DNA of 64,000 nucleotides, taken from an uncultured Spirochaetaceae bacterium. GTDB lineage: Bacteria > Spirochaetota > Spirochaetia > Sphaerochaetales > Sphaerochaetaceae. A program made the position numbers and the translations under genes. The DNA lies in contig CALXOL010000012.1 of assembly GCA_944390015.1 (NCBI GenBank), positions 1-64,000 on the forward strand. Reading direction: 5' to 3'. The notes below the pieces were generated by a model. The model was not told the origin of the DNA. It did no database searches and saw only the letters and a list, made by a program, of their open reading frames with translations. Below, piece after piece: positions 1 to 64,000 of this stretch; the stretch's first letter is position 1; every line of letters begins with the position of its first letter.

Positions 1-72
<72 letters not shown>

Positions 73-189
73 ATATTGCTAACGGACTAGATAATACGAA
101 ATTTCAAACTAATACGTCAAGTGATTTTCTTAAAAATTTTAGTATTATGAAACATCATCGAAATTACTTTTTTTATAGCAAAAAGATAA

Positions 190-1860
190 TCAGATAATTC
201 CAGTAATCTCACCACTATCGCTGATATCAATATTAACAGCCTGTGGAACTTTAGGAAGCCCTGGCATCGTCATTATGTCCCCTGCATATGCAACGATGAA
301 TCCTGCCCCTGCTGAGACTTTTATTTCCCTGATTGTAATTTTAAAATTCTTAGGAGAACCGATTTTCTTTGGGTCGTCAGAAAAAGAATACTGGGTTTTC
401 GCAATACAGACCGGATAATCTGCAAACCCTTCCCTCTCTGCTAAGCCTATGCTTTTTAGTGCTGATGGAGAAAAGTTAACGCCATCTGCCCCATAGATTT
501 TTGTTGCAACAGAGATTATCTTATCTTTTATTGAGATGTTATCTGGATATGTGTAGCTTGCAAGCGTCATATCTGAGGAGGAAATGCCCTTTATTACACT
601 ATCTGCAAGAGCCAATGCACCTTTGCCTCCTTTAGCCCAGACATCAACAAGAATAACTTCAACCCCGATAAAAGTGCAGAAATCCTTAAGCAAAGCTATT
701 TCAGATTCAGTGTCGCTTTCAAACCTGTTTATAGCGACTACGACATTCAAATGCCATACGCCTCTTATGTTATTCACATGATGCTCGAGATTGCCAAGCC
801 CATTTTTAAGAGCATCGAGATTCTCAATGGAGAGATCCTGCTTCTTTACTCCCCCATGGCTCTTTAAGGCCCTGATTGATGCGACCAGTACGACGATGGA
901 TGGCATCATGGATGCAAGTCGGCATTTAATATCGATGAATTTCTCGGCCCCAAGGTCTGCACCGAATCCTGCTTCCGTTACTACGATCTCAGAAAGTTTG
1001 AGCGCCGTTCTGGTTGCAATTACGCTATTGCATCCATGTGCGATATTCGCAAAAGGGCCACCATGGATGAAAGCGGGAGTTCCATAAAGCGTCTGTACCA
1101 GATTTGGTTTTATCGCATCACGCAAAAGAGCCGCTACTGCCCCTGTTGCCTTAAGATCCTCAACCCTGACCGGTTTTCCATCATAAGTTCGGGCAACAAC
1201 GATCGAGCTGATTCTTCTCTTAAGATCTGATATGTTTAAAGAAAGGCAGAGTGTTGCCATAATCTCACTGGCGCTTGTTATGTCAAATCCCTCTTCACGC
1301 GGATTACCGTTAACCTTTCCTCCAAGGCCCGATACGATGTATCTAAGCTGCCTGTCATTCATATCCATGCAACGGCGGAATGTTATACTCCTTGGATCGA
1401 TATTCAACTCATTATTCTGCTCTATAGAGTTATCTAGAATAGCTGCAATAAGGTTGTTTGCTGCTGTAATTGCATGAAAATCCCCTGTGAAGTGAAGATT
1501 TATTTCCTCCATTGGAGCAACCTGCGAATAACCACCACCCGTCGCACCACCCTTGATGCCGAAAACAGGACCAAGCGAGGGCTCTCTAAGAGCGAGAGAG
1601 ACATTCTTTCCACGCATTCTCAGAGCATCGGCAAGTCCGATTGAGACCGTAGTCTTTCCCTCCCCTGCGGGAGTAGGATTTATTGCAGTCACAAGCACGA
1701 GATTGCCATTTTTTCTACGGCTCTCCAGCTGTGTGAAATCGACTTTAGCCTTATACCTGCCATAGTTTTCAAGCAATTCTGACGGGATGGCCAGCTCTGC
1801 TGCCACATCCTCTATCCTTCTGAGCTTAAACTCCTTTGCAATTTCCTGGTCAGTCGGCAT
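190..1860 (-). CDS. fhs: formate-tetrahydrofolate ligase
   Basis: This cytosolic enzyme makes 10-formyl-THF from formate, THF and ATP, feeding purine and formyl-Met synthesis and one-carbon flow in anaerobes. The 556-aa length is the family norm. The P-loop-like ATP site PTPAGEGKTT lies near residue 62 and is followed by the conserved REPSLGPVFGIKGGATGGGY region. The C terminus carries the family motif GAGFIVAYAGDIMTMPGLP. The start has a GGAGGAAGT ribosome site just upstream. The gene is single and faces tRNA-Gly with no clear terminator between them. Confidence 0.97.
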   Translation of the reverse strand: MPTDQEIAKEFKLRRIEDVAAELAIPSELLENYGRYKAKVDFTQLESRRKNGNLVLVTAINPTPAGEGKTTVSIGLADALRMRGKNVSLALREPSLGPVFGIKGGATGGGYSQVAPMEEINLHFTGDFHAITAANNLIAAILDNSIEQNNELNIDPRSITFRRCMDMNDRQLRYIVSGLGGKVNGNPREEGFDITSASEIMATLCLSLNISDLKRRISSIVVARTYDGKPVRVEDLKATGAVAALLRDAIKPNLVQTLYGTPAFIHGGPFANIAHGCNSVIATRTALKLSEIVVTEAGFGADLGAEKFIDIKCRLASMMPSIVVLVASIRALKSHGGVKKQDLSIENLDALKNGLGNLEHHVNNIRGVWHLNVVVAINRFESDTESEIALLKDFCTFIGVEVILVDVWAKGGKGALALADSVIKGISSSDMTLASYTYPDNISIKDKIISVATKIYGADGVNFSPSALKSIGLAEREGFADYPVCIAKTQYSFSDDPKKIGSPKNFKITIREIKVSAGAGFIVAYAGDIMTMPGLPKVPQAVNIDISDSGEITGII

Positions 1861-1927
1861 ACTTCCTCCAATGAAAAGATATTTTCAAAATAGAAAAAAG
1901 AGACATCAATAGTCAATCAGAGTAATC

Positions 1928-3301
1928 CTAATTATCAAAAGATTTATTTTCTTTCATTTTTCTTAAGTTTCTTTTGTAAAATATTAAAGCTGCAAGATCT
2001 GCAACCGCCCATCCGATGGGAATTGCTGCCCAGATTGCCATATAGCCGAAGAGAGGTGAAAAAGCGTATGCAAGAAGTACTCTCAATCCTAGTGATATAA
2101 TTGTCAGCACTAATGATACTGAAGGCCGTCCATCAGCTCTGAAATACCCGTAGAAGAGGAAAAGAATCCCGATAAGAGCATAAAAAGTGCCTTCGACCCT
2201 AAGATATGAGATACCAATTGAGAGAATCTCATCACTTGGAGATGAGAAGAATATGCCGATTAGCCATGGAGCAGTCAAATTGACCAGGAAACTGATGAAA
2301 AGAGAGAACAGGGTTGATATAAGTATGGCGCTCCTAGTTCCTCTCATAATTCTTTCCCGCATCCCCTTACCGCTGTTCTGTGAGATGAAGAAAGAGTATG
2401 CATTACCGAAATCCTGCGTAGGAAGATAAGCAAAAGAATCTATCTTCACCCCTGCGGCAAAAGCAGCCATGACAGAAACCCCGAAGCTGTTCACAAGCCC
2501 CTGAATCATCAATATTCCGAAGTTCATGACACTCTGCTGTGCCGATGTAAGCAATGAATAACTTAGGACTCTTCTTAACTCTTTCCTCCACTTGGCAATC
2601 TCTAAAAAAGATGGAATGAGATTTTTGTTTTTTACGAGTGTAAGTATCATCAATCCGAATCCTGTGAAATACTGACTTATAATAGTTGCAATCGCAGCTC
2701 CAGCAATTCCCCAGCCAAGGTTGATGATGAAGTAAAGATCCAAGAATATGTTCATAACTGCGGAAATAGCAAGCATTACAAGCGGTGTAACACTATCTCC
2801 AACACTTCTTAGAAGGCAAGAGAAATAATTAGTCAGGAACACTCCTATAAGACCAAGAAAAATCCAGAAAAGATACTCTTTAAGCATCTCCTCAAGCTCA
2901 TACGGGGTATTTAATGCCCTGATTATCCAATCGATTGATAAGAGGGAGATGATTGTTATGATAAGAGAAAGGAGGAATATTAAAATGAAGGATGATGCGA
3001 TCGTCGTATGCATCTTCTCCCTCTTTCCCGCACCAAAATAGTTTGCAACAAGAGCGCTCGAGCCAAGTGATAGTCCAAGCAATATTGATGTGATGAATAC
3101 CATGAGGGTATATGCTGAGCCCACTGAGGCAAGGGCATCTTCACCTATGAAGCGTCCGACTATCATCGTATCGGCAAGATTGTAACACTGCTGTAATATG
3201 TTTGCCGCCGTCATCGGCAGGGAAAAGAGAAGTAGACGTGATAATATCGGTCCCTCTGTAAGATCTTTCTGCACCTTATAACCTCTTGGAAATACTAACA
3301 A
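1928..3301 (-). CDS. MATE family multidrug/Na+ antiporter
   Basis: A 457-aa polytopic inner-membrane protein with about twelve hydrophobic segments in two repeated halves, typical of MATE exporters that expel cationic or aromatic compounds using Na+ or H+ gradients. Visible family features are the N-terminal GPILSRLLLFSLPM segment, the NLADTMIVGRFIG motif of the first half, and LRVEGTFYALIGILFLF with GYFRADGRPSVSL in the second half. The tail is lysine-rich and cytoplasmic. The substrate cannot be told from sequence. It stands alone, divergent from the gene at 3370. Confidence 0.9.
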   Translation of the reverse strand: MLVFPRGYKVQKDLTEGPILSRLLLFSLPMTAANILQQCYNLADTMIVGRFIGEDALASVGSAYTLMVFITSILLGLSLGSSALVANYFGAGKREKMHTTIASSFILIFLLSLIITIISLLSIDWIIRALNTPYELEEMLKEYLFWIFLGLIGVFLTNYFSCLLRSVGDSVTPLVMLAISAVMNIFLDLYFIINLGWGIAGAAIATIISQYFTGFGLMILTLVKNKNLIPSFLEIAKWRKELRRVLSYSLLTSAQQSVMNFGILMIQGLVNSFGVSVMAAFAAGVKIDSFAYLPTQDFGNAYSFFISQNSGKGMRERIMRGTRSAILISTLFSLFISFLVNLTAPWLIGIFFSSPSDEILSIGISYLRVEGTFYALIGILFLFYGYFRADGRPSVSLVLTIISLGLRVLLAYAFSPLFGYMAIWAAIPIGWAVADLAALIFYKRNLRKMKENKSFDN

Positions 3302-3369
3302 TTTTCCATATGCTATGGAACAGATAAAACGTAAAAAGTATAATCAATTCCGTTTCAGAGGACAAAGCT

Positions 3370-4533
3370 ATGGACTATTTCTACGAGCTGTATGCTTCAT
3401 ATATTCTAAAAAGAACTATCAAACTTACCGAAGATGATATCCTTTCGATAAACACTGAGGAGCGCTATGTTCCATTTGCAAGACTGCTTGCGCAAAAAGC
3501 GAAAGAAATCACAGGAAATGGTTCGTACCTCGTAATAATCGAGAATAAGAAGGCAAAAGAAGCCGTTGAGATTTTCTCTGATTATCTTATAGAAAAGTCT
3601 CCCACCCTTTTCATCTACCTTCAGGGAAGGGATGAAGAGCCAATGTTTGAGAATGAGAAGATCTATAGCGCCCGTGAGGCACAGCTTTTCGGACACCTTG
3701 CAAGCCCGACAATTCTTCCAGAGGCGTCAGTCTCTTTCCTTACAATTCCAATGCCATCGCCTCATTGGGCGAAAAGAATCTTTGAAGAGGCTGAGGAAAA
3801 GAGCATAGCAACCCTTATTTCCGATTTCCTGGGCCTTAATTCTGAAAAGGAGATACCAAGCCTTAGAGAGGCCATAGAGATCGATGAGTATGACAAGTTA
3901 AATTTAAACGGACATAAATCTCGTAAGGCGAAACTCTACTCTGATGACGGTATGATTGATTTAAGCTTCTCTTTCGTTGAGAATAGCAGATTCAATTCCC
4001 TTATCTTCGAGACAAAGAACAAGAGAAGATTCATGCCTCATCTCTTCCCCTCATCATATTTCAGGGCAATTGATAAAAACAGCGCAAACGGCCATATCTA
4101 CACCAGCATGCCATTCATTCTGTTCGATAAGGTGATAAATTCTGCAGGATTTGAATTTGAAAGAGGAAAAATCACATCCTTCTCTTCATCAGAAGAGGAT
4201 GCAGAGAGAATCAGGACCTATCTTCTTCAGGATGAGGAGGCTGCAAATCTTGCAGAAATCTCTGTTACGGAGACTTTCTCAGAGCTTGAAGAGATTCCTC
4301 TCTTCAACTACAGCGAATGGGATAAACTCAGGGGCATAGTACTTACCCTAGGATCTCCACGTAGCGAGGCTGTTCCCTTTAAAAGCGAGGATGAGGCTTC
4401 AAGCAAAGGAGTTGCAACGAGCCTATTCACGCTCTCAATACCGCTGGGAACAGCAGTAACCCTCTCTGTTGAGAGCGAAGATGGGGATGAGGAAGTAATT
4501 TACTCTGATGGATTTATTGAGGACTATCAGTAA
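3370..4533 (+). CDS. M29 aminopeptidase-like protein, probably without metal site
   Basis: A 387-aa soluble protein. Its N terminus (residues 1-75) resembles that of M29 (AmpS/AmpT) aminopeptidases, and residues about 255-300, GKITSFSSSEEDAERIRTYL followed by DEEAANLAEIS, match the M29 pattern in which the substrate-side domain ends in a DEGA..LGEVAL-like stretch. The following section should carry the metal ligands (DENAASHIALG and HIDFMIG-like motifs) but reads LFNYSEWDKLRGIVLTLG and LFTLSIPLGTAVTLS, so the Glu/His/Asp ligands appear lost. It may be a degenerate, non-peptidase homologue. The 3' end overlaps convergent coaX by a few bases. Confidence 0.55.
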   Translation: MDYFYELYASYILKRTIKLTEDDILSINTEERYVPFARLLAQKAKEITGNGSYLVIIENKKAKEAVEIFSDYLIEKSPTLFIYLQGRDEEPMFENEKIYSAREAQLFGHLASPTILPEASVSFLTIPMPSPHWAKRIFEEAEEKSIATLISDFLGLNSEKEIPSLREAIEIDEYDKLNLNGHKSRKAKLYSDDGMIDLSFSFVENSRFNSLIFETKNKRRFMPHLFPSSYFRAIDKNSANGHIYTSMPFILFDKVINSAGFEFERGKITSFSSSEEDAERIRTYLLQDEEAANLAEISVTETFSELEEIPLFNYSEWDKLRGIVLTLGSPRSEAVPFKSEDEASSKGVATSLFTLSIPLGTAVTLSVESEDGDEEVIYSDGFIEDYQ

Positions 4534-5294
4534 TCATTGAGCTCTGATAGCAGAACGAGGCCTTTGAGCGTGTGATAGCCATCGACCTTCTCAAAACGGT
4601 CTATCAGGGGGCTTATAACCTTACTAAGTCCTCCTGTTGCAATTACATTAATACTCTCTCCTAATTCCCGCTCAGTCCTTTCTATGATTGATCTCACAAG
4701 CCCGGCATACCCCAGCATTATACCGCTTCGAATAGAATCCTCACTACTTCGCCCCAATACCGATTGTGGAATTTTCAATTCAACCTGAGGAAGCTGTGCG
4801 GTGTTTGAGAAAAGTGAGTTCACAGCGGTAACGAGTCCAGGCGCAATCGATACGCCGAGAACTTTGCCGTCTGCGCCAACGGTGCTGAATGTTAAAGCAG
4901 TTCCGAAATCCACGGTCATAACCGTCTTTCCAGGATAGCTATGATGGGCATATGAAAGGTTACAAAGGAGATCTGAACCGAGCTCCTCAGGGATACTTTC
5001 CTCGATAAGACCGGTCCTGATATTCCTGGATACTCTCAACGGTTCTAGAGAAAACAACCTCTTGATTATTTTCTCAATGCTTCTGGTCAGATTCGGAACG
5101 ACCGATGATACGATTGCCTTATCTATCTGAGATCTTTGAATACCGCTTTCCCTTATAAGCGTCTCAAGGATAACCATGTATTCATCACTTGTCTTTTTTT
5201 GGTCACTATAAAGCCGGAAAGTCTCTACGAAAGACTCTCCGTCATGTAATGCTATTACGATATTAGTGTTTCCGATATCTACAGCCAAAAGCAT
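4527..5294 (-). CDS. coaX: type III pantothenate kinase
   Basis: This enzyme catalyses the first step of coenzyme A synthesis, ATP-dependent phosphorylation of pantothenate. The 255-aa protein has the ASKHA-fold signatures of CoaX: LLAVDIGNTNIVIAL at the N terminus (phosphate 1), DFGTALTFSTV at about residue 129 (phosphate 2) and ATGGLSKV near residue 219 (adenosine site). The APGL motif after the second phosphate loop is also present. It starts one base from the end of the ABC-F gene and is probably co-transcribed with it. Confidence 0.95.
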   Translation of the reverse strand: MLLAVDIGNTNIVIALHDGESFVETFRLYSDQKKTSDEYMVILETLIRESGIQRSQIDKAIVSSVVPNLTRSIEKIIKRLFSLEPLRVSRNIRTGLIEESIPEELGSDLLCNLSYAHHSYPGKTVMTVDFGTALTFSTVGADGKVLGVSIAPGLVTAVNSLFSNTAQLPQVELKIPQSVLGRSSEDSIRSGIMLGYAGLVRSIIERTERELGESINVIATGGLSKVISPLIDRFEKVDGYHTLKGLVLLSELNDY

Positions 5295-6932
5295 TTAAAG
5301 GATCACCACCTGCTTAAGACCGGAATACGCCTTATCCCTTATTGCCTTAACCCCTTCATCAGAGATATAGCTCTCAAAGTCGGTCATCCTATCGATTACT
5401 CCGCTTGGCGTAAACTCAATGATCCTGTTCGCAATAGATGATACGAACTGATGGTCATGGCTGTTAAAGAGTATTACACCCTTGAAATCGATTAATGCGT
5501 TATTAAGCGACTGTATCGCCTCAAGATCAAGATGGCTGGTCGGCTCATCAAAGATAAGGCAGTTAGCACCTTCGAGCATCATCTTAGCCAGTACTACCCT
5601 AACCCTCTCTCCTCCGGATAGAACCTTACAGTTCTTCAGTGCCTCATCACCAGAGAAAAGCATTCGTCCGAGGAATGAGCGGACATATGTGTCATCATCC
5701 TCCTTACTGTACTGCTGTAGATAATCAGTGATGCTCTCATCATCCTTGAACATGCGGCTGTTATCCTTCGGGAAATAAGAAAGGCTCGTAGTTACACCCC
5801 AGCTAAACTCTCCTTCATCCGGCTCGATTTCTCCAGAGAGAATCTGGAAAAGCACTGTCTTCGCATTATGATTCGGGCCAACGAATGCGACCTTGTCAGT
5901 TGGATTGATTGTAAGAGTAAGGTTATCGAGAACCTTCTCCCCATCTATCGTCTTAGAGAGGTTTTTAATCTCTAAGGCCATCTTTCCTATCTCCCGGTTG
6001 GGTTTGAATGCAACATACGGGAATCTTCTGCTACTGGGTTTGATATCATCAATGGTGAGCTTATCAATGAGTTTCTTACGGCTCGTTGCCTGACGGGCTT
6101 TAGCCACATTGGAGCTGAAACGCTGTATGAAGTCCTTAAGCTCGGCAATCTTCTCGTCACGCCTCTTCTTCTCATCCTTCATCTGCTTAAGAGCAAGCTG
6201 GCTCGACATGTACCAGAAGTCATAGTTACCAACATATAGCTGGATCTTACCGAAGTCGATATCACAGATATGCGTACAAACGGTATTGAGAAAGTGTCTG
6301 TCATGGCTTACTACGATAACCGTGTTATTGAAATTCTCAAGATAGTCCTCAAGCCAATGAATGGATTCAAGATCGAGGTGGTTGGTAGGCTCATCGAGCA
6401 GGAGGATATCAGGATTTCCAAACAGTGCCTGTGCTAGAAGCACACGTACTTTGAGATTATCCTCAATCTCATCCATCCTTTTCTCATGAAGGCTCTGAGG
6501 AATTCCAAGTCCATCCAGCATCTGGCCCGCATCACTCTCAGCTTCCCAGCCCCCGAGTTCTGCAAACTCTCCTTCAAGCTCAGCTGCCTTTATACCATCC
6601 TCTTCCGTGAACTCTGATTTAGCATAAATCTCCTCTCTTTCCTTCATGACATCATAAAGCCTCTTATACCCCATAATGACGGTATCGAGAACACGATATT
6701 CATTAAAAGCGAAGTGATCCTGCCTGAGTGTCGTAAGACGTTCCCCGGGCGTGATTACAATCTCTCCAGTATCAGGTTCAATCTCCCCCGAGAGAATCTT
6801 CAGGAATGTTGACTTACCAGCTCCGTTGGCACCGATGATTCCATAACAGTTGCCTGGAGTGAATTTAATGTTGACATCCTTAAAAAGTACCTGAGTTCCA
6901 TATGAAAGACTGATATTAGATGCTGTAATCAT
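5295..6932 (-). CDS. ABC-F family ATPase, YbiT-type
   Basis: A duplicated soluble ABC ATPase without membrane domains, the architecture of ABC-F ribosome-associated translation factors. NBD1 has Walker A GANGAGKST (about residue 38) and Walker B LLLDEPTNHLDLESIHWLEDYL. A lysine-rich linker (about 240-300) follows, then NBD2 with LSGGERVRVVLAKMML and LIFDEPTSHLDLEAI. Two motifs are degenerate: the NBD1 signature reads EIEDNLKVRVLLAQ instead of LSGG-type, and the NBD2 Walker A reads GPNHNAKT with Ala for the last Gly. The ATG at 6932 is preferred because TAGGTG lies at normal distance upstream; the in-frame GTG nine bases earlier is inside that site. Confidence 0.9.
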   Translation of the reverse strand: MITASNISLSYGTQVLFKDVNIKFTPGNCYGIIGANGAGKSTFLKILSGEIEPDTGEIVITPGERLTTLRQDHFAFNEYRVLDTVIMGYKRLYDVMKEREEIYAKSEFTEEDGIKAAELEGEFAELGGWEAESDAGQMLDGLGIPQSLHEKRMDEIEDNLKVRVLLAQALFGNPDILLLDEPTNHLDLESIHWLEDYLENFNNTVIVVSHDRHFLNTVCTHICDIDFGKIQLYVGNYDFWYMSSQLALKQMKDEKKRRDEKIAELKDFIQRFSSNVAKARQATSRKKLIDKLTIDDIKPSSRRFPYVAFKPNREIGKMALEIKNLSKTIDGEKVLDNLTLTINPTDKVAFVGPNHNAKTVLFQILSGEIEPDEGEFSWGVTTSLSYFPKDNSRMFKDDESITDYLQQYSKEDDDTYVRSFLGRMLFSGDEALKNCKVLSGGERVRVVLAKMMLEGANCLIFDEPTSHLDLEAIQSLNNALIDFKGVILFNSHDHQFVSSIANRIIEFTPSGVIDRMTDFESYISDEGVKAIRDKAYSGLKQVVIL

Positions 6933-7004
6933 TGATTTCACCTACCGTAAAGATTTTAGCCTTGTTAATACTACCAGAAATAAAAGTATTTGTATATTAA
7001 GGCA

Positions 7005-7029
7005 CAAAAAAAGCTTCCCAAAGGAAGCT
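7005..7029 (-). terminator. intrinsic terminator, originally of the tRNA-Gln/tRNA-Glu operon
   Basis: Stem AGCTTCC/GGAAGCT with a 4-base loop, followed on the minus strand by a run of T (7005..7012). It sits just outside attL. In the uninserted chromosome it would lie about 4 nt after the tRNA-Glu 3' end, so the prophage now separates the tRNAs from their own terminator. Confidence 0.85.
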
Positions 7030-7031
7030 CG

Positions 7032-7047
7032 TATAGTTCCTAGGGGA
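7032..7047. other. attL core
   Basis: The 16-bp sequence TATAGTTCCTAGGGGA is identical here and at 44070..44085. It contains the last 14 nt of tRNA-Glu plus 2 nt beyond. This copy is the displaced end; the complete tRNA is at the right junction. Confidence 0.9.
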
Positions 7048-7145
7048 GCATATTAACGTTTTTTTCCTTATTTAATCAAGATATAGCATCCATAATCATC
7101 TAAATTTTCCATCTCATACAAAGAAAAATATAAAGACAAAAATAT

Positions 7146-7165
7146 TTTGGTACAGAAATGGTACA
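7146..7165. repeat. arm-type integrase site candidate, left
   Basis: The 20-mer TTTGGTACAGAAATGGTACA is identical in the same orientation at 43992..44011. Each contains two GGTACA units 11 bp apart. In the circular phage they flank the att core on either side, the layout expected for arm-type sites of a tyrosine integrase. Binding is inferred. Confidence 0.6.
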
Positions 7166-7207
7166 CCTGATACTTAAGATATTTATTCGTGATTCGAGAG
7201 AATATAA

Positions 7208-7260
7208 GGTACAGGTGGCATTATGACTTTTATTAAAAGGAGGTTGCCGCCACCTGTACC
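7208..7260. repeat. 12-bp inverted repeat after the last lysis gene
   Basis: GGTACAGGTGGC (7208..7219) and GCCACCTGTACC (7249..7260) are perfect inverted copies around a 29-nt loop, beginning 5 nt after the stop of the gene at 7266. On the minus strand the second arm is followed only by TTATATT, so it is a weak terminator at best. The arms contain GGTACA, the same unit as the arm-type repeats, so it may also belong to attP. Confidence 0.6.
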
Positions 7261-7265
7261 AGAAA

Positions 7266-7808
7266 TCAGAACATCCAGCCTAATCCAGCTCGGAATGTAA
7301 GATCCTCCATCGAGAAATCCAACAGATCAGCCTTGCTTGAGCCGAGCATGTAATCAGCTCCTGCTTCGAGCATTAGGGAGTTCCCGACCCTCGTTCCGAG
7401 AGTAAGCCCTATCCCATAATCCGGCAGCTTCTCATCGAATCCCATGATCGCATCCACCATGAGATAGAATTTCGTACCGCTCTCATCCTTGAGCCTCGTC
7501 ATCTCAGCACTCAGGCAGTCGATGACAGCATCCTTCTCCTTGGATACGAGCTCAAGTGATGCCAGGTCTTCCTTTATGAGGATGAGATCATCCTTCAGTT
7601 CCGATATCATCGAGTCGTCCGATGACGCTGTCGATGCGCTCTCCGACATCCATCCAGAGTCTGTCCTCAGCCCTTCTTCCCGGACTTCCTGAACCGAGGT
7701 ATCTGAAGGGGCTTTTTCCTGCGATCCTGTCACACGCCCTGGGAAGGCCCAGAGCGAGAAGGATGCCACCGATAAAACCAATAAGAATATTCCTAAGCGT
7801 CTGCACAA
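7266..7808 (-). CDS. exported coiled-coil protein with beta-rich C terminus, lysis region
   Basis: A 180-aa protein opening with TTG eight bases after AGGAGG. Residues 1-22 form a signal peptide (RRLGIFLLVLSVASFSLWAF). Residues 65-110 are heptad-like and acidic (SELKDDLILIKEDLASLELV), and residues 112-180 alternate like a short outer-membrane beta structure ending in aromatic Phe (TFRAGLGWMF). No family is recognised. Position, export and coiled coil fit a spanin-like or envelope-disrupting role, which is inference. A second ORF starts two bases downstream in another frame (7588..7806). Confidence 0.6.
   Translation of the reverse strand: MCRRLGIFLLVLSVASFSLWAFPGRVTGSQEKAPSDTSVQEVREEGLRTDSGWMSESASTASSDDSMISELKDDLILIKEDLASLELVSKEKDAVIDCLSAEMTRLKDESGTKFYLMVDAIMGFDEKLPDYGIGLTLGTRVGNSLMLEAGADYMLGSSKADLLDFSMEDLTFRAGLGWMF
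7588..7806 (-). CDS. 72-aa membrane/lipoprotein-like ORF embedded in another frame
   Basis: This ORF starts with GTG two bases after the TTG of the 180-aa gene, so both could use the same AGGAGG. It begins MQTLRNILIGFIGGILLALG, a strong hydrophobic segment, followed by LPRAC, a relaxed lipobox-like site, then a basic Gly/Arg-rich tail. Embedded out-of-frame pairs of membrane proteins at the end of lysis cassettes are known for Rz/Rz1 spanins. It may instead be a chance ORF. Confidence 0.35.
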   Translation of the reverse strand: MQTLRNILIGFIGGILLALGLPRACDRIAGKSPFRYLGSGSPGRRAEDRLWMDVGERIDSVIGRLDDIGTEG

Positions 7809-7809
7809 T

Positions 7810-8367
7810 TCATTTTCCTCCTGTGATTCTTGCTATGTATTCACGTCCTTCCGCCGCTTTCTCCCGCTCTCCGGCCTTCTCGGCCTCCTCAACTGTCATT
7901 GCCGTACCCTTGACAAGACAGAGTGGAGCATCAAGATTTGGTGCGCCACCGAGAACATCGTCAACAAAGCGGTAACGCAGAGTACGTTCCAGGCTGGAAG
8001 TAGCCCTCTGTTTCGACACCTCCTTGCAAAACCTGGTACCAAGTGCCATGAGTATGCCTATGCACATCACGGAGAGCCATAAGGACACCCATCCCCAGGT
8101 GGTTGAGAGTACTGCACCTAACCACCCTGCATCGGAGAGTGCGATATAGATGGTAATCTGCCACATCTCAGGCGCGTAATCCTTCAGTGATAGATGGTAT
8201 GCGAGTCTTGCTACAAGCGCTGCGATGACGGCTCCGAACAGGCCGAAGAAAACGGAATAAAGCACCGTTTCCTTGAAAATTATTCCGGCAACCAGGGATG
8301 AGATCAGGAACCCTGTAAGCGCCGCAGTCCCGTAAATAAGGACTTTCTTCTCAGTCACATTCATCAT
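7810..8367 (-). CDS. membrane protein of the lysis region
   Basis: A 185-aa protein with four hydrophobic stretches (residues about 8-30, 35-60, 68-90, 92-110) followed by a charged cytoplasmic tail ending EGREYIARITGGK. No family is recognised. Its ATG overlaps the stop of the holin-like gene (CATGATG), and its own TGA lies two bases before the TTG of the next gene, so all are translationally coupled. A second holin or antiholin is possible from position, but the sequence does not prove it. Confidence 0.55.
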   Translation of the reverse strand: MMNVTEKKVLIYGTAALTGFLISSLVAGIIFKETVLYSVFFGLFGAVIAALVARLAYHLSLKDYAPEMWQITIYIALSDAGWLGAVLSTTWGWVSLWLSVMCIGILMALGTRFCKEVSKQRATSSLERTLRYRFVDDVLGGAPNLDAPLCLVKGTAMTVEEAEKAGEREKAAEGREYIARITGGK

Positions 8368-8714
8368 GCAGCCTCCTTTCTACCAGCCTTGGCCTTCGCC
8401 TTCTTGAAAGCGCCATGTGCTATGTCGTAGATGATGAACGAGAACCCCGTATAGATGATTCCGTTCCCGATGCCATAGAGCAGAACCCGTACAAGCCCAC
8501 TCCAGGACTCCACCTCATACTGCAACCAGCCGAAGACGAAGCCCACGGCCAGATACATTGCCAGAAGCAGAACCGGGAGTGGAGGGAACCACTCGGGCAG
8601 ACTCATCCTCTTGAGCCAGTATCCGGCGGTCATTATCACGACGATCCATATCGCCATGGCAGGATCCACGTAGGATACGAGCAGTTTGAGGATTGAAAAA
8701 ATTGGAGCACCCAT
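8364..8714 (-). CDS. holin-like membrane protein
   Basis: I place the start at ATG 8714, directly after GAGGAGGGG, giving 116 aa; the longer open frame to 8915 has no such site. The product has three or four hydrophobic segments (ILKLLVSYV..., AIWIVVIMTAGYWLKRM, LLLAMYLAVGFVFGWL, YGIGNGIIYTGFSFIIY) and ends in a lysine-rich tail KKAKAKAGRKEAA. Size, several TM segments, basic C terminus and lysis-region position fit a phage holin of the Hol44/holin V type. The family assignment is tentative. Confidence 0.55.
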   Translation of the reverse strand: MGAPIFSILKLLVSYVDPAMAIWIVVIMTAGYWLKRMSLPEWFPPLPVLLLAMYLAVGFVFGWLQYEVESWSGLVRVLLYGIGNGIIYTGFSFIIYDIAHGAFKKAKAKAGRKEAA

Positions 8715-8901
8715 AAACCCCTCCTCTATGAGAATCTTAATGAAAGTAAGAACTGCGGAAAGGAATGATAGGACCGGTGCGAACACCCCGTTGCTCATAT
8801 GGTCAATGTCTTCTCTTTCCCCGCTCATAAGAGAAAGCCTAGCAGTGATTACAAGAGGAAGAAAGGAGACCTGTGCAATCTTCGCACAGGCTGTAAAAAG
8901 G

Positions 8902-8930
8902 TTGTATATTCGCAATGCTTGGCTTATACT
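8902..8930 (+). promoter_or_regulatory. rightward sigma-70 promoter for the small toxin gene
   Basis: TTGTAT, a 17-bp spacer and TATACT. It points against the surrounding leftward phage operon. Transcription would start near 8937, giving a leader of about 77 nt before the ATG at 9014. Confidence 0.6.
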
Positions 8931-9013
8931 GTCTCAGGCACTGCTTGAAACGGTGGACGGCTGACATCGACCGACAACGTCTTGATACTTCGGACGGAAG
9001 GAGGTGATGTTCT

Positions 9014-9082
9014 ATGGACACGTATCAGACCCTGATGATTGTTCTCACAGTTATCGGTCTTCTGATAGCCGTGAGAAAATAG
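9014..9082 (+). CDS. 22-aa hydrophobic peptide, type I toxin / Hol_Tox-like
   Basis: ATG follows an excellent ribosome site (GGAGGTGATG). The peptide is MDTYQTLMIVLTVIGLLIA followed by VRK: a short N-terminal polar segment with Tyr, one membrane helix and a basic end. This matches the style of the 'putative holin-like toxin' (Hol_Tox) and TxpA-type toxins. It is the only gene on the plus strand in the late region and has its own promoter and terminator. A converging promoter (9179..9207) could supply an antisense RNA. Toxicity is inferred. Confidence 0.6.
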   Translation: MDTYQTLMIVLTVIGLLIAVRK

Positions 9083-9083
9083 A

Positions 9084-9172
9084 TAAGCCGCCCATTGATC
9101 TGACTCATCAAGGACGGCTCTATGCTATCTTTTTTGTTTAAGGTCAGCCGTTCATCGGCAGTGCCTCTTCTT
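9084..9172 (-). ncRNA. candidate antisense RNA to the toxin mRNA 3' end
   Basis: Inferred from the promoter at 9179..9207, with a start near 9172 running left across the 3' end of the toxin transcript to the shared hairpin. The arrangement resembles txpA/RatA, where antitoxin and toxin mRNAs overlap at their 3' ends. The RNA could instead be the leader of the lysis operon. Confidence 0.35.
9086..9136 (+). terminator. hairpin ending the toxin transcript
   Basis: AGCCGCCCATTGAT pairs imperfectly with ATCAAGGACGGCT (9086..9119) and is followed after ten bases by a run of T (9130..9135). On the minus strand the same hairpin is followed by TTATCTATTTT, so it could also stop the opposing transcript. 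Confidence 0.5.
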
Positions 9173-9178
9173 ATCTAA

Positions 9179-9207
9179 ATACTAATCCATTACCCCCAAT
9201 GCGTCAA
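9179..9207 (-). promoter_or_regulatory. leftward sigma-70 promoter in the lysis region
   Basis: TTGACG, a 17-bp spacer and TAGTAT on the minus strand; the -35 overlaps the stop codon of the gene at 9204. It could drive an antitoxin RNA, the lysis genes, or both. Confidence 0.55.
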
Positions 9208-9497
9208 GAAAACAGCTCGAACAGGATGGAGTTGTCGGCAATCATGGTCTCTCCAGTCTGAGGGTCATCATAAACAACATAGTTGCTCGATATGAATCTT
9301 CCTGAGAATGTCAGGTTTCCTGTAGCCTCATCCTCGATATCGATGGCCACCACATCATTGTACCTCATGTTGAGATTCGGATAAACACCCTTGAGTGATA
9401 CGTTGAGCCTTCCCTCGGAAAGTCCATATCTGCTTATCTCGTTCGAATAGATAGGTTCACTAGTACGGTTTGTTCCTGAATAACATTTTATCTTCAT
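9204..9497 (-). CDS. phage protein, tail-end region
   Basis: A 97-aa protein of unrecognised family, predicted mostly beta (KGVYPNLNMRYNDVVAIDIE, GNLTFSGRFISSNYVVYDD). Its start overlaps the stop of the preceding fibre-like gene. As the last gene of the tail-fibre block it may be a fibre assembly or tip protein; nothing in the sequence proves this. Confidence 0.6.
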   Translation of the reverse strand: MKIKCYSGTNRTSEPIYSNEISRYGLSEGRLNVSLKGVYPNLNMRYNDVVAIDIEDEATGNLTFSGRFISSNYVVYDDPQTGETMIADNSILFELFS

Positions 9498-9991
9498 CAG
9501 AATGCTCCTCCTCTTCCTGCATTCAGTATGTCTCTTGTCAGGTATGAGCCTGTAAGCCTGTTACCTGATGTCTTGAAATCTTCATACATCGTCAGCTTCA
9601 TTCCCTGAGTTATGTTTTTCTGTGCAGGGTAGTACGTTGCCCAGACCTGCGTTCCGGGGGAAGTGTGCCCCTGCACCCTGTATCTTCCTTCGCCAAGCGT
9701 TGCAGTATATGTTCCCTCCTTGGTCTCGCCGAAGAAAACAGCCGCATCGTACAGCGTCTTCTTATTCACCCATGTGCCGTTCTCATATTTGTATATGTAG
9801 ATCTCCGCACCTCCGAGCATCGCATAAGATGCTTTCCACCATATCTTCCAGCTGGTGCCGTGGAAGTACATCTCATCCCATGTGTAGTAGCCGTTTCCGC
9901 TTCCCTTGTAGTGATATGCGAAACTGGTTGCACCATTTATTTCATTCAGCTTGGTTGCCGTGATATGTTCTCCTGCCACAAATTCAGCCAT
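9497..9991 (-). CDS. probable tail fibre / receptor-binding protein
   Basis: A 164-aa protein. The N terminus FVAGEHITATKLNEINGAT is the short helical start common to phage fibre and appendage proteins ('...ltatkLN.in...'). The rest is aromatic-rich and beta (YYTWDEMYFHGTSWKIWWKA, IYIYKYENGTWVNKKTL). Similar W-rich strand patterns occur in the genes at 10447 and 11034. Ribosome site GGAGGTCGC precedes the ATG. Confidence 0.6.
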   Translation of the reverse strand: MAEFVAGEHITATKLNEINGATSFAYHYKGSGNGYYTWDEMYFHGTSWKIWWKASYAMLGGAEIYIYKYENGTWVNKKTLYDAAVFFGETKEGTYTATLGEGRYRVQGHTSPGTQVWATYYPAQKNITQGMKLTMYEDFKTSGNRLTGSYLTRDILNAGRGGAF

Positions 9992-10017
9992 GCGACCTCC
10001 TTATGCGGCAAGGAGTA

Positions 10018-10443
10018 TCAGCTTACTGTACCCCTCCCCCCCCCATAAGGAATTACGGACTGTCCGTCCTCAAGAACATCCGAGAACTGTACGTTCTTCA
10101 AATACTCCTTGATGAATCCATAGGCGATCGATTTCGCCTCATCTATGACCGAAGGTATGCCGTCAGGATACACAGCAGACACAGGGAACATCGCATTCCA
10201 TTCATAGAGCACCGCATCATACAGCGGTCTTGCACTTCCACCGAAATCTGCAATTGTTCCAACCTCGCTCTGGCTTTCCGTAAGAATGCTTGCCTCTCTG
10301 GATGGATATGCGGAAAGCTTTATCGAGACGACATAATCGCCGTTGTATTCACCGAAGCCGAAATTGGAAATCTTCCAATATGCCTCATCAAACCTGCATC
10401 CCATGAAGTTCTGGTCTGCCTCCAATGTCATCTTCAATCCCAT
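10018..10443 (-). CDS. phage tail-region protein with G-tract near its end
   Basis: A 141-aa protein of unrecognised family. The body (residues 1-130) is a mixed alpha/beta fold with SVIDEAKSIAYGFIKEYLK near the end. The gene ends through nine consecutive G bases: as read it stops at GGGRGTVS. One extra G would give the tail GGGEGYSKLILLAA and stop just before the ribosome site of the next gene, which looks like the natural end. The tract could make the C terminus phase-variable, or the sequence may have lost one base. Confidence 0.55.
   Translation of the reverse strand: MGLKMTLEADQNFMGCRFDEAYWKISNFGFGEYNGDYVVSIKLSAYPSREASILTESQSEVGTIADFGGSARPLYDAVLYEWNAMFPVSAVYPDGIPSVIDEAKSIAYGFIKEYLKNVQFSDVLEDGQSVIPYGGGRGTVS
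10036..10044. repeat. homopolymer C9/G9 tract
   Basis: Nine C on the plus strand, preceded by CCCCT, so the coding strand has G9 then AGGGG. It lies eight codons from the stop of the gene at 10018. Runs of this length slip readily during replication. Confidence 0.9.
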
Positions 10444-10446
10444 TTT

Positions 10447-11034
10447 TCAAATCTCCTTAAATGCTATCCTGTTGTCTCCGAGGCTCGCCAATATCGGGGA
10501 ACCCCTGTTCTGCTTAGTGTTGTAGAGCGAGTAGATGTTCGAATCGGTGGGCTTCCAATCCTTACCCTTGTAGGACTTGCCCCATTTCATCTGCCCTGAG
10601 CATATCCTTAGATACTGCCCTCTTATATTGTTGTTGTATGTGGATTCTTCGCCTCTTGCGTATCCTCTCACATATGCCGAACCGTAGAGGTATTCCAAGA
10701 ACTGCCCCGAATAGCTCCTGTAGCGTAAGCGCCAGATGTGGGTGTTTGTTCCATCATCGGTGAATGTGAATGTACCATTGTCCACACGCTTCTCACTTCC
10801 GACATTCACCCAAGAGCTTCCATCCCATTTCTGTGCGATTGCATAGAATACTGGAGTGCCGAAGAAGTTGTAGTCGGTCTTCAAATCTACCTGCCATCTT
10901 ACAGCCCCGATGTATGCGTAGTAGTACTTGTTCTTGCCTGACTCGGCCAGGGCCTTGTTGCCGGAGGAATAGCTCTGGGTCCAGAGGTTCCCCTGTGTTC
11001 CATTTGCAAAGTTTATAGGTTGTCCTTGTGTCAT
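10447..11034 (-). CDS. probable tail fibre / receptor-binding protein
   Basis: A 195-aa aromatic and Gly-rich protein beginning MTQGQPINFANGTQGNLWTQ. A beta region (RWQVDLKTDYNFFGTPVFY, AQKWDGSSWVNVGSEKRV) resembles the W-rich strands of the neighbour at 9497. The C terminus (LYNTKQNRGSPILASLGDNR) is of the kind seen at fibre tips. Its start overlaps the stop of the long collagen-like fibre gene by one base, so the two are co-translated. Confidence 0.6.
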   Translation of the reverse strand: MTQGQPINFANGTQGNLWTQSYSSGNKALAESGKNKYYYAYIGAVRWQVDLKTDYNFFGTPVFYAIAQKWDGSSWVNVGSEKRVDNGTFTFTDDGTNTHIWRLRYRSYSGQFLEYLYGSAYVRGYARGEESTYNNNIRGQYLRICSGQMKWGKSYKGKDWKPTDSNIYSLYNTKQNRGSPILASLGDNRIAFKEI

Positions 11035-14000
11035 CAGTTCGCCACGGCCCCCCAGACCACATCAAAGAAACCTTCCTTGCAGTACGTGTTTCTGATTTTC
11101 TTCTCTTCAGATCCAATATCATACGTCTCATTTTCCTGAGGTTCTATGTTTCTTGTAAGGATTTTGGATTCAGATGCAAGCGGATAGAAAAGTAAGGATA
11201 AGACATCATAGAATCCAAATGATGAGGAGACCGCACCATTCATCAGATAGATTATTACTGTCGTACCATCACATATCAATTGGTATCCGTTTGAAATCTT
11301 CTGAATGCTTATGAGCCTCGAATCATGCGATGTACCATACGAGACATCATCAATTGATAAGGATGATTCCTCGTTCATGGAGAACTGTGCGCCTTTAGTG
11401 AATCCTTGGGCATCAAGCCAAGAGCATACCGTGGTTCCTGATATCTTCTCAAGATAGCCTGAGGAATCATAAGAAGAGAATATAAGCCGATTTATATCCC
11501 AGTCCCTGTAATCCGATGTCTCATATGATGCGTCTATTTTCTCTGTCGTACCGTCGGCATATTCAAGAAGTATCGCATCACGCTTATCTGGTATATAGCT
11601 GAAAAGAGCATATCGAACCAATTTCATATAACACTTGTAGGAGCTGTACGAAGTGCCGTCTTCGTCACTGGTATGCACAATCCTGCTGGCTCCAGCCGCA
11701 ATGGTAATGGTCTTTCCTCTGAGAGACTCAGGAATCTCCATGTAGACAGGACCATTGGAATAAAGCTTAGAGGCTTTTGAAAGTGTCAGCACTGCGTTGT
11801 CACTTCCATTTGAAATCCTGAAGCAATCGCATGGTGCGCCGTTTTTATTGTAGAAGAATGCGATGTATCTGGCACATGATGGGACGGAAGCAGTGCCTAT
11901 GTTCCAGTACTGCATCCCCGCCACACTGCTGCTTGCCGTCTGTGTGACATCCGAAAGCGCACCTTCTGAAATATATGGAACCATCGGACAAGGGGCGACC
12001 TTAACCGTAAAAGATGCAGTTTTATTTCCAAACCAAGCTGTTGAACCTGCGGCAATCCTGATAGTATATCCAGGGGGAAGAATAAAACAATTATGATAGG
12101 AGCCATTATCCTCTGCATTATTACTATAAACCTCTTTTCCATCTGTACCATAAATGTACATCTCCTGCCAGTTCCAGTTACCGGTTAACGACCATGTTGC
12201 ATCTACATAGACGGGAAATCCGAAGTTGTTGGTCTTCATGGCAAGCTTCTCATGTCTGCTTCCGGCCGTAACGCTGTAGCTTCTTTTGTATATTCCGAAT
12301 TGAAGGCTTCCCACAGTCTCCGCCTCAGTATTCGATATGACGTTATCAGGAAGAAGGGAAGCACGTGCAATACCGATTTTCGCTAATGCCTTACCGCCGT
12401 AAGATGCACCGCTTACCGCTGTCATCGTACGCATGATCGAATCCGAATAAGTGCTTTCGGATACTATTTTCTGATGCATCTTCGACCTCGACCAAAGATC
12501 CTTTGGAAAAGTTTTCTGATAGGATGTCTGGCCGTTATCCCCAAAAGCCGTGGCCGACTGGGTGATAAGCGCCTCATGGTTGATTGCAGATGCGATGAGG
12601 TTTCCAAGGACATCAAGATTAAGTATCGAGCCGCTTCCATCGGATCGGAACTCCCACGATGATACGATCTTTCCGTTCTCATCTCTTCTCGTGGCTGAAA
12701 TTCCATCCTTGGTAAGTTCGAATCCAATACCGTTCTCATCCTTTCCTGATATATTGTCTACCGTCAACTTCTCCGCAATATTAGCGTTTCTTATGGAAAG
12801 TGAATCACCCACAATATTGGATGCTATGAGATTCTTAATGATCTGAAACGGCGTTGTTGAAGAATCTTTCGATGCTGCTTGAACCAGGTCTTCCAAGGCA
12901 CCGAAAGTATGTGATCCAGTATTGCTGATCGCCCAGGACTCTCCATCCCACTCATAGATGTTGCCATAGACATAATCATCATTACTGCTGCCGCTATAAA
13001 ACACATAGTCTCCTGGTGCATATATGCCTTCCTTTCGAGCAGGATTGGTTGTGGAATCAGAAGACAGGTCCACCATGCCGCAATATATCGGAACAGGATT
13101 TTCCGCCTTGATGATTGATATGAACAGGGTTGATAAAAGTGAAGTACCCTGCTCCGTGAGGCCTGATACCTGTATCTTTATTGATGTCCCGGAGGAAAGG
13201 GTTTCCTCGGATATGGACGATATGTCCAACTTTCTCCTGAACAGGTTTGAGGAAATCACGGAGAGTGTTCCATCCGAGCATGTCCAGGAAATGCTTTCTG
13301 CGGCCATGTGCTTTGAAAAGGCCTCGAGCTCTATAATCTGGCTTTCAGGGAAAGCGGTGCCCATCCATGTAAGAGTAAACCTGTCGGAAGCGGAGACTAC
13401 TGAAAGCGAAAGAGCATCACCATCAGTACCATCATCACCTTTGTCCCCCTTAGGACCAGTAGCCCCAGTCTCTCCTTTATCGCCTTTTGGTCCTTGAGGT
13501 CCGGTAGCTCCTGTATCGCCCTTATCACCCTTATTGCCCTGAGGTCCTTTTATCGAATACCTGTATTCAATCGGAACGGTGGAGGCTGAGGAGGATGTAG
13601 CGGCAGTAACGGCGAATACGAGTCCGTTGGTATCGACAATCGTATCACCATAGAGAAGCGCCTTGCTAGCAGGTGAGACCTTGTCCTTCGCAACGCTCTT
13701 GGAGGATGTGGTAAGAGCTATGAACGCCCTGTAATATCCATTTCCCTGAGCGCCCGTGTTTCCCTTGTCTCCCTGCGGACCTTTTTCTCCGGTCTCACCT
13801 TTGTCTCCTTTCTCACCCTGAGGACCCTGTGGGCCTTGGGAGCCAGTTTCACCCTTATCACCCTTGGGACCAGTTGCTCCGGTGTCTCCTTTATCTCCTG
13901 TGGCTGGATAAGGTGTCGAATAGACCACTTTCCCATCCGAATAAGTTGTCTTATCTCGCACCCATATGGTCTGTCCTGCGTTCCTGGACGGCCTCGTGGT

Positions 14001-14138
14001 GGACCAGCCCGATGAAGGTGCGGAAGTGGACGATGATGAGAGTGCGAACTCCCTCACTATAGAGGAGACTCCGACTCCCGGCTTTCCCTGGGCACCATCA
14101 CTTATGACCGTCAATGTATAACTTGCCGCACACTTCAT
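11034..14138 (-). CDS. long tail fibre with collagen-like repeats
   Basis: A 1034-aa structural protein. The N-terminal head (1-80) is followed by two collagen-like Gly-X-Y blocks (residues about 82-135 and 198-238) such as GDKGDTGATGPKGDKGETG, separated by a globular insert of about 60 residues. Then come a beta-rich shaft, a helical stretch near residue 420-450 (GALEDLVQAASKDSSTTPFQ), and W/Y-rich globular domains toward the C terminus. Collagen-like blocks trimerise phage fibres. This is the best candidate for the main host-binding fibre. It is followed directly by three small fibre-region genes. Confidence 0.8.
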   Translation of the reverse strand: MKCAASYTLTVISDGAQGKPGVGVSSIVREFALSSSSTSAPSSGWSTTRPSRNAGQTIWVRDKTTYSDGKVVYSTPYPATGDKGDTGATGPKGDKGETGSQGPQGPQGEKGDKGETGEKGPQGDKGNTGAQGNGYYRAFIALTTSSKSVAKDKVSPASKALLYGDTIVDTNGLVFAVTAATSSSASTVPIEYRYSIKGPQGNKGDKGDTGATGPQGPKGDKGETGATGPKGDKGDDGTDGDALSLSVVSASDRFTLTWMGTAFPESQIIELEAFSKHMAAESISWTCSDGTLSVISSNLFRRKLDISSISEETLSSGTSIKIQVSGLTEQGTSLLSTLFISIIKAENPVPIYCGMVDLSSDSTTNPARKEGIYAPGDYVFYSGSSNDDYVYGNIYEWDGESWAISNTGSHTFGALEDLVQAASKDSSTTPFQIIKNLIASNIVGDSLSIRNANIAEKLTVDNISGKDENGIGFELTKDGISATRRDENGKIVSSWEFRSDGSGSILNLDVLGNLIASAINHEALITQSATAFGDNGQTSYQKTFPKDLWSRSKMHQKIVSESTYSDSIMRTMTAVSGASYGGKALAKIGIARASLLPDNVISNTEAETVGSLQFGIYKRSYSVTAGSRHEKLAMKTNNFGFPVYVDATWSLTGNWNWQEMYIYGTDGKEVYSNNAEDNGSYHNCFILPPGYTIRIAAGSTAWFGNKTASFTVKVAPCPMVPYISEGALSDVTQTASSSVAGMQYWNIGTASVPSCARYIAFFYNKNGAPCDCFRISNGSDNAVLTLSKASKLYSNGPVYMEIPESLRGKTITIAAGASRIVHTSDEDGTSYSSYKCYMKLVRYALFSYIPDKRDAILLEYADGTTEKIDASYETSDYRDWDINRLIFSSYDSSGYLEKISGTTVCSWLDAQGFTKGAQFSMNEESSLSIDDVSYGTSHDSRLISIQKISNGYQLICDGTTVIIYLMNGAVSSSFGFYDVLSLLFYPLASESKILTRNIEPQENETYDIGSEEKKIRNTYCKEGFFDVVWGAVAN

Positions 14139-14149
14139 CTCCTCACCTC

Positions 14150-15202
14150 CTAGTTGACCTCGCAGAAGAACACGCCCTTGACGTTAACATCGTCATGGGA
14201 GACGGATATCGCCTTCTTCTTTATGGCGACTATGCTTCCATGTGCGACACCCGTAGCCGTGAAGTCCTCGTCAGGATTTCCGTCCTTGTCGTTCTTCGTC
14301 CAAGTGTACGTGAGGGAACTTCCGGTCGGATCTATCTCCTGTCCGTTCTGATAGACACGGCAGATAAGTATCGTGCTTCCGGTCTCGTTCTTGAAGTAGG
14401 CACCAGCCGTCGATTCGATTACAGCCTGGTATGGATCTGATACATCCAGGATGGAGACTCCCTCTGTGGTGAACGTCTGGTTGTAAGTGTCTGAGTTCGC
14501 ATCAGTATCCTTGATCTGACAGCGGAACATCGCAAAGGAATCAACAGAGGACGGAGATACCTCGTATGTGGATGCGTTCGCAGTCCCCGGAGCCGTTGAC
14601 CAGGCTGTGCCGTTAGTGCTCTTCTGCCATGTGTATGTGAGATTGGTCGTATCGGTAGTAGTTCCCCTGATAAGCTCCGCCTTGAGCGTGAGAGATGAGG
14701 GCTGATTGTTTTTGAACTGTGAGCCGTCAACCGCATATGCTCTTGCCACAACGAAGCTCGTACCGTTGGCCACCCTTGATAGCGTGATGGTGATTTCAAC
14801 CGGGAACGTAAGGTTGAGCACCGTGTCGAGATATGTCCCTGAGAACTTGTAATCTATCTGCCAGACATCACCTGTCAGCTTGTCCTGGGAGACGGTCAGG
14901 ACTCCTGTTGTCGAATTCATCGACTCCCCGTTGCTTCCAGAGACAACATCGGTCCAGCTTCCTCCGGCTATCCTCCTCTGCCACTTCTTAGCCGTCATGG
15001 TCTCTACGAGGCTAGTAGAAGATCCGGCCTTGATGACCTTCGGCGTGAGCTGTAGGCTGGTCTCCCCTGCCCAGCTCGGATTGAGCTTCTGGTTGGCCGT
15101 GTCGTAGAGCACTGTCAGCGGCAGGTTGCTGTCGATTCCCGTAATGAGCGATATACCGTCGGTATAATCCATGAGTGTGAAACTTGCACTTGTCTTTGCC
15201 AT
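14150..15202 (-). CDS. tail protein with Ig-like domains
   Basis: A 350-aa beta-rich protein. Three Ig/fibronectin-like units are suggested by repeated LTYTWQKSTNGTAWS, MFRCQIKDTDANSDTY and LTYTWTKNDKDGNPD patterns, with an earlier KKWQRRIAGGSWTDVVSG strand pair. Such domains decorate phage tails and bind carbohydrate weakly. The gene lies between the baseplate-type protein and the long fibre, so it is probably a fibre or connector part. Ribosome site GAAGGAGAGAAAAG precedes the ATG. Confidence 0.65.
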   Translation of the reverse strand: MAKTSASFTLMDYTDGISLITGIDSNLPLTVLYDTANQKLNPSWAGETSLQLTPKVIKAGSSTSLVETMTAKKWQRRIAGGSWTDVVSGSNGESMNSTTGVLTVSQDKLTGDVWQIDYKFSGTYLDTVLNLTFPVEITITLSRVANGTSFVVARAYAVDGSQFKNNQPSSLTLKAELIRGTTTDTTNLTYTWQKSTNGTAWSTAPGTANASTYEVSPSSVDSFAMFRCQIKDTDANSDTYNQTFTTEGVSILDVSDPYQAVIESTAGAYFKNETGSTILICRVYQNGQEIDPTGSSLTYTWTKNDKDGNPDEDFTATGVAHGSIVAIKKKAISVSHDDVNVKGVFFCEVN

Positions 15203-15216
15203 CTTTTCTCTCCTTC

Positions 15217-17400
15217 TTATATGCTTCTGAGCTTGGTTCCATCATCCAGCTCTACTTCAAGTGTGAAAACGGTGCGCCCTATGCAGTCCGCACCAGTTAT
15301 GTCTATTGTCTTATGTCCTATCGCCTTCGAGGACGTGTTCCACTGCTCATCGGCCGTGGAATCGGATGTGACACGTTTCCATGAGAAGCGCCAGTCATCT
15401 AGGGATGCGGTAATGTCCTCATTATTTCTTAAAACCTGAGCGCTCAGCGTCGTGCTGACCGCAGGGAGGCGGAATACGTTCCCGTTTGATGAATTGATGA
15501 AGAGTGAATAGGAATATCCCTGGGGGCCAGTCCACCTGATGATTGACCAGTCCTCATCATCAGAGGTTCTCACTCTCGCCCATATGCTCTCTCCCACCTC
15601 GGCCTCAGGAGGGGTATCATACCACTGGTTTGATGCAGAGGGCTCCTCATCACCGGAGCAGACCGTATACTGGATCTGGAATGAATCCAGGCTCATGCCG
15701 AATACGACCTGTTCCATCGAATACGTCTCACCCTCGTATTCCGCAGAAACCCTTACCACGTTCCTTCCTGGGGAGAAAACTGTTTTCTCGAAAGTCACAT
15801 TTACGTCAACAAGTTCATCTTGCAGTACGCCGTTCAGATACCATCTGGGTATGGCTCCGAACTTGTCGAAAATCATACCGGATGCCGTTGCCATGATCGG
15901 GATATCATCATCTTCTGAAATCATGTTCTCGGATATCTTCATCTGGAAGAATTCAACATTCTCCGTAATATCAGGAATCAGCTTCTCATGTTTCAATGCC
16001 GGCTCAGAGAGAGTGACCGCCCCATAACCCTCAGCCTCATATTCATAAACCCCTGTGTCATCACTGCGCTTTCTTGCAAGTATTCTGACTTTCACGTTCA
16101 ATCCCGACACCTTGGATTCATTCAAAGTGTATATGCAGCCAGGCTTATATGAATTCTTGGATTTGAAGCTATAGGTATGAAGGTTGAAATTGTTCCTAGC
16201 ATTGATTGCATAAGCGAGTTTCATGGCATCTTCGATGGTCTGGACATATGAGGCGCTGTAGTTCTCCGCATTATCCCCCGCATAACCGCATTTCCCCGTC
16301 TCATCCACCATGTAGGATACATCTGCGCGCACTTCCACCCTGAATCCCCAGTTGCAATATGCGACCCCGGATGCGGAACCTTTGATATGCCCTCCCTCAT
16401 TGTCGCAGTTCGAAAGAGAATATTTACCCTTCAGTGATGACGTGGCCTTGGTATCCGTACCCTTCACCCAGAAGTTTGAAAGAATCACATCCTTATACCC
16501 TTCCGGAAGCTGGGAAAAATCCCAGGCTACATCGTTATCCAGATTAAGGAAGCCACTCACCACCGTCGGAGCGAAGAACATCGTGTTCCATGCGCTTGCT
16601 TCCTTCGAATACAGGAGGATGTCCTCATGGGTTTTATACTTCGGAAATGACACCAGGGCACCCTTCCTCTTATCGTCAGCCCTGGAAATCTGCATCGACT
16701 GTATGAAGGAGGTTATGTCTCCTAATGACTCCATGTCGGAAACAATCTCATGCCCCTCATCATCCGTTCCTGTCACTATAGGCCCTGCCTGAAATATGAC
16801 CAGCTTTCCCGTATTGTCGAAATAATAGTCATGGACGAATTCATAAAGAAGTTTGGAAAGCTTATCATCCAGGTATTCACCTGAGCTGAGAGAGAACCTG
16901 AAAACGGTAGAAGAAATTGAAGGAGCTTCAATATCGGTCATACCACATAATTGCAATATCTTATGGACAAGAGAGTGTTCCCTGTCATCAGGATCCGACA
17001 CCTTGAATCCATCCCATGACTCGGAATAGACTATGCCCTCCTTACAATCAGAGGAATCTGTCGGAGCCTCGTAAACCTTGACATGCATCTTCTCCGTATA
17101 ATCGAGAACCTCAAGTGAAATGCTTCCAAGATATGTCTGATTCACAGTAACCGAGGCCTGTGGCCTGATTACACCGGAAAACAATATGTTGCCCTCATCA
17201 TCCTTGACAACCGCATCCAGCAGGCCTTCGGCAAACATGAGATCATCCAATATGTCTTCTCCCCTTACAGACACGCTGCATGAAGAGCTCCTATGCTTAC
17301 CTTCCGCACCAACGGCCTCCTTAAGGGAGAACCCATCCCGGAGGATGGGGTATGTTTTTGAACCGATATTCAACGTATATGAATAATCTAACACAGGCAT
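15217..17400 (-). CDS. baseplate/tail-tip protein
   Basis: A 727-aa protein. ATG 17400 overlaps the tape-measure stop as TGATG and is preferred over an in-frame ATG 18 bases earlier. The N-terminal half (SYTLNIGSKTYPILRDGFSL, EVLDYTEKMHVKVYEAPTD) has the look of a Dit/Tal-like hub. Residues 390-490 include a short-loop region common in tail hubs (KLAYAINARNNFNLHTYSF, ESKVSGLNVKVRILARKRS). The C-terminal 200 residues are Ig-like (QWYDTPPEAEVGESIWARVR). Its place directly after the tape measure supports a distal-tail role. Confidence 0.7.
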   Translation of the reverse strand: MPVLDYSYTLNIGSKTYPILRDGFSLKEAVGAEGKHRSSSCSVSVRGEDILDDLMFAEGLLDAVVKDDEGNILFSGVIRPQASVTVNQTYLGSISLEVLDYTEKMHVKVYEAPTDSSDCKEGIVYSESWDGFKVSDPDDREHSLVHKILQLCGMTDIEAPSISSTVFRFSLSSGEYLDDKLSKLLYEFVHDYYFDNTGKLVIFQAGPIVTGTDDEGHEIVSDMESLGDITSFIQSMQISRADDKRKGALVSFPKYKTHEDILLYSKEASAWNTMFFAPTVVSGFLNLDNDVAWDFSQLPEGYKDVILSNFWVKGTDTKATSSLKGKYSLSNCDNEGGHIKGSASGVAYCNWGFRVEVRADVSYMVDETGKCGYAGDNAENYSASYVQTIEDAMKLAYAINARNNFNLHTYSFKSKNSYKPGCIYTLNESKVSGLNVKVRILARKRSDDTGVYEYEAEGYGAVTLSEPALKHEKLIPDITENVEFFQMKISENMISEDDDIPIMATASGMIFDKFGAIPRWYLNGVLQDELVDVNVTFEKTVFSPGRNVVRVSAEYEGETYSMEQVVFGMSLDSFQIQYTVCSGDEEPSASNQWYDTPPEAEVGESIWARVRTSDDEDWSIIRWTGPQGYSYSLFINSSNGNVFRLPAVSTTLSAQVLRNNEDITASLDDWRFSWKRVTSDSTADEQWNTSSKAIGHKTIDITGADCIGRTVFTLEVELDDGTKLRSI

Positions 17401-19688
17401 CAGGCGGTATACCTCCATTTCGGCAGGGCTCCAGTCCTCTGAGCCCTTTCTATTGCTCTGAAGACATCTTCAGTCAGCTGGTCTCCGCTATAGGCCGTAC
17501 CTACATTGATAACCAGATTGATGACTCCTCCGTTATTGTTTCCAGATACACCGAACCGTTCCATGTTGGAATCCGTAAGAGGAAGTATCATCTCCGGAGA
17601 ACCACCCTCTCCTATTAGAGCCCTGGTCGGACTCTGAACGATTCCACCAGCGGCAAGAGGTGTATACTGCTGGCTTGAAATCGCAGCAATCTCAGCAGCG
17701 GTTGCCGCAGCCGATATCCCTGTCAGCACACCAGCCAGAACAGGGTTGGCGCCATAGCTTGCCCATATTTCAGTAATGGAAAGAGCGGCATTAATTGCAG
17801 CCTGCGCTAACGAATTAATCTTATTTGCTTCAAAAGCCGATTTATTAAGCTCATCGGCCTTCTTCTTGGCGCTTTCCTTTTCTGTAAGCGCCTCCTCTTC
17901 AGCCGCTGCCCTCTCCTCATCCATGGCATTCATGGAATCGATATATTCTCCATAAGAGATGTTCCCGGAAGCGAGAAGCGCATTGAGGCTGTCGCTCTGC
18001 CGTTCCTGTTTCTCATCCAGTTCATCAAAGTATTCATCCCATTTATCTTCGATTTTATCGAGCTCGGCGATGGCATTGTCGGCAAGAGTGGAAAAGAGCG
18101 AAGCAAGACTCTGATTGAAAGATGTAATCTCAGAAACCACGTCAGACACCGTACTAACAGCATTGGATACCTTCTCCTCCCAGCTCTCGCCCTCCTCCTC
18201 GGCTTCATCAAATGCCTTCTTCTGCTCAAAAAGGGCCTGATTTATCTCCTTTATCTGTGCTATCTGTTCCTCGCTGAGACCTCCGCTCTTTATGAGATCA
18301 TAACCAGATAACATGCGCTGGTTGATCTGTTCAATCTGATAGGATTCGGATAGGGAGCCGTTGGATTTCATATACTCGCTGAAAGCATCCTGTTTACTCT
18401 TCTGACTAGCATACGATGCGGCTTGATTTAGTAAAACATCATCATATGAGTACCCAAAAGGAGATGTCAGTATTTCAGAAACAGAAGGTTGTCCAACGGT
18501 TATAGGAGCAAAGCCAAAATCATTTCTAACAATATCCTGCATTTCCCAGAGATTCTTAAAGCCTGTTACCCTTGAGGCTGACTCTTTTTCTGTTGCTCGT
18601 CTTTCAAACTCATCTAAGATGGCCCAGACGGCTCTCATGTCTGTTTCTGTGTAATACCCTGCATCTAGTCCTGCATATGCGTAATTTATTCCGTTCTGAC
18701 CAAAATCAGGAAGCTCCCTCTCCGCTTTTTTGTACCACTCATAATATGTGGATGCATTTAGTATGGCATTTAGCTCATCTTCAGACAGAGTTTTATAATC
18801 CATGCTTCCAGATCCTGAAATCACGCCGGATGCAAGACTCCTGTACTCTGTCCTTGCATTATGCTCTTCTACAAATCCTTCAATCCGTTCAACAAGGCTT
18901 AACGTATAATCAAGGACTCCATCGAGAGAATTCATTAAAGCCTTTCCGAGATCTTCCTTCAAGTCCTGCCATGCGTCCTGAAGCTGTTCCAGCTTACCAG
19001 TATCGGTATCTGCAAGAGCTTCCGCTATTCCTCCGTAGGTGTCTGCTACTTCCTTTAATATGATGCGCTGAGCTTCATATAAACCGTTCTGTTCCTGGAC
19101 TTTTTTTATGTTCTCAGCCTGCTCTTCAGTAAGCTGTATGTTCGCTTCCTTCAATGATTCGATTTCATCAGCTGGATCTGCAAGAGCCTGTCCAAGTCTT
19201 TGTGCAGCTCCCGTAAGATCTTCCCCTGTTGCGGCTGCCATATCGAGAATGGCCTTTGTCGCTTCAGGCATGACATCACGGCCGATCTTCCTTGTAGCCA
19301 CAAGAACCTGCTCCGCAGCAATAATCTCCTGATCGCTGTATGTAGTTACCTGTTGGAGAGAATCAGCAAGATTAAGAAGTTCCGTGGCAGACATTCCACA
19401 GGCGTTCTGAGTAGCTTTCAATGTTGCTTGCAAACGAACTTCAGCCTGTTCCTGTGCAGCATATGAATTGACTAGCTCAGTAGCAACACTAATAAATTTC
19501 TGCATATAGGCTGTAAGTGTATTGGTAGCTGTCCCCACTAAAGATATTGTAGTTGAGATTTTTCCTATTTTTGTACTTGCAAAGTCAAAATCATTTCCTA
19601 CTTGTTTTAACTTAACTGTTAAATTATTAAGGCTGTTTATAGCTTGAGACGTATCAGCTGAAACACGTAATGTAATATCACTTGCCAT
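17400..19688 (-). CDS. tail tape measure protein
   Basis: A 762-aa helical protein that sets tail length and is ejected with the DNA. The N-terminal 100 residues are coiled coil plus a hydrophobic stretch. A globular unit at residues 95-250 (LADSLQQVTTYSDQEIIAAE, AAATGEDLTGAAQRLGQALA, TYGGIAEALADTDTGKLEQL) matches the conserved core of tape-measure proteins. A long central coiled coil and a C-terminal hydrophobic/Gly segment (AAAGGIVQSPTRALIGEGGS PEMILPL) follow. It is short for the class, implying a modest tail. The first 105 residues are paralogous to two broken copies near 60458 and 61751. Confidence 0.9.
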   Translation of the reverse strand: MASDITLRVSADTSQAINSLNNLTVKLKQVGNDFDFASTKIGKISTTISLVGTATNTLTAYMQKFISVATELVNSYAAQEQAEVRLQATLKATQNACGMSATELLNLADSLQQVTTYSDQEIIAAEQVLVATRKIGRDVMPEATKAILDMAAATGEDLTGAAQRLGQALADPADEIESLKEANIQLTEEQAENIKKVQEQNGLYEAQRIILKEVADTYGGIAEALADTDTGKLEQLQDAWQDLKEDLGKALMNSLDGVLDYTLSLVERIEGFVEEHNARTEYRSLASGVISGSGSMDYKTLSEDELNAILNASTYYEWYKKAERELPDFGQNGINYAYAGLDAGYYTETDMRAVWAILDEFERRATEKESASRVTGFKNLWEMQDIVRNDFGFAPITVGQPSVSEILTSPFGYSYDDVLLNQAASYASQKSKQDAFSEYMKSNGSLSESYQIEQINQRMLSGYDLIKSGGLSEEQIAQIKEINQALFEQKKAFDEAEEEGESWEEKVSNAVSTVSDVVSEITSFNQSLASLFSTLADNAIAELDKIEDKWDEYFDELDEKQERQSDSLNALLASGNISYGEYIDSMNAMDEERAAAEEEALTEKESAKKKADELNKSAFEANKINSLAQAAINAALSITEIWASYGANPVLAGVLTGISAAATAAEIAAISSQQYTPLAAGGIVQSPTRALIGEGGSPEMILPLTDSNMERFGVSGNNNGGVINLVINVGTAYSGDQLTEDVFRAIERAQRTGALPKWRYTA

Positions 19689-19718
19689 TTTTTCTCACCC
19701 AAAAAGGCAAGAAAGAAA

Positions 19719-19835
19719 TTATCCAAACAGAAAAATAAGTATAAGAATGATTGGAACTCCCAAAAAGGATAATAACCAGAAAATAATTCCTATTTTTACT
19801 CCAGTACGGAAATCCTTATCTTCAAACATACTCAT
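19719..19835 (-). CDS. 38-aa membrane protein upstream of tape measure
   Basis: A short ORF starting MSMFEDKDFRTGVKIG, followed by one hydrophobic helix IIFWLLSFLGVPIILILIFL and Phe-Gly-stop. It sits between the G/GT chaperones and the tape measure, where phages rarely have a gene. Both relic cassettes near 61 kb have a different single-helix peptide in the same position (60917..61036 and 61877..61960), which argues that it is a real, selected gene. A role in DNA ejection or superinfection exclusion is conjecture. Confidence 0.6.
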   Translation of the reverse strand: MSMFEDKDFRTGVKIGIIFWLLSFLGVPIILILIFLFG

Positions 19836-19867
19836 ATTGTTATGGTATCATTCCTATCTGCCATCTG

Positions 19868-20143
19868 TCAAATCATCCTCGGATGATAGAACCCATCCAG
19901 AGGATCCAAGAGATCTATCACCTCAACAAGTTTATTTGGATTCATGCCCCATGGACCGTAGGGCATGCCCATCCTCTTCCATCTGAGATAGAACTGGACT
20001 GCGGAAAGCGCTTCAATGTCTTCCAGCATTCCAGGTATCTCATATGCCCTCACCCATTCATCGGTCTTGAGTCTTACCTCCCTGTCCCTTCCTCCGCTGG
20101 GTGAGTATGATGCCGTGTACCCCTCAGAGAGAAGAGAATACAC
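19868..20143 (-). CDS. tail assembly chaperone T domain, expressed by -1 frameshift
   Basis: The open frame here (YSLLSEGYTASYSPSGG to GFYHPRMI) has only a GTG and no ribosome site, but it is exactly in the -1 frame of the upstream G-like gene across an A_AAA_AAC heptamer. The natural product should be a G-T fusion of about 195 aa covering 20457..19868, as in lambda gpGT and most long-tailed phages, where G and GT guide tail tube assembly around the tape measure. Read as an independent protein it would be 91 aa. Confidence 0.75.
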   Translation of the reverse strand: MYSLLSEGYTASYSPSGGRDREVRLKTDEWVRAYEIPGMLEDIEALSAVQFYLRWKRMGMPYGPWGMNPNKLVEVIDLLDPLDGFYHPRMI

Positions 20144-20151
20144 GGCCTTTA

Positions 20152-20457
20152 TCAGTTTTTTTCACTTTCCATCAGGAATGCGGCATTGACGATTTCCATC
20201 GCAACCTTGGAAACCAGGTTGAATGTTCCAGGGCTGTTGAGAACCGTATCAGCAGACACTCCGCTCTCCCAACCATTCACCTCAGCTGATTCAACCTTGG
20301 TGACGAATGCCTTGAAGAGACCGGTGTCCGTGAGTTCCTTGACTCCTCTTATCTTCGTCTGGGCTTCTTCCGCCGTAGGCACTCTGTATGTCACTTTGAC
20401 ATTTACATCATGAAACGGAATGGAAACCGTCCTCTCCCTTTCAAGAGTAACCATCAT
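20152..20457 (-). CDS. tail assembly chaperone (G-like)
   Basis: A 101-aa protein (MMVTLERERTVSIPFHDV to FLMESEKN) between the major tail protein and the tape measure, the standard location of gpG. It starts inside the end of the tail-tube gene (ATG overlapping TGA). Near its stop the coding strand reads GAA AAA AAC TGA, a canonical slippery heptamer giving a minor G-T fusion. A near-identical copy lies at 61352. Confidence 0.8.
   Translation of the reverse strand: MMVTLERERTVSIPFHDVNVKVTYRVPTAEEAQTKIRGVKELTDTGLFKAFVTKVESAEVNGWESGVSADTVLNSPGTFNLVSKVAMEIVNAAFLMESEKN
20155..20161 (-). promoter_or_regulatory. programmed -1 ribosomal frameshift site
   Basis: Heptamer A_AAA_AAC, in the zero frame of the G-like gene, immediately before its TGA. 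After slippage the ribosome reads CTG ATA AAG GCC and continues into the T frame. The same site is kept at 61355..61361 in the relic copy. Confidence 0.8.
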
Positions 20458-20849
20458 GCAGCCTCCTTGACGCTAAGCGCATCGCTCCCCTGAAAATTGA
20501 AACTCACAGCTACTTTATCACCATGAGAGCCGGTGATTGATGCGGATGTGATTATCATGGAACCAGTCAGAGTCAATGTCGGTCCTACCTTAAACTCACC
20601 CGTGATAAGCTGATCCGTGCAGTTCAAGAGCTCATCCACGATTTCCTTCTGTGCCGCATCGGCATAGTCAAGAGTTCCCGAGGCGGAACCAGACCAGTCC
20701 GAAGCTGTAGGGATGTACTCCTTCCACTGCTTACCTATCTGACTCGTTTCCGCAGATCCAAGATTCACATTGATTGAGAAATTATCAATGTATCCAATCT
20801 TGTTTGTTCCTAATTTGATTTCTCCATCTTTTCCCGCCATTACAGCCAT
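20454..20849 (-). CDS. major tail (tube) protein
   Basis: A 131-aa protein. MAGKDGEIKLGTNKIGYIDN, WSGSASGTLDYADAAQKEIV and VSFNFQGSDALS follow the pattern of TP901-1/Gram-positive-type phage major tail proteins that polymerise into the tail tube ('..vgevkSwsieve...ldkt.....w...l.G..sGs.....d..q'). Position between the tail-completion genes and the G/GT chaperones supports it. Ribosome site TAGGAGGAAAATG precedes the first ATG; a second Met is at codon 4. Confidence 0.85.
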   Translation of the reverse strand: MAVMAGKDGEIKLGTNKIGYIDNFSINVNLGSAETSQIGKQWKEYIPTASDWSGSASGTLDYADAAQKEIVDELLNCTDQLITGEFKVGPTLTLTGSMIITSASITGSHGDKVAVSFNFQGSDALSVKEAA

Positions 20850-20861
20850 TTCATTTTCCTC

Positions 20862-21017
20862 CTAGTCTATCAAGACCTTCTTTTTCGCAGATTCCTTCGA
20901 AATCTGTCTCATGATCATTCCGCAGTGTGCGCAGAATGCAACATCCTTATCCTTCCCAAACGGGCCGCTTACTGTTCCGCATTTAGGACACCTGAACCAT
21001 TTCTCCTTCATCTTCAT
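20862..21017 (-). CDS. small zinc-ribbon protein
   Basis: I start at ATG 21017, six to seven bases after AAGGAGAAGGGA, giving 51 aa; the longer frame overlaps the previous gene deeply. Two CxxCG knuckles (CPKCGTVSG and CAHCGMIMR) 15 residues apart make a rubredoxin-like zinc ribbon. It lies between the tail terminator and tail tube genes. The function is unknown; it may bind nucleic acid or act in assembly. Confidence 0.6.
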   Translation of the reverse strand: MKMKEKWFRCPKCGTVSGPFGKDKDVAFCAHCGMIMRQISKESAKKKVLID

Positions 21018-21522
21018 TCCCTTCTCCTTCCTCAGGCACCGTCTCCGGCTCCTCTGGCTCATCCAGGTATACGAACCCCTGAAGATCCACATCACAGCTG
21101 AGCTCAGCCTGTATCACATAGACGTTGGACGTGCAGTCAGATTCGAACTTTACCCCCTCGGCCGTATCAAGAGCCGCTCCTCCGAGATGCCAGTCAGAGT
21201 GTATCGAATCCTCGAGAATATCCTCCCAGTACCGTCCGATGCGCTCAAGATAATCAGGATCATCGGCGGTAAGCCCGATACCGATTACAAGGGAGAAAGC
21301 TGTCGTATACACATCCTGAAGTGTCCTCTTGTTCACCAGGATGAGGCATCCGGGGTATGCGGTGAGGCCTGCCGTCACTCCGTTGAATCCTGACTGCCAA
21401 AGCGCAATATCCTGAAGATGGATATCCTTGTCCCTCTCGTTGATTTCAGTAACCCTTTCTGAGAACGCCGTCTTCAGGTAATCCTGAACGGCTTTTACGA
21501 ATTTTTCAGTATTGTTCCTCAT
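20983..21522 (-). CDS. probable tail terminator / minor tail protein
   Basis: A 179-aa protein between the HK97-gp10-like gene and the tail tube gene, where the tail terminator is normally encoded. The N terminus has an amphipathic helix (KFVKAVQDYLKTAFSERV), then mixed alpha/beta with YTTAFSLVIGIGLTADDPDY, and an acidic tail from residue 155 (DEPEEPETVPEEGEGNEDEG). The acidic tail overlaps the ribosome site of the next gene. The family call rests mostly on position. Confidence 0.55.
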   Translation of the reverse strand: MRNNTEKFVKAVQDYLKTAFSERVTEINERDKDIHLQDIALWQSGFNGVTAGLTAYPGCLILVNKRTLQDVYTTAFSLVIGIGLTADDPDYLERIGRYWEDILEDSIHSDWHLGGAALDTAEGVKFESDCTSNVYVIQAELSCDVDLQGFVYLDEPEEPETVPEEGEGNEDEGEMVQVS

Positions 21523-21977
21523 AATTCCTTCTCCAGCTTGTCACACTGCCTGATGATGTTACCTTCAACCATGCGTGCTATATATGCCTCTCCTCCGAAC
21601 GTCTTATAAGCAGGCACCATGAATTCATGTTTAGTACCAGTCCAGCGGCCGATATAGTTGAGCAGTCCTGGAATAGGTTTCTGTCCATTCAGGCCGATAA
21701 TACCAGGTCGTACGAAAAACACGGGAGAATCATCATTCTTTCTTCTTGATCTTCTCTGAGACCAAGCGGCTATAGAGTTCCTGGTCTCACCAGTTATGAC
21801 TTTGATTTTCTGTCCTGATACGTAGTTTACCTTGATGTGCTCGGCAAGCTTATCAGCCTGGTCTCCAAGCGCCCAGTTAACCCATGCCACAAGCCTGTTG
21901 TCACTGACATCCTTGAGCTTTTCCGCAACTTCGGCTATGCGCCTGTTATCGGTGATCGAAAACATCTGACTGCTCAT
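21519..21977 (-). CDS. HK97 gp10-like tail completion protein
   Basis: ATG 21977 overlaps the stop of the upstream connector gene as ATGA, giving 152 aa; the upstream extension of the frame is not coding-like. Residues SDNRLVAWVNWALGDQADKL, IKVITGETRNSIAAW and YIGRWTGTKHEFMVPAYKTF fit gp10-type neck proteins, which contain the '..tG.Lr.si......' and '.veyGt....pqPfl.PA' pattern. It joins head connector to tail. Confidence 0.65.
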   Translation of the reverse strand: MSSQMFSITDNRRIAEVAEKLKDVSDNRLVAWVNWALGDQADKLAEHIKVNYVSGQKIKVITGETRNSIAAWSQRRSRRKNDDSPVFFVRPGIIGLNGQKPIPGLLNYIGRWTGTKHEFMVPAYKTFGGEAYIARMVEGNIIRQCDKLEKEL

Positions 21978-22498
21978 AGGACCTTGTTCCTCCTGAACTG
22001 CTCCAAGAGCTTCTGTACTGCAAGAGGGGGAACGGACTGTTCGATGCTCTCCGTCCCTCCTTCCGTACTTCTGGATGTGATGCCTAAGAGCTTTGCGGAA
22101 TTCAGCTTTGAAAGGTGCTGCACTGTGAACGCTATGGCAGTACGAAGGGAAGAAGGAGTTTTTCCCTCTTCCCATCCGCATGTGTAGTTGACAACAACTT
22201 CCTCTTCTTCAGATGAGGTGGAACCTAATACGACAGTCTCGGAGCGCTTTTCATATCTGAAGACGACATCCCTTTCCCCGATTTTCACGCTCTCAACGGA
22301 AAGCACTGGGGAATGAGTCAAGACATAGATGCTGCCTCCGCCTTTGAAATGCTCCTCGACAGAACCCAGCTCTATTGAAGCATAGGAAAGGCAGGCCTCT
22401 TCAGCTGTTGAAAGCAGATCCGTATAAGCCGTATTCTGGCTCTCCGGAAACGAAAAGCCATATCTTGTCCTCAAATCATCAAGCGTTACAAGCATCAA
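21974..22498 (-). CDS. head-tail connector (gp6-like adaptor)
   Basis: A 174-aa protein. The N terminus LVTLDDLRTRYGFSFPESQN followed by LLSTAEEACLSYASIEL is the helical start of HK97 gp6/SPP1 gp15-type adaptors ('lvtleelk.~l.i....d..l..ll.aA...ve'). A central region SPVLSVESVKIGERDVVF, the short motif VVNYTCGW and a final helix (LRTAIAFTVQHLSKL) also match. It lies directly after the capsid gene. The last residues overlap the next gene. Confidence 0.7.
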   Translation of the reverse strand: MMLVTLDDLRTRYGFSFPESQNTAYTDLLSTAEEACLSYASIELGSVEEHFKGGGSIYVLTHSPVLSVESVKIGERDVVFRYEKRSETVVLGSTSSEEEEVVVNYTCGWEEGKTPSSLRTAIAFTVQHLSKLNSAKLLGITSRSTEGGTESIEQSVPPLAVQKLLEQFRRNKVL

Positions 22499-22505
22499 CT
22501 ACTCC

Positions 22506-23627
22506 TCAAGCCGCAGCCTTCTTCATCTTGAGGACTGCAAAAGCTTCCTTTACGGTCAGATCTCCGTCAATCCTCTCCTGACCTCTCACGCCCACCTGCC
22601 CGTTTGCAGCATAGAGCTCCGGAAGAAGCTTGACTTCGACACTCTGCCTGTCGCAGATGTGGTAGTAGCTGAAATCACCGACAACCATTGCAACCGCCTC
22701 TGATCCGAGAGTCGGGAATTCTCCTGATACAACTACAGGAATACCCATTATCTGCTTGATTTCATTAGCCTGAGGGAACATGTAGGTGTTTCCATCTTTG
22801 AACTCATGCACGATGTCCAGGAACTCCTGGGAACATACTATTGTTGCGTTTCCACGATATGCCTTGAGCTTCTGGATTGTCTGCTTGACTTCGGCCCATG
22901 TAACTGTCGTCTCAGATGCCGCCGTAACGATATTGGCTGCAGCCGCATTCACAGCAACCCCCCTGAGCTTGGTCTTTGAGGAAGAAGTTCCGGAACCGAA
23001 GATGATCTCCTTGTCCTCCTTCTTGGCGAAAGCCTTCGCAAACTTCTCTTCGATGTAACCCATGACATCAACACCGAGATCCGCAATGTACTCCTCGGAG
23101 ATCTTTGTAAGTGCTCCAAGCTTGAGAGCCGCAAGCCCTACACCGTTGATACTTGGGGTCGTCTCTCCGAAAGCTCCGTTTTCATTGATGTAGTCAACTA
23201 CGACATCATCGCCTTCAACCCAAATCGTATATTCTCCGGATGCGGGATGCACTGTGCATAGGCCACGAACCCTTGCAATCTGCTCCTTCTTCATCTGGAT
23301 GTTTCTTGTGCATTCCCTTGGAAGGAGGCCTGTGAAGCTTGTTCCTTTGGAGACGGCCTCGACGATCTTCTGGCCGAACTTCTCCCTTTCGGAGAGCTCC
23401 TTAGGCTTCTTATCCTCTTTTTCAAGACCTTCTGGAATCGTACCGCCCTCATCAAGCTCCTCCTTCTCGACAAGCGCAATCTGCTCCTCAAGGTCCTTGG
23501 CCTGCTTCAGAAGGTTCTCATACGCCTTGATATCCTCATCCTTCGAGGACTCAAGCATAGCCTCGAACTTCTCCTTGATCTTCGCTTTTACTTTTGCGAG
23601 CATCGCCATAAGTGTCTTCTTATCCAT
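22506..23627 (-). CDS. HK97-fold major capsid protein
   Basis: A 373-aa protein. Residues 1-100 form a Lys/Glu-rich helical delta domain (scaffold) that should be removed by the protease encoded just upstream. The mature part has the phage_capsid pattern: FGETTPSINGVGLAALKLGA, TKISEEYIADLGVDVMGYI, a P-loop-like arm and the spine AVAMVVGDFSYYHICDRQSV, ending with GQERIDGDLTVKEAFAVLKM. Ribosome site AAGGAGATGAATC lies before the ATG. Confidence 0.92.
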   Translation of the reverse strand: MDKKTLMAMLAKVKAKIKEKFEAMLESSKDEDIKAYENLLKQAKDLEEQIALVEKEELDEGGTIPEGLEKEDKKPKELSEREKFGQKIVEAVSKGTSFTGLLPRECTRNIQMKKEQIARVRGLCTVHPASGEYTIWVEGDDVVVDYINENGAFGETTPSINGVGLAALKLGALTKISEEYIADLGVDVMGYIEEKFAKAFAKKEDKEIIFGSGTSSSKTKLRGVAVNAAAANIVTAASETTVTWAEVKQTIQKLKAYRGNATIVCSQEFLDIVHEFKDGNTYMFPQANEIKQIMGIPVVVSGEFPTLGSEAVAMVVGDFSYYHICDRQSVEVKLLPELYAANGQVGVRGQERIDGDLTVKEAFAVLKMKKAAA

Positions 23628-23630
23628 GAT

Positions 23631-24236
23631 TCATCTCCTTATCAGTAAATCCGCGAAAGCCTGGGCAACTTTAGACCGCCTTTCAGCCACCGCCTCATCG
23701 GCACCGGATTCATCCATCGATTCCTCCGACCGTCCAGGATGCCGTACTCCCGCCTTTTCTCCCATTTTCGCGTACACCTCTCCAGCCGGCATAGTGACAA
23801 AGTCTAAATATCGCACAAGCTCGTAAGTGTCCTCTTTTATACGGCCGTAATCATCAGTCTCCCCGTATCCGACCGAGGAAACACCGATTGGTACCCCCTC
23901 ATTGGCTAGCATGGTTAGAAGCGCCTCGTACTCCTTATCAACGAACTTGATATCGACTCTGAGTTCCTCGCCTTCTATACGAGGATTTGAGCAGATTGCT
24001 TTTGATATCCCATACTCCTCACCTGTCGTCCAGTTGACCTCATGCCCGTCATAGGCGATAGTCACCTTGTTCTCAGCACAGATCCTCTTGGCAAGAGCGG
24101 TACTGTAAATCCGGCCGTTAAGATTCTTCTGATCCAGCTTCCACACGCTGGCAGTCCATTTCCCCTCGCCACCGCTCTCCTGAAGTACCGGCTTATGCAG
24201 CACTCCGCCTGATTCAATCAGTAATTTCCCTTTCAT
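23631..24236 (-). CDS. prohead maturation protease
   Basis: A 201-aa protein with KNLNGRIYSTALAKRICAEN near residue 38, typical of prohead serine proteases of the herpesvirus-assemblin-like clan. A catalytic His is likely at GHEVNW (about residue 65), and Ser at VPIGVSSVGYGE (about residue 118). It lies between portal and capsid genes, as expected. The C-terminal 40 residues are charged and may be cleaved off. Catalytic assignments are from motif position only. Confidence 0.75.
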   Translation of the reverse strand: MKGKLLIESGGVLHKPVLQESGGEGKWTASVWKLDQKNLNGRIYSTALAKRICAENKVTIAYDGHEVNWTTGEEYGISKAICSNPRIEGEELRVDIKFVDKEYEALLTMLANEGVPIGVSSVGYGETDDYGRIKEDTYELVRYLDFVTMPAGEVYAKMGEKAGVRHPGRSEESMDESGADEAVAERRSKVAQAFADLLIRR

Positions 24237-24245
24237 TCATTCCTC

Positions 24246-26189
24246 CTACTCTCCCGGAGCCACAGAACATCTGCAGTGCGCATGGAACGGCGGATGCCTG
24301 TAGTCCTTGTTTATGTGTCTCACCCCGCCGTTACCAGTATCAACGTCGGAGCCCTTCTTAAGCACGTAACCCTCAACCGATGAGACCTTGCCATCCAAGG
24401 CATCGCAGAACTCGCAGCTGTTGGATGCTGCCACGACATGGAATACGCTCAGATGAAGCTGTGAGAAGAGGAAGACAGCAAAAGCATTGCTGCTCCTATT
24501 AACCTCCTCCTCGCTCTGATCTATCGGATAATCCTGTTCAAGGCTGTCCATTTCATCATCAAAGTGATCCGTATCCATTGAATTCTTTGCAGTACTCTGC
24601 AATGTTCCGGAAACTCTGCCCACTACCCCGTCCGCATATGATGAGGCATATGAGTCAAGCTTATCGTCAGGAATCTCATCATCCTTGCCTGTCTCATCCT
24701 TGACGACTGGAACCATCTTCTGAAGTATGTCGAGATATATGGCCTTGTACTGTGGCTGAAGCTCAGCAGCATACGTATCAAGCCATGACTTGAAATCTGA
24801 GAGAACCTGGTCTGTCGGAGAACCAGTTGCGATAAGGGTTTTCAGCTGTTCAATCGATTTCTTCAGTTGCTTCCTGATGAGTGCCTCTATCTTAGCCCTG
24901 TTACTCTTTGCCGGAGCCTGAGCCTCTGCCACATACCTCAGGTCATGCGCCCTCTTCTCCTCCCTGAGCGTAAGTTTCTTCTGCGCCTCATTCTTGCCTG
25001 CCGGCTCGTTCCATATTCCACCTAACCCTCCCATTCCTGAAGATGCATATTTCCCCGCTGCGACATCAGCCAGAGAACCATAGTTCATTGGGAAGAAATG
25101 GACATCGCCATCAGGACCGATTCCCGGAAGCTCTTCTTTTGCACGAACCTCGTTAATGTCCATCCAGCCGTCCATGATCGCATTATGATAGTATTCGGAA
25201 CGTGTTGCATGGTCTCCTCTCATCAGTCCTTCGAGTGCGAACTTGACGTACTGGTTCTTATCGCATAGTGCGGCGTTCAATGCCGTCTCCCATGCAGTCA
25301 CCCTCGGCTGAAGACAGTAGATGACCATGTGTAGTCCCTGCTGCTCGGAGTTGTTGTATGTTCCCGTGGTATCGCCTATTAGAAACGGCGGAATGTTGAA
25401 ACGCCTGGCCACCTCTGCCGCATTCCACTTCTGTGCTTCAGAAAGCTTGGATATGTCTGCATTTTGAATCTGAATGGGAGTTATCTTGATGTTCTCATCG
25501 ACGATATAGTTCCTGAATCCTTTTGCCGAGTTGAACTGCTGCCTAATCTTGTCCTTCTGGTCATCCGGAGTCCTCGAAGGAACCGAGATTATGTTACCCA
25601 CGACCGATGCGCCGTTATAATACTCCTTCTGAAGCTGCTTGCAGTGCTCTTCGAGATCCAGATCCGAAGCGGCGTAATATATCGGATCGAGAACATTTCC
25701 CGCCCCATAGCCCGTAGGTGTGTTCCTTATCAGGAGAACATCTGAAGCTGAATATCTCTTACCATCCAGGGCAAGAGTATAGTAGAGCCTCCCATCCACC
25801 CAGGAGGCTACCAGGGAATGAGGAGAAACGGGATAGAGCGCTATCGGCCGTCCCGTGCTGGATCTCTGTATAATCGCAGGAGCCTCTCCATGCATCTCGA
25901 AATTGTATCCCATTACAAAGCGGAATTCATAATCCGTCATGAAGGGATTAGGCTTCTTTAAAAGCTCGGAAAGAAGCGTTCCAGATTCCTTGTGCTTGCC
26001 ACCCTTCCTATCTTCAGAGTAAGCATGCCAGGGAAGTGTTGCATAGAGCCGTGACAGGTTTACCACGCATGACCAGAGCGCCGAATTGAACAGCTCGGAT
26101 GAGGAGAACAGCACATTCCTCCCTGATCCTAAAACCAGTATGTTCTGTATTCCCTCGACCTTCCTTTTAAAAAAACTCATTATTCCCAT
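24246..26189 (-). CDS. portal protein fused to a Mu gpF-like minor head domain
   Basis: A 647-aa protein. Residues 1-400 are an HK97-type portal (SELFNSALWSCVVNLSRLYA; VMGYNFEMHGEAPAIIQRSS; DVLLIRNTPTGYGAGNVLDP; EVARRFNIPPFLIGDT). After a helical region, residues 580-647 carry the MuF/SPP1 gp7 signature (SNSCEFCDALDGKV ... HPPFHAHCRCSVAP), normally a separate minor head protein. The Cys/His residues of this domain are intact. The fusion places both functions at the portal vertex. Two Met codons (1 and 4) could start it. Confidence 0.88.
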   Translation of the reverse strand: MGIMSFFKRKVEGIQNILVLGSGRNVLFSSSELFNSALWSCVVNLSRLYATLPWHAYSEDRKGGKHKESGTLLSELLKKPNPFMTDYEFRFVMGYNFEMHGEAPAIIQRSSTGRPIALYPVSPHSLVASWVDGRLYYTLALDGKRYSASDVLLIRNTPTGYGAGNVLDPIYYAASDLDLEEHCKQLQKEYYNGASVVGNIISVPSRTPDDQKDKIRQQFNSAKGFRNYIVDENIKITPIQIQNADISKLSEAQKWNAAEVARRFNIPPFLIGDTTGTYNNSEQQGLHMVIYCLQPRVTAWETALNAALCDKNQYVKFALEGLMRGDHATRSEYYHNAIMDGWMDINEVRAKEELPGIGPDGDVHFFPMNYGSLADVAAGKYASSGMGGLGGIWNEPAGKNEAQKKLTLREEKRAHDLRYVAEAQAPAKSNRAKIEALIRKQLKKSIEQLKTLIATGSPTDQVLSDFKSWLDTYAAELQPQYKAIYLDILQKMVPVVKDETGKDDEIPDDKLDSYASSYADGVVGRVSGTLQSTAKNSMDTDHFDDEMDSLEQDYPIDQSEEEVNRSSNAFAVFLFSQLHLSVFHVVAASNSCEFCDALDGKVSSVEGYVLKKGSDVDTGNGGVRHINKDYRHPPFHAHCRCSVAPGE

Positions 26190-26198
26190 ATCATCTCC

Positions 26199-27917
26199 TT
26201 ACCATGCAGTAATCATGTGGCTCACATCGCCCAGATATCCGATATCGTTCGTCTTGGCGTTTGACAGCGCCATGATAGATGTGATCACCCCGTCTATCCT
26301 CGACTCCGTCCGCTGCTTGGGTTTTACGATTTTCACATTGCCGCTTGAATCCTGGTATGTCTCCGCACAGCTCATCATCCAGTCAATCACCTCGTTACAA
26401 TTGGCCGATACCTTCCCTTCAAGATAGGCTTTCTCAAAATCCCTGATAGTTGGACTCATCGTCTTCATCCCCTGGCTGAACTCATATGCGACATCGATGA
26501 ACCAGGGAGGCATGATGTTCACGAGCTCGTTAATCTTCCACTTGTCCGCAGCTATAAAACAGATTTCATATTTTTCGTAGCACTCATTCAGGTAATCCAT
26601 TACATAGTTGTAATCGATGGTGTTTCCGGGAGTGGCCGTAACCCAGCCCTTTTCAATCCATTCCCTCAGAGGAATCCGGCACTGTCTGAGAAGTGTTTCC
26701 ACCATCGCATCAGGAATCCAGAAGTGGGAGATCTGCATGTGCCTTCCGTCTTCGAGAGGGAAATCAAGCGTGAACGCCGTAAAATCAGAGACGGAGGATA
26801 AATCCAGACCACCATAGGCTGGTTTGCCTATGAGATCATCCTCATCCACCGTCCACCTACATCTTTCCATCCATACAGGCATGTTGGCCCAGCGACTGAG
26901 GCTGTGGCACCACATGTTCAGGTTCTTGGTCTTGAACTCAAGCATCTCCGTAGCACTGGCCTTGCAACTGTCGTAGTTTGCCCTGAAGTCATCCGGATCT
27001 ATCGAGACACCCCAATTGGGATTCGCCTTAGGCCAGATGGAAGGATCATCCGGAGAATCGAACTCATCCACCTCATAAATCGATATGAAATACCGGGGAA
27101 TGTCGAGCTCACCGGAAAGAACCCTCTTGCACTTCTTGTACTCCTCATGGCAGACACCTCCGAGGGAGACACCTGCTGTCGTAATCCTGATCAGAAGCGA
27201 CTGCTGGTCGGAGATGTTTCCGAAGCGGATTGAATTTATGAGCCCGTTATCCCTGTGCTGATGATATTCATCAATTACGGTGCCGTATGCAAGCTTGCCA
27301 TCCTTCGGTTCTCCAGCAATAGCAGTAATAACACCATCACGCCATTTAAGCACCTTGTTGTTTTTTGAATTGGCCACACACACATCCTTGTTTACAAGGC
27401 TCAGCTCCTTCTCACACCTGACGAATACCTCTTCAGCTTGCTCAAGAGTTGTTGCTCCTATGTAGCCTCTCACCCCAGGCGTTTCACCAAAGATGAGGTA
27501 ATCAAGAAGGGCTGCGGAAAAGGTGCTCTTTCCGTTCTTCCTGGCAATCTCCCAGAAAGCATCAACAAAACGTCTTCTCCCATGATCGTCCTTCTTTACC
27601 CAGCCGAAGAGCACTATCGTATCGTATGCCTGCCATGCCTCAAGCTTCATAGGCTGGCCTCTCTTCCTGCCAAGAGGAATGCATAGGTTCATGGTGATCC
27701 AAAGGAGAGGCTTAAGCCCCTCCTCCAAAATGAACTCATACCCTGCTACTCCTTGCTTGATATCCCTCTCCTGCCGCTCCACCTTCTGGCGCTCAGCTTT
27801 GGAACATACACGGGTTCCCCATAATACGCTGTCCCGATAACCGACATATGCATCCCTGTAATATTTCAGGATTCTGTTCCGAAGAGTGCTAGAACTCGAA
27901 TGACCTTGAGATTTCAT
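26199..27917 (-). CDS. terminase large subunit
   Basis: A 572-aa ATPase/nuclease that packages DNA into proheads. The Walker A-like site is FWEIARKNGKSTFSAALLDY (about residue 131), and Walker B lies at KLAYGTVIDEYHQH (about residue 207). The coupling region SLLIRITTAGVS follows. The nuclease domain has acidic residues at YGGLDLSSVSDFTAFTLDF and IAADKW. The order TerS-TerL-portal is standard. The first residues overlap the end of the TerS gene. Confidence 0.93.
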   Translation of the reverse strand: MKSQGHSSSSTLRNRILKYYRDAYVGYRDSVLWGTRVCSKAERQKVERQERDIKQGVAGYEFILEEGLKPLLWITMNLCIPLGRKRGQPMKLEAWQAYDTIVLFGWVKKDDHGRRRFVDAFWEIARKNGKSTFSAALLDYLIFGETPGVRGYIGATTLEQAEEVFVRCEKELSLVNKDVCVANSKNNKVLKWRDGVITAIAGEPKDGKLAYGTVIDEYHQHRDNGLINSIRFGNISDQQSLLIRITTAGVSLGGVCHEEYKKCKRVLSGELDIPRYFISIYEVDEFDSPDDPSIWPKANPNWGVSIDPDDFRANYDSCKASATEMLEFKTKNLNMWCHSLSRWANMPVWMERCRWTVDEDDLIGKPAYGGLDLSSVSDFTAFTLDFPLEDGRHMQISHFWIPDAMVETLLRQCRIPLREWIEKGWVTATPGNTIDYNYVMDYLNECYEKYEICFIAADKWKINELVNIMPPWFIDVAYEFSQGMKTMSPTIRDFEKAYLEGKVSANCNEVIDWMMSCAETYQDSSGNVKIVKPKQRTESRIDGVITSIMALSNAKTNDIGYLGDVSHMITAW

Positions 27918-28203
27918 CTTCCCTTCCTCCCTCCTCCGGTTCCGTCTCTTCTACTTCATCTTTCACTGTTTTCTTTTTGAATTTCTCCATCAGCTTCTCA
28001 TAGGCCGAGATATAGGTCTTCTTATCTGCAAGCTTATCGGCTGAGAGGAATCGGCCGTAATAGTCGCATGCGGCCCAGATGAGGGGATAATCTATCTCCT
28101 CGAAGTTTTTCTCTTTCAGAATTCTCGGAGCAAGCCACTCGAAATGCGTTCTCGCCTCAGCGCTCATCCATGCCGGAGCATCAGGAATTTTCTTTCTTGT
28201 CAT
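27889..28203 (-). CDS. terminase small subunit (P27-like)
   Basis: A 104-aa protein. The start KIPDAPAWMSAEARTHFEWL matches P27-family small subunits ('..PpPp.wLs..a...w.....~l...g.l'), followed by a helical pair (DYPLIWAACDYYGRFLSADK) and a charged acidic tail (EETEPEEGGREDEISRSFEF). It should recognise the packaging start site. It overlaps both neighbours, with HNH directly upstream. Confidence 0.75.
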   Translation of the reverse strand: MTRKKIPDAPAWMSAEARTHFEWLAPRILKEKNFEEIDYPLIWAACDYYGRFLSADKLADKKTYISAYEKLMEKFKKKTVKDEVEETEPEEGGREDEISRSFEF

Positions 28204-28700
28204 CAGTCATTCCCCTTGTGTGTGGGAGACACTGAACCCAACGCGGTCGTGGAGGGGGATTGATTTTTCTCACCCTCCCCCTCGGGAGCGCTGAAAACAC
28301 CTGACATGGCTGCTTTATCACGCTCATATCCTGCCCTCATCGCCTTATCCTCCCTAGCACCTTTCCTGGCATTGCATGAGGCACATAACGCCTGGTAATG
28401 CGAGGGGTTGTAATCGAATGAGCCATAGGCATCCATCATCATGTCGGCAGTCATGTCCTTATGATCCACGCATGTGGCGGGAGCTCCGCAGATTGCGCAT
28501 GTCGGATGCTCCCTCAGATAATCCCTGGCATACTTCCTCCATCTCCAGTCATAGCCACGCTTGGAAGCTGAAGGACGTTCAATGTCTTTTCTCGGATGAG
28601 CGGCATTGTACTTGGTCGTACATTCATCGCAGTATCCGGAAACGTTGTGATGGAAATTCCTGCAGCCATATGTCTTGCAGCGTTTCTTCAGTAGTCCCAT
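28203..28700 (-). CDS. HNH endonuclease
   Basis: A 165-aa protein with an N-terminal zinc site (CKTYGC...CDEC) and a C-terminal HNH domain: CAICGAPATCVDHKD, then YNPSHYQALCASCNARKG. The zinc cysteines (CxxC ... CxxC) and the His-Asn-His metal residues are visible. HNH proteins beside TerS/TerL stimulate terminase cleavage in many HK97-type phages, so this is likely a packaging factor rather than a homing enzyme. Confidence 0.88.
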   Translation of the reverse strand: MGLLKKRCKTYGCRNFHHNVSGYCDECTTKYNAAHPRKDIERPSASKRGYDWRWRKYARDYLREHPTCAICGAPATCVDHKDMTADMMMDAYGSFDYNPSHYQALCASCNARKGAREDKAMRAGYERDKAAMSGVFSAPEGEGEKNQSPSTTALGSVSPTHKGND

Positions 28701-28762
28701 GAGTGCAATTGTTCAGCTGAGTTTAGAAATATAAAAGCGCACTTGTGCGGATATTGCACAAG

Positions 28763-28963
28763 CTACGCTTCCTCAGGAGGCTCTATGGCCTCATCAATAT
28801 AAAGGGTTGGCCTTGTAGAAGGAATCTGTCCATAAGGATCCTCGAGTCCTCTGAAGAGCCGCCAGCGGCTTATGCCTGTTGCCTTGCTGGCGGCTATCAC
28901 GGACGGGTAGTACTCGGTATGGCGTGGATAGATGATGATCACCGGAGTATGGATGCCCTGCAT
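28763..28963 (-). CDS. small NUMOD/HTH-like protein
   Basis: A 66-aa protein. The middle SVIAASKATGISRWRLFRGL is like a NUMOD1-type helix-turn-helix, found with homing nucleases but also alone in phages. It precedes the HNH gene by about 60 bp, so it could have once been linked to a nuclease. The function is unknown. Confidence 0.5.
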   Translation of the reverse strand: MQGIHTPVIIIYPRHTEYYPSVIAASKATGISRWRLFRGLEDPYGQIPSTRPTLYIDEAIEPPEEA

Positions 28964-28966
28964 CTA

Positions 28967-29152
28967 TCACCTCTGAAGAATGTATGATTTATCGGAATCG
29001 TAGAACTTGATGCCGCTTCCCTTCCTGTCCTCAGGAAAAGCGATTATGATGCGCCTTCCTTCACTGTCATGGACTATCTCTTCCACTTTGTAGATCTTGA
29101 AAGAATCCGCACGATACACCCTGTCTCCTTTGAAGAATCTCGCCTTACTCAT
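28967..29152 (-). CDS. small phage protein
   Basis: ATG 29152 overlaps the previous stop (ATGA), giving 61 aa. The sequence KARFFKGDRVYRADSFKIYK forms an SH3-like beta start with YKVEEIVHDSEGRRIIIAFP. No family is recognised. The earlier in-frame start is inside the upstream gene and less likely. Confidence 0.5.
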   Translation of the reverse strand: MSKARFFKGDRVYRADSFKIYKVEEIVHDSEGRRIIIAFPEDRKGSGIKFYDSDKSYILQR

Positions 29153-29601
29153 TCCAGCCCCCTCACCATCGCTTGATAATGGATGTATCCACACCTTCCG
29201 CAATCTGGTCCTGTCCATGGATAGCCATAAAGCTTGAATCCTTTTTCCAGGTATTCGCTTACTTTCACACAGAGCTCACTTGGAGAAAATTCTCCTAAAA
29301 GAACATACTCCCTGTGCGTATGCACCTCACTCTGATGGGGTGCGCTATCCATGCGTTTTTCATGCGTTGTCCCATACGTATGAGGCTCATACAGGGTGCG
29401 CCAGTCGTGATTCGCCGGAGCATTGATGAAGTCGGTTATGTCTATCCCGTAATCAACCCCTCCATCTCCCAGTTCAGCATACCAGCAATTACTCTCGAGT
29501 TGAGGTTTATCAGAGAACAAATTCCACCGCTTACCCTCATTATCCTGGGCAACATAAACGCCAAAGAAATCAGCCACCTCCTGTGGTGAGTGTCTAACCA
29601 T
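29149..29601 (-). CDS. phage protein, DUF1737-like C terminus
   Basis: ATG 29601 overlaps the upstream stop and gives 150 aa. The C-terminal half FSPSELCVKVSEYLEKGFKL followed by YGYPW resembles the DUF1737 pattern of small proteins ('..e.sv.e.i~~GW.pyG.p'), then CGRCGYIHYQAM. The N-terminal half begins HSPQEVADFFGVYVAQD. The function is unknown. Confidence 0.5.
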   Translation of the reverse strand: MVRHSPQEVADFFGVYVAQDNEGKRWNLFSDKPQLESNCWYAELGDGGVDYGIDITDFINAPANHDWRTLYEPHTYGTTHEKRMDSAPHQSEVHTHREYVLLGEFSPSELCVKVSEYLEKGFKLYGYPWTGPDCGRCGYIHYQAMVRGLE

Positions 29602-30118
29602 TGCTAGCCCCCTTTTCCTCATCATCGAACAGATCTGGCTGCTCCACTCCGTTCTTGTTCTTCCTTGCGTAGAGATAGGCTTCATTCAGGACGTTCTCGA
29701 TGTCCGCAATCTCCTCATCATCCAGGATGCCGTTATAGTCCTTCTCGTTGATATCATGCTCGACCCAGAAGTGCTCATCCGGAACCAGAAGAAAACAGGA
29801 GGATATGTTCATCCTGCTCTGTGCACCGGGGCAGTAGAGGGAACCTTTTAGGACATACCCCGAATACTCCTTCGCATCCTTCCTGATTGCCTCTGTAATG
29901 GTTATCCTGGTATCCATTTCATCCAGCTCCATGTGATAGCTCATTATCGGGACGAGCTTCTTTAAAGCCTTCTTGAAATCCTCATGTGGATTCCTCCTGC
30001 TCTTGATCGTCTCGGTCTCACCCTTCTCATTGAGAAGTTCGACCACGACATTTGAACCGTCGTACTTCGCTCTCATGATTTTCACGTTTTCATTTTCCTT
30101 CTTCTTGCCCATATTCAT
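29594..30118 (-). CDS. phage protein of unknown function
   Basis: A 174-aa charged protein with a beta region near residues 15-40 (DGSNVVVELLNEKGETETIK) and an acidic C-terminal third (DDEEIADIENVLNEAYLYAR). It sits in the replication-to-packaging transition between VRR-NUC and small hypothetical genes. No family is recognised, but coupling to both neighbours by overlap supports a real gene. Confidence 0.55.
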   Translation of the reverse strand: MNMGKKKENENVKIMRAKYDGSNVVVELLNEKGETETIKSRRNPHEDFKKALKKLVPIMSYHMELDEMDTRITITEAIRKDAKEYSGYVLKGSLYCPGAQSRMNISSCFLLVPDEHFWVEHDINEKDYNGILDDEEIADIENVLNEAYLYARKNKNGVEQPDLFDDEEKGASNG

Positions 30119-30483
30119 TTCCTCCTATGCCACTCGATGAGTGTTTCAACTTCCTCCACGGAATGAGCCAGATCATAAGCCACTCCGTATGTCCTGCATT
30201 TCATCTCGAAGACCTTCTGCTCAGGGGACTGAGTTCCTCCCGGCTTCTTCATCTCAAGATATCCGATTCCATCCGGCCACCAGACAACCAGGTCGGCCAC
30301 GCCTTTTCTTAAGCCAAGTGCGATAAGCTGCGTGGTGCGTATCATATCCGTACCTGCGCCCTCGTTTGGAACGCTGTGGCAGAATATCCCGTTCTTCTGC
30401 AGAAGCTGCACCACCTCAGCCTGTATCACCGCCTCCGCAGGTCTTGGCACCATCTTGGCACCTCGATGTTTTTTCCTATCCAT
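30115..30483 (-). CDS. VRR-NUC domain nuclease
   Basis: A 122-aa PD-(D/E)XK-superfamily nuclease. The family core is visible: EAVIQAEVVQLLQKNGIFCH, then GVADLVVWWPDGIGYLEMKK (Asp plus E-x-K), then SPEQKVFEMKCRTYGVAYDL. VRR-NUC enzymes in phages are thought to resolve branched DNA before packaging. The gene follows the primase-helicase across a repeat-rich gap. Confidence 0.88.
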   Translation of the reverse strand: MDRKKHRGAKMVPRPAEAVIQAEVVQLLQKNGIFCHSVPNEGAGTDMIRTTQLIALGLRKGVADLVVWWPDGIGYLEMKKPGGTQSPEQKVFEMKCRTYGVAYDLAHSVEEVETLIEWHRRK

Positions 30484-30640
30484 GAACCCTCCTTACACGG
30501 TTCCAACTCATCCCCATGCTCCCTGGTGCCAATGGTGCCACACTCCATAGAGTGTGTGGCACATCCGTTGGCACCATTTGGGGAGATTGCATCACTGGTG
30601 CCAAAATGTTTTTGGCACCACGTTGGCACCATTGGCACCA
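30444..30640. repeat. cluster of TTGGCACCA / TGGTGCCA repeats
   Basis: About nine copies of TTGGCACCA, or its inverse TGGTGCCA, lie in 200 bp, overlapping the start of the VRR-NUC gene and the last codons of the primase gene. One pair forms an 11-bp inverted repeat at 30596..30620; another hairpin spans 30535..30562. This is iteron-like spacing beside replication genes, so a phage replication origin is possible. Confidence 0.65.
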
Positions 30641-32586
30641 CCCTGTTTTTCCATGCCTGAAAGCGTCAGCAGACAGCATGAAACCGAGACCTCGTCAACC
30701 ATCAGAATCTGCTCTTCAACCATCTGGATCACACCTGCGGAAAGCATCTTCCTGAGGAACCTTGAGCCGTAGTCGTTGGCGAAAACCTTCTTGATCTTGT
30801 TGCGGCTCCATGCCAGGACATCCCTCATGTAGTTCCTCAAATCCGAGCTTGACAATGCAGGGTAACCGAGCATCATCTTGTGCTCGCTCCTCAGCCATGC
30901 ATCGGAAATGATCATCATCTCTTCCGTGATATCAACCTGCTTGCCTTCCTCGCCCACAGGCTCTATGATTGCGGATCTGACCTCTTCACCGTCCTCATCA
31001 AGCCAGCCGTTGATTACCGCGCCCTTCAGATGAACCTCAACAGGTTCCTGAAGCTCCGCATCCTTCTGCTTGGTCTGAGTCAAGGTGAGATAGCCCTTCT
31101 CGTTGGTCACACAGATAGCAACATCCGCAGCGGCGTTGAGCGCACTTGACCCTCTTGCCCTCATGTCGGCTTCCTTGGATACTCCCGTATGGTGGATAAG
31201 CAGAATTGCGCACTTGTACTTATTCTGGAGCTCCATGAGCGATTCGAGGAAACCGCTGATTTCTTCTGCGGAGTTCTCGTCTCCGGAGAAAAAGCGGTTG
31301 AGAGTGTCGATTGCGATGATGTCCGGCTGCATGCCGGAAAGGTCTATCTGCTCTGCGACGAATGCCAGATCCGAGGCTTCGTTGAGTCTCTTAGGACCTT
31401 TCGAGATCTTGAACGTACCAACTGATGAGAGGCCGTGCTCCTGTGCCCATAATGCTACCCTTCCCCTCAGCCCTGCGAATCCCTCTCCGCAGAGATAGAG
31501 GCAGTTGGCATTCCTGGCTTTCATCCCCATCCAGCTTCCACGGCCGGTAGACATGCTCAGCAGCATGTCCAGGACAACGAACGTTTTTCCGGAATTCGAT
31601 GCGCCGAAAACCATTGCAAGCCCTTCACGAGGAATCCATCCCTTTATCAGCCAGCGCAGAGGGGATGGTGTTTTCAGAAGCTCGTCTCCATCCTCGATCC
31701 ATGAGGATGTCTGAGGCATAAGAAGGTTCTTTAGAGCCTCAAGACCATGCTCAGCAGCATAGTCGTTGGCATCCATTCCCGCATCGGGAATGAGCTTGTA
31801 TGGAAGTCCGGTCCTCTCAGCGTAGGATTTCCCCGGATTGCTTCCATCCTCCTTCAGGTCGTTGTCGGCCACGACGGTGAGTTCAAGCATGGATTTCAGC
31901 TCATCAGCCACATCCTTCATGTTGTTCCCATCGAAAGCAACGATTACCGGTGTTCCCGTGGCCTCATAGATTGACGCTCCCGTGGCATAGCCCTCGCAGA
32001 GGTAGGCCTTATCCTCCAAGGTGCCTATAACACAGAATCCGCCCTTCTTACGGGCTCCGGGAAGGAACCATTTGCGTTTCTCAGGATCTGCGAAGATCTT
32101 CTGAATTGACCTGATCTCTCCATCAGATCCGTAGACGGGGACTATGCATGCATCCCCCGTCTCGGTGATATGGAGAAGACCGTCATGGTTCCTCACACTT
32201 TTTCTTTCCAGATAGCTGAAGCCGTCAGGACATACGGCGGAGTTCAGATAAATCTCCTTGGCCTTTTCAGCTCCTTTCCTCCATTCATCCTCCTGGATTT
32301 TCTTCCTTTCAGCGTCAGCACGCCTAATCGCCTCCCAGTCGGTTGATGTGTAATCGGACTTATTCTTGCTCGACCATCTGAACTCGGTTCCTGTCTGCCA
32401 GCAGCCTCCTATGGCTATCTGGAGGTTCCCATCGTTGTAGTGGTATACGTACCATCCGGCCTTGTCTCCGCGCTTTTTAACATCGAACCTGTGGAGCCTG
32501 TCGTCCATCACGGGATTGACGGACACCCCCAGAAGACGCTGGATGAAGGTTTGGAATGATTCAGCCGAGAAGTTTTCTTCTTGCAT
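30592..32586 (-). CDS. phage primase-helicase (TOPRIM + RecA-like)
   Basis: ATG 32586 follows GGAGGTG at normal distance, giving 664 aa. The N-terminal region has a D-rich TOPRIM-like unit: KAYLCEGYATGASIYEATG, PVIVAFDGNNM and LTVVADNDLKEDG. The C-terminal half is a RepA/AAA_25-type ATPase with Walker A GASNSGKTFVVLDMLL and Walker B PDIIAIDTLNRF, followed by CAILLIHHTG. It should prime and unwind phage DNA. The final 15 codons run through the TGGTGCC repeats, giving a Gly/Ala/Asn tail. Confidence 0.85.
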   Translation of the reverse strand: MQEENFSAESFQTFIQRLLGVSVNPVMDDRLHRFDVKKRGDKAGWYVYHYNDGNLQIAIGGCWQTGTEFRWSSKNKSDYTSTDWEAIRRADAERKKIQEDEWRKGAEKAKEIYLNSAVCPDGFSYLERKSVRNHDGLLHITETGDACIVPVYGSDGEIRSIQKIFADPEKRKWFLPGARKKGGFCVIGTLEDKAYLCEGYATGASIYEATGTPVIVAFDGNNMKDVADELKSMLELTVVADNDLKEDGSNPGKSYAERTGLPYKLIPDAGMDANDYAAEHGLEALKNLLMPQTSSWIEDGDELLKTPSPLRWLIKGWIPREGLAMVFGASNSGKTFVVLDMLLSMSTGRGSWMGMKARNANCLYLCGEGFAGLRGRVALWAQEHGLSSVGTFKISKGPKRLNEASDLAFVAEQIDLSGMQPDIIAIDTLNRFFSGDENSAEEISGFLESLMELQNKYKCAILLIHHTGVSKEADMRARGSSALNAAADVAICVTNEKGYLTLTQTKQKDAELQEPVEVHLKGAVINGWLDEDGEEVRSAIIEPVGEEGKQVDITEEMMIISDAWLRSEHKMMLGYPALSSSDLRNYMRDVLAWSRNKIKKVFANDYGSRFLRKMLSAGVIQMVEEQILMVDEVSVSCCLLTLSGMEKQGGANGANVVPKTFWHQ

Positions 32587-34237
32587 CCTCAATCACCTCC
32601 TTCTCCTTTTCTGCCTCTCCTTTCAGCTCCTCAATATCAGAAGCCCAGAGCATGTAGGCTATGTTCTTGTATCTCCTGTCCTGTTCGGACCTCTTTGTTA
32701 TGATTACCTGAGGCCTCTCGCATGCCTCTATGACAGATATCAGCTGCCACCAGTCGTCCTCGCTCTGGATGTCGTTGCAGAAATCATCGGCAAGATCAAC
32801 GCCGGCTTTTCTTGCAACCTTAATGAGCTCGATTATCGACTTCCTTCTCATCCTCTCATGCCATACGAAGAAATACTTGCTTATCCTGTCGTTGCCGTTC
32901 GTACGGAATTCGCAGACGATCATGGGAGTGTTGTTCTTCCGGGAAGAAGTTATCATCCAAGACCACTTCCAGACTGAATGTTTCTCATATCCATCCCCGT
33001 TCACATCCCCGTCATAGAGCACCCATGTAAGGGAATTCTTCGGGAACACATATCCGCATGAAGGACATGCGGCCAGGGACAGCGGAACTATCTCAAGGCA
33101 CTGCGGACATTCCTTGCACGGCATGACTCCCTGCCTCGCCTCACCCTTCCTCGCAGGAGGAGAGACGAAAGCCACGGGACCATGGCGCTGCACGTTTCCA
33201 GCAAAATCAAGAATCAGGCAGTCCCCGCCGTTTGATTTGAGTCTCAATCCCCTGCCAGCCATCTGAAGATAGAGTCCAGGGGACATCGTAGGCCTGAGCA
33301 TGGCTATCATGTCGATGTCCGGATAATCGAACCCTGTAGTGAGAAGATTGGCGTTGCAGAGCGCCGTGGTGTGGCCATGAGTGAAGCAATAGAGGATTTC
33401 CTCCCTGTCTTCCATGCTCATGTTTCCAGCGATGTATGCGGCCTTCATACCCTTCTCTGAAAGTATCTCGGATATGTGCCTGGCGTGCTCGACTCCGGAG
33501 CAGAATATGAGGATGTGCTCCCTTCTGTAATATGCGGCGCTCCTGATTATCTCCTCAGCGACTGATTCATTTGTCGTGAAAGTGTCCAGCTCCTTCTGGA
33601 GGTCGGAGTCTATGAACTCCCCTCCCCTGAGCCGGACGTTAGAAACATCAAGTTTAGTGAAAGTTCCCTTGCTTCTGAGTTTGGCTAGATATCCAAGCCC
33701 CTGAAGCTCTAGAATCGAGACGGGCTGGATCAAATCATCGAATATCCCGTCCCCATCTGTAAGATATCCCTGCCCCATCCTGTACGGAGTGGCCGTGAGC
33801 CCTATGACCCTGGCTCTGCTGTGTCCCAGGAAGCGGCGGTACATCCCCTGGTCCTCGTTGTTGATGAGATGTGCCTCGTCTATCAGGATGAATCTGACAT
33901 CAGGCACGGATATCTTGTAGATTGATTGGATTGATGCGAAAGTCACGGGCTGAGAGAGATCCTTGCATCTGATGGATGATGAATATAGTCCTATGGAAAG
34001 ATCTGGAGCGGTTCTGTGAAGCGCCCTGGCATCCTGTTCTATGAGCTCCTTCTGATGCGTGAGAATCATGATTTTTATTCCAGGCCACCATTCGAGTGCG
34101 GCCTTTATGAATGCGGCGATGCATACGCTCTTACCCGAGCCGGTCGGAAGAACCAGGCACGGATTCTTGCCGGGATTCTCCGCAAGATAATCAAAAGTCG
34201 ATTGAATCGCTTTCAGCTGATATGTCCTCAGTTCCAT
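32561..34237 (-). CDS. DEAD/DEAH-box DNA helicase (SSL2/RadD-like)
   Basis: A 558-aa superfamily 2 helicase. Motifs: Q-like ELRTYQLKAIQSTFDYL, I LPTGSGKSVC, II LIDEAHL, III GLTATPYR, IV/V ANLLTTGFDYPDID and VI QMAGRGLRL. A four-Cys zinc site (CKECPQCLEI ... CPSCGYVF) follows the helicase core near residues 375-400. Similar phage enzymes remodel replication forks. It lies between the nuclease and primase genes with overlaps on both sides. Confidence 0.88.
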   Translation of the reverse strand: MELRTYQLKAIQSTFDYLAENPGKNPCLVLPTGSGKSVCIAAFIKAALEWWPGIKIMILTHQKELIEQDARALHRTAPDLSIGLYSSSIRCKDLSQPVTFASIQSIYKISVPDVRFILIDEAHLINNEDQGMYRRFLGHSRARVIGLTATPYRMGQGYLTDGDGIFDDLIQPVSILELQGLGYLAKLRSKGTFTKLDVSNVRLRGGEFIDSDLQKELDTFTTNESVAEEIIRSAAYYRREHILIFCSGVEHARHISEILSEKGMKAAYIAGNMSMEDREEILYCFTHGHTTALCNANLLTTGFDYPDIDMIAMLRPTMSPGLYLQMAGRGLRLKSNGGDCLILDFAGNVQRHGPVAFVSPPARKGEARQGVMPCKECPQCLEIVPLSLAACPSCGYVFPKNSLTWVLYDGDVNGDGYEKHSVWKWSWMITSSRKNNTPMIVCEFRTNGNDRISKYFFVWHERMRRKSIIELIKVARKAGVDLADDFCNDIQSEDDWWQLISVIEACERPQVIITKRSEQDRRYKNIAYMLWASDIEELKGEAEKEKEVIEDARRKLLG

Positions 34238-35252
34238 GCTCGCCCCTCCCTATAGCAGCCTTTATGTCTTCGGATGAATATCCTTCCCATCCGTTAAGCA
34301 CGTCTCCTAGCTCCGGAATCCTGTAACATGCAGAATCCTTCGTGCTCGCCTCCCTTACCAGCTCCCAGGAAGGAACCATGTCCGGATGGAACACATGACA
34401 TGGACAGCCCTTCCTCTGAGCCTCAAGCGGTATCTCCTTGCCTCCGTAACAAGCGCACGTGCATCTTTCGTCCTTCTCGGCCGTGAAATGGATGCATGTG
34501 CGACAATGGACTTCGGGAAGAATCATTCCTCCGTGACAGAGGTCGTGGAAACGGCAGAACCGGCACTGCCACCAGTCTGGTCTCGTTGATATCGGAGAAG
34601 GTATGTAGTCCGAGACGGCTATATCCTGTCCTCTTTTTATGAGGCTCTGCGCATAAGGCTTATCAAGTCTGATCCGTTCGGAATACATCCTGTCGTCATC
34701 CTTCGAAACTGCGACATAGAGCGCCCTTTCAATCTTCAATCCAAGAGTCAGGGATGCGCCGAGCATCTCGCACTGCATCTGTGCGTAATGCATGGGCTTG
34801 GCCTTCATCACACCTTTTGATTCAAGCTCGTTGAAGCTCTCCCTGTTGTGGGTTTTTACCTCAAGCGTATGAGGAGTTTTTGGAGCCTCTGGAACCCCGG
34901 AAAGGATGAGGCCGTCAGGATGTCCTTTGACATGGCAGCCGAAATCCATGTCGAGCTGCTTGTCCAGGACATAATCAAGCTCCATGCCTATCATCCTGAG
35001 GTCGGATACCACGGTCTCCTCCTCCCTCTGTCCTCTTCTGAAAAGGCGCAGCATGCGCCCATCCTGAACGTCCCATGAGAACCATCGGAAGTTGAGCCAG
35101 AGGTAACGTGGACAGTGATGGCCTATCAGGGAAACGCCGAGATAGGGTCTAAGCTCGGCCTTGTTTCCCTGCCAGAACCATGCATCGTCAATCATCTCCG
35201 CAGTCTTTGATCTTGAGATTGTAAGGTCGATGTTCTGCTTAAGTTCCGCCAT
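34191..35252 (-). CDS. PD-(D/E)XK exonuclease with Cys-rich tail
   Basis: A 353-aa protein. The nuclease core shows RGQREEETVVSDLRMIGMEL (Glu), HPDGLILSGV (Asp), HTLEVKTHNRESFNEL (E-x-K) and MHYAQMQCEMLGASLTL, the Cas4/RecB-like order of a phage recombination exonuclease. A first Cys cluster (CRFCRFHDLC) and a second (CRTCIHF, CTCACYGG, CPCHVFHP) could hold an Fe-S cluster or zinc. It is grouped with Sak4-like ATPase and DUF669, a common recombination set. Confidence 0.8.
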   Translation of the reverse strand: MAELKQNIDLTISRSKTAEMIDDAWFWQGNKAELRPYLGVSLIGHHCPRYLWLNFRWFSWDVQDGRMLRLFRRGQREEETVVSDLRMIGMELDYVLDKQLDMDFGCHVKGHPDGLILSGVPEAPKTPHTLEVKTHNRESFNELESKGVMKAKPMHYAQMQCEMLGASLTLGLKIERALYVAVSKDDDRMYSERIRLDKPYAQSLIKRGQDIAVSDYIPSPISTRPDWWQCRFCRFHDLCHGGMILPEVHCRTCIHFTAEKDERCTCACYGGKEIPLEAQRKGCPCHVFHPDMVPSWELVREASTKDSACYRIPELGDVLNGWEGYSSEDIKAAIGRGEHGTEDISAESDSIDF

Positions 35253-35260
35253 TTCCAGCC

Positions 35261-35764
35261 TCAGAAACTCATAGGTGGTTTTTTCAAACCAGGCTTAGGA
35301 GCCGCAGCGGAAGCGGATGCCGTACCTGGTACGTCGTTTGCAGGTCTGAAAGATGGATCCGCAGCTACTCCGTATTCAACGATGTTGTTCGATGCGGGAT
35401 ACTGCTCCGTAGCCGCTTGGTACTTGACTTTGATAGGAGTCACCTTGTTCAGGAGTACGTCTGTGTCGCTTATCCTCCTTCCCACTCCGAGCGCATCAAG
35501 CAGATTCGCAAGATGCCTCTTTCCTGCCGCCATCTTCTGGGCATCTGAAGATGAGGTGATCACCCTGCCCCATATCCTGCGTCCTGGGTAATTAGGTCCT
35601 ACTATGCTGAACTGCATCTTCAACACCCAGCTTGAACCGTCCTTCGTCGGTTCCTCTTCAGCTGAAACTATCTGCGCCGGGTACACTCCTGCGGGAACCG
35701 GTTCAAACTCACCGAGTCCGCCCTTCTCTTCCGTCACATCGATTGCATGATTTAATCTTGCCAT
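35261..35764 (-). CDS. DUF669 protein, probable ssDNA-binding partner
   Basis: A 167-aa protein. GEFEPVPAGVYPAQIVSAEE, SWVLKMQFSIVGPNYPGRRI and LANLLDALGVGRRISDTDVL follow the DUF669 pattern, an OB-like fold found beside phage recombinases. The C-terminal 30 residues are Ala/Pro/Lys-rich (SASAAAPKPGLKKPPMSF), like the protein-docking tails of SSBs. It is likely the phage's ssDNA-binding protein, as no classical SSB is present. Confidence 0.75.
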   Translation of the reverse strand: MARLNHAIDVTEEKGGLGEFEPVPAGVYPAQIVSAEEEPTKDGSSWVLKMQFSIVGPNYPGRRIWGRVITSSSDAQKMAAGKRHLANLLDALGVGRRISDTDVLLNKVTPIKVKYQAATEQYPASNNIVEYGVAADPSFRPANDVPGTASASAAAPKPGLKKPPMSF

Positions 35765-36190
35765 TTAGGCCTCCTCCTTAAGTGTTATCTCAAGAGAGCT
35801 CCTAGCCCTCTTGGTAGTCATTGAATCGAGAACAGCGTTTTTCTGTTCATCATTGAGCTTGTAGAAAAGAGTCGCCGAATAGTCGTACTTTACGTTGAAA
35901 AGCGTTTCAGGCATGCAGCCAAGCTTCTTAATCTCGTAATCGGCCATCTGCTTGTCCACCTTTCTAGTAAGCTTGTGAGTGATCTTGACGGTGTATGCTT
36001 CGCTGTCCAGACGCTCCACTCCTTCGAAATCCGAGGAAGGGTCTATTGTTGAGAACTTCTCCTCAAGCTCCTCTTCCTTTTTCTTCTGATACTCCTGCCA
36101 TTTTTTCTCAGCATCCTTGGCTTCATTGATATCTGCCACGAGCTGGTCGAATTCAGAACTTTCGATAGCTACAACGGGAATCTTAGGCAT
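35765..36190 (-). CDS. phage recombination-module protein of unknown function
   Basis: I start at ATG 36190, six bases after GGGAG, giving 141 aa and a short overlap with the ATPase gene. The middle (AEKKWQEYQKKKEEELEEKF) is a charged coiled coil; the C-terminal half (YTVKITHKLTRKVDKQMADY) is alpha/beta. Similar proteins sit between Sak4-like ATPases and DUF669 in other phages, but no function is established. Confidence 0.55.
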   Translation of the reverse strand: MPKIPVVAIESSEFDQLVADINEAKDAEKKWQEYQKKKEEELEEKFSTIDPSSDFEGVERLDSEAYTVKITHKLTRKVDKQMADYEIKKLGCMPETLFNVKYDYSATLFYKLNDEQKNAVLDSMTTKRARSSLEITLKEEA

Positions 36191-36869
36191 TCTCATCTCC
36201 CGATATCTTGTTGAAGATCTTTGTGAGGTTGGGCTCCTCGTAGAAATCAAGGGAACCCGATCTATCCTTTGCCTCATATGTGGTATCGGAGAAGGTCTGA
36301 AGATAACGGTTCACGTTACCTTCACTGTCCTTGACTGCAATTAATGCAAACTCTTCATCAAAGAAATATCCGATGCCCTGTGTAAGATTCTTCCCGGGGA
36401 GGGACGGAGTGTAGAGGATTAATCCGGAATCCATCTGTGTCCTCTCCATCTTGGCTGAGAAGTAGACGTTCTTCCCTGGGATATCCCTGAAGGCTCTTAG
36501 AAGCCTGTTCATCCTGTCCTGCATCTCCCCGTATGCCTTACGGCCGTCCTTGGAATTCGCCTTTTCTGTGGAAAGCACCTGTTCGGCAATCTCCGATATC
36601 GAGTCCAGACAAATTGTCTGATACTCCTTAGCCTCATCGCTTTCTGTAACCCATGCATATGCCTCATTGAGATCGTCTATGTTGCTGATCACCGCATATG
36701 GGAGCTTCTCCTTTCTGAGGGATAGAAGTCCCGATTCTGCAGAAAGTATGAAAGGCTTCGGTGCCGTAGCACATAACCTGGTCTTTCCTGCTCCCGGTGC
36801 GCCATACACCAGGACCTTGACTCCGGCATCCCTGCCGTAACCTTCTGTAGATAAGATTTTCAATGCCAT
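36183..36869 (-). CDS. Sak4-like RecA-fold ATPase (AAA_24)
   Basis: ATG 36869 lies seven bases after AAGGAGG, giving 228 aa. Walker A is VLVYGAPGAGKTRLCATAP near residue 18; a Walker B-like site is YQTICLDSISEI near residue 84. The fold and length fit AAA_24/Sak4 single-strand annealing ATPases, which act with an SSB and a 5'-exonuclease, both encoded next to it. It probably drives phage DNA recombination and replication restart. Confidence 0.82.
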   Translation of the reverse strand: MALKILSTEGYGRDAGVKVLVYGAPGAGKTRLCATAPKPFILSAESGLLSLRKEKLPYAVISNIDDLNEAYAWVTESDEAKEYQTICLDSISEIAEQVLSTEKANSKDGRKAYGEMQDRMNRLLRAFRDIPGKNVYFSAKMERTQMDSGLILYTPSLPGKNLTQGIGYFFDEEFALIAVKDSEGNVNRYLQTFSDTTYEAKDRSGSLDFYEEPNLTKIFNKISGDENA

Positions 36870-36871
36870 TC

Positions 36872-37090
36872 TCATTCCTCCTTCACGGTCACTCTGACCT
36901 GTTCCTTCTTCACGAAAACCTGGCAGCATGTTATGCTGTCGTTGACGAGGATGAATGAAGGCGGTCCCCACGGGCACATGCCGGAGGCGATGAGCTCCTC
37001 CGCCTTCTTTTTCATCTCATCCGCCCTTGAGACCAGAACCTCATAATCCCTTATGACTGTCTGCCTCGGCGGTCTGTACTTTCCAGCCAT
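36872..37090 (-). CDS. small phage protein
   Basis: A 72-aa basic protein (KYRPPRQTVIRDYEVLVSRA). The first half is helical (RADEMKKKAEELIASGMCPW), the second half beta (SFILVNDSITCCQVFVKKEQ). No family is recognised. It immediately precedes the Sak4-like gene. Confidence 0.5.
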   Translation of the reverse strand: MAGKYRPPRQTVIRDYEVLVSRADEMKKKAEELIASGMCPWGPPSFILVNDSITCCQVFVKKEQVRVTVKEE

Positions 37091-37270
37091 CTACTCAACC
37101 TCCACAGTCTCACCTTTTGCGAATGCATAGGTGCTTCTAATCTCAAGTGATGGCTTCTTCGTGTAGGCCACGTTCACCGTCACTCCCTCGAATCCTGATG
37201 ATTCATGCGAGCGCTTGATTGCGTCCTCAAGCTGGGCTTCCGCTGTCAATGTGATGTCGCTTAGTTTCAT
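37091..37270 (-). CDS. 59-aa phage protein
   Basis: An ORF from ATG 37270 reading MKLSDITLTAEAQLEDAIKR to KGETVEVE and TAG at 37091. It fills the gap exactly between its neighbours, overlapping the next upstream stop, with GGAGCTTT before the start. Predicted helix then two strands. The function is unknown. Confidence 0.55.
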   Translation of the reverse strand: MKLSDITLTAEAQLEDAIKRSHESSGFEGVTVNVAYTKKPSLEIRSTYAFAKGETVEVE

Positions 37271-37533
37271 AAAGCTCCTCCGTTATCTTTCTTCCGGCTC
37301 TCAGCCAGCAGTTTCCTGTATTTCCTCTCCGCCCTCTCCTTGTCCCCGAGTGTGCAGAAGCAGAGATTACCGTCCTGCTCCGCCAAACCTCCGATGTCGA
37401 AGATGAGATTCAGTAGTATCGAATCATTGATGCCCAATGCATATTTCAGATCCATCTTCCTGGTCATCTTCGGATACACCTGTATGAGCCTCACCAGGGC
37501 AAGCCTGTTCCTATGGGTCTCCGTCCTGCTCAT
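37267..37533 (-). CDS. small basic phage protein
   Basis: An 88-aa protein. RNRLALVRLIQVYPKMTRKM and LKYALGINDSILLNLIFDIG look like a winged-helix start, with a Lys/Arg-rich C terminus (ERAERKYRKLLAESRKKD). DNA binding is possible. No family is recognised. Confidence 0.5.
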   Translation of the reverse strand: MSRTETHRNRLALVRLIQVYPKMTRKMDLKYALGINDSILLNLIFDIGGLAEQDGNLCFCTLGDKERAERKYRKLLAESRKKDNGGAL

Positions 37534-37718
37534 TCAGCCTCCCTGACGTACTCGCCGCCTATGTAGCCGTTTGTGCCTCTCGTGAGTATCCAGCGCTCAG
37601 TGGATCTGATCTGTTTCCTCTTCTTGATTTCCTCTGTGATTCCTCTTGCCAGCATTGAAATTACCGCCTCGGTCAAGAGAACTATCGCCGCAGTGAGAAA
37701 AACGTGGTTTACTTGCAT
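37530..37718 (-). CDS. small membrane-anchored phage protein
   Basis: A 62-aa protein with one N-terminal transmembrane helix (VFLTAAIVLLTEAVISMLA) and a basic cytoplasmic tail (EEIKKRKQIRSTERWILTRG). GGGAG lies before the ATG. It overlaps the next gene by four bases. The function is unknown. A rightward promoter starts inside its 5' end. Confidence 0.5.
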   Translation of the reverse strand: MQVNHVFLTAAIVLLTEAVISMLARGITEEIKKRKQIRSTERWILTRGTNGYIGGEYVREAE

Positions 37719-37741
37719 TATCTTTTACTCCCTGCTATACT
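37713..37741 (+). promoter_or_regulatory. rightward sigma-70 promoter for a short antisense RNA
   Basis: TTGCAT, a 17-bp spacer and TATACT on the plus strand, inside the leftward early operon. Confidence 0.6.
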
Positions 37742-37747
37742 TAACTT

Positions 37748-37804
37748 GATGTTTATGAGGGTATAGCTCCTCGTTATCTGGCTCCTTTCATAGGAGCTTT
37801 TTTC
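37748..37804 (+). ncRNA. short antisense RNA, OOP-like
   Basis: Starts about 7 nt after TATACT and ends at an intrinsic terminator (GCTCC/GGAGC around TTTCATA, then six T, 37781..37803). The expected RNA is about 57 nt with two small hairpins and no credible ORF. It is antisense to the gap between the Xis-like and small membrane genes. Lambda OOP RNA is a structural parallel. Confidence 0.55.
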
Positions 37805-38039
37805 ATAACGCCACACGTTCCCTGAAGTATTTTTTGGAAACCTTCCCGGCAACTGTTATGAATCCTTTGCGTTTCAGTTCATCATTCAGCTGTTTGATGA
37901 TGTAGTAGGCTTTTGAACTGCCGATTCCCAGAAGCTTCTGGACATCCTCAGCCGTGTAGTACGGAACTTCGGCAACGCTCATTTTCTCGATTTCCCTGTT
38001 CCTAAAAGGAACCTGCTGTGTGATTGATGACTTAGCCAT
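37803..38039 (-). CDS. excisionase-like / winged-HTH DNA-binding protein
   Basis: ATG 38039 follows GAAGGAGGATAC, giving 78 aa. Residues 25-75 (YYTAEDVQKLLGIGSSKAYY, IIKQLNDELKRKGFITVAGK, VSKKYFRERVAL) match the MerR-like winged-helix of ICEBs1-type excisionases and phage regulators ('..ltveev~~iLgis..tay.iir.ln.el..~G~....gkip...f.ery'). It could be Xis for the integrase, though it lies 5 kb from attR, in the early operon. Confidence 0.7.
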   Translation of the reverse strand: MAKSSITQQVPFRNREIEKMSVAEVPYYTAEDVQKLLGIGSSKAYYIIKQLNDELKRKGFITVAGKVSKKYFRERVAL

Positions 38040-38470
38040 GTATCCTCCTTCTGTTTTTATTTGCTCTTTTGTGGAAAAGTGGTAACATGAATCCCAGCCC
38101 CCCATTCCGGGGGACCGAGAAAGGAGGTAACATGTTGACCAAGATTTTGAAGTCCCCTGATCTTGCTCCGCAGTCTCCAGCTACGGGTAGGCGTGGTTGA
38201 CGGGGACAAAGACCGGTAGCGGCCAAAATCGGACACATGACACTTTGACTTGCGAGGCCCGACTCCGCTGGGAGAAGGGAACAGCATTCCACTGTTGACA
38301 GGTGCTGCGCTTTAAGTTCGGTAACTCGGACGACAAGTGACATCCAGTGCCTTGCTGGTGTACTGGAGCTTACATCAGCAGGTTCTGGACCGCGAGGATA
38401 ATGACGGAGTCCATACGACCACGCACCTGAAACATGCAGGGGCAAGAGGTGGACTCCCGCTGCCAATCTT
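38040..38470. other. GC-rich gap of about 430 bp with no credible gene
   Basis: Open frames exist on both strands but show no coding character. Visible items: GGTAACATG twice in direct repeat (38081..38089 and 38126..38134), CCCCCC-ATTCC-GGGGG between them, and a strong AAGGAGGT ribosome-like site before a 22-codon plus-strand frame (38132..38200). The composition is more GC-rich than the surroundings. An insertion-sequence end or relic, or a structured RNA within the early transcript, are the two readings I consider. Confidence 0.5.
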
Positions 38471-38623
38471 CTATTTCTCATCTCCGCTCTCCTTCAACCT
38501 CCTTTGGAGGGCTTCGATGACATAATCGGTAAGGGTCTTACCGCTCATGTTCGCTTCATACTGCACATCTGCGAAAAGCTTTAATGGAATCCAGATGTAC
38601 AGGCGTTTTTTCTGATCCTTCAT
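38471..38623 (-). CDS. 50-aa ribbon-helix-helix protein
   Basis: An ORF reading MKDQKKRLYIWIPLKLFADV, then YEANMSGKTLTDYVIEALQR and RLKESGDEK. This is the Arc/CopG ribbon-helix-helix pattern: a basic beta strand (KRLYIWIP), helix A, a turn with Ser-Gly-Lys-Thr-Leu, and helix B. It overlaps the stop of the upstream gene (ATGA), so it belongs to the early operon. It is probably a transcriptional regulator or partitioning-type DNA binder. Confidence 0.65.
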   Translation of the reverse strand: MKDQKKRLYIWIPLKLFADVQYEANMSGKTLTDYVIEALQRRLKESGDEK

Positions 38624-38913
38624 CTCTCAGATCTCCTTTTGAAGTCTTCGACTGCCTTGAAAAAGTCTGAGCCGTAATGGCCGTGGTTGTAGTCATAGCC
38701 GCCAAGGCAAAGCCATGTGACATAGCAGTTATCCTTAGGGTTGTATCCGAGGACTATCTCCTCCCCTGCCCTGTTGCGCTCTGATGCGATGATGATGAAC
38801 CCGACATTGGATCTGATTCTTTCTTTGCCATCTGGGATAAAGTTTTCTGGCTTCTTCGGTGCGGGTTTTCCAGCATCTTTTGGTACGTAGCCTTCATTTG
38901 TAGGTATGTTCAT
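38620..38913 (-). CDS. early phage protein
   Basis: ATG 38913 is preceded by AAGGAGC, giving 97 aa. After a Pro/Lys-rich start (PKDAGKPAPKKPENFIPDGK) it forms a compact beta unit (SNVGFIIIASERNRAGEEIV, NCYVTWLCLGGYDYNHGHYG). No family is recognised. It is the second gene of the Cro transcript; an operator-like palindrome lies just upstream at 38936. Confidence 0.55.
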   Translation of the reverse strand: MNIPTNEGYVPKDAGKPAPKKPENFIPDGKERIRSNVGFIIIASERNRAGEEIVLGYNPKDNCYVTWLCLGGYDYNHGHYGSDFFKAVEDFKRRSER

Positions 38914-38935
38914 GTGTTTAGCTCCTTGCAAACTA

Positions 38936-38954
38936 ACTTGCTAAATTAGCAAGT
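38936..38954. promoter_or_regulatory. operator palindrome downstream of cro
   Basis: The 19-bp perfect palindrome ACTTGCTAA-A-TTAGCAAGT. The half site ACTTGCTAA recurs at 39170 and 39225 around the divergent promoters, so it is probably a repressor/Cro operator. Its place after cro would let the repressor act on the rest of the early operon. Confidence 0.7.
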
Positions 38955-38956
38955 AT

Positions 38957-39157
38957 TTAATTAAAAAAATATTTACCTATCTCAGAAAAGTTGATTTCCA
39001 AAACATCACAAACAGCTCTCATCTCAGGAAGTGTCCAATCAACCTTACCCCCAAGCCTACAAGAAAGGCTTGAAGCAGAAAGATTTATTTTATTTGCAAG
39101 TTCAGCTTCGGTCATTCCCTTTTCTTTGATAAGTCCTCTTAGCTTTGCAAATTTCAT
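38957..39157 (-). CDS. Cro-like XRE-family repressor
   Basis: A 66-aa helix-turn-helix protein: KFAKLRGLIKEKGMTEAELA, NKINLSASSLSCRLGGKVDW, TLPEMRAVCDVLEINFSEIG. Five helices of the XRE fold with the recognition helix around SASSLSCRL. First gene of the leftward transcript, divergent from the CI-like gene across shared operators, so it should play the Cro role favouring lytic growth. Confidence 0.85.
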   Translation of the reverse strand: MKFAKLRGLIKEKGMTEAELANKINLSASSLSCRLGGKVDWTLPEMRAVCDVLEINFSEIGKYFFN

Positions 39158-39169
39158 TTTCCTCTCCTA

Positions 39170-39188
39170 CTTGCTAATTTCACAAGTA
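39170..39188. promoter_or_regulatory. operator at the leftward promoter
   Basis: ACTTGCTAA-T-TTCACAAGT, an imperfect copy of the 38936 palindrome. It lies over the transcription start of the leftward promoter, where bound repressor would block cro. Confidence 0.65.
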
Positions 39189-39189
39189 A

Positions 39190-39218
39190 CTATAATGTTG
39201 CTATTTGTCGTTGTCAAG
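39190..39218 (-). promoter_or_regulatory. leftward early promoter (PR-like)
   Basis: Consensus TTGACA, a 17-bp spacer and TATAGT on the minus strand. It drives cro and probably the whole leftward operon. Confidence 0.85.
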
Positions 39219-39224
39219 CAAAAA

Positions 39225-39233
39225 CTTGCTAAT
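39225..39233. promoter_or_regulatory. operator half site
   Basis: ACTTGCTAA, followed by TTTATAAAA without a good second half; it lies between the two divergent promoters. Confidence 0.45.
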
Positions 39234-39265
39234 TTATAAAAATATTTTGGTAAAACAAAATTTTG

Positions 39266-39294
39266 TTGCGTAAAAAGAAATACAGTCGTATGAT
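39266..39294 (+). promoter_or_regulatory. rightward lysogenic promoter (PRM-like)
   Basis: TTGCGT, a 17-bp spacer and TATGAT, ending about 25 bp before the CI-like start codon. Confidence 0.65.
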
Positions 39295-39319
39295 TGAGAC
39301 TGCATAAGGAACAAGAAAA

Positions 39320-39988
39320 ATGAAGCCAGAATACAATAAGAACATGGTCTCTGAAAGGTTGAATATCGCCTTAAGAAAAAGAGAAATGACACAAACCGAA
39401 TTAGCAGATTTAACAGGTATTAATTTTAGTACTATTAGCTCTTATGTATCAGGACGATTTGAGCCTAAAAGAACACCGCTTTTAGAAATGGCAAAAGTTT
39501 TAAGAGTTTCTCCTGCTTGGCTTGCTGGCTTTGATGTTGGCATGGAGGAAGAAGTACCGTCTTATGATTCAAGCTCTGGAATGCTAACAATACCTTTTAT
39601 TAATCAAAAGATTTCTGCTGGCGTAGGAGAAAATTTCCTATCATCTGACGATATAAATATCCGAAAGATTGACATTCTCTCTTCCATGGCAAGAGGAATA
39701 GACAAGAGTACTTTGGTTGCAGCTGAGGTCATAGGAGACAGCATGATTGAAGAGAAGATCTATTCAGGAGATATAGCCGTATTCTCCAAAGGTATGATAA
39801 GAGGTCCAGGAATATATGTTATCAACTACGGAGGAGACGTGCTGGTGAAGAAAATTCTGTTCGACTCAATGGAAAACAAGGTGACTATAATCAGTGCAAA
39901 CAAGGACTATCCTCCTAAAACGACCGATTCGGACTGCGTATCGATAATCGGTAAGGTCATAGGATGGATTCATTTAGAAAACTATTGA
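39320..39988 (+). CDS. CI/LexA-like phage repressor
   Basis: A 222-aa protein. An N-terminal XRE domain (residues 8-70: RLNIALRKREMTQTELADLT, FSTISSYVSGRFEPKRTPLL) is joined to an S24 peptidase domain (about 90-222) with a self-cleavage region around FINQKISAGVGENF, catalytic Ser in VIGDSMIEEKIYSGDIAVF and Lys in GGDVLVKKILFD. It keeps the prophage silent and should be cleaved after DNA damage via RecA. First gene of the rightward lysogenic operon. Confidence 0.92.
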   Translation: MKPEYNKNMVSERLNIALRKREMTQTELADLTGINFSTISSYVSGRFEPKRTPLLEMAKVLRVSPAWLAGFDVGMEEEVPSYDSSSGMLTIPFINQKISAGVGENFLSSDDINIRKIDILSSMARGIDKSTLVAAEVIGDSMIEEKIYSGDIAVFSKGMIRGPGIYVINYGGDVLVKKILFDSMENKVTIISANKDYPPKTTDSDCVSIIGKVIGWIHLENY

Positions 39989-40006
39989 AAAGTAAAGGTG
40001 TTAAAA

Positions 40007-41170
40007 ATGAGTAAATATAGAAAATTCAAAGGCAATCCAATTCTAAAAAAGCTTCAAAACTACACTGTAGTAGATATTGAAACGACAGGATTAGTCCCAG
40101 ATGTAGATGAAATAATTGAAATAGGAGCAATGCAGGTAAGAGAGAATGTCATAACTAATGAATTCTGTATGTTGTCTAAACCTAAAAATCCCATTCCTGA
40201 TTTCATTACAGCCATTAATGGAATAACAAATGAAATGGTTAAAGAGGCACCTCCTATTTCTGAGGTCCTTCCTCAATTCTTAGATTTCATAAATGATGAT
40301 ATTGTTGTCGGGTTTAATACTTCATTCGATGTTAACTTCATTTATGATGAATGCGATAAGATCAATTTGAAATTTTCAAATAATTATGTTGATGTCAGGA
40401 AAATTGCAAAAATAGTAATTCCTGATTTTAAGGAAAAAACTAAAAGAAGATATAAATTAAAAAATTTGGTATGGTACTTCAAATTCGGGAAACAAGTTCA
40501 TAGAGCTTTATCAGATTGCGAATACACAAAGTTGCTTTATGACAAATTGAATGAAATTGCCAATGAAAAATCCCTTAGCTATGAACAGATAAAAATAAGA
40601 AATCCGTGGGATGCAAATGATATAAAAAGAGAAAATACCGATATAACTTTATTTTTAGGAGAAAGATTTATTTTTACCGGCAAGCTCCAACATATGACAA
40701 GAAAAGAGGCTATGCAGTATGTAGTAAATTATGGTGGCTCTGTCGGTGATTCATTGACGAAAGACACTGATTATCTAGTAATGGGTACACAGGATTATTC
40801 AAAAATTATAGGTAATAAATCATCAAAACAATTAAAAGCGGAAAAATATATTTCCGAGGGAGAAGACATAAACATTATTACTGAAGAAGTATTTTATGAC
40901 ATGATTAACTTTGAACCATCAGAGCAGGAATACGAAGAAAAAACATATTCAAGTAGTATAGGAATTGAAATTACTCCAGAACTAGCATTCAGTTCTTATT
41001 CTGATGAAGATATTAGAGTAAAAATAATAGAACTCTTATCCCCCTCTTTTTCTAGTCAAAATCTACAAGAAATCAAGAATATGTTACTAGAATTAAATAG
41101 GGAACAACTTATTCATCTACTTTTTAATGATTTTGAAATGAACACTAGTGACCAAGCCAATTCAGTCTGA
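40007..41170 (+). CDS. DEDDh 3'-5' exonuclease with BRCT domain
   Basis: ATG 40007 follows AAAGGTG; 387 aa. Residues 20-190 are a DnaQ-like exonuclease with Asp/Glu in YTVVDIETTGL, Asp in VGFNTSFDVNFIYDE and the final His/Asp in HRALSDCEYTKLLYD. Residues 215-300 are a BRCT domain (GERFIFTGKLQHMTRKEAMQ ... KDTDYLVMGTQDYSK), followed by a 90-residue helical tail of unknown role. Expressed from the prophage with CI, it is not needed for the lytic cycle by position, and is a probable lysogenic-conversion (defence or repair) gene. Confidence 0.8.
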   Translation: MSKYRKFKGNPILKKLQNYTVVDIETTGLVPDVDEIIEIGAMQVRENVITNEFCMLSKPKNPIPDFITAINGITNEMVKEAPPISEVLPQFLDFINDDIVVGFNTSFDVNFIYDECDKINLKFSNNYVDVRKIAKIVIPDFKEKTKRRYKLKNLVWYFKFGKQVHRALSDCEYTKLLYDKLNEIANEKSLSYEQIKIRNPWDANDIKRENTDITLFLGERFIFTGKLQHMTRKEAMQYVVNYGGSVGDSLTKDTDYLVMGTQDYSKIIGNKSSKQLKAEKYISEGEDINIITEEVFYDMINFEPSEQEYEEKTYSSSIGIEITPELAFSSYSDEDIRVKIIELLSPSFSSQNLQEIKNMLLELNREQLIHLLFNDFEMNTSDQANSV

Positions 41171-41200
41171 TCAAATGGCTTCATAGGGAGAGGTGACAGG

Positions 41201-42214
41201 ATGGAAGAGAACAAAGTAAATGATAGTCAACAGATAGCTTTTTTAAAAGATAAAAGTATAGAAGCTTTTCTCTTGTCTATTGAGATATTCAATAAACCTA
41301 CAATTAGATATAGGCTAGAAGGATGTGTTTATCTTCTGTGCAATGCATGGGAACTGCTTCTCAAAACAAAACTTCTAACGGATAACAAGCGAATATATTT
41401 TGCTGATAAGCCCAACAGAACGCTTTCATTGCAAGATTGTATCAAGGAGGTATTTACAAATGAGAAAGATCCCATAAGGCAGAATCTTTCTGTAGTCATT
41501 GCCTTGCGTAATACGTCAACACACTTCATATTACCTGAGTATGAATTCACATATATCCCATTCTTATCGTTTTGTGTAAAGGCATACGCAGACAAACTTT
41601 ATGAGTTTGCAAATATAAGAATCACAGATTACATAAAAACTGATTTTTTAAGTTTATTCGTCCCCAATTTACAGCCCAATAAGACTGAAATGATATCCAA
41701 ATATGGGATTAACCTTGTTGAGTTATTTGAAAAACGAAAAACTGAATTGCAATCATACTTTGACTGTGAAGAAGGGGCCTCTATTGCATATAACGTAACT
41801 GTTAATTTTGCCAGGGTAAGCAATAAATCCAAAGCTGACGTATCCTTCTACGCAAGCAATAACCCAAAAGATCAAAACGTAATGTACATAGATCGTCCTG
41901 TTGATGCAAATAAAACTCATGCATATACACATCATCAGATTGCAAAAGAAATTGATAAGATAATTAAACGAGAAGCTATTAATTTCACACCAATAAAAAC
42001 ACCTATTCCAAATGAAAAGTATCCTAATCCACCTGTTTTTACCACAGCGTGTCTAGATGTCTTGATAAAGCGTTTTGACCTGAAGAACAACCCTGAGTTT
42101 GTAATCAAAATCCAAACAGGCAAATCATCAATCTGCAAGTACTCAAAAAGATTAATAGATTGGTTAATTGCAAAAATAATGGAGGATCCTGAAATTGTAA
42201 TCAAATCAAAATAA
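41201..42214 (+). CDS. DUF3644-like protein with HEPN Rx4H motif
   Basis: A 337-aa protein. The N terminus KDKSIEAFLLSIEIFNKPTI followed by RYRLEGCVYLLCNAWELLLK is the DUF3644 signature. Residues near 105-112 read ALRNTSTHF, an Arg-x4-His motif like the active site of HEPN ribonucleases. The C-terminal 180 residues are helical/beta and Lys-rich. It follows the exonuclease-BRCT gene with GGGAGAGGTGACAGG before the ATG, in the same lysogenic operon. An RNA-cutting defence or abortive-infection role is inferred; no activity is established here. Confidence 0.65.
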   Translation: MEENKVNDSQQIAFLKDKSIEAFLLSIEIFNKPTIRYRLEGCVYLLCNAWELLLKTKLLTDNKRIYFADKPNRTLSLQDCIKEVFTNEKDPIRQNLSVVIALRNTSTHFILPEYEFTYIPFLSFCVKAYADKLYEFANIRITDYIKTDFLSLFVPNLQPNKTEMISKYGINLVELFEKRKTELQSYFDCEEGASIAYNVTVNFARVSNKSKADVSFYASNNPKDQNVMYIDRPVDANKTHAYTHHQIAKEIDKIIKREAINFTPIKTPIPNEKYPNPPVFTTACLDVLIKRFDLKNNPEFVIKIQTGKSSICKYSKRLIDWLIAKIMEDPEIVIKSK

Positions 42215-42306
42215 AAAAAACAAGTTGACCCCAGGAGCAAGGGCATCTCACCATAAAGGCTTACTGGCACAGCCAGCCCAGCTTTGTTCCACCCAAGTCA
42301 ACTTCT
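42212..42306 (-). ncRNA. candidate structured small RNA
   Basis: A minus-strand promoter at 42313..42341 would start RNA at about 42306. The RNA begins (A)GAAGTTGAC and ends GTCAACTTGTTTTTTTT, so its 8-bp end stem (42222..42229 with 42297..42304) and U-tract make a closed, terminator-like 95-nt molecule. An inner CTGGC-TGT-GCCAG hairpin is also visible. The U-tract overlaps the stop codon of the HEPN gene. No ORF is evident. It may be a trans-acting sRNA or a partner of the HEPN protein. Confidence 0.5.
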
Positions 42307-42312
42307 ATCACA

Positions 42313-42341
42313 AGAATAACAATAGTTTTGGTTTTTGTAAA
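42313..42341 (-). promoter_or_regulatory. leftward promoter of the candidate small RNA
   Basis: TTTACA, a 17-bp spacer and TATTCT on the minus strand, 7 nt before the base of the RNA's end stem. Confidence 0.55.
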
Positions 42342-42369
42342 CAAAAAGTAGAATAAAAAAGAGAGACAA

Positions 42370-42407
42370 TAATGAACTGTAATGAACGATAATGGACAGT
42401 AATGGAC
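42370..42407. repeat. four tandem TAATGRAC repeats with 10-bp period
   Basis: TAATGAAC at 42370 and 42380, then TAATGGAC at 42390 and 42400, each separated by two bases. Exact helical-turn phasing suggests cooperative protein binding. It lies 30 bp upstream of the small-RNA promoter and 1.7 kb from attR; regulator, Xis or integrase binding are all possible. Confidence 0.7.
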
Positions 42408-42450
42408 AAAAAAAGAGCTGCACCTCACCTACCACAGATCATGCAGCTCT
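42407..42450 (-). terminator. terminator after yjcQ-like gene
   Basis: AGAGCTGCA (42414..42422) pairs with TGCAGCTCT (42442..42450), followed on the minus strand by seven T. A second hairpin, AGAGGCA/TGCCTCT (42464..42500), lies between it and the yjcQ stop. Confidence 0.7.
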
Positions 42451-42520
42451 ACAAAATACCTAAAGAGGCATCTATGTCATTCTAACACATGGGTGCCTCT
42501 GAGAAAAGGAGGCAAATTTG

Positions 42521-42862
42521 TCATACAAAAGGATTGATTTCTTTCATATCTTTGAGAAGCTTTTTAGCTTTAGCCAGAAGATTGTTATCCAAGAGATAGC
42601 CTATACCATCTGGAGTAATTTTCATGTACTCAAGACCTACGATTTCAGGGTAATCCCCTATTCCATATGCCACGTCTATTCCTTCAATGAAACCCTGTTT
42701 CCACATATGCTCGATTATATAGGTCCAATATCCCTTTTTGATATCAAGCATTGGGCTATCATGGGCAATCAATCTAACATCGATCTTCTCATCTTCCTTG
42801 AGACGAGCATAAAGGTAAGCAAGTATTTTGTAGACAATAACGTAGTAATCATCTTTAGCCAT
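42521..42862 (-). CDS. YjcQ family protein
   Basis: A 113-aa winged-helix-like protein. AKDDYYVIVYKILAYLYARL, YWTYIIEHMWKQGFIEGIDV and ITPDGIGYLLDNNLLAKAKK match the YjcQ family, found in phages and Gram-positive bacteria. It is divergent from the integrase over only 35 bp, so the two probably share control signals, and it ends at a strong terminator. A regulatory role is likely but unproven. Confidence 0.8.
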   Translation of the reverse strand: MAKDDYYVIVYKILAYLYARLKEDEKIDVRLIAHDSPMLDIKKGYWTYIIEHMWKQGFIEGIDVAYGIGDYPEIVGLEYMKITPDGIGYLLDNNLLAKAKKLLKDMKEINPFV

Positions 42863-42897
42863 ATGAATATTCTAGCATCAGGAAGGAGGTGTTAACA

Positions 42898-43980
42898 ATG
42901 GCGGTATTCAAGGACAGCTATACGCAATCATGGGCTTGCAAGTTCCGCTATAAGAACTGGCAGGGAGAAACGAAACAGCATAAGAAAACAGGCTTTAAAA
43001 CCCAGAGGGAGGCCAAGGAGTATGAGAAGGCATTCCTGGACAAGCAGCAGAACAACTGCGATATGACATTCAACTCCCTTTTCCTGTATTATATCGACGA
43101 CTGCCAGGCAAGAATGAAGCCGACAACGGTAAGTAACAAGGAATCGAATTTCAAAACCGCAATCCTTCCCTACTTCGGGGAGAAGCGGATCAATGAGATC
43201 ACTCCGGCCGACATCAGACAGTGGCAAACGGAACTGATAAAGAACGGTACCTATAAGAACTCAACCCTCAGAAAGACACACAAGCAGCTATCGGCAATTT
43301 TCAATTTCGCAATAAAGGTATACGGGTTGAAACAGAATCCCTGCACGGTTGTAGGAAATATCAAGAGCACTAAGTCTGAGGAAATGGAATTCTGGACGCT
43401 GGATGAATTCAACCGGTTCATGCAGGCTATTTCGGGAATGATTGATAAAGAGGCTTTTTTCCTTCTCCTGTTTTATTCAGGAATGCGCATAGGAGAAGCA
43501 TGCGCCCTGACTTTTTCCGATTTTGATTTCCTGAACAACACGGTATCGATAAACAAGAACTATGTCGTCGTGAAAGGAACGGCCTACATCTACGGTACGA
43601 AAACGAAGAAGAGCACCAGAACGATAAGGATGCCCAGAATCGTCATGGAGAAGATAAAAGAGTATTCTTCCCATATTTATGGACTGAATGCGTTTACGAG
43701 GCTTTTTGACCGCTCTGAATCGAAATACAGGGAGTGTCTGAAGAGGTACAGCGTGAAAGCACACGTTAAAATGATAAGAATCCATGATCTGAGGCATTCT
43801 CACGCCTCCCTGCTGATCAATATGGGAATCCCTGTGAAACAGATATCAGAAAGATTAGGCCATGATGATGTGACGATTACACTCAGCACATATTCCCACA
43901 TGTACAAGGAAAAAGAAGAGGAGCTCGTATCGGAGCTGGATAAAATCGCAGAGACTTCAATAAAAATAAAACCAGCTTAA
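42898..43980 (+). CDS. int: tyrosine recombinase, phage integrase
   Basis: ATG 42898 follows GGAAGGAGGTG, giving 360 aa. The N terminus (FKDSYTQSWACKFRYKNWQG) is an AP2-like arm-binding domain; a SAM-like core-binding domain (about 60-160) follows. The catalytic domain has Arg in YSGMRIGEACALTF, the HDLRHSHASLL box (His-x-x-Arg), LGHDDVTITLSTYSHMY with His/Asp and the nucleophile Tyr. It lies next to attR and acts on the tRNA-Glu site. Confidence 0.95.
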   Translation: MAVFKDSYTQSWACKFRYKNWQGETKQHKKTGFKTQREAKEYEKAFLDKQQNNCDMTFNSLFLYYIDDCQARMKPTTVSNKESNFKTAILPYFGEKRINEITPADIRQWQTELIKNGTYKNSTLRKTHKQLSAIFNFAIKVYGLKQNPCTVVGNIKSTKSEEMEFWTLDEFNRFMQAISGMIDKEAFFLLLFYSGMRIGEACALTFSDFDFLNNTVSINKNYVVVKGTAYIYGTKTKKSTRTIRMPRIVMEKIKEYSSHIYGLNAFTRLFDRSESKYRECLKRYSVKAHVKMIRIHDLRHSHASLLINMGIPVKQISERLGHDDVTITLSTYSHMYKEKEEELVSELDKIAETSIKIKPA

Positions 43981-43991
43981 AAATGCAGTTA

Positions 43992-44011
43992 TTTGGTACA
44001 GAAATGGTACA
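43992..44011. repeat. arm-type integrase site candidate, right
   Basis: The 20-mer TTTGGTACAGAAATGGTACA, same sequence and orientation as 7146..7165, just after the integrase stop codon. Confidence 0.6.
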
Positions 44012-44026
44012 GAGCTAAGAAAATAA

Positions 44027-44064
44027 AAAAGCCTAACTCCTATGTTTAAAAGAGTTAGGCGATT
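44027..44064. terminator. prophage-supplied bidirectional terminator at attR
   Basis: GCCTAACTC (44031..44039) and GAGTTAGGC (44052..44060). On the minus strand six T follow, so it ends the tRNA-Gln/tRNA-Glu transcript whose own terminator was displaced to 7005. On the plus strand ATTTTCTTT follows, so it can also end the integrase transcript. Confidence 0.8.
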
Positions 44065-44069
44065 TTCTT

Positions 44070-44085
44070 TATAGTTCCTAGGGGA
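44070..44085. other. attR core
   Basis: The same 16 bp as attL (7032..7047), covering the last 14 nt of the intact tRNA-Glu and two bases beyond. Confidence 0.9.
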
Positions 44086-44143
44086 ATCGAACCCCTATTT
44101 AGAGACTGAGAATCTCCTGTCCTAACCATTAGACGAAGGAACC
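44072..44143 (-). tRNA. tRNA-Glu (anticodon CTC), integration site
   Basis: Cloverleaf with acceptor GGTTCCT/AGGAACT, D-arm GTC...GGAC, anticodon stem GGAGA/TCTCT closing TTCTCAG, and T-arm AGGGG/CCCCT around TTCGATT. The anticodon is CTC. The 3' end is supplied by the att core, so the tRNA remains functional after insertion. Confidence 0.95.
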
Positions 44144-44151
44144 GCAATCAG

Positions 44152-44222
44152 CTGGGATGGAGGGATTCGAACCCCCAAAGGCAGAACCAGAATCTGCAGT
44201 GTTACCATTACACTACATCCCA
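44152..44222 (-). tRNA. tRNA-Gln (anticodon CTG)
   Basis: Acceptor TGGGATG/CATCCCA; anticodon stem GCAGA/TCTGC closing TTCTGGT; T-arm GGGGG...CCCTC with TTCGAAT. The anticodon CTG reads CAG. It is eight bases upstream of tRNA-Glu, in one transcript. Confidence 0.95.
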
Positions 44223-44272
44223 AGGACACTCAGGTATCCTAAAGAAAAAAGGATAACCTGTCAATAGCTATT

Positions 44273-45286
44273 TTAAAATTTTTTAAATGCACTTACTCTT
44301 GCACTAGCTGTTACGTCCGGCCCATCCTTATAACCATCCTTAAAATAGTTGTAAGCAAGACCTGCAACCATCGCACCATTGTCGGTACATAACTTCAAAG
44401 AGGGGAATGTAACGGTATAGCCACCCTTCTCCAGTTCCTTGAGTTCTTTTCTCAAAAGAGAATTCGCAGCAACACCACCACCTGCACTGACTCTCTTTAA
44501 ACCAGTATCCTTAAGGGCAAGACGCACCCTTTTCATCAGGATGTTAACAGCCTGACGCTGAAACGATGCGGCTATGTTCTCTTTCGTATCCTCACATCCT
44601 GGATTCAAGAACCTGTCCTTCTGGTTTATTACTGCTGTCTTAAGACCTGAGTAACTCATATCGTAAGGGTGCTTATCCCTATCCATCGTGGGACCGGGGA
44701 AAGCAAATGCATTAGCATCCCCATTCTGACTGAGCCTGTCTATTACAACCCCACCTGGATAACCAAGATCATAGAACTTCGCAACCTTATCAAACGCCTC
44801 TCCGATTGCATCATCAATCGTGGTACCAAGCACATCAACGTCATCATAGCTGTTGACTTTGCATATTACAGTATGCCCACCTGAGACGAGAACACCTAAA
44901 TACGGGTATTCAAGAGGATTCTCAATCTGTGATGCGAAAAGATGAGCTCTTATATGATCTATTCCAAAATAAGGAATTCCAAGTGTAGATGCAAAGCACT
45001 TGGCGAAATTAACGCCTACAAGAAGAGAGCCAAGAAGTCCCGGCCTATTCGTAAAAGCCACGGCATCGAGATCCTCTTTCGTTATTCCCGCCTTGCTGAT
45101 TGCGGCATCTACAACCTGCTCAATCCACTCCGTATGCAGTCTGGATGCAAGCTCAGGTACGACCCCCTGATACGGCTTATGTAATTCTATCTGTGTTGCG
45201 ATGACATTGCTTAATATCTCTTTAGCATCCACTACGACCGCAGCGGAGCATTCATCACAGCTCGTCTCTATTCCTAAAATCGTCAT
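44273..45286 (-). CDS. tsaD: tRNA N6-adenosine threonylcarbamoyltransferase
   Basis: TsaD transfers threonylcarbamoyl to A37 of tRNAs reading ANN codons. The 337-aa length is typical. Motifs: ILGIETSCDECSAAVV at the N terminus, the metal-binding GIDHIRAHLFAS (His-x3-His), YLGVLVSGGHTVI, and the C-terminal RVSAGGGVAANSLLRKEL with CTDNGAMVAGLAY. It overlaps the short upstream gene by four bases. Its genomic neighbourhood with several tRNA genes is coincidental or co-regulated. Confidence 0.97.
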   Translation of the reverse strand: MTILGIETSCDECSAAVVVDAKEILSNVIATQIELHKPYQGVVPELASRLHTEWIEQVVDAAISKAGITKEDLDAVAFTNRPGLLGSLLVGVNFAKCFASTLGIPYFGIDHIRAHLFASQIENPLEYPYLGVLVSGGHTVICKVNSYDDVDVLGTTIDDAIGEAFDKVAKFYDLGYPGGVVIDRLSQNGDANAFAFPGPTMDRDKHPYDMSYSGLKTAVINQKDRFLNPGCEDTKENIAASFQRQAVNILMKRVRLALKDTGLKRVSAGGGVAANSLLRKELKELEKGGYTVTFPSLKLCTDNGAMVAGLAYNYFKDGYKDGPDVTASARVSAFKKF

Positions 45287-45540
45287 TGTATCAACTGCCT
45301 ACCCATCATCATGGCGATATAATTCTGATAGGATGCGTTATAGCTATCCTCAAAGAACTTCTCAATCCTTTTGAAATCCATATTATCGAACATGTAATTA
45401 AAGACATCCTCAGACCAGGTAAGCCCTACCTCGGCCCCAGGCCCGTTCGTAACTCTCTTCTTATCTATTGAGAGAACGACGGCATTATCTGCACTGAAAT
45501 CAGTTAACGGGTTTTCCCATTCCTCTCCAAAGTAATCCAT
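45283..45540 (-). CDS. conserved-looking small protein, unknown
   Basis: ATG 45540 follows GGGAGGCACG; 85 aa. Acidic/aromatic sequence (DYFGEEWENPLTDFSADNAV, LTWSEDVFNYMFDNMDFKRI, FFEDSYNASYQNYIAMMMGR) with no recognised family. Its stop overlaps the tsaD start, so the pair is probably an operon. The function is unknown. Confidence 0.6.
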   Translation of the reverse strand: MDYFGEEWENPLTDFSADNAVVLSIDKKRVTNGPGAEVGLTWSEDVFNYMFDNMDFKRIEKFFEDSYNASYQNYIAMMMGRQLIQ

Positions 45541-45602
45541 TTTCGTGCCTCCCAATTCCTCTACCTATAATATAGCTTATTTTGGGCTTATGACAAATAC
45601 CA

Positions 45603-45638
45603 AAGAAAAAAAGAAAAGCTAAGTCAGACGACTTAGCT
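45603..45638 (-). terminator. terminator of tRNA-Thr
   Basis: AGCTAAGTC/GACTTAGCT around AGAC, followed on the minus strand by TTTCTTTTTTT; begins five bases after the tRNA 3' end. Confidence 0.9.
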
Positions 45639-45642
45639 CTCG

Positions 45643-45714
45643 AGCCAAAGATGGGAGTCGAACCCGCGACCTGCTCATTACGAGTGAGCTGCTCTACCAC
45701 TGAGCTACTTTGGC
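45643..45714 (-). tRNA. tRNA-Thr (anticodon CGT)
   Basis: Acceptor GCCAAAG/CTTTGGC; D-arm GCTC...GAGC; anticodon stem GCTCA/TGAGC closing CTCGTAA; T-arm CGCGGG with TTCGACT. The anticodon CGT reads ACG. Confidence 0.95.
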
Positions 45715-45742
45715 GTACCTAGAAAATATACTAAAAAGCTAA

Positions 45743-46579
45743 TTAGATTTCAACATCTTTTTCACTTTTTTCGCTCTCTTCTTCAAATAGTGACAGTTTA
45801 TATACAACGAAAAATCCTATTACAAAAAGAATTATTGCAATTAAGATTCCTATTCCAGAAGGTAGTCCTGGATAGATCTCCTTGATAGAACCAAGAAGAA
45901 AACCAAGAATCATCATGTATGTTATCTTAGGATAACGGGACATTGCGATCTCAAGAATCTTAGTAAGAGCAAGTATTCCAACCAATAGGCCAAGGACAAT
46001 GGGAATCAATAGAGTAAACTGGTTATTCGATAAAGCCTCGATAATCGGCTCATAAAGTCCAAGTACAAGTAGAAGATAGCTCGTGCTTATTCCTGGAAGA
46101 ACGAGACCGACAGATACAAGAATACCTCCAAAGACCTGGATAAGAATATCAAAAAAACCTGAATCCAATGATGGATTGAATATACCCTCAGGAATCAACT
46201 CAATCGAGAAAACAAGTATAATACCCAATATGACACATACAAGGCTTTTTAAATCAAAGCCCTCAGAGTGGGCTTTTCTCACCATCATCGGAATAGTTCC
46301 ACATACTGCTCCAAGAAAGAGATACATTATTATCAGAGCATAACGGTTTATTAGAATCTCAAGGGGACGAGCGACAATAACGATACCAGCGAGTGCTGCA
46401 AGAACGAAAACGGAGAGATATTTCAGGCTTTCAAGAAATGTCTTTCTTGAGAAAAGAGATGGAATTGATGATATAAGCCGGTCATACTCACCTAGTATCA
46501 TGGCCATCGAACCACCAGATACTCCGGGTATCATCATGCTCGAACCTACTATGAATCCTTTAACGATTGTTTTAAGCAT
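45743..46579 (-). CDS. popT: DUF368 undecaprenyl-phosphate translocase
   Basis: ATG 46579 gives 278 aa. Eight or so membrane helices and the DUF368 signature KGFIVGSSMMIPGVSGGSMA with a second GGILVSVGLVLPGISTSYLL loop are visible. The family (PopT) returns undecaprenyl phosphate across the inner membrane for wall and polysaccharide synthesis. The C terminus is acidic. It stands alone after the ppdK terminator. Confidence 0.85.
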   Translation of the reverse strand: MLKTIVKGFIVGSSMMIPGVSGGSMAMILGEYDRLISSIPSLFSRKTFLESLKYLSVFVLAALAGIVIVARPLEILINRYALIIMYLFLGAVCGTIPMMVRKAHSEGFDLKSLVCVILGIILVFSIELIPEGIFNPSLDSGFFDILIQVFGGILVSVGLVLPGISTSYLLLVLGLYEPIIEALSNNQFTLLIPIVLGLLVGILALTKILEIAMSRYPKITYMMILGFLLGSIKEIYPGLPSGIGILIAIILFVIGFFVVYKLSLFEEESEKSEKDVEI

Positions 46580-46593
46580 AAAGACAATATACA

Positions 46594-46624
46594 AAAAGAA
46601 AAGGAAGCCGTGAAGCTCCCTTTT
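46594..46624 (-). terminator. terminator of ppdK
   Basis: On the minus strand AAGGGAGC pairs with GGCTTCCTT around TTCAC, followed by TTCTTTTTG; about 14 bases after the ppdK stop. Confidence 0.7.
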
Positions 46625-46637
46625 CCTTGTTTAGCGT

Positions 46638-49346
46638 TTATTTTCCCTGTGCGATAGCCGCCTGAGCCGCAGCAAGACGCGCAATTGGCACTCTGAAAGG
46701 TGAACATGAGACATAGTTCAGTCCGATTGACTGACAGAATGCAATCGACTTAGGATCCCCTCCATGCTCTCCGCAAATGCCAAGCTTGATATCAGGGCGT
46801 ACTGAGCGTCCGAGCTCTGCTGCGATTTTAACCATCTTACCTACTCCATCCACATCGATTGAAGCGAACGGATCGTAATCATAGAACTGCTTATCAGGAT
46901 CATTTACGTAATGTCCGAGGAAGGAAGCGGCATCATCACGGCTGAAACCACATGTCATCTGAGTCAGGTCATTCGTTCCGAACGAGAAGAACTCAGCCTC
47001 ACGAGCGATCTCATCAGCAGTGATTGCGGCACGTGGAACCTCGATCATAGTACCGATCTTGTATTCGATCTTCATTCCCTGCTCGCTGAATACCTCTTCA
47101 ATCGTCTCCTGAGCTTTCTGCTTACAGAAGTTGAACTCCTTATAGATACCTACAAGAGGAATCATGATCTCAGGATGGACATCGATTCCCTTCCTCTTAG
47201 TATCGATAGCAGCCTCGATAATAGCCCTAACCTGCATCTTGAGGATTTCCGGATATACGATTGCAAGACGGCAACCACGGAAACCGAGCATCGGGTTGAA
47301 CTCATGTAGACTGTTGATCTTCTGGGCAATCTCCTCAAGGCTTATTCCCATGGTAAGAGCCATCTCATGACGGCTTGTATGGTCATTTGGTAGGAATTCG
47401 TGAAGTGGTGGATCAAGTAGGCGAATTGTGACAGGAAGCCCGTTAAGAGCCTCAAATATGCCAGCAAAATCCTCCCTCTGCATTGGAAGAAGCTCTGAAA
47501 GTGCATTCTCCCTATCCTTGGTATTGCTTGCAAGAATCATCTTACGCATGCTGATGATTCTCTTGCCACCAAAGAACATATGCTCCGTCCTACAAAGGCC
47601 GACACCCTCTGCTCCGAGCTGGACTGCATGACGTGCATCCTGCGGAGTATCGGCATTCGTCCTTACACCCATTGTCTTGAATTCATTAACGTAGCCCATG
47701 AACTTCTTATAGTTCTGGAAGAGAAGCGACTCTGATTCCCTCATGCTTCCCTCAAGAACCTGCATGATCTCACTTGGTTTTACAGGAATCTTCTGTGCAT
47801 AGACGGCACCTGTGAATCCATCGATTGCCATGTAATCCCCTTCAGAGAGGATCTGTCCATTAACTTCAAGAGTCTTCTTAATCTCATCGACGTGAATCTC
47901 TCCGCATCCCGAGACACAAGGGCAGCCCATTCCGCGTGCGACTACGGCTGCATGGCTGGTCATACCTCCACGGCATGTTACGATACCGCGGCTAACTGCC
48001 ATTCCACCGATATCCTCAGGACTTGTCTCAACACGTACAAGAAGAACATCCTTACCTTCAGAAGCGGCTTTCTCAGCGTCCTTTGCCGTAAAATAAATCT
48101 GACCGCATGCGCCTCCTGGACTTGCATTAAGGCCGTGTGTTGCCTCTTTGCATGCGAGATCACGGATGATCTTGTTATCGAGAATAGGAGCAAAGAGCTT
48201 GCTGAATTCCCCTGCAGGAACCCTGGAAACGGCTGTCTTCTTATCGATAAGCCCCTCTTCTACCATCTCAACCTGGCTTCTGAGCCAGCTGAAGATAGTT
48301 CTCTTTCCATTTCTTGTCTGGAGCATGTAGAGCTTTCCTTCCTGGATTGTGAACTCAAGATCCTGCATATCCTTATAATGCTTTTCAAGAATGCTCCTGA
48401 TATTTACAAGCTGCTCATATGCATCTGGGTTTACATTCCTGAGCGTATCTATGGACTGAGGGGTCCTAATCCCTGCTACAACGTCCTCACCCTGTGCATT
48501 CATCAGGTATTCACCAAAGAACTTATTCTCACCGGTTGAAGGATCACGAGTGAAAGCAACACCTGTTCCACTTGTCTCGCCCATGTTACCGAAAACCATG
48601 CACTGTACGTTTACAGCAGTTCCGAGAAGTCCCCTGATATCATTCATGAGACGGTACTTAATTGCCCTGTCATTGTTCCAGCTTTTAAATACTGCATCTA
48701 TTGCCTTGAAAAGCTGGTACTCAGGATCGGTTGGGAAGTCCTCGCCTGTAGCCTTCTTATACATGATCTTATAACGCTTAATCACTTCCTTGAGCATATC
48801 GACCGTAAGCTCATTATCGAAATGAATCCCGTTCTCATCCTTCACGCTCTGCAATATGAATTCGAACTTAGCATGCTCTACGCCCATTACTACATCACCG
48901 AACATCTGGATGAACCTGCGATAGCTGTCCCATGCAAAGCGCTCATTTCCCGTCTTCTTGATAAGAGCCTCAAGGCTGTCAGGATTAAGACCGAGATTAA
49001 GAACAGTATCCATCATTCCAGGCATGGACTGAGCCGCACCGCTTCTGACGGAAACAAGTAGAGGATTCTCCTTGTCTCCAAGCTTTGCTCCCTGAAGATC
49101 CTCAAGCTTCTTGAGATTGCCAAGAACCTCTTCCCTCATTCCCTCAGGATAGCCGCCACCTGTCTTGTCGAAGAATGCACAAGCCTCAGTGGTAATCGTA
49201 AAGCCAGGAGGCACTGGAAGCCCTATACTCGTCATGTCCGCAAGATTAGCACCCTTTCCCCCAAGGAGGGCTTTCATATCAGCAGAACCCTCTGCTTTTC
49301 CCCCTCCGAAAAAGTAAACGTATTTCTTTTTTTCTGATTTAGCCAT
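46638..49346 (-). CDS. ppdK: pyruvate, phosphate dikinase
   Basis: ATG 49346 follows GAGGTGAAA, giving 902 aa, the usual length. PPDK interconverts pyruvate + ATP + Pi and PEP + AMP + PPi, a glycolytic step in many anaerobes. N-terminal ATP-grasp: KALLGGKGANLADMTSIGLP. Central phosphohistidine domain: GGMTSHAAVVARGMGCPCVS. C-terminal PEP/pyruvate barrel: GVGLCRTEHMF, PLVGIYKEFNF and FSFGTNDLTQMTCGFSRDD. A stand-alone gene with its own terminator. Confidence 0.97.
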   Translation of the reverse strand: MAKSEKKKYVYFFGGGKAEGSADMKALLGGKGANLADMTSIGLPVPPGFTITTEACAFFDKTGGGYPEGMREEVLGNLKKLEDLQGAKLGDKENPLLVSVRSGAAQSMPGMMDTVLNLGLNPDSLEALIKKTGNERFAWDSYRRFIQMFGDVVMGVEHAKFEFILQSVKDENGIHFDNELTVDMLKEVIKRYKIMYKKATGEDFPTDPEYQLFKAIDAVFKSWNNDRAIKYRLMNDIRGLLGTAVNVQCMVFGNMGETSGTGVAFTRDPSTGENKFFGEYLMNAQGEDVVAGIRTPQSIDTLRNVNPDAYEQLVNIRSILEKHYKDMQDLEFTIQEGKLYMLQTRNGKRTIFSWLRSQVEMVEEGLIDKKTAVSRVPAGEFSKLFAPILDNKIIRDLACKEATHGLNASPGGACGQIYFTAKDAEKAASEGKDVLLVRVETSPEDIGGMAVSRGIVTCRGGMTSHAAVVARGMGCPCVSGCGEIHVDEIKKTLEVNGQILSEGDYMAIDGFTGAVYAQKIPVKPSEIMQVLEGSMRESESLLFQNYKKFMGYVNEFKTMGVRTNADTPQDARHAVQLGAEGVGLCRTEHMFFGGKRIISMRKMILASNTKDRENALSELLPMQREDFAGIFEALNGLPVTIRLLDPPLHEFLPNDHTSRHEMALTMGISLEEIAQKINSLHEFNPMLGFRGCRLAIVYPEILKMQVRAIIEAAIDTKRKGIDVHPEIMIPLVGIYKEFNFCKQKAQETIEEVFSEQGMKIEYKIGTMIEVPRAAITADEIAREAEFFSFGTNDLTQMTCGFSRDDAASFLGHYVNDPDKQFYDYDPFASIDVDGVGKMVKIAAELGRSVRPDIKLGICGEHGGDPKSIAFCQSIGLNYVSCSPFRVPIARLAAAQAAIAQGK

Positions 49347-49505
49347 TTTCACCTCACTATAAAATGCTTTTATGAGATTACCATTTAAAACAGCTTAACA
49401 CAACCTAAAAAGAATAATTAGTTATATTATAAGATAATATTATTCAAAATTGAAACGAGGTTTCATTTTTGCATATCGTTTTAATGCATATTTTCACTAA
49501 AATAT

Positions 49506-49538
49506 AAAAACCCTTCAAATCGTTTCCAACTTGAAGGG
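49506..49538 (-). terminator. terminator of the sigma factor gene
   Basis: CCCTTCAA/TTGAAGGG (49511..49518 with 49531..49538), followed on the minus strand by TTTTTAT. Confidence 0.85.
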
Positions 49539-49558
49539 AGAAAAAAATTCTATTTCAG

Positions 49559-50431
49559 TCATGCGACGGTGTAGCAATCAAGCGCTCTGCCCTCGCTGTT
49601 ATCTCTCAACTTCTCCAAAGAGCGCTTCTCAATCTGCCTAATCCTCTCCTTTGTAAGACCGAATTTCATTCCGATTTCCTTCAAACTCATTGGCTTTGAA
49701 CCGTCAAGTCCGTAACGCATGGTAAGAATCATCCTCTCTTTCTCATTTAGCGTCATAAGAAGTGAGTGAACCTCTGCCTTGAGGGACTCACCTACGACCT
49801 CAGCCTCCGGACCAGAGGAAGGATCCTCAATGAATTCAGAGAATGTGGAGGAAGAGTCGTCATCACTTTTGATTGCAGAATCAAGATTGACCATATCCTG
49901 ACTTATCGAAAGAAGATCTTTTACAAGAGTCTCATCAAGACCCGTCTTCTCGCTTATGAGATGAAGATCGTTTGGATCTCCTGCACTCTCATGTAGAATC
50001 TCACCCTGGGCCTTCTGAATCTGCATGAGTTCATTTGCCCTGTTAAGTGGAAGACGTACAGCTCTGGCTTTCTCACTTAAAGCTTTCATGATGGACTGTC
50101 TTATCCACCAAACCGCATATGAGATGAAATGATAGCCCTTCTCAGGTTCAAACTTCTCAAGAGCCGTAATCAGACCGATGTTACCTTCATTTATCAAATC
50201 GGATAGGGCCATGCCCTGTCCCTTATATTTCTTTGCTACGGAGACAACGAAACGGAGGTTTGCATTAATGATCCTGTCAAATGCCTTCTTATCCCCATTC
50301 TTAGCCTTCAATGCAAGCTCATACTCCTCTTCATAGCTGAGCATGGGAATCTTATTAATCTGCTCCAGATAAATTGATAGTACTTCGTTATCAGCATCCA
50401 TGTAAGCAGCGTTTGCTATTTCTTTTGACAT
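49559..50431 (-). CDS. sigma-70 family RNA polymerase sigma factor (RpoD/RpoS type)
   Basis: ATG 50431 follows GTAGGAGAAA, giving 290 aa; the extra upstream codons are not needed. Region 1.2 (YLEQINKIPMLSYEEEYELA), region 2 (NLRFVVSVAKKYKGQGMALS, DLINEGNIGLITALEKFEPE, FISYAVWWIRQSIMKALSEK), region 3 and region 4.2 (SLKEIGMKFGLTKERIRQIE) are complete. It lacks region 1.1 and the large insert of the housekeeping RpoD, so it may be a group 2 factor or a compact primary sigma. Confidence 0.88.
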   Translation of the reverse strand: MSKEIANAAYMDADNEVLSIYLEQINKIPMLSYEEEYELALKAKNGDKKAFDRIINANLRFVVSVAKKYKGQGMALSDLINEGNIGLITALEKFEPEKGYHFISYAVWWIRQSIMKALSEKARAVRLPLNRANELMQIQKAQGEILHESAGDPNDLHLISEKTGLDETLVKDLLSISQDMVNLDSAIKSDDDSSSTFSEFIEDPSSGPEAEVVGESLKAEVHSLLMTLNEKERMILTMRYGLDGSKPMSLKEIGMKFGLTKERIRQIEKRSLEKLRDNSEGRALDCYTVA

Positions 50432-50595
50432 TTTGTTTTCTCCTACATACCTATTAAAGCAAGAACCATGCCAAAAACTTAAAAACCAATACAATTATTT
50501 ATATTAAAAAGAAATAACAATTTTAAAACATTATGAAGATTAAATATGTTAAGTTGCATTTTGACACAATGAAACAAATAATATTCAAAATTGAG

Positions 50596-50985
50596 TTATT
50601 TTGACACTATAAGGGGTAAATCCTGAAACGCTGTGTCATTTTGAACCGGGAATATGATTTTTACTGACATCAAAAGCCTGAATCGTCCCCTATCGTTCTT
50701 AATAAAAGGATTATTACGACAGGATGAGAGGAAATCCTCATAGGCTGAATAGATTAAATCACTAATCATATCCCCCTCTGGCAATGAGAGGAAGAAACTC
50801 TTCTTCTCCTTCAGATACTTAATAAGCTGAGATCGGTAGAAAAGCAGGAAATCAAGACATGAGTGATTTAGAGAAAGACGGTCAAGCAGAGCATCGCAAT
50901 ATAAATCGAAGGCGTTAAGCACATCCCCATGCATCACGCATCTTTCCGCTTCTCTGAATGTCTTTCCACTCTCCTCGAATCCCAT
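50596..50985 (-). CDS. unknown helical protein
   Basis: A 129-aa protein. An N-terminal helical hairpin (SGKTFREAERCVMHGDVLNA, FDLYCDALLDRLSLNHSCLD) resembles a TPR-like unit. Charged centre, then a hydrophobic C terminus (RLLMSVKIIFPVQNDTAFQD). No family is recognised; it is located between the sigma factor and groES in its own AT-rich gaps. Confidence 0.5.
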   Translation of the reverse strand: MGFEESGKTFREAERCVMHGDVLNAFDLYCDALLDRLSLNHSCLDFLLFYRSQLIKYLKEKKSFFLSLPEGDMISDLIYSAYEDFLSSCRNNPFIKNDRGRFRLLMSVKIIFPVQNDTAFQDLPLIVSK

Positions 50986-51142
50986 TTTATTTATCCCTTA
51001 ACAGGAATATAACAATATTCAAACAAAAGTTAAGAGTTAATTCTTATTTTTCCAAATTATTTTTCTCTCACATTATATCTTGCCGCTTTAAGAAACCTTA
51101 TATATATTATTCTATGAAATTGATATTTCGAGGTGATTAGAA

Positions 51143-51406
51143 ATGACAATCATACCACTTGGTGAGAGAGTTCTGCTTAAAGCGGAAAAATCAGAGGAGA
51201 AGACTGCAGGAGGAATTTTCATTCCTCAGGCTGCCCAGGAGAAGACACAGATCGCAACAGTTGTCGCAATTGGAGACAGTGAGGAGATCAAGGTCAAAGT
51301 CGGAGACAAGGTTCTTCATGATAAATATGCGGGAACCGAGATCAAGGATTCAGGTGAGGATTACCTTATCGTGAATGCTCAGGACATCTTAGCAGTCATC
51401 AAATAA
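51143..51406 (+). CDS. groS: co-chaperonin GroES
   Basis: An 87-aa cap protein of the GroEL chaperonin. Family pattern: IIPLGERVLLKAEKSEEKTA, GGIFIPQAAQEKTQIATVVA, KVGDKVLHDKYAGTEIK and DYLIVNAQDILAVI. GAGGTGATTAGAA precedes the ATG. No groEL follows, and no CIRCE inverted repeat is seen in the 150 bp upstream. It ends at a strong terminator facing dinG. Confidence 0.95.
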   Translation: MTIIPLGERVLLKAEKSEEKTAGGIFIPQAAQEKTQIATVVAIGDSEEIKVKVGDKVLHDKYAGTEIKDSGEDYLIVNAQDILAVIK

Positions 51407-51412
51407 CTTGAA

Positions 51413-51435
51413 GGGCCGGGAAACCGGCTCTTTTT
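51413..51435 (+). terminator. terminator of groES
   Basis: GGGCCGG (51413..51419) pairs with CCGGCTC (51424..51430) around GAAA, followed by five T. Confidence 0.9.
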
Positions 51436-53503
51436 AATACAGAAAAGATTCTATTTTCTCACTGATATTATCCAAAGAACAATCCTGGGGGTAAAAACAA
51501 GGTGGGATGCTGTCGAAGAAAAACCTCCGGTAATTCATCTTTGCAAGGCGCCCGTCAAGAACCAGTACTACTCCTTTATCATCCTCACTTCTAATTAGAC
51601 GACCTACCCCCTGTTTGAACTTTATAACGGCCTCAGGCAGCGTGATTTCAAAAAATGAACTCCTCTCTTCTCTTTCGAGCACCCTCTCTAGCGCCTTATT
51701 CATCGGACTTGTCGGAGAAGAAAACGGTAATTTCACGATAATAAGCAGGCGAAGAGTCTCTCCGGGTGCGTCAATTCCTTCCCAGAATGATGAAGTTGCA
51801 AAGAGACATGAGTCCTTATCCTCCTTAAACCTGTCAAGAAGTTTCTTCCGGTTTACCCTTCTTCCCTCCTGCTTGAGTATTTTCATCTCAGGAAGATTCT
51901 CCCTTACGCTCTCTGTGACTGCATTAAGCATCTCATTGCTCGTAAAGAGGACTAAGGCTCCACCACCAGAGATCTCTATGGCATCTGTAATCGCTCTTGA
52001 AGCATACTCATAATACATCTCATCATCCCCTTTACGGTACATCATGCCATCCTGAGGTACAAGGAGCATCAGATTCTTATTGAAATCGAATGGGGAGTCA
52101 TATCTCTTCGATATCAGAGGCATCCCTTCAAGGCCAAGGCGTTTCTCAAAATGGGAGAAATCCTTGCCGACTGAAAGAGTCGCAGAAGAGAAAATCATGC
52201 TTTTAATCTTACTGTAGAACATCTTTTTCAAAAGAGAACCTACATCCATGGGGCTTATAAGCATCGAATAGCGTCCGCTTTTCTCCCTTACAAAATAAGG
52301 AACTTTCTCCACATAATCATAGGATGAGAAGAAAGTAGATAGGACTTCGGAAAAAAGAAAGAAATAAGAGATGTTCCTCATGGTAAGGGAAAATACAGCA
52401 TCCCCATCAACGCCCTCATCGGATATAGAGGAACAGAGAGCCAAAGCTGCATTGTTCATCTTCCGTCCGAGCTCCTCGCTAAGAGTTCTAAGAGCTGTCA
52501 TGTCCCCAGAAAGTCTCTGATCCAAAAGAATCTCAGAATCCCTGCTGTATGAGCCAAGATAATACATGAGCATCTGGTCAAAGCTCTCAGCATCATTCTT
52601 AATTCCCTTAAGAGATTTTAAAAACTCTGATGAAGCACCTTTCTTTGTCTCAAAACTTTTAAGATATTCTATCTTGCTGCGCCCACCAAGATCTTTTTCC
52701 TTCTTCATCAGGTTGTCTATTACCTTTCTCAGCATTTCATACGAATAAGATAGGCTTAAAAGACGCTCTGCCTCACTCTCTAGATGATGAGCCTCATCGA
52801 GTATCGCATAATCAAAGGAAGGAAGCACCGCATCCTCATCATATTCAGCATCGCTCTCAAGGCGATTCTTACCGTCAATGATGAAAAGGTGGTGGTTTGT
52901 TACGACTATCCTCGCCTTCTTCGCCCTTTTTCTGGCCTCGTAGAAAAAACATTTAGTGAAAAAAGGACATTTTGCCCCCTTGCAAGTATTTGCATCGGAG
53001 GCTACCTCATGGAAAGCAGAGAGTGCAGCCTTATCTTTTAAATCGGAAACGGCACCGCTCTCAGTCTTATAGACCCAGTCCCTGAGTTTAGAGAAATCAG
53101 TACTGTCATCCTCTTTAAGGACAGCCAGTTCCTCCTCCTTCTCTTTAAAGGCATTAAGACAGACGTAGTTTGACCGCCCGAATAAAATGGCAGACTCAAC
53201 CTCTTCACCAAGAGCTTTATTAATAAGGGGAATATCCTTCTCAAAGAGCTGGTTTTCCAGTGTTATCGTACTGGTTGCTATGACAATCCTCTTCTTCCTG
53301 TCTTTAAGGATTTCGAGAAACGATGGAATCAGATAAGCAAAGCTCTTACCGATTCCCGTTCCTGCCTCAAGAACCGCGATCTTATTCTCACTGAAAGCCT
53401 CTTTTACGAGCATCGCCATTTCATACTGGCTTTCACGGAAACTATAGGACGGCAATGCCTTCTCAAGCATTCCACCTGGAGAGAACACAGAGTCAAGATC
53501 CAT
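51434..53503 (-). CDS. dinG: DinG/XPD-family ATP-dependent helicase
   Basis: ATG 53503 follows AGGAAAG, giving 689 aa; the ATG at 53518 is an alternative. A superfamily 2 5'-3' DNA helicase. Motif I EAGTGIGKSFAYLIPSF, motif II AILDEAHHLE, and a four-Cys Fe-S cluster region (CKGAKCPFFTKCFF plus an earlier Cys). C-terminal half: ATSSFWEGIDAPGETLRLLI and FKQGVGRLIRSEDDKGVVLV. It removes R-loops and other structures. It overlaps the end of the ntrC-like gene. Confidence 0.9.
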   Translation of the reverse strand: MDLDSVFSPGGMLEKALPSYSFRESQYEMAMLVKEAFSENKIAVLEAGTGIGKSFAYLIPSFLEILKDRKKRIVIATSTITLENQLFEKDIPLINKALGEEVESAILFGRSNYVCLNAFKEKEEELAVLKEDDSTDFSKLRDWVYKTESGAVSDLKDKAALSAFHEVASDANTCKGAKCPFFTKCFFYEARKRAKKARIVVTNHHLFIIDGKNRLESDAEYDEDAVLPSFDYAILDEAHHLESEAERLLSLSYSYEMLRKVIDNLMKKEKDLGGRSKIEYLKSFETKKGASSEFLKSLKGIKNDAESFDQMLMYYLGSYSRDSEILLDQRLSGDMTALRTLSEELGRKMNNAALALCSSISDEGVDGDAVFSLTMRNISYFFLFSEVLSTFFSSYDYVEKVPYFVREKSGRYSMLISPMDVGSLLKKMFYSKIKSMIFSSATLSVGKDFSHFEKRLGLEGMPLISKRYDSPFDFNKNLMLLVPQDGMMYRKGDDEMYYEYASRAITDAIEISGGGALVLFTSNEMLNAVTESVRENLPEMKILKQEGRRVNRKKLLDRFKEDKDSCLFATSSFWEGIDAPGETLRLLIIVKLPFSSPTSPMNKALERVLEREERSSFFEITLPEAVIKFKQGVGRLIRSEDDKGVVLVLDGRLAKMNYRRFFFDSIPPCFYPQDCSLDNISEKIESFLY

Positions 53504-54863
53504 CGCTCTTTCCTGCATATTCGTTTAATTTCCTGTGAAGTGTCTTACGCCCTATATCAAGCAGTTCACTCGCCCTGCTCTTATTTCCACCACAATAATC
53601 TATCATGGAGAGGATGACCTTCTTCTCAGCCTCCTCCATGGTCGTAGGAAGATCTATGCTTATGCTTGCATGGCCGGAATTTGAAGAAGACGTAATCTGG
53701 GCGGGAAGATCCTCCAGTTGAATGATGTTCCCTTTCGCAAGAACGACTGAGCTTTCAATGCTGTTCTTCAGCTCCCTGATATTTCCTGGCCAGTTATATG
53801 ATAAAAGAGCGCGACGTGCCTGAGGACTGATGCCCTCAATCTTCCGTCCATCCTCCTTATTGAACTGCTGAAGGAAATTAAGGCTGAGAAGCTCAATATC
53901 CTCTTTCCTCTCCCTTAATGGAGGAACTTCTATATGCACGACATTAAGGCGATAGAAAAGGTCTTCCCTGAAATTACCTTTTTTTACCTCATCCATCAGA
54001 TTGCGGTTGGTGGCTGCGATGACACGCACATCGACTTTTATGGTCTTCTCCCCACCGACACGCTCAAATTCCCTCTCCTGAAGAACCCTGAGAATCTTAA
54101 CCTGCGTGGACTGGTTTATCTCCCCTATTTCATCAAGAAAGATCGTTCCCCCGTCTGCAAGCTCGAAACGTCCTTTCTTCTGGGAATTAGCTCCAGTGAA
54201 GGCTCCCTTCTCATGCCCGAAGAGCTCGGACTCCAGAAGACTTTCAGATAAAGAGGCACAGTGAACTTTTATGAAAGGCTTGTCCCTTCTATCAGAGAGG
54301 GATACTATGGCATCGGCTACAAGCTCCTTTCCCGTTCCGCTCTCACCGGTTACAAGCACACTCGCCTTCGTAGGTGCGACCTGACTGATTATCTGCATCA
54401 TCTGTTCCAGCTTGCCGCTCTTTCCTATAATCTTTGAGTACTTCTGCTGGCTCTTGAGCTTATTGATCTCATCTGTAAGCCTTCTGTTCTGCTCCTGAAG
54501 CTGGCTGTTCTTTATGCTTTTCTTAACGACGAGAAGAAGCTTATCCAGATCGACCGGCTTCGTGAAGAAATCTATCGCACCATCCCTCATTGTCTCCACC
54601 GCAGTCTCTATCGTGCCATGGCCGGTCAATACGATTACAGGAAGTGTAGGATAAGATGAACTGATTTTCCTGATAAGCTCATAACCATCCATCTCAGGCA
54701 TCCTTAAATCTGTTATCACAAGATCAACGGGATTAGTATTTATCTCATGCCATGCCTCAAGTCCGTTTGCGGCAGTAAGAACACTATATCCCTCATCTTC
54801 AAATGCGTATTTCAGTCCGCTAACGATGTTAGCCTCATCATCCGTAATAAGAATCGTCGCCAC
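53493..54863 (-). CDS. NtrC-family sigma-54 response regulator
   Basis: A 456-aa protein. Receiver domain (1-120) with phospho-Asp in [21 protein letters not shown]+ domain with Walker [17 protein letters not shown], the sigma-54 contact GAFTGA in [17 protein letters not shown], and Walker [14 protein letters not shown]-terminal Fis-type helix-turn-helix ([20 protein letters not shown]). It should activate sigma-54 promoters once phosphorylated by the kinase encoded one base upstream. The regulated process cannot be read from the sequence. Confidence 0.95.
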
Positions 54864-56015
54864 TTACTCTTCCTTTTCTTTTAAAACTTTTCTCTGACTC
54901 TTTGGAATCGGGAACTTGAAAGTAAAACAGGTTCCCTTGCCAAGCTGGCTGTCCAAAGCTATCTCTCCTGAATGCGCGTTTATTATCTTAAGAACGGCTG
55001 TAAGTCCAAGCCCGGTTCCACTCTCGGCCTTCGTGGTATAGTAAGGCTCGAATATCCTGCTCTTAGTCTCCTCGCTCATTCCACTGCCATTATCTATTAT
55101 AGCCAGCTTAACGTAATCTCCGTCACACTTATCCTCGATTATGAGTTCTCCCCCATCCTTCATCGCATAGAAGCTGTTGTTTATGATGTTCAAAAAAGCA
55201 CGACGAAGCAGCTTTCTGTCCAACATGAGGGATGGAATGAACTTATCCAAGGAGAGTGTGATTTTTATGTTCTTCGTAGCTGCCTCAACAGCGACAAAAT
55301 CACTGAGTTCCATGATGATATCATTAAGACTGTCCAGCTTCAGATCAACCTGCATTGGCTTTACTGCGAAAAGAAAATCGATTGCAATCTCATTAAGGCG
55401 CTCCGTCTCCTGCTCGATTATATCTATGAACTCATTCGCCTTATCCAGACCTTTGCCGCTCTGAATCGCCTTTCTTAAAAGGGATGTGTAGATCTGCATC
55501 GCAGCAAGTGGATTCTTAATTTCATGAGCAACACCGGCCGCCATCGTAGTCATGCTTGCCAAAGCCTCGGTATTGCGAAGCTTCATCTCCTTTTTAAGGT
55601 TTTCCGTGATATCATTGAACCGGATATCGAGATACTCCCTATCTTTAAGCATGAAAGGCATGAAAGAGATTCTGATCGTCTTTATCTCCCCCTCTCCAAA
55701 AGAGAAATCACGCTCGTTCATGTTCTCATTGCCATCAAGGACGGCAAGAAAATATTTTTTTAAATCCGGATCTTTGATTGAATCAGTAAAGTTCTTACCG
55801 CTGATGCTTACAGGAATAAGCTTCATCAAAGACCTGGTCATGAGAATCACATCACCCTGACTCCTATCAAGAACGATATGCCCCTCATTCTCCCTGTCAA
55901 GCACCTCTTTCAATAAATCAAACTCATCCAAGGCAGAGGCACAAAGCTCCCTTAAATGCTCCTGGCTTATCTCTATATCAGATCCGATAACCCTTCTAAG
56001 CAGTTTAATCGACAC
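54864..56015 (-). CDS. PAS-containing sensor histidine kinase (NtrB-like)
   Basis: A 383-aa protein without membrane segments. Residues 35-140 are PAS-like (LKEVLDRENEGHIVLDRSQG ... GKNFTDSIKDPDLKKYFLAV). The phospho-acceptor is in GVAHEIKNPLAAMQIYTSL (about residue 163). The HATPase domain has LNIINNSFYAM (N box), IIDNGSGMSEETKSRIFEPY (G1/F) and ESGTGLGLTAVLKIINAHSG (G2). It is cytosolic, so it senses an internal cue, and partners the adjacent regulator. Its start overlaps the end of the holB-like gene. Confidence 0.93.
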   Translation of the reverse strand: MSIKLLRRVIGSDIEISQEHLRELCASALDEFDLLKEVLDRENEGHIVLDRSQGDVILMTRSLMKLIPVSISGKNFTDSIKDPDLKKYFLAVLDGNENMNERDFSFGEGEIKTIRISFMPFMLKDREYLDIRFNDITENLKKEMKLRNTEALASMTTMAAGVAHEIKNPLAAMQIYTSLLRKAIQSGKGLDKANEFIDIIEQETERLNEIAIDFLFAVKPMQVDLKLDSLNDIIMELSDFVAVEAATKNIKITLSLDKFIPSLMLDRKLLRRAFLNIINNSFYAMKDGGELIIEDKCDGDYVKLAIIDNGSGMSEETKSRIFEPYYTTKAESGTGLGLTAVLKIINAHSGEIALDSQLGKGTCFTFKFPIPKSQRKVLKEKEE

Positions 56016-57117
56016 TCATAGCCTCCCTGAGCGCGAGATCGAACGCACTCTTTATATTCTGATTATACACCGCATTAGATAGCGACGCATCATCAATGGC
56101 CTTCAGAATTGAAAACGCCCTCTTGGCCTTTAGAGAGCCCGTAAGGAAATCACGTCTCAAAGCCTTGAGCACGAGAGAGATGAAATATGAGGTCCTCTTA
56201 TCAAGTGATGAGTAAATCTCATCAAGCTCATCCACGCTGGGCATCCGGCCATTTACTATGGCACTCTCATACCTGTTTGCAGCGCTTATTATGCTCTCCC
56301 TTATCTCCTTTTCAGTGCTCTGCTCAAAAAGGAAATCACCATAGCTCTCATACTCCTTTTCACAAAGGAATTCATGTTTAAGATAATCATTTAAAAGATC
56401 TCCGTTAAGAGGAGAGAAGCTATATTTTCTGACTCTGGATAATATCGTATTAAGGATTCTAAGGCTGTTCGATGATATTAGGACGAAGTATGAATCAGCA
56501 AACGGCTCCTCAAGAGTTTTAAGAAGTGCGTTACGTGCCGAGTCGGTCGAATCCTCGATATTCTCAATAATGACCATGCACTTTCCACTCTTAGTTGCAA
56601 GATAGTTCTGGACACACCTTACATCATCAACTGAGATAGAGCCCCTCTTCTTCCCCTTGTATATGATATCAGGGCGTTTTGCGAGAGTGTAAATATCATT
56701 TATAAGTTTCTCAATCTTATCCCTATCTTCTTCCGCATTAAGAGAAGAGAGGACATATAGCATCTCGGAGATGTCGGCAGCCTGCGAAAAAAGCTTATCC
56801 TTTGACCCTTCTGCTCCCAGAGAGAGAAGAGATGGATGATACTGCAGAAGAAGCAGTTTTATCCGTGAAGAAAAGAAACCTATGAAACGAGAGGAGTATT
56901 TCTCCTTCACAAGATTATAAGCTGCCTCAATCTCCAGAGAAAGATTTCGAGATGGAAAGAAAACAATATCCTCCAATCCGATGTGCTTAGCAAGATCCAT
57001 CGCCATGCTGAGCCTTCCTGAGTACGCAGGACCTGAAAAAAGAAGAGAAGGTGCGAGTGAGCCGGAATCATATGATTCAATTATCTCGTCACATATCTTC
57101 TCCCTGTAGAGTTTCAA
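56005..57117 (-). CDS. holB: DNA polymerase III delta'-like clamp-loader protein
   Basis: A 370-aa AAA+ protein. It begins KLYREKICDEIIESYDSGSL with a Walker A-like SLLFSGPAYSGRLSMAMDLA that lacks the usual GKT/S Lys (Ser-Gly-Arg), as in delta' subunits. SVDDVRCVQNYLATKSGKCM, VIIENIEDSTDSARNALLKT and the arginine-finger-type SNSLRILNTILSRVRKYSFS (sensor 1 and SRC-like) follow. The lower C-terminal half is divergent. It follows cvpA and precedes the kinase in one operon. Confidence 0.8.
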   Translation of the reverse strand: MKLYREKICDEIIESYDSGSLAPSLLFSGPAYSGRLSMAMDLAKHIGLEDIVFFPSRNLSLEIEAAYNLVKEKYSSRFIGFFSSRIKLLLLQYHPSLLSLGAEGSKDKLFSQAADISEMLYVLSSLNAEEDRDKIEKLINDIYTLAKRPDIIYKGKKRGSISVDDVRCVQNYLATKSGKCMVIIENIEDSTDSARNALLKTLEEPFADSYFVLISSNSLRILNTILSRVRKYSFSPLNGDLLNDYLKHEFLCEKEYESYGDFLFEQSTEKEIRESIISAANRYESAIVNGRMPSVDELDEIYSSLDKRTSYFISLVLKALRRDFLTGSLKAKRAFSILKAIDDASLSNAVYNQNIKSAFDLALREAMSVD

Positions 57118-57609
57118 TTACAATGCCTCCTTAACAAAGCTGACAGTACCAGATATGAAAGGCCTTATTACGCTCTCAATAAGCCATGAGGAATCAAAGA
57201 AGCTCTTTACTCCATCAAGAGCGGCAGTACTGTCCACTATTGTAACGATGATGCCAAGTACCAAGAGTGTGAAGGCAAGAGAGAAAAGTCCTCCCATAAC
57301 CTTATCAATTGCACTGAGTCCTATCTCATCGAGGAAAGATGCGAATATGGAAGCTAAAAGCCTGACAATCAGGTATACTCCCGCCATCAATGCTATTACC
57401 GATATATATGTACTCCATAAAGGAGAGAGCACGCTGTTTTCCATAATGAGCTGACTTAGCGTTATTGAGAAGAACTTAACTGCGATGATACCCAGTACCA
57501 GACCGGGTAGCCAGCTGATGCTCTTAATCAAGCCTCTTAATATCCCTCCGATGCATGAGACTAATAATATTACTGCCAGAACAGCATCCAAAATCCAAGA
57601 TGATTGCAT
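57118..57609 (-). CDS. CvpA family membrane protein
   Basis: A 163-aa protein with four membrane segments (AVLAVILLVSCIGGILRGLI, WLPGLVLGIIAVKFFSITL, STYISVIALMAGVYLIVRLL, LFSLAFTLLVLGIIVTIVDS). The helix pair LDAVLAVILLVSCIGGILRG and the conserved DEIGLSAIDKVMGGLF loop are the CvpA hallmark. Its function is linked to envelope integrity in other bacteria. First gene of the cvpA-holB-ntrB-ntrC-dinG transcript. Confidence 0.85.
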   Translation of the reverse strand: MQSSWILDAVLAVILLVSCIGGILRGLIKSISWLPGLVLGIIAVKFFSITLSQLIMENSVLSPLWSTYISVIALMAGVYLIVRLLASIFASFLDEIGLSAIDKVMGGLFSLAFTLLVLGIIVTIVDSTAALDGVKSFFDSSWLIESVIRPFISGTVSFVKEAL

Positions 57610-57694
57610 AGCGAAAAACTCCTATTAATCAATAATAAACGAAAAATACCCTTTCTTCCTACCATTTCCCGTTTAATTTTAGTATATTAAGCCT

Positions 57695-60415
57695 ATGGCT
57701 AATTTCTTAACAGCCCTCTTCGGAGGAACAAAACACGACAGGGACATGAAACATCTTGCACCTGTCATCAAAAAGATAAACGACGAGGAAGCTTGGGCAA
57801 AAAGCCTGAGTGAGGATGATTTTAAGAAACAGACAGAGATCTGGAAGAAAGAAGTAAAGGAAGGCAGAAGCCTTGATGAGATACTTCCAAAGGCATATGC
57901 ACTTGCGCGGGAAGCAGCGCTTAGAACCATCGGAGAGAGACACTATGATGTTCAGATGATGGGTGCCGTAACACTGCACGAAGGAAAGATAATGGAACTC
58001 AAGACTGGAGAGGGAAAAACCCTATCCTGTGTTCCTGCAGCATATCTTAACTCCCTTGAGGGGGAAGGTGTACATATCATAACCGTAAATGATTACCTTG
58101 CCAGGCGTGATGCCGAATGGATGGCACCAATCTATGAGTACCTTGGCTTAAGAGTCGGAGTAATCACCAGCGATATGGATACTGCGACAAAGAGGATGAA
58201 CTACTCTGCCGATGTCACATACGGAACCAATAATGAGTTCGGATTCGATTATCTGAGAGACAACATGAAGGTAAGTTATGCAGACAAGATCCAGGCAAAG
58301 CATCATTATGCGATTGTCGATGAGATAGACAGCATCCTTATTGATGAGGCCCGTACCCCTTTAATCATATCGGGACAGGGAGAGGATGATACGCCTAAGG
58401 TAAGAGCAGCGAACTCAATTGTCCCACTCTTAAAAGAGTGTGAGAAAGATCCAGAGACAGGTACGTATTATGAGCTGACGGAGATGGAAAAGCTCGACAG
58501 GGAGCTTGCCCTGAACTTCGATGAGCGTGGTGACTACAAAATTGACGAGAAGGAGAAGAAGGTAACATTCACAAAGCAGGGTATGAGCCACATGGAGGAA
58601 CTTCTCAAGAAAACCGGTGCTCTACTTGCAAGCAAGGATGATGACGGCAATACCATTTACAGCCTTTATGACGGAGAGAACTTTGAAATGGTTCACTATG
58701 TCACACAGGCAGTAAGGGCACATCGACTTTTTGAAAAAGATGTTGATTACCTTGTAAAAGACGGACAGGTCCAGATAGTTGATGAATTCACAGGTCGTGT
58801 TCTACAAGGGAGAAGATACTCGGATGGGCTTCATCAGGCGATTGAGGCAAAAGAGAACGTAAAGGTACTCGGACAGAGCAAGACTTTTGCAACGATAACA
58901 TTCCAGAACTTCTTCAGAATGTACGATAAACTCTCAGGAATGACTGGAACTGCGGATACCGAAGCAGGAGAGTTCAAAGAGATCTACGGCCTTGATGTCG
59001 TAGTTATTCCGACTAACAGGCCTGTAATCAGAAAGGATCTGAAAGATCTGATCTACTATGATGAGAAATCAAAATTCAATGCGATTGTAAACGATGTAAA
59101 AAAAATACATGAGACCGGGCAACCTATTCTTATCGGCACGGTGAGCATCGAGAAATCAGAGCTGCTCTCCTCCCTTCTAAGGAGAGCTGGAATAAGACAT
59201 GAGGTTCTCAATGCTAAAAACCATGCAAGGGAGGCTTACATCATCGGAGAGGCAGGTATGAAGGGTGCCGTTACCATCGCCACTAACATGGCAGGTCGTG
59301 GAACTGATATCAAGCTTGGAGGCTCCCCCGAGCACCTTGCAAGGAAAAAATGTGGAACCGAGGCATCCCTTGAGGAGTACAAGAAAGCACTCAGTGAGAT
59401 TATGGGAGACTACAAGAAAGCCTATGAGGAGGTCAAAGCTCTCGGAGGTCTTTACATAATCGGTTCAGAGAGGCATGAATCGAGGCGAATCGATAACCAG
59501 CTGAGGGGAAGAAGCGGACGACAGGGAGATCCCGGAACATCCAGGTTCTACGTCTCTCTTGAGGATCCACTGATGAGGCTCTTTGCAAAAGAAGGACTTA
59601 GGGAGATGATTGGCAGGCTCGGACTGAATGATGGAAGTGCTATTGAGCATAAGATGCTTGATAACGCCATTGAGAAAGCCCAGGAAAGAGTTGAGGCCAG
59701 GAACTTCGAGATAAGAAAGCACCTGCTTGAATATGATGATGTACTTAATGAACAGAGGAACTACATCTATTCTGAGCGTGATAAGATTCTTCAGGATGAT
59801 GATCTCACAGAGAGAATACTTGCCAATGTTAAAAACATCATAGACTTCTACCAGACGGAGAATAAGAAGGATGAAGCAAAAGCTCTTAGTGAGATAAAGG
59901 ACTTCTTCCATATCACCGATGAGAACTTTAGCCTTGATAACGCCTATTCTTTCATAGAGAAGAACATCAGGGACAAAGAGGCAAAAGTAACAAAACCGGA
60001 GTTCAACAAGTTTATCAGGTTCGTCTACCTTAGGAATATCGACAAACGGTGGATAGACCATCTAGATGCGCTTGAAGAACTCAAGGACTCTGCACGCTTG
60101 ATGAGCTATGCGCAGAAAAATCCACTTGTCGAGTATAAGAATACCGCCAGCGACGCTTTTGATGACATGATCGGTGACATCAGTGACCAGGTTGTTAAAA
60201 CCGTAGTATCGGTACGTGTGCTTACAGAAAGAGAACAGAAGGAAAGAATCCTTAATGCTCGACACGCACAAGCACAAAACCAGAGTGCGGTATCAAGTCG
60301 TAGTGAAAGTGAGAACCAGCAAGTACGCAGAACAAGCCCTAAGATCGGAAGAAATGATCCATGCCCATGCGGAAGCGGTAAGAAGTACAAGAACTGCTGC
60401 GGTAGAAACTGGTAA
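57695..60415 (+). CDS. secA: preprotein translocase ATPase SecA
   Basis: A 906-aa motor for Sec-dependent export. NBD1: [20 protein letters not shown] is Walker A type (ELKTGEGKT), with [17 protein letters not shown] and [20 protein letters not shown] (Walker B DEID). The pre-protein binding domain, NBD2 ([30 protein letters not shown]) and helical scaffold follow. A C-terminal zinc tail, [17 protein letters not shown], is kept, which binds SecB or ribosome. It ends at a terminator directly bordering the phage relic. Confidence 0.98.
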
Positions 60416-60429
60416 CATATTCTTAACTT

Positions 60430-60458
60430 GCCCACGTTTTTGCTTACGTGGGCTTTTT
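60430..60458 (+). terminator. terminator of secA
   Basis: GCCCACG (60430..60436) pairs with CGTGGGC (60447..60453), followed by five T. The open frame of the tape-measure relic stops against this T-run. Confidence 0.9.
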
Positions 60459-60886
60459 CATGAGAAAATATTTTCCCACATAGCAAAAATCATCTCACTT
60501 GCAGTCATTCCACAGGCATTCTGAGTCGCCTTCAAAGTGGACTGTAAGCGTATCTCGGCCTTTTCCTGCACAGAAGAAATTTTCGACAGAGATATAAGCC
60601 CCTGCCCCATTTTTGAAATCATTGAAAGAACAGTTCCTGCGGCATTTGTAACAATAGAAAAACCAGCGGAAAGCGAAACAATTCTTGAAGTAGCCGCTTC
60701 TGCAGGTTTTGCTAAATTTGCAAGTTTAGAACTAACACTTTGAGTATTTTTTGATAACTGTTCAAATCTTGAGTTACTTGATTGTATGGTTTTTGTTAAC
60801 TGATCCAGTTTCTGGTTTACACTTTGAATTCCATTTAGTGCGGAATTTACATCAGCTTCAAGTTTTACTGTAATTTTTCCAGACAT
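60458..60886 (-). pseudogene. tape-measure N-terminal fragment (cassette B)
   Basis: A 142-aa open frame, SGKITVKLEADVNSALNGIQ to LKATQNACGMTASEMIFAMW. Residues 105-128 closely match the prophage tape measure (RLQ-T-LKATQNACGM), and the first 100 are only distantly similar. After the match the frame ends within 15 residues at the secA terminator, so over 600 residues are missing. It could be expressed as a short protein; a decayed gene is the default reading. It is the last member of a relic cassette whose chaperones are nearly those of the prophage. Confidence 0.8.
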
Positions 60887-60916
60887 TTCCTATCCTGCAA
60901 ATAGGAAATGAATTGC

Positions 60917-61036
60917 TTACAATACAAGACAAAGATAAACAAAAATTACAGGAATTACAACGCACGCAATCATAAAAATAATTGCAATTTTTGCACCTAA
61001 ATTCAAATAATAAATGTTATCTTTTTTCTTCTCCAT
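60917..61036 (-). CDS. 39-aa membrane peptide (cassette B)
   Basis: An ORF reading MEKKKDNIYYLNLGAKIAII, then a hydrophobic helix FMIACVVIPVIFVYLCLVL. It sits at the same place as the 38-aa membrane protein of the prophage (19719..19835), but the sequence is unrelated apart from the charged start and single helix. It is intact in an otherwise broken cassette, which is suggestive of retained function. Confidence 0.5.
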   Translation of the reverse strand: MEKKKDNIYYLNLGAKIAIIFMIACVVIPVIFVYLCLVL

Positions 61037-61067
61037 ACTTGTATTTTAAAGTCAATCCATCTTCCTG

Positions 61068-61343
61068 TCAAATCATCCTCGGATGATAGAACCCATCCAA
61101 AGGATCCAGAAGCTCTACCACCTCAACAAGCTTATTTGGGTTCATGCCCCATGGACCGTAGGGCATGCCTATCCTCTTCCATCTGAGATAGAACTGGACT
61201 GCGGAAAGCACTTCTATGTCTTCCAATATTCCAGGTATCTCATATGCCCTCACCCATTCATCGGTCTTGAGTCTTACCTCCCTGTCCCTTCCTCCGCTGG
61301 GTGAGTATGATGCCGTGTACCCCTCAGAGAGAAGGGAATACAC
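61068..61343 (-). pseudogene. tail chaperone T-domain copy (cassette B)
   Basis: A 91-aa open frame differing from the prophage copy at 19868 by about five residues. It has the same frameshift relationship to the upstream copy. With no phage around it to serve, it is probably a relic, but it is not yet interrupted. Confidence 0.8.
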
Positions 61344-61351
61344 GGCCTTGA

Positions 61352-61657
61352 TCAGTTTTTTTCACTTTCCATCAGGAATGCGGCATTGACGATTTCCATC
61401 GCAACCTTGGAAACCAAGTTGAATGGTCCAGGACTGTTGAGAACCGTATCAGCAGACACCCCGCTCTCCCAGCCTGTCACCTCAGCTGATTCAACCTTGG
61501 TTACAAATGTCTTGAATAGCCTGGTGTTCGTGAGTTCCTTGACTCCTCTTATCTTCGTCTGCGCCTCCTCTGCGGTAGGTACATTGAAAGCCACATCAAC
61601 ATTCACATCAAGAAACGGTATTGAAACTGTCTTAGTTCTCTCAAGACTTATCATCAT
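61352..61657 (-). pseudogene. tail chaperone G-like copy (cassette B)
   Basis: A 101-aa open frame differing from the prophage copy at 20152 by about 14 residues, mostly in the N-terminal third. The slippery heptamer A_AAA_AAC is retained at 61355..61361. No promoter or ribosome site of note is visible. Confidence 0.8.
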
Positions 61658-61687
61658 ACAGCATCCTATGCGCTGAGAACTTTGCTT

Positions 61688-61750
61688 CTAAAGAATCAAC
61701 TCAAACGGAAAGGTTACCGCATTGATATTTAACCAATTGGAGGCAGAAGA
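61688..61750 (-). pseudogene. C-terminal scrap of a tail-tube-like protein
   Basis: The frame reads SSASNWLNINAVTFPFELIL and stops at TAG 61688, just upstream of the G-like copy, where the tail-tube gene belongs. The end differs from the prophage tail tube (ending ...DALSVKEAA), so it seems to derive from a different phage or tube type. Only about 20 codons remain. Confidence 0.4.
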
Positions 61751-61849
61751 CTATTTTTCAATATGATAATGTCTATAATCAACTAATTTAGTTACATTAA
61801 CAGCCTGACTAACATCTGAAGATATTTTTAAAGTTATATTGCTTGCCAC
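61751..61849 (-). pseudogene. tape-measure N-terminal scrap (cassette C)
   Basis: GTG-started frame of 32 aa, VASNITLKISSDVSQAVNVT to YHIEK, whose first 18 residues align with the prophage tape-measure start (ASDITLRVSADTSQAINSL). It ends at TAG 61751, where a tail-tube scrap begins. Confidence 0.65.
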
Positions 61850-61876
61850 ATCAAGCTCCGATGAGGAAGACAGAAA

Positions 61877-61960
61877 TTAAAATAAAATTGAAGCTAGAAA
61901 AATTAAAATTATTGGAGATAAAAAAGCCAACAATAAAATGATTGCAGCTATTAAAACCAT
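61877..61960 (-). CDS. 27-aa membrane peptide (cassette C)
   Basis: An ORF reading MVLIAAIILLLAFLSPIILI then FLASILF: one uninterrupted hydrophobic helix. It is positioned like the small membrane proteins of the two other cassettes, between chaperone end and tape-measure start, yet with a third, unrelated sequence. Confidence 0.4.
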   Translation of the reverse strand: MVLIAAIILLLAFLSPIILIFLASILF

Positions 61961-62011
61961 TTATTTTCAAGCCAGAACATTTTTTTAGTATATTTCCTGT
62001 CTTCCACTTTG

Positions 62012-62058
62012 TCAAATCATCCTCGCCTTATAGAACCCATCCAGAGAGTCCGAGAGCT
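62012..62058 (-). pseudogene. chaperone T-domain C-terminal scrap (cassette C)
   Basis: The frame reads SDSLDGFYKARMI and stop, matching the end of the prophage chaperone (DPLDGFYHPRMI), with in-frame stops just upstream. It marks the right edge of the relic; the M23-like gene ends about 20 bp beyond. Confidence 0.7.
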
Positions 62059-62081
62059 ATCACTTAACTAATATGTCTATT

Positions 62082-62750
62082 TCAGAAATATTGCATTGGA
62101 TCTACCATCTTTCCTTCTTTTTCAAGACGGAAGAAAAGCGTGGGAGTACTGAAGTTATGGTCAGAAGATCCGATTGAACCTATTATATCCCCTCTATTGA
62201 CCTTTTCGCCTATTTTTACGCTTACGGTCTCAAGGCAATAATATCCACTTCTAATTCCATTACGATGGTCGATAACCACATAGCGCCCGTATTCATTATC
62301 AAGTCCCGCATCACTGACTATGCCATCAGAGACTGAGTATACGGCACTGCCCGCCTCCGATGAGAACGTTACGCCATCAAGAACCCTACCCTCATATTCA
62401 TTGAAAAAGAGCGAAGAGACCATGCCAGAAGATGGGAGGATGAAATCATCTGAAATAACACTTTCAGTCGAATTAGAAATGCTTGCCATCTCCTTTCTCT
62501 CATCGAACATGATATTGCTGCGCTCGACAGAGACTTCCTTCACCTCTGGAATCTCAAGATTAAGCTCAGGCGAATTAGCATCAGAAGAAATTACCTCCTT
62601 ATTATCTGAAGGTTTAAATATCATGGCGACCATTATCGCAATGAGAATGATAAGAACACCCATGAATGAGATTATGTAAGTTTTTTTATCTCCTTTTCTC
62701 CTTGAAGAGGAAAAGGACTGTCCCATGTCATCGTAATCGTTACGGCTCAT
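62082..62750 (-). CDS. M23/LytM-fold protein without zinc ligands
   Basis: ATG 62750 gives 222 aa. One membrane anchor (TYIISFMGVLIILIAIMVAM, residues 24-46) is followed by a periplasmic linker and a LytM fold (residues 120-222: VYSVSDGIVSDAGLDNEYGR, YVVIDHRNGIRSGYYCLETV, KIGEKVNRGDIIGSIGSS). The expected H-x-D and HLHF-type metal sites read NEYEGRVLDGVTF and TPTLFFRLEKEG, so no peptidase activity is expected. Such proteins can activate amidases, like EnvC/NlpD. Divergent from the PBP-like gene. Confidence 0.75.
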   Translation of the reverse strand: MSRNDYDDMGQSFSSSRRKGDKKTYIISFMGVLIILIAIMVAMIFKPSDNKEVISSDANSPELNLEIPEVKEVSVERSNIMFDERKEMASISNSTESVISDDFILPSSGMVSSLFFNEYEGRVLDGVTFSSEAGSAVYSVSDGIVSDAGLDNEYGRYVVIDHRNGIRSGYYCLETVSVKIGEKVNRGDIIGSIGSSDHNFSTPTLFFRLEKEGKMVDPMQYF

Positions 62751-62842
62751 TTTGCATCTCTGTTTTGAAATTATACCAACAATACTAATGATTTTGAAGT
62801 GGAGCATTGATTTTCTTTTCCTCTGAGGGTAACTATATAAGT

Positions 62843-63805
62843 ATGTCTTCAGGAAGAAAAAAAGATAAAACAGGATTGTTAATTTTCATACTGGCAACAG
62901 TCCTTGCACTAATACTGTTTTTTAAACTGATTAACCTTTACATCTCCGAAGGTATTATAAATACCAATTACAGGGATCCAGAGATTGATACACAGTATTT
63001 CAGAGGTACTATTTACGACCGTAGCGGAAATATCCTTGCAATGGACAGGACTACATATATCATAGAGATTGAAGCTGAGCGTGTAAGCGAGGTCAGCAGG
63101 CTCTCATCAATCATTGCCCCCTATACATATGAGGATGCCGTAACACTTGAGAACATGATAAGAAGCAACAGCAGGCTGAGTTTGAAGTCCAACCTACTGA
63201 TGGCCGAGGCTGATAGGTTTAATGAGCTGATGAAGAGTGAAAGGTTCGACCATCTCGTAAGCCTGAGTGAAAAGAGGGAGAGGATATACCCAATAGGAGA
63301 GCATGGCAGACTTATAATAGGAAGGGAGAACGAAGAATCATCGTTTTCAGCAGAAGCCATGTATGATGAATTACTTGAGCCAAGGCTCACGCTAAGCGAA
63401 ATGAGCTCAAGTGGCGAGGATATAACGCTCTCATTGAGCCAGAGAATCCAGTATGTCGCAGATCATATACTCAGAAGCTATGTATCTCCGGAATCGGATG
63501 AATACCTGATGCTTTGCTTCCTTGATTATAAAACAGGAGAGATTTACGCACTCTCCTCTACATCAGAGAACGAGCGCGGCATAGATTTCGATGCACTGAA
63601 AATGGCCTTGCCATCAGGAGAATATACGATTTTAAAGACTGCTGAGAAAAAAGAGATGGAAACTCCAGATGACATACGAACGAGAATCGATGAAAGAGAG
63701 GTCAGCGTAATCTACAGCGGAGACTACGCAATCGTCACTTCATCATCAAGTGCTGAGGCCCTGGATGGAGCCTCAAAGGAATTTAGGACGATGCTCTCAC
63801 TTTAG
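62843..63805 (+). CDS. class B PBP-like protein lacking the transpeptidase site
   Basis: I take ATG 62843, giving 320 aa; an upstream TTG at 62807 is possible. One N-terminal anchor (LLIFILATVLALILFFKLIN) is followed by the PBP dimerisation motif RGTIYDRSGNILAMDRTTYI and a later LSLSQRIQYVADHILRSYV, the standard linker to the catalytic domain. The protein then ends after about 100 residues with no SxxK, SxN or KTG motif. It may be a regulatory divisome/elongasome partner. It is divergent from another catalytically dead wall protein. Confidence 0.7.
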   Translation: MSSGRKKDKTGLLIFILATVLALILFFKLINLYISEGIINTNYRDPEIDTQYFRGTIYDRSGNILAMDRTTYIIEIEAERVSEVSRLSSIIAPYTYEDAVTLENMIRSNSRLSLKSNLLMAEADRFNELMKSERFDHLVSLSEKRERIYPIGEHGRLIIGRENEESSFSAEAMYDELLEPRLTLSEMSSSGEDITLSLSQRIQYVADHILRSYVSPESDEYLMLCFLDYKTGEIYALSSTSENERGIDFDALKMALPSGEYTILKTAEKKEMETPDDIRTRIDEREVSVIYSGDYAIVTSSSSAEALDGASKEFRTMLSL

Positions 63806-64000
63806 GAGAGCACCTGGTGGTCAAATCTATCTATATCGAGATCGAGGGATTTTAAATAGCGGAGAATGTTCATGCTCTCTGCGCTCTCTATGTCCTCGGG
63901 TACTCTCTGTCCATTCGTAAGATAGATGAATGGAAGCTTATGCCTGTATGAGAACGAAAGCAGCGTTCCAAGTGTAAAACACTCATCGACCTTACTTGCT
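63802..64000 (-). CDS. flhF: flagellar SRP-like GTPase FlhF, C-terminal part
   Basis: The gene continues beyond the window. The visible frame reads ASKVDECFTLGTLLSFSYRH, then KLPFIYLTNGQRVPEDIESA and ends LDRFDHQVLS-like. TKxD-type guanine motif (SKVDE), the LG and TNGQRVPEDI segments are FlhF features, distinguishing it from FtsY/Ffh. FlhF positions polar flagella, which argues for a flagellated organism. Confidence 0.8.
   Translation of the reverse strand, partial: ASKVDECFTLGTLLSFSYRHKLPFIYLTNGQRVPEDIESAESMNILRYLKSLDLDIDRFDHQVLS

Follow-up and report, generated by a model that had tools for sequence, protein, structure and literature searches.

The window, a stretch of 64,000 nucleotides from an uncultured Spirochaetaceae bacterium, is part of a 2.19-Mb genome (G000:C12). 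Prophage early genes were found on its minus strand, encoding in order a Sak4-like annealing protein, a DUF7173 protein, a DUF669/SSB-like protein, a Cas4-like exonuclease, a DEAD helicase, a primase-helicase with Toprim_3 and AAA_25 domains, and a VRR_NUC nuclease (Pfam, PHROGs). Two ORFs at 27889-28203 and 26199-27917, which we take from their sequence to be a TerS-like gene and a TerL gene, respectively, make up a presumed terminase module 2-4 kb from the repeats described below. The nearest relative of the window was a primase locus with 94% identity (L001) in an uncultured Spirochaetaceae assembly, and the genome carrying it (G036) was placed in the same genus.

An array of short repeats was observed where the primase-helicase gene meets the nuclease gene (Table 1). 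The first-pass annotation had described an iteron-like cluster of about nine copies in 200 bp, and the count was borne out: within 30444-30640, TTGGCACCA occurs in seven exact copies and in two with one mismatch. The cluster had been assigned to the end of the primase-helicase gene. The array does overlap this gene end; it also covers the beginning of the VRR-NUC gene, and the assignment is corrected to this extent. When the whole 64 kb was searched for TTGGCACCA with at most one mismatch, 20 matches were obtained against a shuffle mean of 11.0, and none of 100 shuffles reached 20. The 6-mer GTGCCA, present 10 times in 300 bp at the array, formed the densest 6-mer cluster of the window, the runner-up having 6 copies.

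Table 1 Positions of the array and of the genes and domains around it in the window
Feature	Position	Strand	Basis
Primase-helicase gene, 666 aa	30592..32592	-	Pfam, PHROGs
VRR_NUC nuclease gene, 122 aa, next after primase; not constant in relatives	30115..30483	-	Pfam
Predicted winged-helix domain, residues about 556-632, proposed iteron reader	30697..30927	-	AlphaFold
Codon of residue 586 (Arg), column covarying best with iteron position 7	30835..30837	-	
Iteron TTGGCACCA, inside primase 3' end	30632..30640	+	
Iteron TTGGCACCA	30623..30631	+	
Iteron TTGGCACCA, right arm of 11-bp hairpin	30612..30620	+	
Iteron TTGGCACCA, inverted, left arm of 11-bp hairpin	30596..30604	-	
Iteron TTGGCACCA, primase side of central hairpin	30568..30576	+	
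Partial iteron TGGCAC, within central hairpin arm	30557..30562	+	
Central hairpin, flanked by inverted iterons; arms 30535-30543 and 30554-30562; apex CTATGG (- strand)	30535..30562		
One-mismatch iteron GTGGCACCA, other arm of central hairpin	30533..30541	-	
Iteron TTGGCACCA, inverted	30524..30532	-	
One-mismatch iteron TTGGCACCT, inside VRR-NUC start	30455..30463	+	
Iteron TTGGCACCA, inside VRR-NUC start	30444..30452	+	

Followed along the primase, the array comprised three direct copies in the gene end, one inverted copy (11-bp hairpin), a 19-bp spacer, a direct copy, a 28-nt central hairpin with partial iteron copies in its arms, two inverted copies, a gap, and two direct copies in the VRR_NUC start. 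The 11-bp hairpin previously annotated in the last primase codons proved to be exact (30596-30606/30610-30620, with a 3-nt loop), and a perfect inverted pair of 17 nt was found at 30524-30540/30624-30640. Folding of the array as single-stranded DNA gave a z of -4.07, and none of 200 shuffles was equally stable. The primase tail GGANGANVVPKTFWHQ was encoded by the repeats, in agreement with the earlier remark that the repeats force this tail. When the window was compared with its 94% identical relative, the iterons differed at 1 of 88 bases, the stretches separating them at 9 of 109, and the adjacent coding sequence at 183 of 2281 (Fisher 0.025 and 0.013); the apex of the central hairpin was CTATAG in the relative. 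Neither an AT-rich opening region nor a GC-skew change at the array was found in the window; the 19-bp spacer (30577-30595) contained 10 A/T, and the G+C content of 30000-30999 was 0.516. A reading of the array as structured RNA was also considered and rejected, Rfam having given a chance match alone (E 0.86).

Subsequently, the primase-helicase protein was analyzed. Pfam assigned Toprim_3 to residues 196-283 and AAA_25 (RepA-like) to residues 303-472, and nothing else; a satellite-type Rep helicase was not recognized. The only sequence match in the PDB was RepA of RSF1010 (1g8y, E 1e-9). The model of the full protein had a pLDDT of 84.7, and AlphaFold prediction from 30595-30954 with 61 sequences yielded a C-terminal winged helix with a pLDDT of 82.1 and a pTM of 0.73. 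Comparison of the latter model with the PDB returned mostly winged-helix folds (forkhead, CRP, MarR, and PadR), with a best Z of 6.8 and no Foldseek E below 0.04; because these scores are modest, the fold class alone is claimed, and no family. A Toprim primase, a helicase, and a predicted C-terminal winged helix are accordingly combined in one protein, as in the P4 alpha type. The helicase of P4 is an SF3 helicase and belongs to another superfamily, whereas the helicase in the window is AAA_25/RepA-like. No RepC was annotated by Pfam among ten ORFs beside the primase.

We then collected relatives with an alignment of 13 primases, which gave 80 viral loci (best matches listed), and added phage records and whole-genome loci. 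A scan of viral contigs with a single primase protein gave no match, and a search at the DNA level gave short helicase matches alone. Scored were 87 non-duplicate loci with enough downstream DNA; L001 and L009 (near-copies of the window on one shared contig) and L013 (a near-copy of L012) were left out, and L014 and other incomplete loci were unscored. Since the loci are the best matches listed and not a random sample, the prevalence figures hold for this sample alone. Among these matches, the primase stop codon was surrounded by 5-13 copies of one 6-mer in 59 of the 87 loci, more than in any of 60 shuffles (shuffle maxima 4-7), and 7 of the 87 had a weaker repeat that exceeded 55-59 of the 60 shuffles. 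No repeated 6-mer was detected in the other 21 of the 87 loci among the matches listed. Three of these (L041, L060, and L108) showed on reading C/G-rich repeats that the low-complexity filter had hidden; the remaining 18 comprised 15 loci whose winged helix differs, L006, in which the C-terminus is shortened, and L040 and L074 (hairpin only). An array next to the putative initiator gene was thus found both in the window and in relatives. The persistence of the repeats in close relatives with the same primase, on which the earlier annotation had staked its proposal, was confirmed by the 94% identical prophage, which keeps the array with the single iteron change given above, and most of the 87 loci carry one.

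The repeated word differed from locus to locus. Relatives at 49-54% identity kept an array, L010 and L011 among them with a changed word (GCAAC and GCACC, respectively). The word was GGTGCC in the window, GGTTCA in phages XX1924 and PB15, GGTACA in 1N2-2, and GGGACA in CGphi29; GGGTCA, CGCAAC, CGTAAC, GGTAAC, CGTACC, and others were found in further relatives. When the words of 52 loci were aligned without reference to the protein, a common skeleton, xG[T/C]A[C/A]C, emerged with 5.62 bits against 2.2-2.5 in 8 nulls; the alignment contained 26 cores, of which two or three are incomplete. The words extend into the primase tails as well, giving GGANGAN in the window, QHEQH in L010, HHEHHTGT in L011, and QGANGAK in L012. 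Among the matches listed, 46 of 59 loci with a word and 9 of 28 without had, within 320 bp downstream of the stop codon, a hairpin that exceeded all 20 shuffles, and the best hairpin was bracketed by inverted copies of the word in 45 of 59 and 6 of 28, respectively. By reading and uncounted, many hairpin apices were CTTTAG, CTATAG, or CTTAAG on varying stems, and GGGGCAAA-like and GATGCGG-like boxes recurred beside the array.

The array followed the primase gene. The downstream gene varied among relatives, and the array after the primase stayed. In the isolated Alteromonas phages XX1924 and PB15 and in the isolated phage 1N2-2, the genes for VRR-NUC, the exonuclease, and the helicase belong to a divergent operon, and the array was still at the primase end, where it outranked in density every other 6-mer cluster of the complete genome (12, 13, and 11 copies, respectively). 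In Salicola phage CGphi29, the array was the second-densest cluster (6), behind an unrelated one of 8; AGCGAG was found eight times in 300 bp at L146:15384-15637, denser than the primase-end array. A GC-skew minimum was located near a divergent promoter in XX1924, PB15, and CGphi29; transcription therefore explains the skew, and we rejected GC skew as evidence for an origin. At L007:2254-4146, another N-terminus replaces Toprim, and the same AAA_25 and winged-helix end is followed by a GGGACA array; the C-terminal half and the array therefore travel together. Seven loci in related genomes (L021-L027) encoded a RepA-like AAA_25 protein that lacks Toprim and has about 370-410 aa, at 30-34% identity, several of them near contig ends or on small contigs.

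In the clade with a different winged helix, the primase end was without an array, and the records of L053, L048, and L046, three of the 15 loci named above, carried the same plan elsewhere. This relocated plan consisted of GTGCA words and a TGCACA...CTTAAG...TGTGCA hairpin, and in the record of L053 it lay before a TerS-like ORF. Among 8 records in or near this clade, the GTGCA-type pattern was matched in three, one of them (L040) having a lone distant pair, and was absent from five. No array was found in L102 (about 34.6 of 36.9 kb scanned) or L116 (all 23 kb), both also among the 15, or in the complete L006 genome. Two side observations were made in loci with an array-less primase end: at L149:4650-4930, in this clade, an array with a hairpin was relocated before a TerS-like gene, and at approximately L040:1000-1300, GCCAGA/GAGCCA occurred 22 times within 300 bp, some 4.3 kb ahead of the stop codon of the primase.

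Next, the words were compared with the protein. The shared-word test excluded L007, L020, and L069 and merged loci above 97% identity (57 to 49). When the rest of the protein was controlled for, sharing of a word correlated with similarity of the winged helix (partial r 0.28, 0/2000 permutations), whereas the reverse comparison gave -0.09. With graded word similarity, the corresponding values were 0.37 (0/2000 permutations) and -0.19. Columns 586 and 596 ranked first of 613 protein columns. In the training loci, residue 586 was Lys or Arg in 23 of 27 loci with C at word position 7 and in 1 of 22 others (A/T); conversely, 23 of 24 training loci with Lys/Arg had C. A tree built from the other domains supplied 14 independent pairs, of which 10 showed concordant changes between residue 586 and position 7, none an opposite change, and 4 no change, and in a sign-flip test over 1720 column-class tests 10 concordant changes were reached in 233 of 20000 runs (family-wise).

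Column 586 was chosen after looking, and held-out loci served as the check on unseen data, with the register and the rule fixed beforehand. Three new scans listed 200 candidates; subtraction of 19 incomplete loci and 85 duplicates left 96, of which 87 had a word in at least 5 copies. Among the matches listed, all 33 held-out loci with Lys/Arg at 586 had C at position 7, while the 53 loci without it divided into 37 with A/T and 16 with C, one further locus being unclassed; 16 of the 49 held-out C loci thus lacked Lys/Arg. The Fisher p was 5e-12 for all loci and 2e-4 for those below 80% identity to the training set. In the strictest set, 29 loci below 80% identity to the training loci and to each other, p was 0.025, Lys/Arg loci having C in 10 of 10 with 10 exceptions the other way. 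These results indicate that Lys/Arg implies C and that the reverse fails. Residue 586 sits in helix 582-591, which is not clearly the recognition helix, and a direct base contact is therefore something we infer. For word positions 3 and 5, columns in the N-terminal part scored as high as the winged helix, so that the specificity could not be traced to one region.

Because the array adjoins the winged-helix codons, linkage accounts for part of the correlation. Locus L093 looks like a cassette exchange of the winged-helix end and array between L081-like flanks: the last about 150 bp of its gene and the array (to about +146) resembled L090/L109 (0.91-1.00 versus 0.67-0.75), and its downstream DNA resembled L081/L085 (0.84-0.95 versus 0.08-0.32), as did the region from -450 to -250 (0.83-0.91 versus 0.71-0.83); further upstream, the sequence was mosaic and non-discriminating. 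The word is CGTAAC in L081 and CGCAAC in L093. Linkage might be the whole explanation, with recombination moving the primase end and the adjacent array as one tract, as in L093, and with no recognition between them; the graded signal was indeed weak for pairs below 60% identity (r 0.12, 74/2000). Nevertheless, this signal persisted in pairs below 70% identity (r 0.25, 0/2000), the concordant switches concentrated in the winged helix (13 of the top 15 of the 613 columns were residue 586 or fell within 592-635), and the residue-base rule held in unseen loci. We regard linkage alone as unlikely.

Functions apart from replication were weighed in the same manner. Inverted and direct sites at a gene junction would suit an operator array, at which a phage repressor or the primase binds the repeats and controls downstream transcription with no role in initiation. 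Small HTH genes immediately precede the primase gene in XX1924, PB15, and 1N2-2, and autoregulation by initiators is common. Against this, no HTH gene adjoins the primase in the ORF list of the window, the array is constant while the downstream gene varies, it occupies the primase gene end, where there is no shared promoter, and its word covaries with the primase winged helix; an operator seems to us distinctly improbable. The terminase module close by in the window and the relocated array just before the TerS-like gene in the record of L053 would fit a packaging site (pac/cos) or terminase-binding repeats, but the array lies about 5-6 kb from the terminase genes in XX1924 and PB15 and at the other end of the record in 1N2-2, and the word covaries with the primase, the protein with which it was compared, which makes packaging very hard to credit. 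Short repeated words with hairpins can also be mobile or centromere-like. A partition site, a recombination hotspot, or a selfish repeat with no replication function is nonetheless most improbable, as the position is tied to one gene family, copies within a locus share one word while words differ between loci, and the iteron bases are conserved against the 94% identical relative. On these grounds, none of the three (operator, packaging site, or partition site) was retained as the principal function of the array.

The earlier annotation had offered the repeats as a candidate replication origin or regulator binding site, and the present comparisons support this, with the origin favoured over an unrelated regulator site since the array tracks the primase, and not VRR-NUC or the terminase, and the word covaries with the winged helix. 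Judged from sequence comparison, the array is most likely the lytic replication origin of the prophage, an iteron-type origin situated right where the gene for its initiator ends (3') and read by the primase winged helix. This reading builds on the observed repeats, their position, the architecture in relatives, and the covariation between the word and a domain whose winged-helix fold is predicted. The C-terminal winged helix of the Toprim/AAA_25 primase-helicase would bind the short word (TTGGCACC here, read as xGYAMC), and several copies of the protein would load the RepA-like helicase as rings on the two iteron groups to either side of the central hairpin. Opening of the DNA at this hairpin may follow, and the Toprim domain would prime, perhaps at the hairpin apex. 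As word and winged helix change together, related phages would own private initiator-origin pairs, which would serve to keep replicons apart.

Several known systems resemble this arrangement. In the portions of PMC6092414 and PMC7581432 concerned, PICI/SaPI elements and Cch2 of SCCmec have an origin directly 3' of the initiator gene with two iteron groups read by the initiator C-terminal domain. The array in the window is likewise immediately 3' of the putative initiator gene and in two iteron groups; here, in contrast, a single protein of a full phage combines primase and helicase, the helicase is AAA_25/RepA-like and not of the satellite Rep type, and a conserved hairpin, with no AT-rich spacer in the window, separates the groups. 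The relevant section of PMC4234260 describes P4 alpha as a Toprim primase, a helicase, and a C-terminal winged helix that binds origin repeats, in one protein; the window protein has the same three parts, with repeat binding proposed. The same section reports iterons plus hairpins for priming in oriV of RSF1010 (IncQ). Iterons, hairpins, and a helicase domain homologous to RepA are shared with the window, but RSF1010 uses three proteins (RepA, RepB', and RepC, of which RepC reads the iterons), whereas one protein is proposed for all of these roles here. PMC4234260 also notes, for plasmid pRN1 and phage BIP-1, a stem-loop directly 3' of a primase-helicase with a C-terminal winged helix, needed for pRN1 replication; that account gives an archaeal-type primase and no iterons. 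As excerpted from PMC8263062, experiments on the Vibrio cholerae satellites PLE showed that the origin-binding domain of RepA covaries with the origin and that a cognate pair is needed. Domain-origin covariation was also found here, although PLE RepA is a RepA_N protein without helicase or primase and forms two groups, compared with the 26 aligned cores here. Winged-helix swaps in replication proteins of Gordonia phages are noted in part of PMC10684548.

In searches of the open PubMed Central literature, we found no description of word-changing iteron arrays after a Toprim/AAA_25 phage primase. An origin behind its initiator gene is a familiar arrangement; what sets the present case apart is the family of phages, the type of helicase, how many words there are, and the rule linking residue and base. 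To our knowledge, the origins of most temperate phages are unknown. Whether the loci form a large tailed-phage family with private, co-diversifying initiator-origin pairs is, in our estimate, evenly balanced; in such a family the winged helix would be a key and the word a lock, exchanged as cassettes, sometimes relocated, and with the key partly readable from sequence. By analogy with PLE satellites, private pairs may keep co-resident phages independent or let them escape origin-directed attack. If these proposals are true, dozens of natural word-domain pairs would be at hand for testing how the DNA specificity of an initiator changes, and simple portable replicons would become available for poorly known hosts. 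The origin of any phage with a Toprim/AAA_25 primase would be findable at the 3' end of the primase gene, and the satellite-type plan of an origin after the initiator gene would extend to full phages with a RepA-type helicase.

Follow-up and report, generated by a model that had tools for sequence, protein, structure and literature searches.

Minimal prophage stumps of a spirochaete genus share a small membrane-peptide gene placed like the HK97 exclusion gene

Exclusion morons are, as a rule, described from prophages. The GenBank annotation of HK97 places moron gene 15 behind chaperones 13/14 and ahead of a putative terminator and the tape-measure protein (TMP) gene. Its product, gp15, is a superinfection-exclusion protein with a predicted inner-membrane location; hybrids that have the tail tube and TMP genes of HK022 evade its block (PMC10883804). 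DicB, encoded by the cryptic prophage Qin of E. coli, protects the host from phages that depend on an inner-membrane receptor, and its authors propose this protection as a reason for its retention (PMC6832061). As a small protein that a defective prophage retains, DicB sets a precedent for retained exclusion; it differs from the genes described here in acting via MinC and ManYZ and in belonging to the immunity region of one large remnant rather than to many minimal stumps. Ltp of TP-J34 is not known to lie in the slot between the chaperones and the TMP. This prophage-encoded exclusion protein is overcome through alterations of the tape-measure protein (PMC10883804) and, unlike the bare membrane peptide reported here, is a surface lipoprotein of Gram-positive hosts (PMC3952083). 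Spirochaete phages have hardly been studied (PMC11144348).

We analyzed a 64,000-nucleotide stretch of DNA (the window), a contig of a spirochaete genus that includes Candidatus Ornithospirochaeta and uncultured Spirochaetaceae MAGs. The window carries a full prophage (7146-44011) of the same phage family as the stumps considered below, with the 20-bp repeat TTTGGTACAGAAATGGTACA at both bounds. On its minus strand, the tail tube gene is followed by the G and GT chaperones (19868-20457), a 38-aa membrane peptide (19719-19835) with the promoter TTGACA-18-TACCAT (19842-19871), and the TMP (17400-19688), whose residues 1-75 are hypervariable; the whole chaperone–peptide–TMP order extends over 20457-17400. 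One end of the prophage is a module of three genes (7266-8915) that is also found in several prophages of the genus (L227, L228, L229, and L237). One of these genes is weakly similar to holins and another has a conserved ...RAGLGWMF C-terminus; a search for Pfam matches to the module returned none. The last prophage gene, W7266, was considered as a second retained gene and dropped, as its other matches are apparently the termini of further prophages that share this module. Elsewhere in the prophage, the capsid region (22300-23640) is 99% identical to that of L062 and identity in the adjoining tail genes falls to 50-85%, a contrast that points to strong mosaicism or recent exchange.

Like gp15, the spirochaete peptide is a small predicted inner-membrane protein encoded between the tail chaperones and the TMP. 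In two relatives, L122 and L123, GT and TMP are adjacent without the peptide, so that the peptide gene is, as in a moron, an extra gene between genes that are otherwise neighbors. A blastp comparison with gp15 revealed no sequence similarity (best E 0.17 over 12 residues). The layout also differs, with a hydrophobic stretch at the N end and a long charged tail in gp15 but a short charged N end ahead of a C-terminal span in the spirochaete peptide. A Shine-Dalgarno-like leader precedes gp15; the spirochaete peptide is apparently leaderless. By anatomy, the peptide may thus work like gp15, yet it is not a member of the gp15 family. The main new feature relative to gp15 is the occurrence of solitary chromosomal copies. 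The GT–TMP slot also holds a 42-aa membrane peptide, unrelated and preceded by a purine-rich leader, in one phage from a MAG with the label Clostridiales Firm_16 (L117:6330-6470).

Two partial chromosomal copies, B and C, sit on the minus strand between the host gene secA (57695-60415, plus strand) and an M23 peptidase gene. The intrinsic terminator of secA (60430-60453, plus strand) adjoins the relic boundary. Copy B ends there in a truncated TMP N terminus (60458-60886), homologous to approximately residue 133 and including a PHROG tape-measure match. It further comprises a hairpin pairing the TMP start codon (60884-60910); an intact 39-aa single-span membrane peptide, MEKKKDNIYYLNLGAKIAIIFMIACVVIPVIFVYLCLVL (60917-61036); the promoter TTGACA-17-TAAAAT (61043-61071), with the ATG 6 nt downstream and the -35 overlapping the GT stop codon; and intact GT (91 aa, 61068-61343) and G (101 aa, 61352-61657) chaperones. 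Copy C (approximately 62066-61751) consists of the tip of the GT gene (62012-62066), the promoter TTGACA-17-TATACT with the ATG 6 nt downstream (61987-62015), a frameshifted peptide gene (61853-61980, read by eye), and a TMP N-terminal stub (61751-61849). Within the window, peptide B is therefore the intact one, and copy C is already dead through its frameshift. Between the prophage and copy B, the G/GT DNA is 90% identical (E = 4e-240) and similarity drops at the GT stop codon; the GT proteins differ at 5 of 91 residues and the G proteins at 14 of 101 (86% identity). These data bear out a sequence-only reading of the window, which had noted partial relics of G/GT, membrane peptide, and TMP start beside secA and had given the same chaperone counts. 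Its listing of the G/GT chaperones for both relics holds for copy B, which has both G and GT, but not for copy C, which has only the tip of GT.

In genome G002, from a sister species, the end of a resident prophage, namely its last three genes with a large fibre-like gene further on, lies directly after secA, and in G071, from another, the site is empty, the M23 peptidase gene following almost directly after the secA stop codon. Because of this occupied and this empty site, the 3' end of secA is taken as an attachment site. In G068 (L227), the site at an ammonia-lyase-like (PALP-family) gene is likewise taken up by the end of a prophage, which includes a recombinase-like gene (recognized by eye); from sequence, both genes are thus prophage attachment sites. 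Since two different peptide/TMP starts stand in tandem at secA, two former prophages can be postulated there. Copies B and C are almost certainly eroded prophages at an attachment site.

To place these copies in the genus, single-sequence and profile searches covered 48 genomes and 80 host-site loci. We found 12 stumps in 10 of the 48 genomes at five host sites (genes named by Pfam): secA (copies B and C), a DUF362 gene (G010, G071, G069, and G002), the PALP-family lyase gene (G033, G035, and G070), a pstS-like gene (G068 and G010), and a cation-efflux gene (G009). Each site has a single orientation, which is shared by all four stumps at DUF362, by the three stumps and the G068 prophage at the lyase gene, and by both stumps at pstS; fixed orientation, together with a resident prophage and an empty site in relatives, is what prophage remnants display. 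An assembly artefact is argued against by the ten separately assembled genomes and the mostly mid-contig position of the stumps.

The peptide region is present in 12/12 stumps and is the sole part common to all. Its frame is open in ten, with one stop in G035 and the frameshift in copy C, and the peptide is 32-39 residues long (once 56). The ends of the stumps vary, the TMP pieces ranging from none to approximately 330 codons and GT from absent to complete. In two stumps, the start of the phage HNH gene is joined directly to chaperone sequence (L055:6530-6646; L060:10177-10464), and these joins appear to mark large deletions with different end points. In G002 (L156), the peptide is the only recognizable remnant; no further peptide-only locus was found among the 80 host-site loci. 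Similar peptides occur at different sites (G035/G068, B/G010, and G070/G009), and different peptides are found at one and the same site.

Ten other prophage genes served as controls. Six full prophages of this type are present in the genus (G000, G063, G064, G004, G001, and G014), all six with a peptide in the GT–TMP slot. Outside them, the genus search detected no capsid or TerL gene, save a distant 60-residue TerL fragment in G021, and no stump of this prophage type with portal, protease, connectors, tail tube, TMP C-terminus, or baseplate-type protein; weak TMP C-terminal matches in three genomes fall in other long open frames. Approximately 10.8 kb of tested control genes thus left none of this type, and the cassette region of less than 2 kb left 12 stumps. 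Under uniform survival, the probability of this outcome is of order 1e-10, a rough value that assumes equal detectability and independence; the stumps were located by way of the two flanks of the peptide, GT and TMP-N, and the control genes offset this bias only in part.

These counts bear on plain decay, in which the prophages at secA and the other sites were deleted piecemeal and a tail fragment was left by chance. The attachment sites at secA and the lyase gene, the varying stump ends, the decay of the flanking genes, and the dead peptides of copy C and G035 all agree with such a process. It does not predict that the same 0.2 kb would be found in every stump when the other tested genes left none, nor that the peptides would be mostly open and short of nonsynonymous change, and as a sufficient account it seems unlikely. 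Decay of a second prophage, named in the sequence-only reading as the simple alternative, thus holds for the origin of the stumps, secA being an attachment site, but does not alone explain the constant survival of this segment. A rough count of frame-breaking changes (approximately 2 in 500 peptide codons vs 19 in 2100 flanking codons) was not significant, and ORF integrity alone was set aside as evidence of retention.

The GT stop codon lies within ATTTGACAG, whose TTGACA is followed by a spacer of 17-18 nt, TAAAAT or a similar hexamer, 6-7 nt, and the start codon of the peptide. From this conserved -35/-10 pair and its spacing, the peptide gene is predicted to have a separate sigma-70-like promoter that incorporates the GT stop codon, as a moron would have a promoter of its own; with the start codon 6-7 nt past the -10, it is apparently leaderless. 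The promoter scores 8-11 of 12 in all copies except G002 and the outgroup L117. As background, among 2770 ATGs of the window, 28 reach a score of 9 (1%) and four reach 10. A search for the pattern over the genus gave 23 matches, 10 of which are known cassettes or prophages, and the reversed pattern gave zero. The remaining 13 lie elsewhere and have no such peptide, and the scan was rejected as a finder of new cassettes. Some of these other matches are orthologous: in four species (L206, L209, L211, and L217), the geometry TTGACA-17-TAGAAT-6-ATG stands at the start of a host gene that by eye resembles PtsI, so the leaderless geometry may serve the host too.

At the other end of the peptide gene, an unusually stable hairpin pairing the TMP start codon was found in 60% of 15 cassettes, compared with 6% of 83 other prophage gene starts (Mann-Whitney P = 8e-6), and the hairpin sequences differ among cassettes. 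The hairpin has no T run and covers the TMP start codon; it would keep the TMP untranslated from the peptide transcript. Examples at the same peptide–TMP junction were seen in L054-L058, L061, L062, and L077, many of them with purine-rich, Shine-Dalgarno-like sequence in the loop or close to it.

Between the prophages of the window and G063, identity is 0.99 in the capsid and 0.84 in GT, falls to 0.57 in the promoter and peptide and 0.52 in TMP residues 1-75, and returns to 0.81 in TMP residues 76-250. The peptide and the TMP start thus form one sharply bounded hypervariable block. The sequence-only reading had taken them for a matched pair exchanged as a unit, and the sharp divergent block between two close prophages agrees with this. 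Over nine loci, however, peptide and TMP-N similarity were uncorrelated (Mantel r = 0.14, p = 0.25), and G063 and G070, which have 71% of the peptide in common, share only 32% of TMP-N. The two alleles are, by these comparisons, not measurably linked, and the matched-pair reading is supported in part.

The same comparisons bear on the proposal that the stumps are donor cassettes, a silent store of peptide/TMP-start alleles that incoming or resident phages acquire by recombining in the conserved chaperone and TMP core. The variable block does lie between conserved DNA on both sides, and copy B ends within the conserved TMP core. Yet one or both flanks are missing in the DUF362-site stump of G010 and in G035, G069, and G002, the peptide and TMP-N alleles are unlinked, and neither a phage nor a prophage sharing the B or C TMP start was found, but just a second stump, in G010, that has a B-type peptide. 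We therefore regard donor cassettes, also suggested in the sequence-only reading, as highly improbable. The G010 peptide matches peptide B at 79% DNA identity, with 12 changes per 24 synonymous sites against 13 per 90 nonsynonymous sites (P = 0.002), and other relic peptide pairs have a similar synonymous excess (P = 5e-7 and 0.003). This excess includes time spent in phages, and host selection is therefore not isolated by it.

The peptide might instead serve the phage itself, in tail assembly, TMP handling, or DNA entry, its survival in stumps being accidental. Its presence in the slot of all six full prophages and its hypervariability along with the TMP start would suit such a role. The peptide is absent from L122 and L123, which have the same GT–TMP order, and so is not essential for the tail; moreover, the presence of a dedicated promoter points to expression outside the late operon, and the survival of the peptide in stumps is left unexplained. 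We judge a purely phage-serving peptide to be improbable.

The same tiny peptide gene with its own promoter in the HK97 gp15 slot makes the stumps look like retained phage-exclusion genes, and a gp15-like exclusion moron kept after erosion of the prophage is probably the correct reading. That host-side copies are kept for the peptide, as the sequence-only reading had considered, is supported indirectly by its presence in 12/12 stumps, the unretained controls, the promoter, and the gp15 slot, and exclusion is by analogy its most likely role. At secA, two prophages of this siphophage family would have integrated at the 3' end of the gene, and erosion would have stripped nearly everything but the moron, that is, the promoter at the GT stop codon, the peptide gene, and the hairpin over the TMP start. 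The promoter would work in the lysogen, and the peptide would sit in the inner membrane and stop DNA entry of related phages. It would probably act via the tape-measure protein or the partner of that protein in the inner membrane, as proposed for HK97 gp15. The host would then keep the peptide for protection from related phages.

This class of peptide has apparently survived its prophages again and again, down to a promoter and 32-39 residues. If confirmed as exclusion genes, they would rank with the smallest entry-exclusion genes maintained on a chromosome, and would offer a natural allele panel for asking what a lone transmembrane helix recognizes and how it halts DNA entry. More speculatively, and with doubtful odds, phage attachment sites across the genus might together hold a changing archive of entry-blocking peptides, each allele-specific and left behind by a lost prophage. 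Were this so, a strain's set of stumps would determine which tape-measure types are resisted, constituting a heritable, membrane-level memory of past lysogens.

A phage-type repressor of the S24-peptidase kind lies near the G069 relic (L061:11298-11951), adjoining the DUF362 gene, and likewise in L169, L172, and L178, four species in all. Because the latter three have it beside DUF362 yet carry no cassette, the repressor may be a host gene; it may otherwise be a second retained immunity gene.
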